A stretch of 64,000 nucleotides of DNA from Bugula neritina (lineage: Eukaryota > Bryozoa > Gymnolaemata > Cheilostomatida > Bugulidae). The DNA is taken from NCBI GenBank assembly GCA_964035545.1, contig OZ037766.1:5805722-5869721 (forward strand). Direction: 5' to 3'. Below the pieces are notes generated by a model. It made no database searches. It had not been told where the DNA came from and saw only the letters and a list, made by a program, of their open reading frames with translations. The stretch's first letter is position 1. Every line of letters begins with the position of its first letter. Below, in pieces: positions 1 to 64,000 of this stretch. Made by a program: the position numbers and the translations under genes.

Positions 1-323
1 ATGTAAATTAACAAGATTAAAATACAATACTTGTACTTAGCATTATAAGAAGCTGTAAAATTTTTATTCTCTACTTATAATAGCCATTTCAAAACATAAG
101 CAACACGAATATGACAGAGCAGGACCAAAGTAATGACAAGCAAGGTCAGCTGCTAATCAAGTCAAGTACCAGTCCTATGGCAACAAAATTTCATGCAAAA
201 TTGCCTATAGCTCAACATGTGTAACAGGATAAAAATAGATTGGTTAGATTAAACAAGCTTATTATAAACCAAATATGTACAAAAACTTTTTGAGTAGATA
301 GACAAAAGTCAACTAACTCTCAC

Positions 324-3232
324 CAGCATCGTTCTGGCCAAAGTAGATAGTAGCATTTGTTTCGTCTGTAATCATCTCATAGGTTACGTGTCTAAAATGT
401 GCCCCTAAATTTTCTGGAGAGACTTTCACTTTTAATACTTTTGAAATACAGACTCCTCTAGCCTCAGCATAGTCTTGTACAGATTGAGCTCCAGCTACGC
501 CATAGTCATCATCTGTGTGCACCAATGAAATGTAAGTCCATTCCATCTTCAACACCATCTCAATGAGTGCCTGGAAAGTTAAAGAAAACAGTTTTGCACT
601 TTTCATTTTAATTTTAACCCAAATACCTAAAGTCTATCGTGTATAATATGTTTTGTGGTGAGCTCATGTATAAAAGTTGCAATACTAAAAATATAATATG
701 TTAACGCCAATATAGTTCAATGCATACAATAAATCCATGCAAAAATATTATATACCATAAACTTTTCCGAGGCACAAATTAAGTTGGAAATAAAACTTGT
801 GTGGCCAGCCCAAGTTGGGAGTACTTTAAGTTAGAAAGGTGCGAGTATCTGAAAGTATACTGTCACTTAGAAACAAATTCTCAAAGCTTAGAGAAATGTT
901 GCACCATCAGTTTTGTGGAAATTACGGTTATTGAATTTGGTTTAGGGTATCTATGTTCATTAGACAACACAGTGTTGCAGGTTATACTAAGACACCGATA
1001 AGTAATTCAATTCAATATGGTGCTGGCTCCAGTTACTTTAATCTTAAGCTTTGGTTTAGAATTTACTTAAAGAAATGCTGCTTTATACAGCTAGGTTATA
1101 TAATAGGCAGTTGTTAAGTTTTAGAAAAACTAATTTGGCCTTGAAAAGTTTCACTAGTGAAACAGGGCTGTTTTTTTTCTAAAATGACTAGACTAGAAAG
1201 ATGAACATTAAAAACAGAGTAAGTGCATCATCACCAATTAAATAAAGCAATTAATTTATATTTGAACGCATATACTACATTATTTATATACCTGGTTTAA
1301 CCTTGTTGTAAATAAACATCTCATAAAAGTATTTATAATAACGCAATGGCCTTTCAAGTGGCAATTAATTTGGTGCTGTCTCATACCAAAATGCAAATTT
1401 CACAACACTATTTTACACTTTATGTTTATAGATTGTAGAACGATTTTTATACTCATTTTCACTGCTTATAGTTTGCAGCTTTACCTTTGCCTGCAAGAGG
1501 TCAGATGGAATAGTTCTCCATAGTGTTCCATATCTAGTCCTATCGGACAATTCAGCTAGTGTAGCAGTCGGTGTGACTATTGGTACATCCATATGGTGGA
1601 GAAATGCAGCTGTTTCACGAGTGTTGGAGCTATACAGAGTGCCAACAAATCCTAGAATAATAGAACATCATGCAACAAGTGCCAGATCTACATATGAGAC
1701 TTCATTTCTATTGTACAAATGTTTGCCTGTGTATTCTACCTATAGCCAAACAATAGCCAAAGCCATTGGATTACAACAATTGGCAGTTTAGCTTTAATGG
1801 CTTAAGGTCATTTGCAGTAAATCTTGGAAAACAGTCTCCAATACTCCACTACCCACCCAGACATAAGAAAGGATAGATGTTTAAATTTTTCAGCAATTTC
1901 GAACTTATTGAACTAGCATAAAAAGCCTGCGATTTCTAATTACTTCAAACTGCTTTTGATTTAGAGTGAGGACCTGCCTATACATTTAATTGGGTACCAG
2001 AAGTTGTCTCCTAACATGTTACATCACACTCTCTAATGCTATTGATGACTGTAGTTATCACGGTAAAGATAGATTAGCAGTGACATGGACTCACCCAGGT
2101 TGATAAACTGATCTGCTACTGAGCAAGTTGTAGCTGGCACAATCCATGTTTCTTTCCTTATTTTTGAGGCAGCCGACCAAACTCCCATACTTCTATTATT
2201 GCATATCTCTTCCACATTGAGCTCTACAGTGTGAAGAGGGAAAGTTTGTATAGCAATTGTTGTTGGTATTATGTTTTGTGACCTTTCAGTGACTAATATT
2301 CAGTTATTGCCTTGAACTACACAACCCCCTCCCTTCTGCATATGAACTCAATACCATATATTGAATATATTTCCTTGTTTTTCTCCTATTCTGAAACTGG
2401 GTAGTCTATCAACTAGCAGATTTAAAAGTATCTTCCACTTACATTCTAGTTTACCTAACTTTCATTATTTATTTGTTAGGGCTTATTTTATAAATTTCAT
2501 AAACTTTATTGCTATGGGTGAAAGAAAAAGAATTTCTGCTAAAAAGACTTTGAGTTTACTAAATAATTAAGGTTTTTGAACAGCAAAAACTAAAATTTAA
2601 AAAAAAATATTTCAATCAAAATTTGTCACTTTATTGTGCATCAGCCACATATGAACAGTTTTAAAAATATCTGGTTGAGCTAAAATTTTTATCAATAAAC
2701 TTATAAAAACACTTCTTTAAAATTGGCAACATGCTACTCAGAGCTTCCTGCCCTACCAACCATTACACGGACACACCTGGGTTAAAAACAACTTATTTCT
2801 ATAACTAAAAATATAAAGCATTGAGATTATTTACAGTGAAAACTATAAAAGTTTGCATATTAATTAAATAGTCTCAAAGGCTGTTTATGTTTTATATTTT
2901 TATATAAAATCAGTTAATTGTTTATTTTTCAACTCAGAATATAGGTGACTCATTAATATACTTGAAAAGTTCAAAAAACTATTTTAAAATTTTTTTTAAC
3001 ATGCTTGAAGCTGTAAATTCTGAAACTTTTAAATAATACTTAATATGTAATTTACCATAGTCTATCTCAGCAACTTTGAATTCAGAGTGATTTCTATTTG
3101 CTATACCAACAGCATACTCAGCAGCTAGCGCCATTGACAGCGTCAAAGCTGAGGGGGGCTGAGACGGTCTGCAAGTATCCAGCTCTGATACCTCCAGCAG
3201 TGCTGTAATGTGCACTTTACTTATCCTTCCTC
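324..3232 (-). CDS. class C GPCR (mGluR-like) extracellular ligand-binding domain, partial
   Basis: Three minus-strand exons join in phase: 3056-3232, 1485-1651 and 324-570. The junctions are G|GA (Gly) and codon-clean AAG|GCA, and all splice sites are GT-AG. The product reads like lobe I and the hinge of the Venus-flytrap domain of class C receptors. Visible signatures are FVGTLYSSNTRE, then ELSDRTRYGTLWRTIPSD, then QAKALIEM followed by EWTYISLVHTDDDYG and RGVCISK. These match the conserved mGluR/CaSR order 'LSD..RY..F.RT.PSD..QA.A', 'W.Y.S.v...DYG' and a Cys-Ile strand. Known members are glutamate-, calcium- or amino-acid-sensing receptors at the cell surface. The signal-peptide exon should lie above 3232 but was not found. 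The remaining ligand domain, cysteine-rich region and seven-helix domain would lie left of base 1. The subfamily (mGluR, CaSR-like or invertebrate-specific) cannot be decided from this part. Confidence 0.75.
1148..1163. repeat. 16-bp perfect palindrome
   Basis: GTTTCACTAGTGAAAC is exactly its own reverse complement. It lies in the intron between the second and third visible exons of the receptor gene. No function is claimed. Confidence 0.9.
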
Positions 3233-4242
3233 CTAACAAAAAGAGTACCAATTTCAAATAAATAATTTTAAGAAACAATTTTCAACAAGACAGCTCAACT
3301 CAATACTAGTTACTACACTTATATAAATTATTTATAAACTTGCCTACTTCACCAGTGCATTGTTGAAAACTTTCAAATACTTGTAGTTGTAGTAGAAAAA
3401 GCAAGAACTCCGCAATGTGTCCCATAACTTGTCTATAGCTCTGTACCATTACATAATATATAATATTATTTACAATTTCAAGATTTCTGCACCATTTACT
3501 GGACTATACCTTGTAAACTGCTGATTGGTTACAGTATTTAGCTTTCTATTGGACCATCAAGTAGAAGTGGTTATATTATTATCGAATCAAATTAAATCTG
3601 ATATAAGCTAGATTTGTATCACCAGGGTAGAGGAAATGCTTCATTATCCACCGCCTTATAATGATTGATGTACTTTAATACAAGCATATAAGTCTTGTTG
3701 AAATGTATAAACATGCCAGAAGTGTTATAATGCTACATTCTATTACATATACAGTAATAAGGAAATGGATGATTAGTATTTGTATGTGTCAGTGATTTAG
3801 TTTTATTGATTGTTTGGCAAAAGTTCAGGCCAAAAATATTGACTATAATAAAGCTTCAAGGAAACAGTTTTTGGGTGACACCAGCTAGTCTTTATTCGAG
3901 TTACTGCAGAATACTTATAGATTTTATGACTAATGCATCGATTTGGCCAGCAATTATTATATTATTATATTCTTGCGTTACTGCAATTTTATGTATAAAA
4001 CCCACTTCCATAGAATAAAGGTTTCCGCACTTTTGGAGCTTCCTTCATTACACACAGTGATGTTTTGGCAATTTGAGAAGTGTTGCTAGGCAACTGGGTG
4101 TCTTCAACTAAGGGATTTAAGGGAGCGGTTGTGAGAAAAACAAGATTATAAAAGTCTATTATTAACCAACCTTTCTCGGATCATCATAACAGCAACCTAA
4201 TACAGTGTGGTCACCTGATGCAGTAAATTGATTAGCATAATA

Positions 4243-4319
<77 letters not shown>
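4243..4319. repeat. (AT)n microsatellite
   Basis: About 75 bp of almost uninterrupted AT dinucleotide, likely length-polymorphic. Confidence 0.95.
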
Positions 4320-4320
<1 letters not shown>

Positions 4321-5249
4321 TAGTGCTTATAAGTTATATACTGAATTTAAACTAAACTTTAAAGCAACAAACTTTTCTTTTAGGATATAGCAGCAGCAAA
4401 CTAGACACTAATGTAGCAGTGACAGAAAATTTTCAACATCCTAAATGTTGCAGTTTGACATCAATTTCATGAATTGGGATCACATGGGTTATATATAATA
4501 GTTTCATGAAGAAAGAGTTATTTGTAAGAATGCTTCTTAACTTATAAAAAGTGTTTTTGTTATTCCTTTACTGACTAATTTTCTGAGACTAATTCAAACT
4601 GCTGTTGAAGCTTTCTTGGAATCTGCAAGAGTTATTATCTCTGTATGCTTAAAGCAGTTTAACTCTTTTTCTGTTTCCAGCAGAATTTATTTTCTTAAAT
4701 ATGAAAACTATTTCTTTACACACAAAAATAATAGCTGCATTTTAATGATATTATGAATTATCTGTATTTAAAGTGACACCATAAGCAGAATAATATGGTT
4801 AATGTCCTATGTAAGTTAAAAGAATTAAAAATACATGATATTCTAGTAAATATTACATAACATATAAGTTGTTTTTTGACTGAAAAGCATGAACCTCAGA
4901 TTTTATATATAACACATAAAAATATGATACATTTAATTCACAGCTGAAAAAAATGGATAAAATTTGTAATTAAATAGCAAATTATCTAGATCCACTTTTC
5001 TGCACAAAATTTTCCTTGCACAAAATAGCAATATACTAAAAAAATATGACGCTGACAAAACTGGTTTTCAAATTATATATTGTATTACCAACACTATGTT
5101 TAGACTACAAATATTGTCCAAGTAAAAATCTGCAATAAAACCCATCAACCATTTTACAACCAATAACATATTACCATGCACATAGACCTGCATTGTGAAG
5201 ACTGTACTATATTCATATACATCAGCACTCAATTTCTTCTTGTTTGTAT

Positions 5250-5378
5250 CATATATAGTATATACTATATTTATAGGCTATACTATATACTATACACTGT
5301 ACGACACCACTTTATACTATACTATATACTATGCTATAGCTATAATATACTGTATACTATACTATATTATAGTATATA
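5250..5378. repeat. TATAC/TATACT-rich simple repeat
   Basis: Degenerate runs of TATACTATA and TATAGTATA, partly self-complementary. Open frames across it are an artefact of the repeat. Confidence 0.8.
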
Positions 5379-6144
5379 AGATTCATGTATGTAGCTACTA
5401 ATTTTTTCGCAAGTTTCATGCAGTCTTTTCATTGGTAGATTCTAAGTTGGTTTTTAAACACCACAAACAAAGTTAATTCTCAGAAATTATGAAATTGAAT
5501 TACAAATCAAAGAATGTAAAAATTGATTGCTGAAATACTTCAATATATTTAAATATAGTGTATTTTTAACAATCAAGTCTAAAAATTACTTTTACATGCA
5601 TAGCATGTCTATGCTATAAAATACTAGCTGCTGAGGCTGCATGCATTAACCACTCCAACCAAACACCACACTTGCGTTACACATTTCAGTTATATAGAAA
5701 ACATTAAATTATTTGAAAGTAGCCTATTTATTTTCCAAGGAGTAAAAATCTAAACAATAAGCTAGAGTTGCTGAACGCATTAAAAAAAAAACACAAGCAT
5801 TAGATCAGGCAAATAATATAATGCAATTGTTAATGATACATTTTAATTAATTCGAATTCAACTTGGACCTTGGAAGGACTGCTTCAGTAGGTGCCACATA
5901 TTACATTTTGGGGTTGTTTCCTCATGAGTGAAATCGCAATAGTATAAATTGTATAATCAGTCACTATTGCCTATTAGACTATTCAATCATAAGCTAAGAT
6001 AACAACCTTTGTCTATTGACTAAGAGATTTCAATTACATTTAAATACAAAGCCATTCGATCGATAATTCTTTTTGCAATGAACGAGCTCTGGCCTTTTAA
6101 CCAACAGTAAAGCATACAATAGTGAATGTCTGTAGTATCCGGTT

Positions 6145-6158
6145 GTAGCCATGGCAAC
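6145..6158 (+). promoter_or_regulatory. RFX-type X-box
   Basis: GTAGCCATGGCAAC fits the nematode X-box consensus GTHNYYATRRNAAC at every position. It also differs from the symmetric site GTTGCC-AT-GGCAAC by one base. It lies 175 bp upstream of the ATG of the CAP-Gly gene, the usual distance for RFX sites in ciliary gene promoters. Binding itself is inferred. Confidence 0.55.
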
Positions 6159-6332
6159 AACACGCCATAGCATTCACTATAGCAGGTACTATACAACCCG
6201 ATGCCTTAAGTTAGTATACTCGCATGGCTACCATTTCTTCTATGGACTAAATCATTAGGGAACTCGAAGTTTAAAAACCCATCAGTATTTTAAGAAATAA
6301 GTCCCTCTTTTAAATTTCGTTTTTATTACAAA

Positions 6333-9300
6333 ATGTCTGTAAAAGGAGAAGCTAAATCAGCAGCAGGTAAAACTGAGCACACAATGAACACAGCTGCACG
6401 TTCCTCTCAGGTACTTTTTCATGTTACTATGTAGAGTTCTAGTAGAATAGCTGTAGTATATAACATATTATGTATTAATAAGTATATAGGTAGTTAATAG
6501 ACTTTAGCTCGTAGCTCCTTGGTAGGCCCTGTAGAATCTAATATAAGCATATATGCTGTGCATGGCTTTTTGAAATGTGCTCTTGCTGTGGTATGATTTA
6601 AACATGCTTGTATCTGCCACATAATTTTAATAGTTTGGATGAAATCATAGAAAAACAGCAGCTGTGGTTTGCAGTGCACAGTCTAGCATCCCTGCTTCTA
6701 ACCCAATATTCCTTGTAGTTATCCAGAACCTTGACTAGATTAGGACTATAGTGCATTCTACATGTGAACAAATTTCTTACAGCAATTCTGATATGCATGC
6801 ATTGTAGCATTTGCATGAGGAACGTCTTGCGCAGGAAGTACTTGCCGTGTGGCGAGACAATTTCGACCCTTCTCCGAATTCCGCCTCTCATTGGCGGAAG
6901 AAAGCTGCGGTGAATCAGGAGTGCACAGTGGTACACCCAAATGCACGACATGTATTTCACTTTATCCCACTGCACTTTGCTAGCACTTACAAATCTTCTG
7001 GAGTTATCTTGTCTCAAAATTTAGCACCAAAGAGTAATGCAGTACTCCATATGACATCGCCTGACACACTTCATATGCAGTATTGAAATATTCATATACG
7101 AGTATATCAATCTTAGCTATCAGAGAGTTGTGTACTTAAGCCATTTTGTTTTAAAATGAATTTTTCGTAATCATGTCTTGGATTGATTTGGAATTTTTGA
7201 TTGCCTGCTGATGGCGTTTTCAGTTGGCTCTAGAGTCTGAAATATATTTATAAAAGTAATAGTAATTACTGCTGACCTTTATTGCATGCTGCTCTTAGCT
7301 GCTGCCACACACAGCTTAATCACTGAACTGGCTTAAAAGTTTAAACTTTTGAACTCACTAAATGATGTATGTCACGAATTCTTGAAGTCAAATTGATTAC
7401 CAACTGGTCTTGCTAAAACTTTCTAGCTAATTTTTGTTTCATAAACAAGAATAAACTCCAGAAGTATGCCTGAGTGATAAAACACTGTCACATTTTCTCT
7501 CCGCAAATACTTTAACAAATTCTTGCTTTAAGTTTCCTAAAGAAATAAAATAGAAATTTCCTTTCTTGAGTGAGCCACTTTATATAGATTGTGCAATGCT
7601 AGCTAACTACTAAATCAATATTTAAAAAAAAAATATTTTGATATAGTTGTGAAATATTTTACTGCATTTCACATTTACAGGTCTACACAATGTCATAATA
7701 TTCTCACATTATACTTCAAATGTGGATTTCTAGATCGTTCTGCTGCTAAATACTTAATTCTGCCTTTTCAAATGTCCTAGAGTGCATCTAACTCTAATTT
7801 ATGTGAAAAAAATATAAAGTGCAAGCATCAAAATTTTAGAGCGAAATAACTGTCACATAAACTTGCTCAGCAGCAAAAAATAACATCTTGTGCTATTCTC
7901 CTCACCTCACATATCTCAGCTCTGTCCTGTTTGGGTAACTGGAATAACATCTTCTGCTATAACTAATCCACAATCTAATCAATGCTTACAATTTCTCAAT
8001 GCATTTTCACTATTTTATGACATCAGACTTGCAAACCAATTTCTTTATCAACTGCTTATTTACAATTTGCTACAGCAACCTTAACACAATAAATGCAACG
8101 TATGTCCTCTTAGATTTGTATTAAGAAAACAGTTGTATTAGTACTTTTATCACATTCTAACTCAATGCAAGCTTTAACTCATAACTGACTATCGATGTGA
8201 TGTATATTACATAACAATATTGACTAGTTATCACCTATTGCTGTGTTATGGACAATTAAAGCTCAATATTTTGTAATAGGTTTTAAAAAGTGACACTCAT
8301 AGAAGACTACGCAGATTGATAAACTCTGAAGGTGTAACATTTTTCAAGAGTCAAGAATACACAATAATATTCAATTTCTGCAAATAAGCAGTATTTTATA
8401 ATTTAGTATTTGCTATACATTGGCCACAAGCTGCAACCACAGTGATAAGTAAAGTCTGCCTTTTTAAAATTAAATTACTAGCATTTGGCCAGTGTACTCT
8501 GTTAGGAGTTATGTCTGCTTGAAGCTATGTGGAAGGGACGAAAGCTATCAAAGCAGTGCATAAATTTATAGTCAGATTTTAAAATGAGTCCTTGGCTCTA
8601 AACATCATCCCAAAACTTCAGCAGCTATATAATCTTCGTAGAAACAAGTGGAGGTTGATCCATTTGACTGCACCTGTGGACCATGCAAACGGTTTTGGAA
8701 AGAAAATTTCACCAACACGACTATACTCAGTGAACCAGTGATAAAACGTGCTCAGAAAACATCCACAATGTTTCGTCCTGACCAAGCAGACTGGAGGGTG
8801 AGAGTTGGTGACAGGGTCATCGTCAATGGCAGACATACAGGTGAGAAATCAGGTATTGATTGTCTTTATCAGCAGTAAATAGTATGACATTCATTTAAAG
8901 GTCTTTTGACATATATTAATTATCTTGAGCTTTTCATGTTCCGTTCAGCATTAAATAATGTGTACTGTAAAATGAATTCTACAAAATGGAATATGCAAAG
9001 TTAAGATACTAACCAACACCTATATGGCTACAATCTATGATGATCTTCTTTAGTACAGAACTCATTATACAAATATCCTTGCTTCTTTAATAATAAAAAA
9101 GTGATAAGTGTTAAAATATGCAAAAGACGAAATCTTCTGTGGAAAGCTTACATTTTAGAACTGAAAACAGGAAATATATTTAAGAACATGTGAGGTTATT
9201 CTAAAATCACGTTGGTGAATATTTAATTAGCTTAATTGTTTTGGTCTCCGCATATGACGTTTAATGTTATGTTGTAAGAGCCCAGTCTTATGAATACTAT

Positions 9301-12114
9301 ATTATGATGCAGTGATTAAATGCATACTTTAAGAAGCATATCATATTTTTTGTAGGTGAAGTAAGATTTGTTGGTCTACTAGATGAAAATGTTATAGCTC
9401 CAACGGTGTACGTAGGAGTGAAGTGTGATGAGAACTGTAAGTAAACTCTATTGTTACATGGTAGCTTTCTAGACACGATGTATATACGTGTTGACATTGA
9501 ACACTGAATACATAAGCATCTCAAGATGAAAGGTAGAATAACACTAATTCTAAAGAAACTTTATAAAAAAATTGACCGACAATGAAATTAAGCAATCACA
9601 TTCTAAGCCAAACCAAAGATTAAAAACTCAAGCTAAAAAATTTACATGTTAAGACAAAAGCATGCGTTGACTGAAGCAGTGATAGCAGGTGACCTTGTGC
9701 ATAGTTTGACAATCTTCAGGGCATGAGGACAAATTTTTAGGCTTGAAGCATTTGTTAAAACTAAATCGCTTCTTGTATAAAAAATCTTCAAGCCTGCTTA
9801 TTATTCATGTGGATATATAGCGAACAAATGAAGAAAACTGAGTATTTATATGACAAAACTATAAAAACGAAAGCCAGTACCAAAGGATATTTACATATTG
9901 TTGACACTCATTGTGTAATAATTTCTAGTGGGTTCCACACATAATGGGGTTATGAATGGCAAACGTTACTTTCATTGCCCAAGAGGCCATGCTGCCCTAG
10001 TTCCTTATACGGATGTGAGACGGCTGAATCCTGCAGAAGTAAGACCTCCACTCACGGGGAACTTCATGTTTGACAGCTACTATGATGTAGTCAAAACTCG
10101 AGCTTTGAGAAGGCAGAAAATGGAGTAAGTAATCAACTGTAGACATAATCAATTTGAAAGAAATTTTCTCAACTGCAGTTATTGTTTAATATATTTATGT
10201 TTAGCTAGAAGTTGTTAATTGGAGCATGATTTTGTAGAGCAAGCGAAGAAGCAACTAGACCAAAACCGGTAAAACCACCATCACGAATACGAAAAACTTA
10301 CACTGTTTCGGATGAGAATGACGTAGCATATAAAGTATGTAGTTCTCCCATCTAGATTTATTGTATAAATTTAAATATGCAAATGCGAAAATTATGAAAA
10401 TAATAACACAAAATGCTACTCACTAATAATTGATATACATGTATAGTTCTAGTCACTATTTTGGCTAGTCTACAGATTGATATGACATGATTATATCCGA
10501 TTTTTTGCTATCAAAACATGTAATTTCAGTCCAGAAACTAGTTTATGTCACAAAATACATTGCAGGACATGATAAAAAAGCTGACAAAAGAGGTATATTT
10601 CTCCTTTCTTGTTTTATGTTGTCACATTTTATTTATCTGTTTGCTTCAATATAAGTACTAGTAGTTGTAAATGGACTTTAGAACTATATAATTAACTACA
10701 AATGACTGTTACTTTCAAGAATTAAACAAAAATTGTATTCTTATCTAGAGATCCAACGCCTGTAGTTATTTGCTGAATATGAAAATGATCTACAGTTTAG
10801 TTAAGAAAGTAGACAATATTTATTGTTGCTAAAATTACATTCAATCATTTTCAGACAAATTCCTCGACACACCTGTTTTAATTCTGCCAGGTTGAAATTG
10901 TACAAATAGTTACAATTGTTATATTAAATTCTTAATGGAACCAGGTGCATAATGCAAATTTTAGCATCTGTCAACTTTAACTTAATATCAACCCCACAGA
11001 GATATTCACTGCTTCATTTTAAACTATTGGCGCTACAATTCACTAGATGTTATAACTATAATTATACTTTCTTTTTTCTTCATTCCCTGCTAACATATTT
11101 TATGATTCACCATAAATAAGTTTTGTATGTTTGATCAAACTTTTAATAACGTTTATTCTTTCTTATTTCACCTAACTAATTATGTTTTGTGATGAACCCA
11201 GACATTGCTTACTCCACCTTTTACCTTACCTACAACCAATTATATGTTTATTATTAAACTGATAAGCAGCTGAAGAAACATATTATGTGAACAACTTGAG
11301 TTGGACGCTTAAACACACCAGAAACTTGATGTGTACAGCAAGCATTGAATATTTTCTGATCACTGCCAATTTATAGCAGAGGACTGAATGCTGTTATGTT
11401 GATAATACCACTAATAATTAGTTTCTCACTTTAAACCAGGATTCGCAGAGAGAAGGAGGCACCCAAGTGTATCACTATGCTAACAGTACTGTCAAGGTGA
11501 GAACAGGTGGGCCTCCGAAGGCAAAGGTTGATCCTCAGGCTAGGAGATTTGTTAAATGGAAGGAAGAATTTGGGGGTGGAGAAAAAGGAGATAGATTAGT
11601 TAAAACCCTCAAAAAACTACACGAAGGTAAATGATTATATAATATCTTTATATACTAAGTCAAATTAGAATTTCTGCAACTTTAACAGAAATAACTTATT
11701 TTTTTTGTTTATTAGTAAATAAAAACAAAGTACTACATTGATCAAGAAAACTACAAAATTTACAGCAAATAATTTATCTCCGAGTTTACATTTACACCAA
11801 TTGATAGAAAATGTGATCTTTAAAGTTGATGTACTTTAAAAAACCATATTCACTAACAGGGCTAATTTCACCTAAAGATATTAGTAGAACTATATGTTTA
11901 TTGTCTGTTAGCATTAAACAAAGGAAAGGAGTTGGAGAATGAAGAAACTGAGGAAGAGGAAGAACTATCAGATGAATATGACGAGGATCAATTAACCGAC
12001 AGACCGCCTACACAACATAGCAGTAAATCTCCCACTAGAGTAGGGGACACTTCCACTTCGCAACCTTCTAGACAGCCTAGCCCAATGAAGAGTGTGCAGG
12101 GGAACCCTGGTTAA
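6333..12114 (+). CDS. CAP-Gly domain protein, about 396 aa
   Basis: Nine exons chain in phase: 6333-6410, 6808-6930 (or ending 6909), 8642-8840, 9356-9436, 9929-10124, 10238-10334, 10566-10592 (27-nt microexon, tentative), 11440-11626 and 11912-12114 (TAA). The N-terminal 115 residues contain a small cysteine cluster, FDCTCGPC (about 75-82). A CAP-Gly fold follows at about residues 118-190, with VGDRVIVNG, TGEVRFVGLL, TVYVGVKCDENLG and NGKRYF. CAP-Gly domains bind the C-terminal EEY/F tails of tubulin, EB and CLIP proteins. The usual GKNDG groove is replaced here by GSTHNG. The C-terminus has basic and proline-rich stretches, then an acidic tract (EETEEEEELSDEYDEDQ) and a Ser/Pro-rich tail, probably disordered. 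An X-box lies upstream. I do not recognise a specific orthologue; a centrosomal or ciliary microtubule protein is the best guess. The least certain points are the exon 2 donor and the microexon. Confidence 0.85.
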
Positions 12115-12782
12115 CACTCTAACATATTTTTCGTCTTATTAAAAAGTTTTTATAATTAACGGGAAAATTTATAAATTAGTTTTGATAGTATAATGAGCTT
12201 TTGCATAGAAAACATTAACTCCATATTATAGAAAAAAGACCTAATCATTTTATTAATGTATTTTTAATTATTAATAGAAATTTCATTGTTAAAGCATTTC
12301 AAATGAGAAACAATAGAAATTTATTTACACTGATAAGCAAGCCTTTCAAACTTTATACATAATAGGGGATACTTTGACCAAAACGTATGCAATTTTTTTA
12401 ATTTTCATATTTTTGTAGAATGAAATTCATAGAAAATTCTATAACCAGGTGTATTAATTGTAGGCCACATAACACTCTTTACAAAATAAAACATTAGCCA
12501 ATATAAAACCTCAAGTCTTTCATGTATAAGAAAAACAAATCCATTCAAATGTTCGTTACTCCCAGAACTATTATTTCATGGACTTACAAATTCAAATTAT
12601 ACAGAAAAGATCTCTCTCTGTAAAAACCCCCCATTAGCATGCAACATAACCAGCTTTCTGCTTTAATAATACAATGAGTACATCATGTATGATACAAGCA
12701 ATCACCATTTCATTCTTGAACAAAATTCTCCTACTGCCTCAACCAGTTAGGGTTTATATGGATACATTTTACTAGTACCGAG
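12115..12782. other. convergent 3' UTR interval
   Basis: AT-rich sequence between the stop codon of the CAP-Gly gene and the stop codon of minus-strand TIM21. It holds AATAAA-like signals and no coding signal. The two 3' UTRs may overlap. Confidence 0.7.
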
Positions 12783-15423
12783 TTAAAATGAATATTGCTG
12801 GCTTGGCTGGTACAGCCTTCGCTCCAATTCTATAGTTTTGGGAGGATAACCGTCTAATTCCACAACAAGATATTCAAATTCTAGCTTACCATCAGAATTC
12901 TAAAACGTGATACAGATGAGAAATATACTTCATATTAATACTACTGCAGTGATACAGAACGTTAAGAAGTAGCAGGCAGTTAAAATCACATTGTTTCATG
13001 AAAATATTTGAACTCCAAACTTATAAATTAACAAAATTTAAGAAACTTTGTTAAGAAAAGTTCAGCAAATTTAAAAAAAATGCAAATTCATCTAAAATCA
13101 AAAGTTTTCAATACATATCCTACGGAAATATAGAATAATTGTGACGGCAATATAACTGAATATTAATAAAACTAATTTTGTGTATTAGAACCCGTATAAA
13201 TAAGTATCTTCACAGCCTACAATACCTTAAACATTTCAGCATTGACCGTGGCAGTTCTAAAAGCACCAGCAAGGTAGAATTGAATCCTAGTATGTTCTTC
13301 ACCAGAGTTGGTCATAAATGTGTTGGAGCTGCAGAAGAACACTGTTTAGTGAGTTTGTATTCAAATATCTGATAGTTTTATAAATCCACATAATATAAAG
13401 CAGGTAAAACATGTGGCAAGAATTTTCAAGAGTTATAAACATAGATGATGTTTTTTATAAATAAAAAATCTGTTGAAGAGGTGAAATTTTTAATTGACAA
13501 TTTGTTGAATAAGGCACAAAAACATATTGAATGACAATTGGACCTACTGAGAAAGTCAATGTGCAATAGGCAATGACTGCTGAGATTTATAATCAAAACT
13601 AACTAAGTAGCAGAAAAACTCATCAACATCAAAGTTCCTGCTAACAAATCACTAAAAATCTACTTACATGACATGTTGCCTCCTCCCTCTTCGATTTGTC
13701 TCCCCATGAGCCTTCACAGGCTGGCCCAAGGCATCCAACACCTATTAGATATGCAGGAAATGACAATTACACGATTAGGTACAATAACATGTGCATTAAA
13801 ATACAACATATTAATTAGACTACTGATACTTGTTTTGCTCACCTCCCTGCCTTTGTTTCACTTGCTTAAAGTTTTAGCCACGTGGTAAACTAATAATTTA
13901 GAACTTATTTTTAACCACACATACTAAAACATACTTTTTAAAATATCATTAGTAAAAAAGCAAATTGGCTTTTTATTAGTTTTTACAACTGAATGTAATG
14001 AGTTCCAAAAAATTATGCTTGCGATTAAAGTTTTGATATGTTTATCAAACTTTTCGACTTAATTCAAAATTTCGTTAAAAGTTTTTTCAACTAAACAAAC
14101 AAGATAAAGTAGAAACATTATGAATACAAATACTATTATAATAGACATAAAGTTGTCTCCCTTATAAGTAGAAGATAACTCTATAGATACAAAATAGTGT
14201 AGAAAATTACCTTGCAATGATGGTAATATAAAAAGAACTACAATGTTTTTAACAATTGCATGTATCTAATAGCATATAAACATAGCATAGCTGATGAAAA
14301 TTGGTGTTTCCAACACCCATCTGACAGTTGCTGTTTAATGACTTATAGTCACTCTCAACAGTCGCCCAACTATAATAAAAAACTACTGTGGTGTTGACCA
14401 TAATCATTATTATAATGATTATTTCTCAGAAAATATCTCATTTTACACTGGAATAATTCTTAAAATTGACATGCATACATAGAGTTTATGACTATTGCTG
14501 TAACTTAATAAGCAATATTGCTTCTATTTTGAATAATAAAAGTTGCAAATCATTTATAGCAACTTTGATTAACTTTTTCACAACTCAGTTTGGAATGAAC
14601 GGTATGATTACTAAATGATGTTTTCCAATAGAATAATAAATAAGACAACTCTACAAAGCCAGGTGTTGGTCACATAATAAAATGCTGTTGGATTAACACT
14701 TCAACTAGAATAATTGAGAGAAAATACTAACCTTGGTACTATTTAAGCACTTTGTAAAAGCTTTACTGTAGACAGCATTTGAACCAGATGATCCAAATAA
14801 CTCTGAGCCAACAGCATAGAACAATATACCTGCAGGTCATAACACTAGAGTGATGTCTTGCTTTAGAAAAATAATATTATGGTTACAATAGAATACAAAA
14901 ATATAGAACTACTTTCAAAATTACGCGTCTTGTTTTTAATTTACATTTGCTAAAGTTTTATATAAAGATATGACCAACCTGTAACTCCAATGCCAACAGC
15001 AATTATCAAGAGATATGTCAAATCTGTTCCTGCTCTTACCACTGAAATATCAAACAAACACTAAAAATTAAGAACTATATTGTAAAAATATTCAATTTGA
15101 ACAGGACACAACATTCTTGAAGTAAAAGTAAAATCTAGAATCATAATATTTTTAAAATCAATTTTGTTTTCAATTTTAATTGAGATATCTGCTCCACCTT
15201 TTTCTCCAAATGACAAATGTGCGTAAGGCCGCTCTCTTTGTATATCTATTTCCTTTCCAGAATCTTCAGTAGCAGGTTTCTGGACTTGGAAAACATAAGC
15301 TGACGTTGCTAGGTTTTTAAGAGCACATTTATCACAGAACCAATGTTGTTGTAACAGAATTCTCTTTAGGTTAGCAGGATATGGAAGACGCTGAGATAGC
15401 ACTCGGAGTACTGTTGAAGACAT
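12783..15423 (-). CDS. TIMM21: mitochondrial import inner membrane translocase subunit TIM21, complete
   Basis: Six minus-strand exons are all in phase: 15198-15423, 14979-15041, 14732-14829, 13668-13741, 13226-13328 and 12783-12899 (TAA). They encode 226 aa. TIM21 is an inner-membrane subunit of the TIM23 presequence translocase; its intermembrane-space domain contacts TOM22 and it links import to respiratory complex assembly. The N-terminus is Arg/Lys-rich and lacks acidic residues over the first 30 positions, as expected for a mitochondrial presequence. Exon 2 carries VRAGTDLTYLL and a single membrane segment (about residues 80-100). The soluble domain shows ILFYAVGSELF, YSKAFTKC, HGETNRRGRRQHV, EEHTRIQFYLAG, and the family ending LEFEYLVVELDGYP followed by PKTIELE. 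The length fits animal TIM21. The gene is convergent with the CAP-Gly gene. Confidence 0.93.
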
Positions 15424-15651
15424 GACGCTATATAAGTATAGAATATTTCAAATGTTCATCTAAAACAAAATAAACAATAACTTGGAAATCTACTAGTAAT
15501 AAATCATAAAATTGTTAGCAAAATTTTATGGCTAGGATATACGACATTATGATATACACAATTACATAACTATCATTTCTGCAACAAGTTTAGTAAATTA
15601 TAAAACTTATCACGTATGCAGCAAGAGTTGAGACTTATGTTATGGTAAGAA

Positions 15652-15862
15652 CTGAAGTTCAACTTCAAGTACTACTACTAGTAGAACTACTAGGCTACGT
15701 CTACTACTAATATTACTACTAATAGTAATAGTAGTAGTAGTACTACTACTACCACTACCACTACTAGTAGTAGTACTAATAGTAGTAGTACTACTAGTTG
15801 AGTACAGTAGACGTAGTACTACTACTAGTAGTACTATGTCTACTACTAGAAGTTCAAGTTCT
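15652..15862. repeat. self-complementary AGT/ACT triplet island
   Basis: Runs of AGT and of its reverse complement ACT alternate over about 210 bp, with GAAGTTCAACTTC-like ends. The tract can fold into many alternative hairpins. A minus-strand open frame through it (Ser/Thr/Val-rich) is an artefact of the composition. Confidence 0.85.
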
Positions 15863-16157
15863 ACCACTACTTCAGTTCTTGCCTCACATTGATATTCTAC
15901 AAGAACGAGGAGCTCTCTCACACTAATCACCAAAAGTAGAGCTACGACTTTGCTCATACAACTATAGTTAGTGTTGGTTTTGTACAAGTTAATCAATCAG
16001 TTTGAGTTTATTTAAAATCAATTACCTTAGCTTTTTAAATTTTTAGGCTTTGGTTCAACTTCATGTGTGACATTGACAGCGATGTAGGGTCACCTGCTAC
16101 CGGAAAACAACTTGGCTAACTGTATCGGTTGTAAGATTCTAAGCTAAAAAGTATTTT

Positions 16158-16315
16158 GCGCTTCGGGAATTGCTAGAAACAGCACCAGGTTGGGAGTGAC
16201 TGAGTACAGTATTTATATAGATATTATTACCCCACTCCACTCCCAAACAGCTGTACTCAGCCACCTTTAGTTTGGTGTTTCTTCAAGCGATTTTCAAGCA
16301 ATTGCGCTGATACTT
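16158..16315. repeat. imperfect inverted repeat
   Basis: The arm around GCTAGAAACAGCACC and TGACTGAGTACAG (16171-16208) recurs in reverse complement at about 16250-16315 (CTGTACTCAGCCACC and TGGTGTTTCTTCAAGC). The arms are diverged and the loop is about 45 bp. It is probably a remnant of a mobile element; it shares a 24-bp motif with position 48945. Confidence 0.6.
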
Positions 16316-16469
16316 TAAAAATTAAAACGAAGATGCTACCTCTCAAAATGAAAATACAAGCCCAAGGCAATTACTAATATTTATCACGTTATTGGTTATA
16401 GCTACTGTAAATCAGTGGATGTAATGCTAAAAGTAGACACTCTTAAGTATTGTTATTAGTTATACGAGT

Positions 16470-17400
16470 TCTTAATGTTCACATGTAATAAATAATAATA
16501 TAATTTAATAATTATAAATTATAATAATTTAGATTATTATTAATAATAATAATATTATTATTAATTATGTTCAATTGATCATATAAATGAAAATATAATT
16601 CTATCAGAGAACATATTGAATTTGATATTCATTTTGATAATTATAATAATATTAAATTTAATGATGGTAATCATAGTCATAATGATAATGATAATCAGAA
16701 TAATATAACTATAAGTATAACTATAAGTAATAATTATAATTATAATTTTCATAATCATAATGATAATCAGGGTCACAATGACAATCACACTGACAATAAC
16801 TTTAAGCCCTAAGCCTAAGGGGTTCAGAATCAAATTCCAGGAGAATAAAATTAATAATAATAATATTAATTACTAGTAAGTAATAAAATAAAAAATGAAA
16901 TTACAAACAACTAATACTAGTACTTGAAGTTGTACTAGTAGACAGTAGTACTTAGTAGTACTACAAGTACCATAACAGTAACAGTATGAGTGTGGATTAC
17001 AAATACAGTAACGACTAGTACTAGATGAATCATAATCTTAAACTTAATCATAGTGGCAATACTAATGGTATTTGTTTAATAGTAATACTAATACGTAATA
17101 GTAATACGAATAGTAATTATTAACGAGTGTATGTGTTTATTACACTTATTAGTATTACTAATACTATTAGTATTAGTATAGTTATTACTATAACTCTAGT
17201 ATTACTATTACATTCAGTTCTGCCACAAATACAAGTATAATTTATAATCTTAATCATTTAATAAATTATTGCATTTAATAAGCAATAGACTAATAAAAAT
17301 AGTATTAATATTGCAGTTAATAACTATTACAACTAGTAAATAAGTATTAGTATTACTAATACTGTTATTACTATAACTATTAGTGTTAGATTTAGTATGA
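16470..17400. repeat. drifting AAT/GAT/AGT low-complexity island
   Basis: About 0.9 kb is built almost wholly from hexamers such as AATGAT, CATAAT, GATAAT, ATAAGT and AGTAAT. They change gradually along the tract, and reverse-complement stretches follow one another (AGTAATACTAAT against ATTAGTATTACT). No unit is repeated exactly for long. Open frames inside are artefacts. Confidence 0.85.
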
Positions 17401-17960
17401 AGCCACACAGTATGAATACGATTATTTTATCTACAATAAATGTAAGCTCTTTTTCTTTTATATAACTTGACTTTCTAAATCCTCAGCCGACACCATTCCT
17501 ATGTTGACTTCTTTCTCACTAGCAAATCTTCTGTTGTGTGGAGTAAAGTCTGTTACTGCTGTAATGGCCCATGTCATTTTTTGTTACACTCCCTCATTCA
17601 AATCCAGCATTTCTCACCGTATCCTGTATTTTTTACATTTATGTTGTCTACCTCTAGTACTTTTATAAACTTAGTGGTATGGTTTCTTTACCATTTCTGC
17701 TCATTCCAGAGTTTGAATTTTTCAAGGCAGTTTCTCTTTTCTATATTAAATCAAACCTTTTCGTCCAGCTAGCCAATTTAGTTTTTCCTTTCAGTTGCTT
17801 ACGAATGAAACTTTTAGGTTGTAAAAATCCTGTTATTCTAAAGGCTAACCAGTTATTGGTACTTCAATTATTAGTTTACATCTTAATCCAATAATCTTAT
17901 TTAGTTTCATCTTTTGATAATATTAGGAAATATTTTCTTTTAAAGTTTTTGTGAAATAAT

Positions 17961-18444
17961 TTGGTGCCATCCCAGATAGACGCTTCCCAGTTAGACGATA
18001 TTTATTTATTTTAGTACAATATAATTATATGTATTTTATGTGCAATTTATTTGAATATTGTTGAAATTATATATGTATATTTAAATAAGTTTGGATCAAT
18101 TGTTTGTTATTTAGCACGTAAAAAATTCCTTTGATCTGCATTAACTTATTAATAGCGCATTTTCTATACTTATTGTTTGAAAAATAATATTTCAATAATA
18201 AATACTCATTAAAGATAATGTATAGAAATAATGTATTCCTGTTTTTAGTCTCACACAAATTCGTGCAAATTGGAACATTATTCCAGATAATTCAAATTAA
18301 CTGTTATTTCATGTTTAGCAATCAATACCTACAACAGTTATATAGGTATGTGTAGGTATATTACTATATATATCGCACCAAAATAAAAATAGTGTCTAAC
18401 TGGGAAGCATCCAAGTGGGAAGTGTCTATCTGAAATGAAGCCAA
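17961..18444. mobile_element. non-autonomous DNA transposon (MITE-like), 484 bp
   Basis: The ends are inverted repeats beginning TTGG and reaching CAGATAGACRCTTCCCA and CAGTTAGAC inside. The flanks TAAT (17957-17960) and TAAT (18445-18448) look like a 4-bp target-site duplication. A 14-15 bp subterminal motif (consensus TCCCAGTTAGACAC) occurs twice in tandem at the left end and about three times, inverted, at the right end. The interior is AT-rich with no transposase. I could not assign a superfamily. Confidence 0.7.
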
Positions 18445-19778
18445 TAATTTTACCCATTTGCTTCATCCATGGTTTTTTCCAAGTTTATTCTATCATCAGC
18501 CATTCTAGGTGTTTCTTATAAATTGTGACTTTCAGCAAAACTCATACATGGTTAGGTTGTTGATCTTTTTAGAGCTAAATTCTTAATCTTTCAAATAATA
18601 TTTTGATTAAAATTGTTTCAAATGAATGATAAATGCATTGTTTTCATTTACTAAGATTTGATAGCCAGTGTAGTATTTTTTGCAATAGGTGCATGATTTA
18701 TACAGTTTTAATAACAGTGCATTTAGAATCTAGAGCAGTGTGAAAAGCTAAATTATTCAATTCTAGTACTAGTTGTAATTTGATTATTTTGGTTGATTTG
18801 TGAATTTAATTTCTGTTCTAAATACTTGATATTTTTGTGTGGTTACTTTATTTTAGACATCAACTAAGAATATATTATGAGATGGTATCTGCCAAATGTT
18901 TAAAGCATTTACAAAAAAAAACACTTATAATTATTAAGGCTTGTCAGGCGTAAACTATTTATGCATTATCTGATTTTTTTGTATCAATATAAGATTTGTT
19001 GCAGTAAGCTCGATATTAGAATCTTTATTAATAAGACCAAACATTTTGACCATAAGATAAATGATCATTTTGAAGGCTCTTGTCCTCTTTTTATAAATTT
19101 GGATTTGATCAAGTGTTAATAATGCTTAAAAAGTATTGAGTGTTACAATGTTTAGTTTTGTCAAACTTGCAAGTTCATTCCCATTGACTCGGTTTAATTT
19201 AGATTGAATTAATACATATATTTTGCTTAATTTATAACTTGGGTTGACCTAATTTGCCCAATAGTTGACTTAATTTCACATAAATCTGACCATATCCTGC
19301 TTTTGATAATTGTTACTTCAAAAGAGCAATGGTTAAGGCTATTCATAATTTCTCTGTGAATAATTATGTACGTCATTAATCAAAAATAAATATGAACTTA
19401 CTATTAGAAGCAAAGCTAATTATATATTTTTAAAAGCCATTCATCAAAAAATAAAATAGTTACTAATATTAAATTTTTAAACAGTTCTGAAGATAAAATT
19501 GTTAGTTTATTTGAGATATAAAGAAGTTTATTTGAATAGCAGTAATTTTGTTAGACTCATGTCCTGCCTTTAAGTTGGGAGTAATCTAATGCATGGTTGC
19601 AAAATCCATTATATGCACAGCTACATTTTACTATTTTTTGTCAAAATTAAGATAAAATCAGCAAAGAAAATAAATTTTCTTCAAATTTATGGAAATAAAT
19701 TACAATCCTTTCTTCAGATTACTTTGGAGTCAAATTTGAATTATTATAGACTGGTTTCTCCACAGTAGTGAGTAGAGT

Positions 19779-20990
19779 ATGGAGGGGTACTCTAGTGATG
19801 AAGAGTTGTATAACCCAACGAAACAGAAGGGAGACGTCTGGGAACCTGAACCTAAAACCATTGTTGAACTGTACGAGAAACTAGATAAGGTAAGATCCGC
19901 TGTCTTGGATTTCATAAAACTGTTTAGAGTACATTTCATGCTTTCATTTGTATGTCGGTGCTGTTGTTATTAATAAGTATGTGATAGTAACTCAATCTTG
20001 ATCCTAACCCAGATAGATATATTCTCATTCAGAATTGGTTGTTTATCTCAACTGAAATACTTTTTGTGATTGCTAATTTTTCTAAGTTGACAATATTCAG
20101 GAAAATTTATGCAAAGGTTAAGCCAAATTTATAGAACTTATTAAGTTGTCCAATTTAAAATAACAATATTTTGTTGTTCAGCAACATCAAAGAACTTGTT
20201 AGCTCCATTGAGAATACATTATGCAACACTGGCATATGCTATAGGAGTATTTTAATTATGTAGAAGATATAATAAACTCATTTCACGCAACTCGTATCTA
20301 GCGATTTCAGTTACTTCAAACTGCAGTATTATTTCAAGTGTGTTAAATTCTTTATGAGATATTTTGCTAATTATCAATTATTAGATTGTGAAATCTCTAA
20401 ACTTTGAAGAACTAAAATATTTAAATGTGTAATTTTGCTAATTGTTCTACATTATGTGTTGGTAAATGGTCTATTTTTTCATTTTAATAATATATGGTTG
20501 CTAAACCAACTGAAATTTTTGTGGTAGAATAATTATTTTATAGGCTGCTTCACCTTCAGTAATAATTTCTTCAATGTCTTGAGCTCCCATTACTGTGATT
20601 TATTATGTCTGGTGTCACTTGTCTGCTTCATCATCCTTTTAGAATGAAGTTTTAGAGTTGAAATGGAAATCTCCTGGGAGAATGTCCCTGTTAAAGGAGA
20701 CAACTCCTCTAAAACAACAGGAGATTGTAAAAGAAACTCCAGAGGAAGTTTTAAAACTTCAACAAAAGCAAAACATAGTTTCCATGTTTGAAGAAGATGA
20801 TTTGTCTAATAAGGCGAACACGCCTAGTCTAAATAAAACCCCTAAAGTATCACGGGCTGTTCCAAGAGCTAAGGCTTCATTTGACAAAATATTCAATAGG
20901 GTTACCCATCAGTCTATGTCTGCTAATGCTGAGGATAAAACGGTTACCGAACAGTCATCTCAGCAGCCGAATCAATTAAGTGGTAGTTGA
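19779..20990 (+). CDS. PAGR1: PAGR1 (PTIP-associated protein 1)-like, complete
   Basis: Two exons, 19779-19889 and 20643-20990 (TGA), join in phase 0 and encode 152 aa. The signature spans the junction: DVWEPEPKTIVELYEKL, then EVLELKWKSPGR. It parallels the vertebrate PAGR1 core in order: WEP, then an I..LYE.L helix, then LEL and a proline-containing strand. A second conserved block follows: an acidic MFEEDDLSNKANTPSLNKTP and a basic helix (RAKASFDKIFNRV). PAGR1/PA1 is a nuclear subunit of the KMT2C/KMT2D (MLL3/4) H3K4 methyltransferase complexes and partners PTIP. Human PAGR1 is longer (about 250 aa) because of an acidic N-terminal extension that is absent here. The assignment rests on short motifs from memory, so it is probable rather than certain. 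Confidence 0.72.
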
Positions 20991-21947
20991 GTGCAAATAA
21001 GAATATTATGCTGTCATTAGGCTTCAAACTGGGTGACTTGTAATTGCAAGTTGTGTACTGATTTAAAACCTTCCCTGTGACTGTAGACTAAATGGCTATA
21101 CTAGCTTTAGCTATAACTACTTTATTTTATGTATAAACTGTAAATTAATTTCATGTCATATAGCACTGTCTATAATAGGTTATACTCAACAGTTACTATA
21201 AAGTTATTGTTGGTTATGATAGGCATTCATTTTAGTTTTTTATTGGAAAGATATGTTTTAATGGTCCCAGTTATCATCCAAGTTCTTTTAACTGTTTTTT
21301 TATTTTTACAACATTATTATGTAAGCTTTTCAAAACCATTTTTATTTTTTTAGACAGTATTTGTAGTGTACTTGCACAATAAACCCTTTAATATATTATT
21401 ATACTCATAAACTTTTATTGACCATAATATTCCTGAATAGACCTGGTAATATGATATGAATGAGCCCTGTCAAAATTTCTACTAATAAATTGACTGCTAA
21501 TGATATCCTTTGTCATACAAATTTTGTTGAAATTTTATAATTAAGCATGTGAGGCATTATAGAGAGCCTGCATCTCATTGCTGTGTGATCTAAATAAAAT
21601 ATGCAAAACATTGCTAACAATATTCTCCATGCACACTATTCTGAGGGGATAAAACTTGAATTCTACACTAATCAGCAGAATGATTATTAATCCTGAGCTT
21701 GCTTAATATAAAATTGCCACCCGATCAGGACATGGCAGTGAAAGGTGAGCAAGCAGATGCATACAAGTGGCTCATTGAAGCTGAACGAATTGCTTGATAG
21801 TTTGGTTGAAACACAGGCAGTTTCTACCTCACGTGTCGCTTCACTAAAAAGTAATTGATTTACTAGAAGCTTGTCATAATAACGGATGAGTTCTTTGAGC
21901 TAGAGCATTCTCTCAGTAGCATGAAAGAAATATTGGAATCCTCAACC
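20991..21947. other. 3' UTR of the PAGR1-like gene and intergenic spacer
   Basis: AT-rich sequence with no exon recognised. A 20-codon frame at 21732 is too short and unsupported to call. Confidence 0.6.
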
Positions 21948-22140
21948 ATGTCCGTTAAAAATGGAGTAAACGACGATGAAGTAATAACGGATATTGCTCA
22001 GAACGAAGTTGCAAAAGCTTCAGATGGGTTGGCATTGGGAAACAAAGCAAAAAGTCAGGAAGGAAAGTCGTCAACTTTGAATCGTCTAAAAAAGAAAGAC
22101 AGACAACTGAGTAGTAGCACAGGGCTTGTTGGTGGTATGG
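21948..22140 (+). CDS. orphan first exon, candidate distal septin first exon
   Basis: The exon starts at an ATG in a strong context (CAACCATGTCC) and ends at a perfect donor (GG|GTAAGT) after 64 codons plus one base. An in-frame ATG at 21921 is possible. The product is hydrophilic, with acidic and Lys-rich parts (GKSSTLNRLKKKDR) and a Gly-rich end (GLVGGMG). The frame closes two codons past the donor, as expected for an exon. The next recognised plus-strand gene is the septin. The exon's phase 1 does not fit the main septin acceptor at 34323. It does fit alternative AGs inside that exon, for example before GTGATGGAGG or before CAGGTGCAGC. It could equally begin an unrecognised gene. Confidence 0.45.
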
Positions 22141-23460
22141 GTAAGTAAATAACATTATTATGATAATATAAATTATAACATTTACTGAATAATTATTAGA
22201 GTATTAAGTTCCTCTATCATTAATTTTGCATCTTTCCTTTCTATAGAGTATAGAATGTAAACACATCTCATACGCACCATGCATGAGGATGTTATATGAA
22301 CTCTAATTGACAACAAAATCACCAAAACACATGAAAGCTATCATCAAAGCTGTTTGAAAAATAAAAAGATGACAGTATCTTTGCAAATAGATTGAACCCT
22401 ATGTATACAATGTACAACCCACAGCACTGATAACTTTATCACTGTTCATGACATTTTGCAACTTCATTATACAGCTATACTATTTTTTCTACATAAATCA
22501 AATCAGAGACTGCAGAGTTTCAATAAGAATTATTATTATCTGCATACATTATACTGACATGTGTACCTGCCGGCTATGGCAAATGTGAGTGGGCGTTTTG
22601 TAGCAATATGAATCAGTGGAGTCATTGGTAATAAAGTTTAAAATTAGACCGGAAATATCAATTGAGATTTTAAAGTTCCACTAAGAGAAATATCGCACAT
22701 TCATTCAAGAAGTAAAGCATACAAATTATAACTCGGTCAACTAATTTTAGTACACAGCTTACATGTATCTTTCATTATGTACAAATTTCTAGCAGTTTCA
22801 ATCACTTGAAATAAAAATATGTGCATGCAAGATACTCAACTTATTTAGTTTAAGTTGCAGTGAAAATACTGAATACACTTTTGCAACTCGTAACAAAAAT
22901 TTCACCTGGTCAATTAGATGTTTTCAACTTACTTGTAGCCTACTATTTGAACATCCAGTACAGTCATTGGGATGATTGCTGTGACTAAATGCACCTCACA
23001 GCAACTGAAATTTTCAACCTTCCAGTTTGAATTAATGCAAGCAGAAAATTTGAGATTTCATAAACCAGGATTGATTGAATCTTTCCACAGTAACAAAGTT
23101 TCCTCCAACTCTCTAGGTCACAAAATAAAGTATATATTTTATACTGCCTTATTGGCTAAAGCAACACATGCAGTACATTGTATTCTAAAGTCTGTTTTTT
23201 TAAATTTCTCTATATCATGAAAATATAATATTGAAAATTTTCCACCTGTTAAAAATTGAAATGAAACTAGCTTGTAGATAATAACTCTGCACAACTAAAT
23301 TACCACAATTGTATGAATTAAATTAGTAGAGTGTTTGCTTTTTTATAATACCAATAATGTGTACAATCGGCAATCATTGCAATTTTGGCAAAAAAGCTGT
23401 TTTCAGTAGTAATTCACTCAACTCAACAAATTATTATTAATTGGTTATGCTGAAGCTTAA

Positions 23461-23616
23461 ATGGTAAGGAATATTTTAGCACCAGAGTTACTAATTGAAG
23501 AGTTATCTCCTCAGGAAGACCAGTCCAATACTCTAAGGAGTTATTTGCTAACATTATTGCTTGGTTTGGGTGTTTTATTGGTTACAGAATTGATTGAACG
23601 CCTTAGTTACTTTTAG
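23461..23616 (+). CDS. possible 51-aa single-pass membrane microprotein
   Basis: The open frame has an acidic N-terminal half (PELLIEELSPQEDQ). A hydrophobic segment of about 18 residues (SYLLTLLLGLGVLLVTEL) follows, then a short IERLSYF tail. The layout suits a tail-anchored or SERCA-regulator-type micropeptide, but no family was recognised. Composition is unlike chance AT-rich frames, which are usually rich in Lys, Asn, Tyr and Phe. The start context is weak (TAAATGG), and the ATG itself overlaps a donor-like ATG|GTAAGG. By length alone such an ORF is expected by chance in this window, so the call is tentative. Confidence 0.22.
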   Translation: MVRNILAPELLIEELSPQEDQSNTLRSYLLTLLLGLGVLLVTELIERLSYF

Positions 23617-24359
23617 TGACAGAATTGCTATGCATTAATGAAAATGACCGCAATTAATAAAAATAGCATAATGTAGTTGTTGATAAGGATGAAGATTTTA
23701 TTGGCGGGTTCGGCATTTTCATTCAAATACCAAATTTGATACAATGTCAATGACTTTTAACCCGGGAAAGCCGATCGCCAAATTATGCGTGCTGTAGTCC
23801 AATCTTTTAACGCACGCACGTAAAGATGCTCTATAAAAGTACGATACGTTTTATATTTAGTGTTATTAAAGTAATGCACTATGATTGCTCAACCTCCACT
23901 TCCTCATGCTGTCTTTATTAATTATTTTGCATTACAGTTACTCATCTTCTCATACTGTGTCACCCAGTGCATGGAGGTTCATTCGGTGAAGTTGGTTTTG
24001 TTAGGTGTAATTTTAGATTGGCAATCCATTTTAAATAGACAAATACATAAAACGAATTATTAGTATACTCGTGTTTTATTTCAGCCCCAGGTGCCTACAA
24101 GTACATTTATTGGGAATTACTCACTTAGTCTTATACTTTTAGTTATTTAGTTTAGTGTTAGGGCTAGGAGTGTTTGACCGTTTCTCAGCGATTTGCACTA
24201 ACACTTACCCTCCTGTCACTCACAGTGAGTCTGAGTGTGGCAGTTACTGTAACTTTAATAGTTCAACGGCACAATAGTTATAGATTATCGTCTTAGAGTG
24301 ACATTTCGGTGAAGTTGTTTGTGACTTTGAGTTTGTCATCATCATCATTATCATCATGC

Positions 24360-25500
24360 CTCCCCCACGGCAAATGGGTGAGTTGTAGGGAAGTTGTACT
24401 TCAACTTGGTCTTGTAGTCTTGACTTTAAGCTTAAGAATAAGAATAAGTTTACTTTTAGTCCTGTAAAAGCTAAGCCTAATACTTAATACTAATAGTAAT
24501 ATTAATATACAATAGTATTACTATTACTATTAGTAATATTAATAGACATAGTAATAGTAATGCTAAGTCTAATAGTAATACTGATAGTGATAGTAAATTA
24601 TGTGATACTAATACTAATAATAATAGTAATATTACTACTAGTAGTACTAGCAGTAGTAATAATAGTATTATATTTATAATAATTAATGATTATATAATAT
24701 TCATATCTATTCATATTGATAGCTTTTAAAATTGTAACTGTAAGCTCCGACACTTGTAGTTATTTCTATTAGTTAATGGCAGTCCTAACACTGAAAGTCC
24801 ACGTAGACTTCCAAGTACTCTCTGATCTAGTCATTAAATCCATTAGCCATAGGTAAATTTACTGTTAGCATTACACTGTTACTATTAGTACAACTATTAG
24901 CTTTAAGCTACTGTTACTTTTAGTTTTAGGCTTAGTCAATCATGAGCACAATCTCACTATGAGTTTGAGTTACAATATGAATATCAAATTCAATGTGATT
25001 ATGAGAAAATTGAAATGGCTTGAATCGATAGTATTAGTTATAAATTATTATTGTAATAGTTATAGTGATTTCCGGTGGCTGTAAATTAGAGTGTTGGGGT
25101 ATATGACTAATTCTACTAAGTCTGACTCATATTGCTGACACTAACACAGTCAGATAACTTGTGAGCACTAGTAAGTGAAATTGTGCATTGTACTTTATAA
25201 TAAGTAGGTCTTACTTGCCATTGCAATAATAATTCTCACATTTGTCAAGTGAAAGTACTATGCTTAGGTATTATCCACACCCTAAACTCAGTAAATACAG
25301 CAGATAAGTAACAACTGATAGTCTAACACTCTGAGTATGATTAAATGTAACCTGTCAGTGTTAGACATTGAGTATAACTATAAGTATTAGTAATAGTTTT
25401 AGCTGTACTTCAAGTATTAGTTATATTGTTTTAAGTATCAATTTAATTAATACTTAAAACCCATAATCACTATGACTAACTTTGATTTAGGGATTAGTAT
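24360..25500. repeat. AGT/AAT low-complexity island
   Basis: Densest at 24.46-24.70 kb, with AATAGTAAT, ACTAATAAT and AGTAGTACTAG strings in both orientations; more diluted to about 25.5 kb. It has the same drifting-triplet texture as the islands at 16.5 and 48 kb. Confidence 0.75.
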
Positions 25501-26965
25501 TTTATTTACCTGATCAACGTCTATTCAAATTGATAAAAGTTGTAAAAGTAGAACTAAATAACCGTGTTCATTAGTCAGTAACTCAACGCAACTTAGCAAG
25601 GGTCATTATTTTTGCAATTACTCATACTAGTGAATTTGGTAAACCTGAAAGTGAAAAGTACTACTACCAGCTACCTTCATAGTAATATCACTGCAATAAT
25701 GACAATAGTAATAATGATGATGAAAAGCAAAATAGTAAACACAACTCTGAAATACCAATTCTAAAGTATTTGGTGTATAATCTATGTGGTGTGTTTTTCA
25801 TTATTGCTGAATTAGGAAAAATCTGTACTTCGTGCTCATTCACATATTTTCTATTATCTCAACTACTGTTGAAAATTTGCTGTACAAAACTTGCCTTTTT
25901 TTACAATTAAAACACAATTTGTCCATGCTAATAATTATGTTAGTGACTACATTGTGAGATTGTTGCCTTCATTACATTTGTAAGCAGTTGTCAGTTCATA
26001 TAATTATAAGTGTTTTCTTTTGTATGTGCTGCTGATCTACAGTAAGTTACTCAACGCTGACTCTATAACATTGCTTGTGCTAATATTTTGTCTGCTGCAA
26101 AGGTATGTTTGCTAACTCACCCACATTCCTTACTCTGTTAAGCTGCATTTATAATTTTCTTTTTTCTGGTTGTCATGGCAACTAACAAGCTATTGGTGCA
26201 ATGTGATCAATATGCTGTTTTACCATAGACATAAAATTTGCTAATCAGTTGTTGCTTAATGTAAATTACAAGATGTTATCCTTGTATATTAATGTCTCCT
26301 TGATGAGTAAAATAGCAATTATAATTCAGTTTGAGTCACCCTATAAGCCTACAAATCACTCCAATGATTGTAAAGTTTACTACGTGGCTACAATTTTAGT
26401 GACTTAGTTTTGTAGTCATCACTGTGAGAAAAATGTTAGATTTCTCAACAAAACTTGGTATAATTTGGTGGTTGATTTTTTTAGTTCTTTACTGGATCCA
26501 TAATAATTTGTTTGCAGCTATGCTCTTGCTGTTTGACTATGGCTGCTACACGTTCATGTTGATAAATCTTGCCTGCTTAACTACCCTAGGATATTTTTCA
26601 GACTAAATACTATTAAGCATGCCAATAAAATTTATTCAACCACAGTTATGTAGCAAATGGGAAAGTTATTCTAGCCAAATGATATACCTTCACCTAGCTC
26701 TTCACCAAGTTGACACATACTTACCTATCAATCATAATTCCGTTGGAAAAAATTTAGGAATTTCAGGCACAATTTTAATTATAAAAATGTAAAGATTTAT
26801 GAATGAATTCGAAGTTCTGATACGTATGTGAGTCTATCACATAAATAACTTCACAGTCACTGGAAGCTATGGTACTCTTCATATTTAGACCATTGATTGT
26901 ACATATCTGTCTACGATAGTTGAATTCTTCATTGCTGGACAGTAGGCTACATGTGTATTGAAGGT

Positions 26966-26979
26966 GGGGGGGGGGGGGG
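26966..26979 (+). repeat. 14-base G homopolymer
   Basis: An uninterrupted G run in an AT-rich setting, likely unstable and prone to assembly error. Confidence 0.9.
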
Positions 26980-29861
26980 AGATGAACTACTTTACCCTTT
27001 TATTGTAATACCAATCAGTTTGTATTCAGTTGTACTGTGTCATTTCAGCCCTATAAATGTTACTAAATTTGGTGCACTGTAAAATATAAAGTTTCTATCC
27101 CTTATTTATCCACTGTTGCAGTATTCAGCCTATTTTAATCTTCTGTTTTTAATTTTGATTTATCTTGAAAGCTTTAAGCTACTAGTCGAGAGTTTTTACT
27201 GGTAGGTTTGTCTTTACTCTATCCTGTGATGTGCTGCATTATACTTGATAGTCATTTGTTAAACAACACTGTACTACACGAACACAAGTCATGTAGAACC
27301 ATTCTAAGTAGAGTCCTATGTAGAAGGTTATCCAAACTAATATCTTGTCATAGTCGCTGCAGGCTGTATGATTCAATACCTAAGCATTTTATTCTAACAA
27401 TTGTAATACGAATCTGTACCAGCATTTCATTGTAAGAATATAGCCTATGTATTGAGTTATTCACAGTAATGAACTGTCACGGCTTGTGGCATGTTGCTGG
27501 TAGGTCTATTGATGTGCACACTGTAAACATTCTCTGAACATTATAACATAGGAAGTTGTCATCCCTGGGCATACTGGTCACTTTTGTTACTGTAGTTGTT
27601 TGCGGATTGTGGGTGTTTAAAGCTATTTGTGTATGTTGCATGTAAAAATCGCTTTAAACTAATTTGTGTTTACACTGAAATATAACATTCTATGTTAGTA
27701 TTTCCTCATATATATTATTTTCAGCCATGCATTAGGTGATGGAGAAGATAATATGCTGGTTGTGAGGTTTAAACCCTCACACCGTTTATCTCAGATTGTT
27801 TATTGTATGCTTGCTTCATTGCATGTCCTTTGACATGTAAACTTGAAAATATTGCTGTGACAGTTGCTGTGACAGTTGCTGTGACTTGGTCAGCATGTTT
27901 AGCAAATGCCTACTGGTAATAGTAGAAAACACTAGATTTATCATAAATAGTACAATTCAAAAATAGTTTGATTTCGCTTGCGCTGCAACAGCTGTGCATG
28001 CCAACAAGTTATGGCCTAATTTATTCCAAATGCATGTTTTGTTACATTGTTTCAGGCCGTGTGCCACTTTTTCAGTCCACTTTAATTTTGTTGTGCATAA
28101 AATCAGAGGAACCATCATTGATTAGTTTTGTGAAGTACTATGCTCACTGTAAACTTCACGTAAGATGCAGCTTCAGTGTAGTGACTAGATTTGTACCATC
28201 TGCAGATTTGGTCAAGCTGTGAACATTTTCCTAGTTTCTCTGTTGAATCTAACAAAAGTATGACGTGGTATTGCATTTGCATCTGTTCTGTTTTCCTCAA
28301 TCTCTGTCTGCTAGTTAAAGCCTTGGAAAAATCTTCAAATATTGAGAAACTGTTTTTAGCACCTGATTTGCCGGTGGAGTGGTGGAAAATTGAGTCTCTT
28401 CTAACTAGAAATGTAGCAAAAGAAGTTATGATCTCTTGAGCACTTTCTGATTTGAGTCTGAAACCTTCATTAATACTAGTAGCTGGTAACTTGTTGGATG
28501 GATGGCTAGATTTGTGCCTATTTTTAGTTATAATGTATTTTCCGGTAGCTGATATACAGCTAAGTAATGTCAGACAGATTAAACTAGATTATTATGTTGT
28601 CCCCAACTGTAGACTCCATGCTTGATGCATCTTCAGGGTATTAAATATATTTATATTTATATTTTGTATCCAAGCAAATAGTTGGCATATTTGTTGTTAG
28701 TTTGGAAGGTTTTTGGAGCAACTCAACTGTCTAAACTCAATTTCTGACATTCCTTTTCCAGCCATCTTGCTTTATAATGATTTATAGATTGGAACATTTC
28801 AGTGGAACACACAATCGCATTCAGAAATCAACATCTTGCTTGCCAAAATGTGTGTATTTAATAAGAATAAAAAACTTGTTTACAGCCAGTCTTGTAAAAA
28901 GATACTATGCTGGTCTTAGTGTAAGTGCATTATACCCAAATTGATCATGTGCTAAACCTCCCCATATAGACAGGTGTTAGCATGACAGTCATAGCTGATT
29001 ATGCAACTCTACAGTTGAAGTGTTGCATAATCAGAGGTGTATTAGGTTTTTTCTATTCAAAATATACCTGTTATTTTCAATGCCATGATTCACAGCTCTG
29101 CCAACATGTATATACTAAAGTTATCATTCAATCAGAATATCTACGTTTAACTGGGAGTTATCTGTTCACAACGTGCCACCTTGCAAAGGTGCTTAACCCG
29201 ATGCCATAATAGCATGTTCCTATAGAATCGCGCGATTGGAGGGATTATTATATCTCCTGCAAGTCGTTACATCAAAGCTGCACCTTGTGACAACAAATCT
29301 TGTAGAAGTTGTTGCAATTTTGAACTTGAATTTCAAAGGTTAATTGTTGCAATGCGTGTCACAGTAACAAGATAATGATGAAGAGACAGTTTCATGATGA
29401 GAATAAAAGATAGGCTTTATTATATTATAGAGATATAACATTTCCTGTAGGTCTTTGGAACTCTGCAAAACTCGTTTAATTATGACGAGGCTTATTATAT
29501 AGTAGAGTGGTTATAGTAGCGCCATAGTAGAAAGTGTTTACTGGAGATAAGCTGTGTATTTTGGGATGCTGTAACCACAGAGATTCAGTGATTGACTGAC
29601 AGGCTCTGGAGTGTCAATACTGAAAGCCGGAGCTCTGTTTATCTATCTATCTGTGCTGCTATCTGATGACCAGATTGGCTACAAAACCTCACCAGCACTC
29701 TTAGATGAGATACCTCCACGAGTTGCTGCTGGGAATTCATTCATTCATTGAGCCAGTAAAGTTTAGCTGCAGGCAAACTGTTAGATTCCGGCGTAGTTTC
29801 TACTATTTGGACTATAAACTACTGTTCTTGTGGAGTTGGTAAAAGTTGATTTGGTGAGAGC

Positions 29862-29960
29862 ATGAAGCGAGGACTTAGGGTGTCTACAAGTCTTGAAGAA
29901 AATGGCAGAAATATTGGGATCGGCAGCGGTATTGCTTTGAGTTCATCTTTTCGAGATAAA
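29862..29960 (+). CDS. candidate alternative first exon of the septin gene
   Basis: The exon has 33 codons from an ATG at 29862 to an AAA|GTAGGT donor, phase 0, so it joins directly to the septin exon at 34323. The encoded N-terminus is basic, then Gly/Ser-rich (MKRGLRVSTSL, GIGSGIALSSS). It has no similarity to the other first exon at 31718. Animal septin genes commonly use several first exons with unrelated N-termini, so this is plausible. There is no transcript evidence, and the donor is moderate. Confidence 0.4.
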
Positions 29961-30748
29961 GTAGGTGGGCTAATTCAACTATTGATACCGGTAATGATAC
30001 CTACAGTTATACACTAACTCACATATCAAAATGATTACTGTTGCCCTCTTTCATTCTTGTCTGTTTGATTGGGCAGCCTTTTACACTGAAACTATCAGTA
30101 TACGGACCACACTACAGGTGACTGCTCACCTACTCTGAAATTTAACCAAAAAAAAGCAATAAACTCACTGAAGAAATGGTTTTGATTTTTGGGATTAATG
30201 TTTAAGTTTTCAAACTATTGCAACAATTTGAGCGGTGGATTTTCTCTATTCAAGTAGATTGACGGGAAGTATGGAATGTTATGATTAATAGTCATTGAGT
30301 AAACTACCACAACCTCCTCTCCAATATTTTATATTTCTATTTTTCCTATATTCATCAAGCTTTATGTTTACCTGCTCAAGTTTGGTAACATTAAATGTAA
30401 TGCCCATTTCCTGTTTCCCAAAGCAAAGCAAGAGCTATAAGCTAAAAGCAGTACAAGTTGCTCATTATTTCGCTTTCTCTGATTGAATTTGCTCCGAACA
30501 TAAATACATTTCAAAATTGAAATTGAAAATTTGCTTGAACATTTTGAGCTTACAGGTATAGAGGAAATTTTAATGTCACTGAAAAGTGTGAAAGTGGAGT
30601 AATATTTTCAGGCAGGTTGCCTCACATCATTTCAAAGCGTTTGTAATCTTGTGGAAATGTCCTGTTGCCAAAATTAGTTGCCAAAGGTTGCTCAACCAGC
30701 ATTCCTACCGTAAATATAGCTGCAGGTATTAACTGAGAATATGCTAAC

Positions 30749-30919
30749 ATGCAGGCAGTGACAAGCTGCTATATCAACCCGCTAGTGTTCAGAGAGAGGA
30801 GAGGATCAAAGGCTGTTTTTACTCTGCTGCCAGAGAATCAGCTGGCAACTGCCGTTAACTTAGTGTTACAGCACTATAATAATGAGAACAGCACCTACAG
30901 TAGCTGCCCTATGGTATAA
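30749..30919 (+). CDS. possible short exon or 56-codon ORF
   Basis: An open frame begins ATGCAG and ends TAA at 30917. It is visibly richer in G+C than its surroundings. A possible exon runs from the acceptor TGCAG|GCAGTG (exon base 30755) to ATG|GTATAA (last exon base 30913). The product (CYINPLVFRERRGSK, LLPENQLATAVNLVLQHY) matches nothing I recognise. It could be another alternative exon of the septin locus or a chance frame. Confidence 0.25.
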   Translation: MQAVTSCYINPLVFRERRGSKAVFTLLPENQLATAVNLVLQHYNNENSTYSSCPMV

Positions 30920-31454
30920 TACAGACTACCTGTGGAAATAAAATTTAATAATCTTTTGGCCAGAGCTTGAATACTTGTAGAAAAAAAGTTTTAATAAAAG
31001 AATGTAGTCACATCTACGTAGTCGAACTTTGTGGAGTTTTATATATTCATACTTGATGAAAATATAGGCATTTTGAAGTTGTAGTTTATCTCATATTTCA
31101 AAGTAAAACCCAGTTACTATTGTGATTCGTTGTACTAAATTTCGACTTTTCAGTAACAAGTGTTCTTGGTTTTAGGATTAGTTATTTTTGGGGTTATCTG
31201 CCCCTGATAAAACTAAGCCTTATAGTAGCGGAACTAAATTTGGAGTTGCTCCACCTCTGTATATTGCATAGCTGCTTTGCTTTGCACTTATTCAATACAA
31301 ATGGAATAGAGATTTTTCTAAACATTTCCCCACTTATACTCCATAAAGCCACTGCTTTGTAGTGTTTAAATCGATTCTTGATCACTCTTAATGAAGGATA
31401 CAATAATATGGGTTTATATGCTAAGTAAAAGGAGTTGTTTCCTTTTTGTTTGGT

Positions 31455-31460
31455 GGGCGG
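31455..31460 (+). promoter_or_regulatory. GC box upstream of the proximal septin first exon
   Basis: GGGCGG, rare in this AT-rich sequence, lies 258 bp before the ATG at 31718. It may mark the proximal promoter. Confidence 0.3.
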
Positions 31461-31717
31461 AGCCTATTGAACCGTCTGAAAGAGAATAATTATGTGGGTC
31501 AAGTGAGATTGTTGATATATCAATCATCAATAATATTGCCTGTCGACTAGCATTCCTCGTACGCACATACTTGAAACAACGGTTCCATCGCTCGACTCAT
31601 TGTAGATTATATTGTTTTATTGCTAGCAATTACTTATCTCCTTCAACTCATTGTGTTTTCAAGTTGTTCATACTTTCTGAATTATAATCGTGAAGTGAGG
31701 TCTGTTTTTGCCAAAAC

Positions 31718-34700
31718 ATGGCTAGCGCAAGTAAGCGATTAAACGAGAAATTAGCAAAGTATAACCACATCTATGACGAAGAAGATCAGAGTAAAGAGCA
31801 GCCAGAAGATAAACCCACATCGAATGGAGATGCTGAACCAACGGAGCCAGCTGCCTCTAGTAACTCAAATGAAAACAACAATGTAAATGAACCAGAGAGG
31901 GTACCGGTTAAAAAAATAATGGAAAATGTAAGTGTGCGTGTAAATGGCAGTGCATCGGGTGAAGAAAGCATGCATAAAGGTTCTAATGGCGTTGGTGACG
32001 GTGTGGTAACAAAATCTAGTAACCCCGCAAACCGTGCTGCCATGTCTGATCATGTAAGTTTTGCTACTTCCAAATACATAAGTTTTTAGGTTTTTTCTCT
32101 TTGTTGGTTTCCCTTTTCTGTTCAGTGCTGCTGGTGGTGTTGTGGTGTGGGTTGGCTCCGTCTTGTCTTTTGCTCTGTCTGACTGTAAACTTTGTCTCAG
32201 GATGAATATATTCTGTCTGAAAACATTCTGCATTGATTTGGGATATACTGTAGGTAGTTCAGTAACAAGTTATCTAGTATGTTGCTGTATACATCTAACA
32301 AAGTTTTACTGTACATAGTACAGCATAGAGCAATGCAAAGTAGGCCACCTATTGCTCGAGTATTTAATACTTTAATATACCAGGTTTTAGCAGCGTTGGA
32401 AAATTTCACGTTCTGAATTTTTCAAGACTGAGTTTCTAGTTTTCTGATACAGAAATCATAGTTCCCAGTCCGTTAACTCTTACCTTAATTGCAGTTTGGA
32501 ACAAATCTCATTTTTCAAATGAATACATTCAGATGGGTGAGACTAGATGGAGCATTATGGATTTATTAAACATAACTTGCAGTTGGTTCTATTCCATTAG
32601 CAAAGGTTGCTATTGCAGCTGCACACTGACAGTATACTTACTGCAAGCTACTGTATCTACCAAATTAACCTTTCTATACATGTTACTCAGTTAGCCAAGG
32701 TTTGGGTTTGAGTGAAAAATAAAAGAAATGACTGCCAAATCAATACTATAGTAGAACTCATTAATATTTATCAGTTTTGATTTCAAAGCTGTTTGCTGAC
32801 ACCATCAGATTTCCTGTCTATTAGATTTATGTGTTGTAACTTTTCCATGAGGGTTATCTAGAGATGTTTAGTTATAGTTGGAGGGGTGAATAATTCTCCT
32901 GGCACTCAAATCATCACTCAAAACAGCTGCCTTTTCTTATCATAGGGTTTATTTTTAAGTTTATTGGCAGTAACTCAATAATTTGCTCATTATAATGGGT
33001 ACCTATCAATCAACTTATTTCCACAAACTTTTACACGAAGGAGTATGGAAAGCCCCTTAGTTTTTGAGAGCTTGTTTATTCTAGTTGTACTCAAAACAGC
33101 AATCTAACATACAAGTTTCCTAGATAGACTGGCATTTTAGTACAACAACTAAATTACTCACAAATTGTGTAATTGATTATTTGAATAGGCTGTTTAATCA
33201 CTTTGTTGCCATAGTAACACCCAAATAGACATCGTGATTTTATGAAAGAATGCCTAATCAGGTTGACACTTCAAAACTCAACAATATGGTAATAAATAAT
33301 TGAACCTTTGTAGAAAGTCAGGCTACAGTAAGTTTTATGCAAATATTAGAAAACTCCAGAATTGTACCTGGCAAAAGCAATCTTCTATTGAATTGCTTGG
33401 AGCATTCAGCATTTACTAGCAACCAGCAATTTCTTCTACTAATTGAACTACTCCTGCACTATACCAGAGCTTCCTAACAGCTAGCCCAGCAGATAACATT
33501 TTTTTAACAGCTACGCTAAGCTTGATTAACACGCAGGGGCTCCTTAGTGGTCACATCCAAATTGAATTAATTAGTTGGATTGCCATTAATTATCCAATTG
33601 ACATTTCACTTCTCTTTCCAGATACTGTACATTTAGGCCTTATTTACACTATGCTACTCATTTCTCACTAGCATTGGTGTTGACTTACTATTTCATTTGA
33701 TTCTACCCATTCAGAAAAAAACTTGACAGAAATTTAAAGCTCAATTTCTCACTGGAGAGCCTGTCTTGTTCACAGAGTAATTAGTGTTGGTGTTTTGCTT
33801 CGCTAGTTTGAGTTGTTAGGATTTTGTGTAAAATACCACAGCAGCGCAACCAGTGTTGTTATTACCAGGTGACAGTTCAGTAATATTTTGGGGCAAGTAA
33901 ATGATATGTAATGAATTTCTCACCCTTCACTTCTCACTATCATAACATATGTGTTGCCTATACAAACACTCTGTGGTTGGTGAAGACCCTCCCAGCTGCC
34001 TAATCAGATAGGACTAGATTAACCTTGCTGCCGCAGTGAGTAGAGCCACATCTCAGTAAGAGTACTGCTAGTAGTTGTATAGCAGTGAAGTTCTGCTCCA
34101 TGATGACAGGTTCTGTCAGTTGTTTGGAGAGATGCCATTTCCGTCACACGTATGATCTGATTCATCTAAAGTCTAAACCAACGCAGATATTCAGATTCAT
34201 GAGTGTTTTAAAATCCCTTTTGAAAATATCTAACTTCCTGTTGCATAACTCATTCCGTTTCAGCAACTCTTGGAATTGCATGGTTGGCTGGAAATAAGAC
34301 TGACTGTGGGTTTATAATGTAGATAAACAAGAGAGAAGCTTTTCTGAAAGGTGGAGACGCACCAGCTGGCAAGTTTGAAGCTCCATCTACAAAATTTGAC
34401 ATCTCTCTCAGAGAGCGAGATGGAAAAGCAGAGAAAATAGAGAAGCCAGCCTCGTTTCTACACAAACCTGCAGCAGGTGCAGCTGGCTCAGGTGATGGAG
34501 GTCACAAGCCTGTGTCCCGCTCAGATTCCTCCAAGTCCCTGGCTGGGTATGTCGGCTTTGCTAACCTCCCCAACCAAGTCTACAGAAAATCGGTGAAAAG
34601 AGGCTTTGAATTCACTCTGATGTTTGCAGGCAAGTCTTTTACTTCTCTATCACCCACAGCTGTGTGCCCAGAGCAGTAACACCAATGACCTCTAAACTGT

Positions 34701-37700
34701 TGCACCTTCAAAATGACTTATAATCACTGGTAACTAATACTTAACTCTGACTTTGTGACTCTAAGCTGCTTCAACTCTACGGAAAAGCTATAAATTATCA
34801 CTTAATGTGGACATAATGCATTTTTTATTAAGTTAAGACAAATCTTTGTCTAAGAAAGTTGCAACCTTGGCTAATTTTTAGAGCCGAGAATAAATATGAT
34901 TGATGTTTGTCACAGAAAAGCTGTAGTCTGCAAAGACAACTAGGTTGTTTTCTAAGTTAATCTCACATCTCCCTTTGCCTGCACCACGTAGTCACTGGCC
35001 TATCTTTTTGTAAAATAATTGGAATACTTTCAGTACAACTCCAAACTCTGCCGCTCTTTCTCTTAATCTCCTATTTAACAGTCATTGCTCTTTCCAGCCC
35101 ACCTCTTTCTAACTCGCCTCTTTTAAGCTCAGCTCTTTCTAGCTCAGCTCCCTCTGGCACAACTTTTTCTGGCATAAATGCTAGCACTTCAGTTTGAAAT
35201 TCACATCTAGCCATCTTGGGGTGTTACCAAAAAGTTGTCTTGGTTAAGAAAATGTGAGAGTGTAAGATTATGTAGTCTACTCCTATCTAGCTATAACTCT
35301 CTGTATAACATTAACTCATGTGAGAAATTGTCTTCTCTGTTCTTTCCAATATTCTTTTTATATTTAGAAGTGGATTTGTAGATCAGAGAATCTCAATAAC
35401 TCGTTTTAAAGAATAAATAGAAATGGGAACATTGAGTGCCTTTCAGTACTTATCAGGATTTCTACTACCCTCTGTATTCCAAAGGTCATCCTTTCTACTC
35501 GCACAGGATGAAGCTATAAAGACAGCCTGTTGCCTGGTCCTCCAAGACCACACCATTACCTAATGAATGCACTTACTTATTCTATCAACAAATTAGCACT
35601 CAATTTCATTCCTTTTCATCCTATTCAATCGGCTGCTTTCATCAAACTCACTTGAAGAGTGAATGTGTCCATTCATTCACACTTTCCGATATTAAACTCA
35701 TTCATGGAGCTTGTACTACACATTGTCAGCCTCTGTTACTATTATTAATCACAGTGTTTACTTGCAACAATTTGTGAGAAGGTTGTTGTGTTTTAATCTC
35801 CCTCAGCAAGCTTTGAGCATCCATATATTTCTCCCCAGCCCCTTGAATGTAGAAGTTCAATCAGCTTTGTGGCTTTCTTTAAATAAATTATAATGCAGTT
35901 TTCTATTGCAAAGTTCACCCTAGTCCTGTGACACACTTCGTGTACTGAAATAGTAAAAACTTCTCATATCACTCATAGTTCTGATAGAGGAAGTATGTGA
36001 GAGATGGCTGGTCACACCCTGGTAATGGGATTAGCGTACCATTAATTTCATGATATTATGCTTGTAGCACTTCATGTTAACATTCTACAAGTATTTCCTC
36101 TGAATGGTGACAGCGTACTACAAATACACCTGCCAGCATGTGCAGTGCTTGTAGCACACACAAAATTTATAAAGAAAACTAAAGAACTTAGGCTATAGAT
36201 ACACTTCTACTCCCACCTAGGGTGTAGGTGGAATGAAATGTCATATAACCCAGTCAACCAGAGTAAATGGTGTACACATTTCATTCAGTTTTCATTCCAA
36301 TTCATTTGTGAGATAATTATAATTGACAACTTTCAACAGAAGAGCTTGTCTTTTAGACACATCAAAATCACTATTGCCTTTTCTCACTATATGCAGACCA
36401 TTACTATACATCCTGTAATCAAGTGTGGTGTGGTACTTGTAAATTAGACTGAGTGTGTTTGATTGCAGGTGAATCTGGACTCGGTAAATCTACGATGATA
36501 AACTCTCTCTTCCTCTCTGAGCTCTACAATGACCAGCACCCTGGGCCTTCTCATAGGGCACGGAAAACAGTACATGTGAGTATGACAGAAATATATTGTA
36601 TTTATATTATATTATAGCAGTATATTTGATCTTTGTATTATAGTATTGTATTATATTATAACTGTATGTTATATCTTGTATTATATTATACCAGTTTATT
36701 ATATATTATTATATGATAGCAGTATATTATATTATGTTATAGAAGCATATAATACTTTACCTGGAGAATCAGTATAATTATTCTGGCATCTACTTGCCAG
36801 TATCTGAAATCTAAATATCCTCATCTGTTTAGTTTATTCAGTCTGCCACAATAGCATCAAAGTTCAAGTTTTCAGTTCTCTGAACACAACGACAGTGCAG
36901 CAGTTGCTGGATCTACCAACTCTCTCACCTCCAGTCTTGTTTAGATTGTGTTGGTAGTTGGTGGATCTGCCAGCAACTTTGACCTCTTCAGATGTGTTGA
37001 TGAACTGTACTTTTAGCTCTCTATCAGCTCCATGTCCTTGCAAGCAATGTTACTTTTGTAAATTCTACTTTTTCTATCTCTCCATTACTAGTAAAATTTG
37101 CTTCATTTCTAATGTTGTGAGATGCATCTTCAAAGTATGTCTAGTAAGATTGAAAACATGTTCAATCAAATACATTGATGGTGTTTTTTTTCATTCTTAG
37201 CATGTTTTTTCCGACATACTACAGTCCTTCTACTGGAACTGTATCTTTGTTGCTTTTTTCTCCTGTAGGCCACAGTCTACTGACACTCTATGTATGTTAG
37301 GTTTATGTTGTATTGCTGTGATAGTACTTCAGTTTAGAGTATATCTTATGTAGATAAATTCTTCCCAAGTGTTGCTAAAAGAAGGTGGTGTGCAGCTGAA
37401 GCTCACTGTGGTTGACACGCCAGGATTTGGAGATGAAGTGAACAACACAAACTGGTGAGATTTTTAACCTGTAAATTTTGCAGAGTCCTAACCCTTATCA
37501 AGGTTGTGGCCCATCAATTGTTTCAAGTTGAAAACAAAAACAGAATTGAACACTAATCCTACAAGACCTTGGTAGCCTTCTGTGGTGGTATATACAGTTT
37601 CAATTTTCAACTTTTAGTAAATGACTGCATGTATAAAATTTAAAGTAATTCAGATTTGTCTGAAGGTACCTGCAGGTTTTTGAACAAGTTGTAGCATTCA

Positions 37701-40700
37701 ACACTCCCTGGTGGTTTTCAATACCAGTGTGTTTTACCAGGAGATACAACTCCAACATGAGAAGTAAAGTAGCGCCATAGCTGTAGAGTGTAGACTGTAC
37801 TGTACTGTTGTGTTATATATACAGCTGGCAGCACCTTGTACTGTACTGTTGTGTTACATGTACAGCTGACAGCACCTTGTACTGTACTGTTGTGTTATAT
37901 ATACAGCTGGCAGCACATTGTACTGTATTGTTGTGTTATATGTACAGCTGGCAGCCCATTGTACTGTACTGTTGTGTTATATATACAGCTGGCAGCCCAT
38001 TGTACTGTACTGTACTGTTGTGTTATATATACAGCTGGCAGCACCTTGTACTGTATTGTTGTGTTATATGTACAGCTGGCAGCACCTTATACTGTTGTGT
38101 TATATGTACAGCTGGCAGCCACTCACCTCCTATGTGGATAACAAGTATGAAGAGTATCTCAACTCAGAGTCAAAGGTGAACAGGAAGACTATGCTTGATG
38201 ACAACAGAGTACACTGCTGCCTCTATTTCATATCACCTACAGGACACAGGTGAGTGTTGAGTATGATCACCTACAGGACACAGGTGAGTGTTGAGTATGA
38301 TCACCTACAGGGCACAGGTGAGTGTTGAGTATGATCACCTACAGGACACAGGTGAGTGTTGAGTATGATCACCTACAGGGCACAGGTGAGTGTTGAGTAT
38401 GATCACCTACAGGACACAGGTGAGTGTTGAGTATGATCACCTACAGGACACAGGTGAGGGATAATCACGGTGATTAAAGACCGAGTGTGATAAAATAGTA
38501 TTAGTTATATACTGAGTGATTGATAGTACCAGTGACTGACTGAATGATGAATAGTATCAGTGATTGAGTCAAAGTGGGTGATTGATTTCAGATGTGTTAG
38601 TCAACAGAAGGTGGTGTTTGATTGACAGATGGTGGTAGAGTGATTTCAGAGTAGGTTGGAGTACTATTTTCTACCTATTAATATGCACTTATTTCAGAAA
38701 TGAATGTTGATGGTAGGTGTTTATGGTGGCAAGGAATAAATATATACTGTAGCACACTGCAAACACTCTATTATGCTAATATAAACAGTTCGTGCAGTTA
38801 CTGCATATTGTAAATTATCCAATTTTGGATTTCCTCTCAACAACCAACAGTCAAAGTATTTAGTTCTGTATAAGAACTGTGGACTGAGTGACAGATGTAC
38901 ACAATGAAGCATAAATATTCCAAATTGGAAGTCACGACCTCAGTTTTCACATTCAAATTATTGCCAAGTCACTAGTGACTAAAGTTGTAGTAATTATAAT
39001 GATTTATGAATTCTGTTTGTATTATTAAAGTTGTACATGCTGTGACATTGTAGTCTGAAGCCACTAGACATTGAAGTGATGAAAAGGCTACACGATAAAG
39101 TGAATATCATTCCTCTCATAGCCAAGGCTGATTCGCTGACGCCAGAAGAATGCAGAGATTTCAAGAAGAATGTGAGTTTTCAGATAATTAGACACTCAAT
39201 GGTGCTGACTATATGGCAGGTTCTGCTTGGTTTCCAGAGAAAAACATGTGGCATCACTTGCCAATCTCCTGAAATGTTTTTGTTATGAACACTTAGTTGC
39301 TGCCTGCTATACATGTGGGAAGCAGCCAGTCATGCTGTGTGCAGTATGTGTGGAGTTGTGTCAAATGTCATAACATGTCTATTGTGTCATGATAACATTA
39401 TATCTATTGTGTTAAACACTCAGATGAGGTTACAAAGAGCTCTTTGATATTGCTGCCGCTCAGAGCAGCATGTACTAAAATTCACAACAGAATTGTGTCC
39501 TCTCTTACTAAGTTTTGTGGGTGCTTCTCCGATGTTGGTGGATGTTGCCTGGTTTCTAGTCCCTTCCACTGTTAGCCTAAAAATATTGTAACCCTCCCCT
39601 CCCTCCATCCATCACCAATTCGACTGAGAAGGTCTCTGCTGTGTGATCTGATGTAAACTTAGTCCTGCAGAGTTATTTTGTCCCAAAGTTCTGGTTGTGT
39701 GAATAAGACTGGAATTTGGACTCACCAGTATCACTCCTATCTAAGTTTAGGGTTGACGTAGTAACTCTTTTGTGAGTGAAGTAGTATCTATGGTCTACTG
39801 CAGGAAACTGGGCACAGGAAAAATGAAACTCAAGCTAATGTCGCAGTTCCTTCACATTTATTGCAATACATAAATAATAAACCATTTGAAACAGAATTAT
39901 GGACCACCAGGCATATTTTTTACCGGAACTTTGCAATGCCACTTAATTAGCAGGTAGCCAAATGAGTCTGCCCTTCCCTTGTCCCGCCCCTTCTTACGTG
40001 GTTTTTCATGACAGACCACTTAATAACTCCTTCACCTGATAACTAAGATTTTGCTGCTACATAGAAATGTCTTATTCTCCACCTCCCCTTAGTGTGGGGT
40101 CTACCACCTTAATATAATTGTCAGCAAGTAGCTCATCAAGTAACTTGTTTACACTGAGATATCACTGTTAGTATGCATTTAATTTTAGGGTTTCTTCTGT
40201 TTCTTTTTAAATTTATACATTTCCTGCCTTCTAGTTCCAGTATATGGGGGATAACTCCATATATTCAGTTATATTGGTATTTTAATTCCTCTGGTGTTCT
40301 AATTCCTCCCTAAAACAGGAACTAAAATCCTTACATTGCTGAACAATAAATACAATCTTTTTTGTAGATTCTAAATGAGATTCAGAGAAACAACATAAAA
40401 ATCTATGAATTCCCAGATGTTGATGACGTGGAGGAGAACAAGGAACTGAAGAAGTTGAAGGTTGGTGACTAAATAGAATATATCTAACTCAGTCTTAGTG
40501 TGACATTGACATCTTCAATCTTATACTTTGTTATCAACACTTCAATAGTCATGCCAGGGAGGAAAATTACTAACTTGTTGACCAAATAAGCTTTTTTCTT
40601 ATTCTTAATTTAGTAAATCGTGTTATTTTTCTATATGTTAAATAGACTTTCTTACTTCTAAAAGCATATTTATTCTTGCAATCTGCCGAACAACATGCCA

Positions 40701-43260
40701 TTTCTCATGCACAGGATGTGAGCTAGCTAAGCTTTGTATGTAGGTTGACCGCATTTATTGTAAACATTGAATCATTTTCAAATCTGAGTCATTGTTGATT
40801 TGACACAATTTACATAAGATTAACAGTTGCACAGCTGAACTGATTCAAACTCAATGCTAATTAATGCATTTCTTGATTGCATGGTTTATAGTGGTATTGT
40901 ATTCGACATATTTTCGTAAATGTGAGTAGGGAACTATTTTACGTTTGCATTTCCTTCGTTTGAAGACTGTCAAATAATGACTCTTTCCATCGGAAAGGAA
41001 TCACTGGAATTGCAATAAATTACAATGAACACAATAATCATCAATCTTCATCAATAACTCGTTCCAAATATGCTACTGTATGGTAATTTTGAATATTATT
41101 AACTCATAGTAATTGGTCATTGGTGTGGGATATCCACAATGAGCACCTGGAGTTAGTGTTTGCGTTGTGCTCTGGCTAGTTTGGTAGATATTCCTGGCTG
41201 AAAGAATTTTACACGATTTTGCTTCTGGTTACCAAAATATGTTTCCTTTCCAGTGGAATGTGACAGAGTATGACTGCTCAGGTGAAGGGTGGTGTGTAGG
41301 AATATAAGAGTAACATAAGAATACTTTAGCTATAAACTATAGAGTGCTCAGTAGCCAAGAGAAACTACTAATAGTCATGTATTTGTAGGATCGTGTGCCA
41401 TTTGCTGTGGTCGGTAGCAATCACGTGCTAGACATCAATGGCAAGAAAGTGCGAGGCAGGCAGTATCCTTGGGGCACTGTAGACGTAGACAACTTGGTGC
41501 ACAATGACTTCTTGGCATTGAGAGATATGCTCATAAGGTGAGTTAGTCAAGGTGACTCTTTGTTTACAGTCTTACAAACTGTTTCAAGTTTTCTGTAGTG
41601 TATTCAGAGTTATCTTCTCTGGTGCTTTTTATAAATATGTAAGCTGATTTCAGTTGTTAACTTATCAATTCTAATATTTTTAAAAAGATAAAATAAATAA
41701 AATGAATATTTTTTGTTGTTTTATGTTTGGGAAATATTATTCATATTGAAACGCTTTGTTGGTGTGTGAAGTGATGCTGTAGTTTTCTATTTGTAGGACA
41801 CACATGCAAGATTTGAAGGACGTTACCAACAATGTGCATTACGAGAATTTCAGATATAAAAAGTTAGCCGATGTATCGACTACTGACAGTGTCGGTGAAA
41901 GTGATAGGTTAGCTACGTCTAAGTGTTACTAGCTTATGTGTGCGTCATCGTATCAACATTGTATTGCCACATGGATACAGTGTATAGTACTATTATTGTA
42001 ATGTTGCTCCACTCATTGTAGTGATCCTCTCACACAAATGGAGATGCAGAAGAACGAACACAGACAGAAAATGAAGAAAATGGAGGCTGAAATGGAACAA
42101 GTTTTTGAAATGAAAGTAAAAGAGAAAATGCAGAAGTTGACAGATTCTGAAGCAGATGTGAGTTTGAAGATGTTTTAAAAATATATTATACAGTTGAGCA
42201 TTCTATCGAGATTAAACTATAAGTAACACGTGATAAACAGTTTAGCATTGCATCAAGATTCAACTATAAATATTTAATGTGTTGTGTGCAATAGCTGGCC
42301 AAGAGAGCTGAACAAATGAAGAAAGGTCTGGAGCAGCAGAAGGCAGAATTAAATGAGAAGCGACGCTTGTTTGAGCAGGAAAAAGCTGCCTGGGAAAGTC
42401 AGTTTAAAGGTGCAGAACTCGACCAAATGTAAGTGGCAGGCAGCATTGCAATCAGCTGACCTCTGATAATTTCTCAGAAACAATAGTTTGTTCTTTGTCA
42501 CTAAGTTAAGACAAAAATTTCCTTGGGTTAGCTGTTGAAAAATTTAAAATAAAAAAATTTGAAGCTATAAAATAAACAGCAACTAAATCAAAAATAAAAT
42601 TTAGTTTTTTATACAAATGAAACAGTATTTTCTGTGAATATATAATCTCTAGCCAGTAGGTTAAGTTTCTACAATTTTTCAATACACACAGGACTAGTAA
42701 GTCATGTCAAGGATAGGCTAATAAATCGAATGACTGTATTTTGGGGTTGTCTACTCACTTTGAAACACACCAACCTAATGTTTCTTATCTGTCAAATGTA
42801 TATATTGATAACGGACTACTTAGATGACCAGTTTATAGCTCTGTGCGGTGTGCACCCAAACACAGCTGTTTACCATTTGCCCTTCATTAAATGTGTTTGC
42901 TGATATTCACTCATATCTGTCATGAAATGTGGATTTAGAGAGTCGTGGATAGTCGATAATAAGCATGAATATTTGTCTTCATGATTTACATAGATTTAGT
43001 CATTAACAGTCGATATGATTTTAACTCTGGTAAAATTTCCTCCGGTAAAACAATGTAAAATTAAGGGGATAAAAACACATCCGCATTCGACTATCAACTT
43101 TGCTGCTTATAAATTTTACATTTTGTTCTGTTTCACTACTTCGATTAAAACCTCGTTAGAAATTTACCTGAGTTTCAATGTTGAAGAGAACTATTTTTAG
43201 CAAAAAACCTATTTTTTTTGCAGGGCAATGAAGGGAAAGAAAAAAGGATTATTCAACTGA
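31718..43260 (+). CDS. SEPTIN7: septin, SEPT7 group, complete, about 588 aa
   Basis: Twelve exons are all in phase: 31718-32053, 34323-34629, 36469-36575, 37354-37454, 38112-38249, 39054-39171, 40368-40460, 41389-41537, 41797-41907, 42022-42157, 42295-42428 and 43224-43260 (TGA). Septin-7 occupies an obligatory position in the septin hetero-oligomers that form filaments at membranes and the cytokinetic ring. Landmarks in order: disordered N-terminus (1-185), [11 protein letters not shown] (187), polybasic RKSVKR (about 200), P-loop GESGLGKST (215-223), DTPGFGD (271), AKAD (353-356), septin unique element [26 protein letters not shown], and a C-terminal coiled coil ([19 protein letters not shown]) ending GKKKGLFN. 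The N-terminus is much longer than the roughly 45 residues before the GTPase domain in human SEPT7. The intron after 34629 is GC-AG. Exon 38112-38249 is flanked by minisatellites made from its own splice sites. Confidence 0.96.
34630..36468 (+). other. GC-AG intron in the septin gene
   Basis: The donor reads CAG|GCAAGT and the acceptor GATTGCAG|GTGAA. The splice must fall here, because it restores the P-loop codon G|GT and the sequence [11 protein letters not shown]. The donor otherwise matches the full consensus, as is typical of GC donors. Confidence 0.9.
36592..36745. repeat. TATTATA-rich simple repeat
   Basis: Degenerate TATTATATTATA runs with interspersed TAGCAGTATA, inside a septin intron. 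Confidence 0.75.
37797..38120 (+). repeat. 41-bp minisatellite carrying the septin exon's 3' splice site
   Basis: Seven upstream copies plus the functional copy repeat a unit centred on TTATATRTACAG|CTGGCAGC. The ACAG starts at 37821, 37862, 37903, 37944, 37985, 38031, 38072 and 38108 (spacing 41, 41, 41, 41, 46, 41, 36). The last copy opens the exon at 38112, chosen because it alone continues into the conserved septin sequence [16 protein letters not shown]. The repeated part includes intron sequence, the AG and the first 8-11 exon bases. All three forward frames stay open over long stretches of the array. Confidence 0.95.
38233..38465 (+). repeat. 34-bp minisatellite carrying the septin exon's 5' splice site
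   Basis: The exon end and donor, CTACAGGACACAG|GTGAGT, recur at an exact 34-bp period. Donor GT positions are 38250, 38284, 38318, 38352, 38386, 38420 and 38454. Copies differ only at a GGACAC/GGGCAC position and in the last unit (GTGAGG). The first copy is the one required by homology (…SPTGH, then [12 protein letters not shown] in the next exon). Each unit contains about 17 exon-derived and 17 intron-derived bases. Confidence 0.95.
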
Positions 43261-44287
43261 AGTAGACTGGTACAATTGTTTATATAAGTAATCGTTATCT
43301 GCGTGATGTTGAGTTCTATAAAAAATACATGTTTATGTTTAAAGAACTCAAATTTAAAGAAAGTTTTGTTATATAATACAGATACAAGTATTAATCTCAA
43401 AAAATGAAACGCACTCTAATTGTTCCAACACTCTTTGAACATTATACTGCCTGTTCTGTATAATTTGGCAGGTTTTTCTTGCATCATGCTGTATATACTG
43501 TATGTTTATTATTGTTACTTTAAAATGAAGTTAGTAGAAAAATCATTACTTTACTGTTTATGTTTATGTTACGTACTGATTAACCAGGTTTTGGCCTAGA
43601 CTGTGGAAGTCTTGGAAATATCGCATTCTTTACTGTTAACTATACTGTTTGTCACACAAGCTACGGATATGTATGTCTTACACTGATACATCTATTTGGG
43701 GTATTTTTGCAATAGACAAACAGGAATCAAATCTTTTTGTTTTTCTTTTATAAAATTCTAACTCATTTTTACTGTATTTAAACATTGATTTATAATATAT
43801 TTATAGCTACATGTTGGATTTTGAAATTATGGTTACTCAACTTAGAGCTTTGTTCATAATTATATAATTTACTCTGGTTTTAATAAATAAAAGATAACAT
43901 TTTTCTACATTTGAGCTGGGTTTATTACATAAAAAATAAACAATGTAATGCATTGTTGCAAGTAGACATACGTTGAGCTCGTGAAAAGTACATCTAGGAA
44001 AGCTTGTCTAAGCTACAAAATATGGTAATAAAATTATATATGCAAAAAGTGTACTCCTATATAAATATGAGGACTAATTTTATTAACACAATTTGAGTAT
44101 TTATGTGTGTAAATAAGACATACTAAAATATAAGAGAAAATAATAATCAGTTGCCAGAAACTAGCAACAGTCGGGAGGTAGAAAAATAAATGTTTAGAAT
44201 CAAATACTAAGGTTTCTGAAGAGAGGAAAACTCAGGAATAATGTTGGAATATCCACAATATATACATATATATTAGCAGTACCTCTG
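43261..44287. other. convergent 3' UTRs of septin and syntaxin-17
   Basis: AT-rich sequence with AATAAA signals on the plus strand near 43.88 kb. No exon was seen in the interval. The two transcripts converge here. Confidence 0.7.
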
Positions 44288-46803
44288 CTACCTTTCGCCA
44301 CAACATTCTACTGTTTGCTGTCTTAGAGCTCTGGTGTCGGCCATATCTGAAGCAACATGCAGGTTCTGTAGTTCGACTTCATTGGCCTTTTGTAAACTTT
44401 TCTTTATCTTTCTCCCAGCAAATGCACCGACTGCTACACCAGCCCCTCCAGCTAGGGCTCCTGGTGATAGAATGGCACCCATTAATGGAACAACACAATT
44501 GTGAGAGTGGAAATAAATTTATATCTGTAGGAAGTATAAAATTTAGCAAATTCCGTTGGCGATGAATGGCTTTCAACTATTTTCTGCTTTTCACCCATCT
44601 AATTCACCTACTACCAAAATATAACCAGTTGTACATTACAGCTTTTAAGGAATAGCTCCACCATAAATAATATTAATGGATCAATTTAAGTGAGTTCTGC
44701 CAAAAAATCTACTAAAGCACATATTAGTCGTTGGAATTCAGTCAACATAAAGGTGATGAAATAGAAGTATGTTTTCTAAAAATATAAACATTGCTCTAGC
44801 TATATGATGAGGAAACTTGGTATGCAGCTTACAGGCATAGACTATAAACCAAGAACAGATAAATCCATAGGCAGATAATTTTCTATGTATAGAGATAAGA
44901 GTTTGAAAGGTACGTTTCAAGCTTCACTTTAGAATCAATTTTTCATTTGATGTTTAAAACAGTTGCATCAAATGAAACCACAAATATAAGTTTATACAAA
45001 CCGCAACCACAAATTCATTTGTATGAGCATTCTATTCACATAATGCGAAGCAATGAAAACGCAGCGTATAGGAACTATACTCACCCAGCTTAGCCCCAGC
45101 AACTAGTCCCACAGGTCCACCGACTAAAGCACCGCACAGCGCACCCACCACTGTGTATCCCGCTGTCTTGGCAACCACAGCCTACAGTAACCACACACTA
45201 CTACACCTCAAGTAAACATAATCTTCATTATATTTATAGATAATAATGTCCAGCGAGTTATACCACAGTACGTAAAGTAAGCAAGAAACAGCAGAAGCTA
45301 CTAAGCAATTATTGTATCATAACTACCTTGTTTAGATTTATCCCACCCTGTTTAATATTGGCATGAGTCGTCTGAATATTCTCCTCTATACCATTCACGG
45401 CTTCACTTTGTTCCTAGCAGCAGACATCATGAATTCAAAGAGGAGTATGAGTGAAAAACATTTGCATATTTCAAGCTTGAAAAACTCTAATAAAGATATT
45501 TCTAACTGTAACTGCTACATGGTTTTTTTTTAACAATACCTAATGCATTATAATATTTCAAAAATTAGTAAACAAATACTGGTGGGACAACTCCCATATG
45601 ACGTTAATGGAATACATCAGGTTAGGTAAATACTTGGAGGTTATACCATCCAACCTGTACTAAGCCATTCAATGTCCCCATCATATCCCTAACGTTCTCA
45701 GCATCTTCAACCAGCTGATCTATATGTCTTCCCTGGTCTTCAACCACCTCCAGTTGACTCTGTAGCTGCACTTCTGTATCACTGACCACTCTCTGAGTCT
45801 GCACTTGTCTACCACAATGAACAGCTGGCCCACTACCAGTCGTACCTGCAGGAGAACGTAAACTACATTTTAGATAAAAGATAAACTACGTCACAAAATA
45901 AAAGAACAACTAGAAAAATAGAATACCAAATAATGAAACAAAAATGCCAAAAAACCGTATTTGACATGCACCTAAAAGCTTACAAAAAGTTACACATTAC
46001 TTACCTGTATACTATATAGCATCTGTATGAGCCAAATGAAAATGGAAAATTAACTAAAATCATGAAAATAGATGTAGTACTAAAAATGTCAGACACACCA
46101 CTTACCACTTTTTAAGAGATCATGAAACTCATCGCCTAGATAGCTAACCAGGTCCTCATCTAATTCTGAGAACAAACGTATTTCTTCCAAAATCCATGAC
46201 CGAGCTTCAGCCATTTTCTTATTAAACTTTGGTATATCATCTTCTTTGAGACTGCTGCGCAGTTTATAGATAGCATCTAAATTAATTCTCAACTGAGAAA
46301 TAGTTTGTTGGGCGCGAGAGAGTTCACGCTTGACCGAACTTCTATTACCATTTCTTTCATCCTGCAGAAATAAGTTTAATGATTTTTAAACAATGCTGAA
46401 CACATTCTTTCATTAAATAAACAAAATAAATAATATTAAAATATGACCATTTACAAAGATAGGTAGCATAACAAATTCGACAGTAAATGTTTTTCATTAC
46501 AAAAGAAATTTTATAGGTTAACAGAATAGTTAATGAAAACAGCCACCATTTTAAACAATCTAAACAAATATATGCATATTGGTTTCTTCAAAGATATACA
46601 ACTCCTTCAGTTTCAATTACTAGTAACATTATAATAATAAGGATTGCTATTATCATCGTCACTATTATAATATGGAAACTGACCTGTACAATATTTTTCT
46701 TAAATTGTTTAAGTCTGGAAATATCAGTCTCAGCTGTTTTCAGAAATCTGTTTACTGCTAATTCTGCTCTTTTCCAAACTATTTGCTGGGAGTTGTCTGC
46801 CAT
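44288..46803 (-). CDS. STX17: syntaxin-17 (autophagosomal Qa-SNARE), complete, 307 aa
   Basis: Six minus-strand exons are all in phase: 46684-46803, 46106-46361, 45655-45845, 45327-45413, 45085-45181 and 44288-44460 (TAG). Human STX17 is 302 aa. STX17 is recruited to closed autophagosomes and pairs with SNAP29 and VAMP8 for lysosome fusion; it also acts at ER-mitochondria contacts. The N-terminal helical domain covers about residues 1-125. The SNARE helix spans about 150-215 and includes VEDQGRHIDQLVEDAENV and EQSEAVNGIEENIQ, with the central Gln in EQSEA. Two glycine-rich hydrophobic segments follow (GYTVVGALCGALVGGPVG and ALAGGAGVAVGAFAG) and then a basic RKIKK tail. This C-terminal hairpin is the hallmark that separates STX17 from other syntaxins. 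The last acceptor was set at CACCAG|GAGCC; the upstream AG at 44527 (CTACAG|ATAT) gives the wrong frame. The gene is convergent with the septin. Confidence 0.92.
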
Positions 46804-49800
46804 TGCCAGTTGGTTTAATGTTCACATCAATGTCTCTAAAAATCATTACGAATGTTATCGTAATTCTAGCAAATTTAAATAGTCTCTAACATATTTAAGG
46901 CTCCAGATATAGAAAAAATTATTCTTCTTGTTAATTGAGCAAATATGAGTTATATCATATTAATATAATTGTTATTATTAGGGTCTGTTACCAGATAGTC
47001 CATTAAAATAAGAATGCAAGTGTCCCTACCAATAAGATTAGTTATACAGTGTAATGGCCACAAGAATTTTAATGTTAATAAAACAGAAACACTAAAATAA
47101 AAACATATTCATTATTATTAGATAATAATAATGGTTATTGTGGTCATAATCCTAATTAGCTCTTTGTTTGTAAAGAGATGGAGGTGACACTATATACAAG
47201 GTAGTATAAAAGGTTAAATCATATAAATACTAACATAGAACTGCATAATACCATATGTACTTGAAAACAATTACATGGCAATAGTAACATCCTTTAAATA
47301 ATAATTAGGCAATTAATTATAAACAGTTACTTAATTTTAGCAAATTTAGAAATAATTACACAAAGACATGAAATAAGAACTGTGCATGCCTGTCCACCAT
47401 GTAGAGAGCTGACCTCTACAATATTGCATAAATATAAATTAAAATTACCATTATATCGAATTATCATAATTTGAACTTCAGCTTTAACAACTGTTATTAT
47501 AACTGCAATGCAGTAATAGTATTAGATCACCATCCGATCAAAAAATGGAGGAGAAAGGTGAGAAAAGAGTAATAGTATTAGTAAATGTACGAAAATCACA
47601 ATGACTTTAATGGTTAATACAAAATGAATATTAAACTCAATAGCTGACAATGCTAATTGTAAATAGCTTATTCAAAATTTGATAATTATATGTTGATAAT
47701 CATACTCACAGTTATCATCATGATTATTTTCTAATAAATAATAATCATGATTAGTGATAATGATGATGTTTTATGTTTTAGAACTACTAATACTCTTTGT
47801 ATTAGTATTACAATTATGATTATTTGCTATAAATGTTATGTATGCTCATTGTGAATCTAATTCAAAATCAAAGCTATTAATTACTTCTTTGTTGAAAATT
47901 AATGAACCAATATTTATATAACCATTATGGTTATATTAGTATTACCATGATTACTATCAAGACTTAATATTTAATGTTATTATGATATTAATATTGGTAG
48001 TTAAAATTGAGATTATTATTATTATACTTATAGCATGATTATGATAATAATCATAACGATAATCATTATATTCATATTCTATTTTTTACATTATGATATT
48101 AAATATATTCATATTAATATTTATTATATTTCACTTCATAATATAACAAATTGAAATTAATTAGTTAAAAATAAAATAATAAAAAAATATAATTATAATA
48201 CCCATAGCCCATATGCATAGTCATAGTGATAGTGATAATTATCTTTATGCTAATATTGATAGTGATTGTGATACACTCACAGACCACAGTTACACTTTAA
48301 GTGATACTGATCTTCATATTCGTAGTCAGAGAGATGTTCAATTTCATATTTACTTATAGTTATAGTCTTATGTCTTATACTTAGTCTTATAGTTATAGTA
48401 ATAGTGAAATACTGTAAGTGTAAGTTATACTTTTAGATTATAGTTAATGCTATTCAGTATTCTAATAGTATTTTCTAATTCATATCCATATATTATAATT
48501 ATCATATTCATATACTTATAGTGATATTGAATCATTGAATTTGATATTCATAGTAATACTAATAGTTAAGTAAAAGCAAAACTAAAAATAAATGCAACAC
48601 TTAGACTTAAAGTTATTGGTAAACTTAAAGTTAATGATTAAATTTAATCTAAATCTTTAAGTTTATCAATATGATCATGATTATCATTATGATAAATTTG
48701 ATATTGATTATGATTATCATTATGATTATGTTATATCAACTATCAAGCGTTAAGTTTAAGTTTAACCTATATTTAGGTTTAGGTTACACTTAATCTTACA
48801 GTTGAAGTTAATCACTTAATGTTGTAGTTAATTTTATACAGTCGTACAGTTAATGGGGCATACTGATATTTACACTATTGATCATAAAATCACCAATACT
48901 AGTTATTGCATTCATTTTTAGTAAGTGAAATTTACTTATTGATAATCGCTAGAAGCAGCACCGGGTTGATGATCACTGAGGTGCAGTGGTTGGGTCTTTC
49001 TTTTGGAGTTGTTATAATTAGTAAAAGCTCTGCATTCGGTGACTCTAAACTTTGTGCTGCATATGATGATTCTTGTAGCTATTAGTCATTATGAGGTCGA
49101 AGTAACAATAGTTGAAGGATAACTTGTTCAAAATAAAAGTGAAACTTGTGAAACAAAGGGTAAAATTGAATAGTCTATTGCGCCGAGTTTAGAACCCAAC
49201 TTTTGGGGGTGACAACTCTATAATAACTATAATAATAATAATAAATCATGCTAATGGTTGATCTGGGTCGACCAGAACAAAGTAGCAACCTAAAGAATGT
49301 ATTGACTGCACTGTTTGCATATCCTGCATTCTCATATTGTGTGATGGCCCTTGGCTCATAGTTCAAAATATTATAATATGTTTCAGTTATAAGTTTAATA
49401 TCTTTATTGTTTCTTATTTGATATGAATTGTAAACTCATTAAATAACTATTAATATGACCTATATAATATATATAGCCAACTGAAATATAAATTGCTTGT
49501 AAATAATAATATTTAAATATGATAGTGTCTTGAAATTATTAATTTAGTGGTTACTAAATGTGATTAAAATTTTGAAATCCATACTATGTTGAACTAAGTA
49601 AGTTTATAATTAAATACCAAGACAGAATGGGCCAGCTTATAACTACTGGTATAAAGAATATCGCTGAAACAATGACTATGCTCTGCCAATCAACTTTACA
49701 AAAAAATTAAGTTTGCTGACAAATAGTTTTTCTAGACATAAACTTATATTTATGTTTTGAATTTAAATATTATTTTCAAGACAAATGCCATACAAAAACG

Positions 49801-50852
49801 GTAATTAATCAGGCGGGTTCCTATGAATCTTAAATCATATGGTTTAACTAATGGAGACACTAGGAATTGAGATTACTACTAAAATTTAATTTGAGTGAGC
49901 AGCAATTATAGATGTGAAACTTCTACTCAATGTAAAATTACAATTATCAAAAGTGACATTAGCTTGCCTACAATATAGCAAAACTTACTGCTAACTTCAC
50001 ATAGAAGATGGACAGTTTTAAGACAATGTTTTGAATAATGTAACTATATATTATATGTTCCGTGGCTATAGAAACCTCAACATTAATTGATGCAGTGTGT
50101 ACACATGCATACACACTTTTTATTTGGTGAGAGTATAATTTTTTGAGTAAAATAAAAGCGTTGTTTTTATTTATTATCTTCGATTTAATCTGCCAGTTTA
50201 CAAGTATTGTTTTATTATTATTGCTGAGGAGTGTTTTTTCATGAAATAAAGTAAAGTGAAGTGCATATCAAACTACATCAAAAAAACTTTAATATATCTG
50301 TTAATGAAGAATCTGAGTGAAGCATAAGTTAGTACTAGTACTTGTCATTAGATTAGCTGTAACCTAGAAGTGCCTGTTAGAGTGTACTATGGCTAATATA
50401 TACATGTATTTAGCAACTGGTATAAACTATCTTTTCCTAATACTGTGCATGTTGGCCTGGGATACGAAAGCTATAGCTTTAAAATTTATCTCACTACATG
50501 GTTGGCTGAAACACTCAATTGTTATTGGCTCTTCCCCTACGATTATGCAACGTGAGATTCTGCTATGCCTCGTTCTGATTGGACTATTAGCATGCAACAC
50601 GAGTATTTAAAAGAAGGCCGACTTCATTTGAACATAATAATATTATTGCTCGTGTATTAAAAGCTGCTGCTATCTCTTCGTGGTGAAGCTTGCTCATTAA
50701 CTTTGACACAGAAAAATATAATTTTACGGCTTCTGATATTTCCATATTACAGCCACATTTGTTCATCACATCTTCGTACAAAAGCACATTGGAGATAAAG
50801 ACAGCTGTTGGTAGTTTATATTAAAAAGTTGATAATTTTACACTTTCAAACA
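46804..50852. other. gene-free interval dominated by a low-complexity island
   Basis: Contains the presumed promoter of syntaxin-17 (just above 46803), the island at 46.93-48.94 kb, a motif shared with 16169 at 48945, and AT-rich DNA up to the ankyrin gene. A plus-strand frame at 50389 and a minus-strand frame at 50587-50815 are open but unsupported. Confidence 0.65.
46930..48944. repeat. 2-kb drifting triplet/hexamer island
   Basis: Hexamers such as CATAGT, GATAGT, GATAAT, GATTAT and AAGTTT change gradually along about 2 kb, with frequent reverse-complement neighbours (ATGATTATCATTATGAT). It is densest at 47.9-48.8 kb. Coding potential is nil. Confidence 0.85.
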
Positions 50853-52969
50853 ATGTTGCAGTTGGTGCAGTTATCGAATACTATATCTCAGCTGGCAGAT
50901 CTTACTAATGAGAAACTCTCTTATCTCACTATGACTAATTTGAGTCAGTCTGACGCATACTCTTGCTCACCATCCCGAAGGTCATCCTCCCGTAGAAACT
51001 CCAGCTCTCTGGGTACCATCCGAGAAGCTGCTAAAGTCTCCTGTTATTCAGAACCCGGATATTATCTACACGCGGCTATTGTAGCAGGAAATGTTACTTC
51101 TGTATCAATGTTACTAGACAATGGTAGCAACCCTAACAGCATAATTCAAGGGTTCACTCCACTCACACTCTGCCTTTCACTACAAAAGTCGGCAGATATA
51201 ACATTTTCCATTGTGAAACTTCTTCTTCAACATGGCGCTAATCCAAATCTCCTACTGCCTCTTCATATTAGCTGTAAAAAAGGACTGGTTTCTGTAGTAG
51301 GTAAGTTGATCTTATTATAAATATGTTTTAGTAAACTAGTGTTGATGCTTTTGTATAGCACTATTTTTAGCGAAAGGTTTCGTTTGTCAATTATTCAGAG
51401 TTCCATGTCCTTGAGTGCAAAAATATTTCATGTCACGCAGTCCTCTGTCATTATCATATCTGGTATAATATCATGCTTGTTAGGCATGCGTGTGATCACT
51501 CATGCGGACATACACTGGCTGTACATTTGTAGTCAATACGATAACTCAATCAGGCAAGTGTATCAGTTGTTGATAGATTGTGTAGTTTGGAAAAGAACTG
51601 CTAGCTAGTGCAGTGACAGTGTATTTATTCTGGCACCAGTATTGGTTTTCAACATTTTTGGCATCAGTTTTGACTCCTTGACAGTCGGCACTTATTAGAA
51701 GGTTTCAGTATAATTCATTTATTGGGTTTTAACATATGCAGGGTTTCTTCTGCTATCACCAAGCGCATTTAGTAAGTTGTTAGGTAGTTGAAAAAAAATA
51801 GAACAAAAATATAAAGTGCTGAGATACCTACAGCATAGGCCTGTATAGTTAGTACCAAAATGCTACAGTACAAGCAGTTTACTGGTCACCTAATATCAGC
51901 TGAGTCTTTGTTATTTCCAATACAGACTCAGCGCTACTCCTAAGCCATGAGTTAGGCTTGCTGTTAAGTAGGCATATGGATTTAGTATAATCATATAATG
52001 GCATGAAGAGCCTAATGTCATAATAATGATACTATGTTTGTTCTGTACATACATTATATGTCTATGTTATCTCTATTATATGCAATTTTAGCAATACACC
52101 CAAAGTATAATGTTGAAAAACAAGTGTCAAAAAAGATATGTTTTCACCTTACATAATACATCCATTAGGCACCTGTGTTCCCCTATCTTGTGAAATTTGT
52201 TTTCTATCATATTATACTTATCATTATGAAAAATAATATATTCAGTTACTGTTAAGCTTTTTAATGACATACAAATTGCTTTATGGCATGATAGTTTTCA
52301 AGATCAGAAAATGTTTTGCTCTCCCTGTCACAATTCTGCTTTTACAAATGTGCAACAGTTAATTAGGCATTGTATTTCTTGTATTTCATGTATATAATAT
52401 AATAATGATATAAGTGTTCTTTTGTAGAACTTTTGCTGCGTAATGGAGCATCCCCTGAATTACTAGAGCAAAGCACAGGCTGCACCGCACTCCAAATTGC
52501 TCTCATCCAGTTAATGAACTCTAGTTCTGAAACTCAGAAAAAGTTGTATGAAGAAACGTCTCTAGCTATTCTAAACTGTGCAGATGTAGATGTCACCAAC
52601 TGTGGTCTGTCTGGTTCCAGTCCGCTTCAGATGTCTATTCTAACACAAAAACCTCACATAACCTTAGCTATTATTTCTAAAGCATCGTCCAAACTCACCA
52701 GAAGTGAAATAAATGAAGCTGTAAAACTGTTAGACAATTGCGGACCACAGGCCCATCCTCATTACAAAGATGTCAGGATGGCACTGGACACCTTTAAGCA
52801 GGCCACTTCAAAAGAGCCAGGTGACAAAGGTGACGTGACAAATCATGAAATCAAAAATGCAGTCGAATCGGAAACAACTGCCAATAAAGCTGAGGGTTGT
52901 GACTCTTCTGTGGGTTACAATGCTGGCACTATGAGAGAGCAAGCTGAACATTTTCTCCACTTTTTGTGA
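50853..52969 (+). CDS. ankyrin-repeat protein, 329 aa
   Basis: Two exons, 50853-51300 and 52428-52969 (TGA), join as G|AA in phase 1. The start is the first ATG in frame. The frame itself continues open upstream without an ATG, so a further 5' exon joining before TTGGTGCAG is possible. After a Ser/Arg-rich stretch (about residues 38-55), ankyrin repeats begin near residue 70. They show LHAAIVAGNVTSVSMLLDNG, FTPLTLCLSLQ, IVKLLLQHGANPN, LPLHISCKKGLVSVVELLLRNGASPE and TALQIALIQL; the later repeats become degenerate. The last 60 residues are hydrophilic and probably disordered. Ankyrin repeats mediate protein binding. No catalytic or other domain is visible, so the partner and role are unknown. 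Confidence 0.82.
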
Positions 52970-55900
52970 AGACTACACCCAAAACATTTGGTTAAAATCT
53001 TATTTTTTCCCTTCATCTTAGAGTCAGAAAAATGGAAGTGTAAAAATTTAATCAGGATGTTTGGCGCATTCACTTCATTAGCACTAAAATTTATCCTCTT
53101 ACTGTTGGATTATAGCTGTAATGATGGCTAATGCTTCCCCTTGCTGACATATCAGCCTTATTGCATCACTGCTGTACATTTTATAAATATTTATTAGTTT
53201 TTTGACATTTTTATAGCTCTCATCTATTCTTCAATAAACTTACACTATTTCAAATTAGTGCTTGAAACTCACTGTCTTATACGTATCTATGTGATAAAAT
53301 TCCAGGTAATTTAGGTACATGAAAATAGAATGATAGCCTCTGTGCAATAAAAATGGTATTTGTTCTAAATGTCAACTCATGACAGGGTCAAAGTTCTACA
53401 GGTTTTAGAATAATCACGCCACTTGTATAGCAAGGATACAAACCTGCAGCCACAACGTAATATGCAACGATTTATGATAATATTTTGCATACAATCATTG
53501 TTTTTAAGTCAATCTACTGCAGAATTACTTGTATTGCTTTCACTTGAAAAACAACTGGTTACGTCAAGAATATTGTTTACCTTTAAATTTAGCTTATAGC
53601 TGTATTAATTTTCTCTTTATAGCTATTCTATTAGAATCAATAAACGTATACATATTATATGCAAATTATATTTATAACACATCAACAACATCTGTATAAT
53701 GCAATATATAGTCAATTAGTTACTATTATTGACAGGCCGGTACTGCCTTAGTACATTTATATAAACATTTGAAGCAGTCGTAGGGGCTTGTTGTTTTATC
53801 GCCATGTATCAACAGGTATTATACAAAGGTACCGTGTATGTTGATCAGCTCTTTTCTTCTTGTAGACAAAAGCGGTTGCTTATTACTTTCGGTTTGATGT
53901 CACCAAAAATCTTTAGTGCAATTAAAAATATGCTGATATAATTATATTCATTGAGGTGAAGAAGCACATCAACTGGGGCCTATAGTATTAGTAAAATACA
54001 GTTAGCTGCTATACCAATCAATTTGCATTCTTCTTTTTTCATTTTAGGTAAAAGTCTTATCTCCTGGAAAACTGAAGTGCAAAAAATGTTAGCAATGAAC
54101 ACTGGCTTGGTTTGATTATCTTTGTTTAGAATATAACTGTTTACACATTCCAGCCTTTTGATAATGTTACTGCATGCAGCAATGTTAAATACACCCATTA
54201 CTTTTAATGATAGCAAAGCACTTCAAATAATAAACATAAACTCTTTGTTGGCTTCACAACCGACCTGTAACTACCTTGTAGTTGTTTATTTCAGCCTACT
54301 GATTCAGCCATGATATGTACCTTGGCTTCATTACCAAACCTGTGAAATGTGAAGAGCTACGGAAACTTCTAGAAAGTAGTCTCCAGTTCTTTGTCCATGC
54401 ATAGCAATAAAGCTGAATAACCTGATAATGCTTTTCTTTTGTGCATTCAGCAAAAATAGCCAGCTCAGCATGTCAAAAGTAGACAAGAGGCGATATCCCT
54501 GTCTAATAATAAAGTTGTGCAAATTGTTGTTTTCACTCTAGTCATGTTGCATAATATTTATGAATATACTTTTTATTGCCAGAATAAAACCCTGTAAAAC
54601 AACTTCTCATTATTCATTCACTTTATTTACATATGTTTTGGTTTATAAGCACAAAGGATACACTGTTTACTAGCCGCATGCATGATACTCCTGTGTAATT
54701 TTATTTCTTATAGACTCAGGCAAAAAAGTAGAGGTTAGCATAATAAATCTGTTTTAAACTTTTGACAAAGACATAACATTTTTATTTGAGTTATTATAAT
54801 GTAAGTACTATCTCATGCCATAAAAGCTATTAAAAGCATGGATTAGGATATTTGGTTTGGGGGGAATTTGTTCAAATTTATAATCAAACAACTTCTAATG
54901 CTCAATCATATTTTGAAAACATCTTTTTAATTACAAATTTGTACAAGAACAGCAAGTGCTAATGTTTCTATTTTAAATAACCTAACAGGAAATTAGGAGA
55001 GTATATATAACTAATTATAGGAGGTTATTTGGTTTGTGTCATTTTGATAACATTTTTATATTGATGAAATCAGAAAGGTCTGGCAAAATTGTCAATTCAT
55101 TTCAACTGGTGTTGTTGAGTTATTGTAATTTTGATGTACTTCATTTTGTCATTCTTTCTTAATTTCTAGTATCAGTGATTACATCAGTGTGGTAATATAT
55201 GATTGGTTTTACAGAATGCCAGTCAAAGTATAGAAGTTCAACGCATCATCGCAATGTTGATAGCTGTATTAAAATAAACACAAAAGTAAACAAGACCTGA
55301 TAGCCAGTTTCACAATACATGACTTGATGATTAATCCCATTCATAGTATGTTACAATCTAACTGAGCAATTTATTTATTGAGCTTCTTTTTGCATTGTAA
55401 TGATTGCATTTTTTGGCAACACAGCGTATACCGGTCTAGCTATATGACGACAACACCATAAATAAAGTGTCTAAACTCTAAACCATTGAAGATGTGATGG
55501 AAGCTTTTATGCACACACCCACATTCACTTGTCAGGACCCTAGAGGAGATTCTACTACTACTATTTTGCATAATAATGGAGTCTGGAAAGTCAAGTGCTT
55601 TCAATCCGAATAAAGTGTGGCATATTTCTGACACTCTGCATCTTATTAATCTACACCAATTTCATCAATTGCACCAAATACAACACCCTGAGCTATTCCA
55701 GTATCTAAACAACACAGTTTAATCAATGTCTCTCACAACAATGAATAATGTATTGTTGTAAGACTATGCCACGGTGTGCTAATTAAATCAAATAGATAAC
55801 ATGTTATTGCAACAACCTTGTATATTGGAATGAAAGCCTTACAAAATGTTAGCTCCACGTTGGAGAGTTTGGGTACAATTATGCTAGAAAAATCATTTTG

Positions 55901-56169
55901 AAAACTATGACATCATTGGTTTAAATTTGTTTCTATTTCTGATGCTTTGAGCATTCGTTGACTTGATGTGAATAATATAATTAATGAGTTTGGAATATAT
56001 CCATATTAATAAGCGAGTACTTTACATCAACTAAAGTGCTATAAACATTTGATGAGCTGATGTTATTACCAGTTACTCAATGTTTATTATTAGAGTTACT
56101 TATGTTATCATGTTATCTAAAGACTATATCCTAGCACAGTGGTGTGCTGGGGAACTGTATCAGTCCTAA
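52970..56169. other. intergenic, 3' UTR and AT-rich spacer
   Basis: Begins with the 3' UTR of the ankyrin gene (AATAAA near 53.23 kb) and ends with that of the minus-strand gene stopping at 56170. Minus-strand open frames at 53980, 54331 and 55440 lack splice context, conserved motifs or coding composition and are not called. Confidence 0.6.
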
Positions 56170-59100
56170 TCATCTGTATACAGTGTCTATTTTAACTCCT
56201 TGTTTCCCCTCTAGATGTTCTGATAACAGATTCTTGTCTATGATGAAACTCTGTCTAATTGGTTGAATGGTATTGTAGAAGAACGGAGTGTAGAAGTGAT
56301 TTCGTTTTGGTTTGTGCTTCACTTGTATTGCTTGATGAGGAACTTGCACATAATATGGTAGTCTTTGTTCTATTGGTCTGAAAAGAATAGCAGGATAGTT
56401 GTAGAAAAAGAATTATGAATGGAATAGACACCAAATTAATTTTTCTCAGGTTAGAAAGGTACTATAGATGAAATAGCATCACTACCAACTGATGCTGATC
56501 TATTTGTATAACAAAGGCATGTATTGTAGATAATATTTTTAGAAATTCGTACCAATAAAGTGAAACATGCACCGAGCAACATACAAACTAATGACTTTTT
56601 TGCAACAGATATTTGCCAAAATGGCATAAACAATACATGTGATACATATGGACTTCCTACAGTTGCAGAAAGTAATTCTAGAAATCTTTTTTGTTGAATT
56701 AGCAAGATGTGGAAGTGGGTTGGGCCGCTTCCTGTCTGTCACTTTTTCTTATTATCCAGAATTAAGTTTAGCCCTTTTAACTAGCGCAGAATTATCAAGA
56801 TTGGCCGGTAAATCTATAGTACATCAATAAAGCTTAGACTTCAGATTATAGATAAAGCCTGTTCATCAGACAGCTTTATATTCTATGAGATGTCTAGGTT
56901 ATAAAAACACAAATATTATGTTAGTTGTCTAGAGCTTGATTAATGGAACTTTAATTGCAAGGCTGTTTGATTTAAAAAACTAGGATTGATTAATGGTTAA
57001 AGTATTACTAAGGGAAGTTGTCTTTTCGATGCAGTTGCTAATTTTCACAAATACTTAAAACCAACTTTTAACCTAGTAGAATTAAGTTACTAGTTAATAT
57101 TGCTTCACGAAGCCAAAAAGTCTGTTTTTTATATTTGCAAAATTTGTGAAGATTAGACTAAAATTTGGCTGGTTGTCAATTATCTAACTTGAAGAATCGT
57201 TTGCTAATTTTTTTGACTGTGAAGTTAAAATAAATGTACTTGTTTTTATGACAGAGGAGACTAGGCAAAATGAGTTATAACTTGCAAATATTAAAAGCCT
57301 GTTAGTCGCAAGAAATCAAATTAAGAAATGCTAGCAGCTATGACCAATCATAACCCTCAACACACTATATCATAAATTAAAAACAGCCAATCATAATTCT
57401 CAACACATTCATTTGTGTTCCTAAATCAGCTGACTGTAAAGCTCATCACATAGGACATTATTGGGTTAATGAACTCAATGTAGAGCTCAAAATCGATTTA
57501 AGATTCTTCTTCCATGAAAAGCTGCAACCTTATTAATTACAAGCTTTGCTGTTTTGTAATGCTACAACAAAACCTTAAACTAGAATTCCCTTTTTAGTCA
57601 AACTTTAGTGAGTTTTTATTGTGTTATTATATTCAATAACTAATTATCCTGTGATAGTTCTTAGCTGGTGTAAAATATGAACTTACTTGAGACTAAATGG
57701 ATCACCGGGAATTTCTGCTTTCCAGCCATAACTATCCATAACGTGGCTGTACTTGGCCATTTTAGCATCTGAATCTATAGCAGCTCTAACCTCCAGTTGC
57801 ATTTCTGCCAATACTTTAGTTGTCCGCTCACACTCCTGTAAGTTTTGTTTGTCCAACTCTGTTACCTTTTCATCTGTTTCACTTGAAATGCTGCAGCTGT
57901 CTAAAGAAAATCATTTCAATCTGAGTTATCATTTCTTTTAAATTATGAATTCAATTATCAACATTTGTATATTATACTATAAGTACTATCAAATACATAT
58001 CCTATCACTGCAAAAACTAAAATTTATATAATAGTTATTTATTTGGAGGTGACTTTTTTAAAAATTTTGTTTTATAAGTCTATACTTATTTATGATATTG
58101 AATTATTCAAATCACAACAACTTGCTGCCTATACATTCAATATGTATACATACATAACTCCCACGATGTATTTTGATGCAATAGATTGAGAGGCTCGTGC
58201 ATGACTAATATTGCGGTAGAAAGCTCTTCTCAGCATCACCAATGACTATAATTGTCGGATTAAGAACCACCACCTAGCATACTAAGCCAGCTTTTGGACC
58301 ACTAGATCATTTTAATTGCTACCAAAATAGTAGCTTATGATAAAATTAATACCTAGATTTAATAGCTGATTACTTATACTATGTTGTTACTTTTTATTCA
58401 TCGTGCTTATATCAGTATAACTGTTTATATTTGTATTTGGGTTATGCACCCAAGGAGGTTGAGTCACAAGTTTGTATTTGAATTTTTTTGACATTCACAG
58501 AATATTTGAACAGAGCTCTTTTAGAAGGAATATGATTTATTTCTTTAGTTCTAGATTTTGTCAGGCAGAAAAACTGGCCTGTGCACTCAATTTTGGTTAA
58601 CTGCTCAGGCTACACACTAAAAGTTGGAAAATAATTTCTCACTTTCACAGATTTGTCTCCACATGCCTGTAATTAGCCTGCAACCTGTCTAATATCTAGT
58701 TCCATTTATAACATAACCATCAAAAATATACTGAGTTTGTAGAATTTTCCACTCATTATTTTTTGTGCATAAAGAGCAAGAGATGTAATTTGTTTTTTAT
58801 ACCTGAAGTTTCCAAATCTTCGCTGTTTTTATGTTCTAAATCCGTGGAATTGGCTGACTCAGATGTTTTGCTAAAATCCTTCTTAAAACCGTCTTCAGAT
58901 TTGTTTCCATCAAATGATTCAATGTAGTCATTTGAGTTCAAACTATGAGAACGAAAAAAAACGTCTGACTTTTTATGTCTAGAAATGATATTTGTAGAAA
59001 TATTATTTTACATCTAGAACATAAATATATTAAGCTGCAGAGGCTTATATTTCGAACCTGTATACTGTATGCTAGATATATAACACGTTATCCATAAACT

Positions 59101-59546
59101 TTAGATACAGCAGAAAATGAAAACAATTTTTAGAAAAGTGATAATTCTAAGGACTTCACTGACTTATGTTTGAGTTGTTGAGATTTTGGTCTACGGCATA
59201 CTCTAAAATTCAGAGGCGGGTTTGTATGGCTACCAGGTCTTCTGATTTCTCCACAAGGAACGTTGGCATCTGATGTAATTAAAAGGCAGTTTGATCTACA
59301 CACAGTTTTTGCATTGTCCGGAGTGCTTGGGAAGCTGCGAGCCTCTTTTTCACGTGCTGTCTTTGCCTCTCGTAACCTGTATCTACCTGACTGATGGAGG
59401 TAAAACTCGCTAGAAATATGGTCTTCTTGCAATTTTCTAGATGATCCTTTATCTGATGCTCTACACACTGGTATACCAACTTTAGATATGTATAAATGAT
59501 CAGTTAATACGGGTTTTAAATTTTTTCTCTGTTGTGTTGAAGCCAT
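56170..59546 (-). CDS. unrecognised 314-aa protein
   Basis: Four minus-strand exons are all in phase: 59164-59546 (ATG), 58803-58942, 57687-57900 and 56170-56377 (TGA). The agreement of phases 2, 1 and 2 at the junctions strongly supports the model. The N-terminal 170 residues are basic, then acidic and Ser-rich (SGRYRLREAKTAREKEARS; SESANSTDLEHKNSEDLETS), probably disordered. A more ordered C-terminal region contains a helix (LQECERTTKVLAEMQLEVRAA), then MDSYGWKAEIPGDPFSLK, PIEQRLPYYVQVPHQAIQ and KRNHFYTPFFYNTIQPIRQSF. I recognise no family, signal peptide, membrane segment or catalytic motif. The 5' end faces the next gene across 96 bp, so the two probably share a promoter. Confidence 0.82.
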
Positions 59547-59642
59547 CTTTTGCTTGACTTGGTCATACCAGTGACATCATCAAAATTGTTTACATTTTTC
59601 ATGTTTAGATTTTTTCGTTCAAGCTCCTGATAAAAATCTATC
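59547..59642. promoter_or_regulatory. 96-bp bidirectional promoter interval
   Basis: This is the whole gap between the two divergent ATGs. The promoter or the 5' UTRs may extend into either first exon. No TATA box is evident. TGACATCA at 59572-59579 is one base from a cAMP-response element (TGACGTCA). Confidence 0.6.
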
Positions 59643-62085
59643 ATGGCTGCTATCATAGAATTCCCTTATAAGGTTTTAAAAAAAATGTTTGTGTATGAAG
59701 ATTCGTCAGACAAACGCCACAACAGCTCTTTCTGTCAAGGTATGTCAGCAAATGACAATCTAGATATAATGAATTTATATTTTGTCAAGTTGGAATTCAA
59801 TTAGCTGTTTTTTAGATTTACTAAATTCAGTATGATTCTATAAATTTAGTAAGCGCACTGTAATATTTTGAGTTGATAAATAGATGTATTACATAACCAT
59901 ATAAATAATTACTTTGGTGGTGTGCAGGGTTGGGGCCAATTACATGTGAACGTAATTAATTACAATTACAATTACATGAAGATTTGTCAATTACAAATAC
60001 AATTATAATTACATTTAAAATGTAATTAATTAAAATTACATGCTAATGTAAGTAGTTACAAATACAATTACTTTTATTCTCATTAAGGATACATAGAAGT
60101 TATACAATCTCACTTCTAGGGTCCAACTGCTAGGGGCAACTTTGACATTGGTGAATCTCCTTTGTTCTCAACAATGATACTATACTACGTTGAATTAATC
60201 TGAACTTGTTATTTAGTAGGTATGGTAGGAAAAGCATGAAATTTTTAAGATTTCAAAGTTTGACGTAATTGACATGTAATTATAAAGTAACTGTAAAAAT
60301 TAATTACATTAGATATGTAATTAACTACAGTTACAATTACAATAACATTTTAATACATCAATTATAAATTACATTCAATTACTTGAAAAAATTTAATTAA
60401 TTACAAATTACAATTACCCAAACCCTGGTAGTGCGGGACAGTTTTTATATTTATAGAATATCATAATCTGCCAAGTTTCTTTGGTTTGTGAGGCAAAAAT
60501 GCTTTCACACTTTTTAATAAATCAGCTTATAAAAGCACTCATTTAAATTATGATGGTGTCCCTTTATTTTCTAGCTTTGACTTGCAATGAAGTAAAGGAA
60601 CAGGATAATCTATGTCCACCTGTACAGCCTCAATACAACACTTCTTGCCAGCCCACTACTATTGTTACCAGGTAGAACTCTCATTGTCTAAACTAAGAAT
60701 AAAAAAATTTTTCAAGATGTATTTTATTGATGCCAAACAGTTTCAATAAACAAGTCGAAGCTCATGCCCTTTGCTTACCGATTCCAGTTTTTGTTTACTG
60801 TGTCATTTTCTCTTCTCAGTCTGATTCTATCTAGTACTCATTATTTTAATTGATTTAGTATATTTTTATATAGACAAATCTTTCAAGACGTTGCATAAAT
60901 ATGCTTACTATTCTTTAGAGATGGAGTTAGAATTCCTCCTGCCAGCAGTGAAGATTTCGAAATGATAACAGATCAGATAGCCAATACCAGTACACAGACA
61001 ACACCTAAGACTAAGAGACTCATCAACTACTCCCCTTCTTACCAGAATAATAACAACTCATGTGTGAATAAAATGGTTCAGGTACCCAGTGAACGGTGTC
61101 TGCTCTCACCCCTTGGCACTGTGTCTGACTCTTTTCTCCCCAATAAGGTTTGTATGTAATTCGCGGCATGACTGTTTAATTTTTTATGCCTACATCACAT
61201 CTATTTGTGTCATATTATGTGCGTGCGCGCTTGCGTGTGTGTGTGTGTGTGCGTGTGTGCGTGCGAAGTGTGCGTGTGTGCGTGTGTGTGCGTGCGTGCG
61301 TAGTATTCATAATATTTTGTATAATATATATGCATTGTATATGTTGTGTATGTAGATAATTAGAATAAGAAAAAAGATTCGATACCAACAACATCGGTAC
61401 ATGGAAAAACAGCGTGAAAAGTCAGAGAAAGAACGGCAGAGAAGACAACTGCTCCATCACTGTACAACTTCAAACTCCTACCAGTCCATCAGCGATGCAC
61501 CCACACAGTTCAGTCATCTTTATTCGAGTAACAAGCGCTCAGGTAGAAAGGAACTTGGGCACTTACTCAGGTGTGTGATTATTAAATTACATTATAAAAT
61601 CATACTCTAGACATAGCGAATATTGAAGTATATCAAATTTCTATATTGCAAAACTTAGTTTTGAATTTTAAAAGTTTAATTTTATTAATTGTAATGTAGC
61701 TAATAACTGATAAAACATAAACTTTTATATTAAAACAAATTATCATTAGATATAAATAAAAAAATATGAGCATTAAACTAGAGTTATTGAAAATTATAAT
61801 AGTATCTCAATCTGTACAATTGTAAATAAATTTTAACATTCTGTTTTATAAGTGTGTATTTTGGGGTGGGTTGGTTTTAACCTATACAATAAATATTACA
61901 TTGACATAACTAAAATGCAGTTTTAGAAACAGATTTGAACAATTTGCAGGTCTGGTCGACAGTTGAAACACGAGCGACCTAGGAAAGTGTGTAACTGCTG
62001 TTGCTGCACACGACACTTTTGCCACCATAAGACAGAATATACTAAAGGAAGTCGGAATCCGAGTTGCGAGAGTTTTCTCCCCTGA
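59643..62085 (+). CDS. unrecognised 257-aa protein with a Cys/His-rich C-terminus
   Basis: Five exons are all in phase: 59643-59739, 60575-60671, 60919-61147, 61356-61570 and 61950-62085 (TGA). The start is the first ATG and lies 96 bp from the oppositely oriented gene. The N-terminus (MAAIIEFPYKVLKKMFVYE) is followed by a hydrophilic, Thr/Asn-rich middle. A strongly basic helix follows (RIRKKIRYQQHRYMEKQREK with SEKERQRRQ), probably a coiled coil or nucleic-acid/membrane contact. The tail contains VCNCCCCTRHFCHHK, a cluster of five Cys then Cys/His residues that could bind metal. No family was recognised. Intron 1 holds a hAT-type MITE. Confidence 0.76.
59925..60427. mobile_element. hAT-type MITE, 503 bp
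   Basis: The left end CAGGGTTGGGGCCAATTAC matches the inverted right end (GTAATTG…AAACCCTG, i.e. CAGGGTTTGGGTAATTG). The flanks GTGGTGTG (59917-59924) and GTAGTGCG (60428-60435) agree at 6 of 8 bases, an aged 8-bp target duplication as made by hAT transposases. The interior is packed with TAATTACAATTAC-like strings and has no ORF. It sits in intron 1 of the plus-strand gene. Confidence 0.85.
61218..61300 (+). repeat. interrupted (GT/GC)n microsatellite
   Basis: Alternating purine-pyrimidine TGTGTGTGCGTGCG runs in an intron, 60-135 bp upstream of the next exon. Such sequence can adopt Z-DNA. Confidence 0.9.
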
Positions 62086-63307
62086 AATATTCTCATCAGT
62101 GTATAGCTTGCAGACACATGATTTTGTATTATATATTATATTACTTTAAAAATGTTATTTGAAAACATTTTCGCATTGTTGAAATTTAGTGCAAATAAAG
62201 ATGAGTGTCAATGTTAAGCTCCTATGAAAGTGATAATTATAATAGCATGAGAAATGTTAGCTTTCGGCAATCATGCAGCACATTGTAGCCACAACTCCAA
62301 TATAAAATTTTTAAAACAATATTATTCTCATAATATTTTTATATAATAGTTTGGCTTTAAGTAAAAGTACTAAAAATATTTAAATTTATAAATTTCCAAA
62401 AAGCTGATTTTTCAAGTTTTTTAGTACATTTAAAATGGCTATAATAAAACTTAATCAGAATACTTAACTGTGGCCTTGGTCCTATACATAAACTCTATTA
62501 TGTATAGGACTAAAAAACTGTTCTAACATTTTCACTGCCACTTGCTAGAATACTGATAATGCATTATTGGACATCAAAGTATTTACTTGTAAAGCTGACA
62601 AAAAGCAGGCAAATTTTGATTGAAAAAGTTGTAAATAGTTGTGTTTTATTAAAATTAGTATTTTAGCTAAAATCTTCATCTTGTTATCTTGTAACTGTGT
62701 AAAACAAGTTTCACGACTACCCAAAGCATTCCCCACTGGACTTTGGTTGTAAATTTAACCATATTTTATGTCCCTTTGCAGAGAGTCCCTGTTGAAATTC
62801 TACTTCAAAGTTTGGTAATTTATAATCTTACAGTTTTTAAGCACAGCATTTCAGTATCTAATAATACAGAGGTTAGCAAAACATATCTAGTTTATTTAAT
62901 TTTCAATAAGACCGGCATTTAGCAATTAATAGGCTCACGCAACATATTCTATTTAATGTTGTTTTATGCATCAATAACATAATGTAACGCTGCAGTTCCT
63001 CTGGCAGTTTATTAGTAGTATATAAAGGTTGGACCAGTATCCCACCCTTTATATTATCTTGTCAATAGATTGTTTGTCTACTAGCTTAATTCAAGAAAAA
63101 TCTATTCACTCGACTACAAAGCCCTTGCATTGTATTGGCTAGCTATTTAAAGAGAAATCCTATTATGCTATTATTATCCATCTAGCATTGGGTGTTGGCT
63201 CGCTTCAGTCACTAAGAAAAACTAGCATTGGCAGTCAAAAGCTTCTAGTACGAAGTTTTTCATGCAATAATTTATATTTGCTGCTTAAAGTCAGTTGACT
63301 TTAAATC
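62086..63307. other. intergenic spacer
   Basis: 3' UTR of the preceding gene, then AT-rich DNA. A TATAAA lies near 63.02 kb, about 290 bp before the next ATG. No exon was seen. Confidence 0.6.
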
Positions 63308-63494
63308 ATGAAGACGGTTTTAACTATTCCACTGTTAATTCTGGGGCTTGCTATTTCTGTCCAGTCCCAGACTTGTGCTGACAGTCATGAAACATTTGCT
63401 GCCGAGTTTGATAGCAACAGCTCGAGGCTATGGCTTTATAACAACATCGCAAAAGGAGCTGAGTGTGTGGCCATCTCTCGAACTCTCACTCTGG
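63308..63494 (+). CDS. secreted protein, first exon only
   Basis: The exon has 62 codons plus one base from an ATG to a G|GTAAGA donor. The first 20-21 residues form a classic signal peptide: Lys at position 2, the hydrophobic core LTIPLLILGLAI, and a cleavage region SVQSQ. The mature part has two Cys (TCADSHETF; GAECVAIS), suggesting an extracellular domain. No family was recognised from this fragment. No convincing second exon was seen in the remaining 500 bp, so the gene continues beyond the right edge. Confidence 0.6.
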
Positions 63495-64000
63495 GTAAGA
63501 AACATATGCAATCAGATTTATGTTAGTTTATGCACTTCTCACTTTCTTATTTTTAAATTTGCAGCTTTGCACATGTTGTATATGTCAATCCTAGTAAGTG
63601 TCTCACTTAATTGGGAGGAGAGCAAATCACCTAACTTCAACCTCTAAATTAGAAACTCAAACAAAAAAATGTACCAACAGTTCAACCGGCTAATCAAGTT
63701 CTTGTTTTGTTCTTACTGGCTAGTAAAACCAGCTTTTATTTTACCAGTTCTCAAAAGTTAGTTTTATAATCTCCAGGTTTTTACTTGAAAGTATTGCTAT
63801 GATGTATTTTGTTGTTTCAAGTGAAATATTTTCCTGCTATAAGTTTTGATGATCCACTACTACAGTTTAGCTTCAATCCAGGAGTTAACTGCCTTGTTCG
63901 AATGCTTAGCAACTTTACCTACAAATCTGTAGCATAAATACCCTCTTCCTGATTGTGATCAGTTGCTTTGTGTATAGCTCTAAAATATGGGCTTTTAATC
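63495..64000. other. intron of the secreted-protein gene
   Basis: AT-rich sequence. A possible acceptor near 63.86 kb leads at once to an in-frame TAG, so it was not used. Confidence 0.5.

Follow-up and report, generated by a model that had tools for sequence, protein, structure and literature searches.

Minisatellites carrying splice sites on both sides of a septin exon in Bugula neritina, and similar repeats at many other exon ends

Introduction

Minisatellite-like duplications of intron/exon boundaries, at the 5' or the 3' side, have been described in amphioxus under the name of mirages (PMC3087553, PMC3902484). According to the cited portions of these reports, many mirage units contain AG/GT signals, mirages are present in Adh3, troponin C, the globins BflGb6 and BflGb9, and PGBD5, and regular splicing is reportedly undisturbed, with variable length (PMC3087553, PMC3902484). 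Instability in somatic cells and array edges that evade homogenisation also count among the mirage traits. Boundary repeats in human have been considered as a possible source of new introns (PMC2812944, cited portion), and the idea of intron gain by tandem duplication is credited to Rogers in the relevant part of PMC3087553. The relevant part of another report on intron gain (PMC2809761) held nothing decisive for the arrays described here.

The DNA stretch studied here (the window, 64 kb) corresponds to C2:5805722-5869721 of a 215.8-Mb genome in 295 contigs. It contains a septin gene with one exon placed between two minisatellites. As in the amphioxus mirages, the units of the septin arrays span the intron/exon boundary, and here the 5' and 3' boundaries are both affected, in one exon. 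An earlier note on this DNA had considered such a structure undescribed; as a kind it is preceded by the amphioxus mirages (PMC3087553, PMC3902484) and the human boundary repeats (PMC2812944), as far as the cited portions of these reports go. The septin structure illustrates a known peculiarity in a striking way but is not unique, similar repeats being found at many exon ends.

Results

Septin gene and the bracketed exon

Joining the 11 recognised exons gave one open septin frame, in which the exon bracketed by the arrays is the fourth (Table 1). The gene model comprises recognised exons only, with a provisional 5' limit and no start codon found. A 182-residue part of the joined frame matched Pfam Septin with E=8.6e-73, and the best match by sequence among solved structures (PDB) was to chains named Septin-7 (2qag_C, E=1.7e-149). 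The open frame and these two matches, together with the array anatomy given below, support the earlier description of the exon core as single-copy, conserved septin sequence. The exon is in phase 2 at entry and at exit. Inspection of positions 34620-34640 showed GCAAGT directly after CAG, so that the intron following the first recognised exon appears to be a GC-AG intron.

Table 1. Features of the septin locus (positions in the window) and loci of the donor arrays whose starts were examined
Feature	Position or loci	Strand	Basis or remark
Septin-7-like gene	34323 to 43260	+	11 recognised exons
First recognised septin exon	34323..34629	+	reading frame and junctions; donor GCAAGT
Septin exon with GTPase P-loop GESGLGKST	36469..36575	+	frame, Pfam Septin
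Septin exon	37354..37454	+	frame; following exon entered in phase 2
Left minisatellite, 41 bp, 8 acceptor copies	37796..38119	+	TRF
Putative branch-point-like A (CTTAT, -23), in the last left unit (the functional one)	38089	+	weak motif
Septin exon bracketed by both arrays	38112..38249	+	frame, Pfam Septin, Septin-7 match
Right minisatellite, 34 bp, 7 donor copies	38232..38458	+	TRF
Septin exon after right array	39054..39171	+	frame
Last septin exons	40368-40460, 41389-41537, 41797-41907, 42022-42157, 42295-42428, 43224-43260 (stop)	+	frame
CAG arrays at exon donor, C1	L003, L005, L015, L019, L020, L023, L027, L029, L030, L072, L073, L074		by eye
AAG arrays at exon donor	L050, L051, L053, L055, L056, L058, L059, L060, L065, L066, L067, L069, L070, L071		by eye
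AAG arrays within 60 nt of donor	L063, L068		by eye
AAG arrays with no exon seen	L052, L054, L057, L061, L062, L064		by eye

Structure of the two arrays

The left array was found by TRF to have 7.9 copies with 88% matches (score 477), and the right array 6.7 copies with 97% matches (score 440). These were the top two scores of the 37 TRF rows for the 64-kb window, the third (140) belonging to an AT dinucleotide run. In the left unit, the end of the intron (e.g. TATATATACAG) is joined to the initial 8 nt of the exon (CTGGCAGC); in the right unit, the final 18 nt of the exon are followed by the initial 16 nt of the intron. Acceptor copies (first base past AG) were located at 37825, 37866, 37907, 37948, 37989, 38035, 38076 and 38112, and donor copies (last exon base) at 38249, 38283, 38317, 38351, 38385, 38419 and 38453. 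Copies 1-6 of the right array read CAG/GTGAGT and copy 7 reads CAG/GTGAGG. The TRF result and the copy positions confirm the earlier account of a septin exon between two arrays that carry its own 3' and 5' splice sites; the right array is real, but the end given for it, 38465, was 7 bases too far. At the array edges, the final left unit is 36 bp long and divergent and the final right copy has GTGAGG, while the middle units are alike. The likeness between left and right units did not exceed chance, as a score equally high was reached in 132 cases when the left unit was shuffled 300 times, and the two can be regarded as unrelated, as had been proposed.

By their coordinates, the introns are longer than the arrays, with 341 nt preceding the left array and 595 nt following the right one. 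The arrays were therefore ruled out as newly gained introns, because both host introns reach well past them.

Since tandem arrays are notoriously difficult to assemble, the structure might in principle be an assembly artefact. This was judged very unlikely: the left units are not identical to one another (88% matches; spacings of 41, 46 and 36), both arrays are shorter than 330 bp within a 33.6-Mb contig, and structures of the same kind were observed at dozens of places.

Consequences of the extra splice sites

All six downstream donors lead to AGG TGA, an immediate in-frame stop. Five of the seven upstream acceptors also lead to a stop, and the remaining two (38076 and 37989) keep the frame, lengthening the exon by 36 and 123 nt, respectively. 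Normal septin thus requires the first donor, because every later donor gives a stop, and septin of normal length requires the last acceptor, because these two upstream acceptors would extend the exon in frame. The reading frames suggest that the exon-proximal sites, i.e. the last acceptor and the first donor, are used faithfully. Among equal donors, the intron-proximal one tends to win according to the classical rule. SRSF1 is dealt with in part of PMC5585400.

The functional acceptor is preceded by a weak branch-like motif (Table 1), which is only a hint; the sole further yTnAy no more than 45 nt away from any acceptor was CTGAC, 38 nt before the third acceptor. RNA folding was unremarkable in three array stretches, with z values of -0.14, +1.41 and +1.78. 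The candidate explanation that RNA structure hides the extra sites was rejected, because none of these three stretches and two flanks was notable when folded.

It was also considered whether selection maintains the additional splice sites for tuning or buffering the splicing of septin and other genes, a role that the earlier note had put forward in part. An ABCA7 study is said to have found an intronic VNTR affecting splicing, which was counted for this reading. The donor copies are a perfect consensus in that six of seven read CAG/GTGAGT, a yTnAy branch-like motif within 30 nt was present at the functional acceptor only, and in C. elegans a minisatellite is enriched close to regions of alternative splicing (part of PMC4039745). 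However, any extra donor would truncate septin, unit lengths follow no frame rule, the RNA fold is not unusual, and the cited portions of the amphioxus reports describe mirages as reportedly free of aberrant mRNA. The likeness of the copies could be explained by array homogenisation alone. No evidence for buffering or tuning was obtained here, the folding of the three array stretches included, and we consider selection improbable.

Tandem donor words in the genome

When the septin stretch was used as a DNA query, it retrieved itself and one 70% match, L002 (C3:18.93 Mb). A single extra match is by itself no proof of rarity, because the search skips common words. The match at L002 (1381-1760) was an unrelated, independent array, with its first unit at the donor CAACAG/GTTAGT on the minus strand of the locus, in a gene that we take to be a mitochondrial release factor.

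The 216-Mb genome was then scanned for donor words followed by themselves 15-45 nt later, with the reversed words as control. CAGGTGAGT gave 864 tandem pairs in 3,979 occurrences and its reverse 15 in 860, the 15 pairs falling in 5 arrays; AAGGTAAGT gave 556 in 3,101 and its reverse 12 in 2,537. Per occurrence, the tandem excess over the reversed words was 12-fold for CAGGTGAGT and 38-fold for AAGGTAAGT, the reversed words being imperfectly matched (third-order Markov expectations of 1,594 vs 607 and 1,849 vs 2,471). The two donor words together made 1,420 pairs genome-wide, for which no p-value is given because pairs inside the same array depend on each other. The 12-38-fold excess is not readily accounted for by random placement. 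The GT-less variant CAGCTGAGT gave 89 pairs and its reverse 0. Some CAGCTGAGT arrays look like decayed donor arrays or seem to carry the donor word on the opposite strand.

For the acceptor-like word TTTTACAGG, 19 pairs in 3,186 occurrences were counted (reversed, 2 in 1,890), and for TATTTGTAG, counted as pairs only, 117 (reversed, 3). These values are only suggestive of rarer amplification at acceptors than at donors, because acceptor-like words are poor acceptor markers and because L040 (see below) showed acceptor-reaching arrays and no donor-holding ones. The weaker excess of the two acceptor-like words led us to set aside, at the same suggestive level, the possibility that acceptor arrays are as frequent as donor arrays.

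Donor arrays and coding exons

The starts of 36 arrays were checked, with exons judged by eye from open frames, not by database search: 14 CAG arrays, which are all those on C1, and the 22 AAG arrays listed for C1 and C2. It was found that 26 arrays start at the donor of a coding exon and that another 2 are no more than 60 nt away from such a donor, whereas in 8 no sense exon was seen in the stretch examined (Table 1). The CAG arrays start at the 3' end of a sense coding frame in 12 of 14 cases, with short open frames at L003, L030 and L074; no exon was seen at L032, and the array at L011 begins at the donor of an opposite-strand gene. At L011 the donor word is antisense to the gene, whose own donor AAG/GTAATA likewise opens the array. 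For C2, where five CAG arrays were listed, two were examined: L075 lies at an exon donor, and none was seen at L076. Among the AAG arrays, 14/22 start at a coding-exon donor (at L055 one unit upstream of the first exact word), 2/22 lie within 60 nt and 6/22 showed no exon. Judging by likeness, the array-bearing genes presumably include kynureninase, TRRAP, trehalase, arginyl-tRNA synthetase, myosin, PUF60 and patched.

Extrapolation by length from the 14 CAG (C1) and 22 AAG (C1 and C2) arrays gave about 85 and 70 arrays genome-wide, and arrays account for ∼3% of the occurrences of these donor words outside pairs, which is an estimate, not a count. If arrays are present at a few percent of donors and at a lower percentage of acceptors, some exons among very many should, on this estimate, have both.

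Geometry and young stages

Array geometry was determined for 28 donor arrays (septin, L002 and 26 others with a clear first unit; L074, L011, two adjacent arrays and arrays without an exon were left out), with manually chosen periods and with values restricted to the range in which the donor word is still contained. The period was 20 to 52 bp, and the detectable exon part was 1 to 29 nt, with a median of 11. The position of the junction within the unit was uniform (KS p=0.57), and periods divisible by 3 were found in 10/28, against 1/3 by chance, i.e. there was no reading-frame rule. These results point to duplications whose ends fall at random about the donor and which give no hint of a coding role, because the junction position is uniform and the periods obey no triplet rule. 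The earlier wording that the amplifications are anchored exactly on the junction was thus too strong. A spliceosome-like footprint (20-28 nt of exon and 10-12 nt of intron), suggested by the first AAG arrays, was contradicted by the 28-array measurements.

The units were locus-specific in these 28 arrays, each copying its own exon end. A GTRAGT...AG pattern is common to many loci, as would be expected if introner-like or other mobile elements had deposited the arrays. Units that differ between loci argue against this origin, since introners would leave near-identical copies at many loci, and the septin query, in a search that skips common words, gave only one 70% match, to an independent array. 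Deposition by mobile elements is hardly credible.

A perfect two-copy duplication of 91 bp, consisting of 58 nt of exon and 33 nt of intron, was observed at L033 (8130-8314), in a gene presumed to be patched-like, and a two-copy 34-bp duplication at L053. These perfect or near-perfect two-copy cases look like first steps of array formation.

Background minisatellites and location along contigs

Fifteen random 10-kb segments were analysed by TRF (period of at least 12, score of at least 100, entropy of at least 1.75). They contained 14 arrays, two of which were coding zinc-finger-like repeats. Among the 12 noncoding arrays, a junction was clearly included in 2 (L033, and L040 at 9331-9411) and an acceptor was abutted in 1 (L040, 8429-8598); no junction was seen in the remaining nine, whose surrounding genes were partly worked out. 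Junctions are hence not the sole sites of arrays, because only 2 of the 12 noncoding arrays clearly hold one. Under the entropy cut, the array at L040 7369-7448 showed acceptor-like copies at its ends. The region L040 6500-9500, 0.83 Mb from the C3 start, lies in a gene that we take to be BAZ1-like and has minisatellites in several short introns; in two or three cases the array extends as far as the acceptor. L048 and L049, segments picked near contig ends, contained eleven more arrays. At L049 502-1180, in a presumably xylosyltransferase-like gene, a 22-bp array of about 31 copies makes up nearly the whole intron, and the splice sites are not copied. So intronic minisatellites are frequent in some regions, and those that span a junction form a subset.

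On C1, 18 of 23 donor arrays lie no more than 5.5 Mb from an end (p=4e-6, with the cut chosen post hoc and donor density uncontrolled), and on C2 the same holds for 10 of the 13 listed AAG arrays, as counted by eye. The septin arrays are 5.8 Mb from the C2 start. Human minisatellites are known to cluster near telomeres.

Discussion

The septin arrays are best explained, with a probability of roughly 0.78, as junction-spanning minisatellites that arose by recurrent tandem duplications at exon ends and are excised with the intron. A short tandem duplication of tens of bp that straddled the junction, ending in the exon on one side and in the intron on the other, would copy the splice site into the intron. 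Copy number would then rise to 7-8 by unequal exchange or slippage, the copies staying alike, and the exon-proximal copy would still be used, so that splicing takes the array out together with the intron and its presence is largely without effect. At the septin exon, the same process would have acted independently on each side, and the case would be one of many such events here, apparently commoner at donors and towards contig ends. We infer the duplication and expansion mechanism, the faithful use of exon-proximal sites and the neutrality of the arrays. Points that count against this explanation are the two upstream acceptors that keep the frame, the 8 of 36 arrays and L076 with no sense exon seen, and the many noncoding arrays of the random segments in which no junction was visible.

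Alternatively, a mutational process aimed at functional donors, for instance one coupled to transcription or splicing, might have left the arrays as its trace. Donor words are tandem 12-38 times oftener per occurrence than reversed words, acceptor-like words are less tandem (TTTTACAGG, 19/3,186; TATTTGTAG, 117 pairs), and 26 of 36 donor arrays begin at coding exons. Nevertheless, no footprint was detected, as the junction can occupy any place in the unit (KS p=0.57). The reversed words also occur outside genes and are imperfectly matched in expected frequency, and the excess may partly reflect introns of array-rich regions. Many arrays in L040, L045, L046 and L049 have no visible junction, the GT-less CAGCTGAGT still gave 89 pairs, and 6/22 AAG arrays have no exon, which implies that the word itself may matter besides its function. 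We are doubtful of such targeting. As for the splice-junction mutational process proposed in the earlier note, the genome-wide tandem excess of donor words supports it, but exact anchoring is unsupported.

The wider proposal that donor-biased duplication is ongoing at functional junctions, that arrays occupy perhaps 3% of the strong 5' splice sites (a rough extrapolation from two donor words and two contigs), and that the spliceosome always picks the exon-proximal one among 2 to about 30 near-identical sites is offered tentatively, and we would sooner bet against it than for it. New features may be the abundance of such arrays across the genome, their bias to donors and their concentration near contig ends; no prior genome-wide survey of donor-biased junction arrays was found in the open-licence literature. 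Extrapolating from the two donor words, this genome probably contains more than 100 natural experiments, each with a series of near-identical donors behind one exon end. Spliceosome choice among equal sites could be tested here, as could junction minisatellite duplication as a feed for intron growth and gain.

Zhuo and co-workers reportedly described human introns from tandem arrays in 2007, judging by the title. Intron gain by tandem duplication of AG/GT segments has the same starting event as the septin arrays; in septin, however, existing introns were enlarged and no new intron is shown. The human segmental duplications with minisatellites of about 30-bp units at exon-intron boundaries (PMC2812944) resemble the septin arrays, although the cited portion of that report concerns recent paralogs, with half of the variable repeats within coding exons. 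For the amphioxus mirages, splicing and length variation have been reported, whereas the septin arrays are known from the sequence of one assembly. In the cited portions of the amphioxus reports, globin mirage units are about 150-160 bp and those of Adh3 10-72 bp, compared with 34 and 41 bp here, and the two boundary types of the globins occur in different genes, whereas here both ends of one septin exon are affected. The septin arrays also differ from the described amphioxus cases in their setting, a genome in which two donor words make 1,420 tandem pairs.
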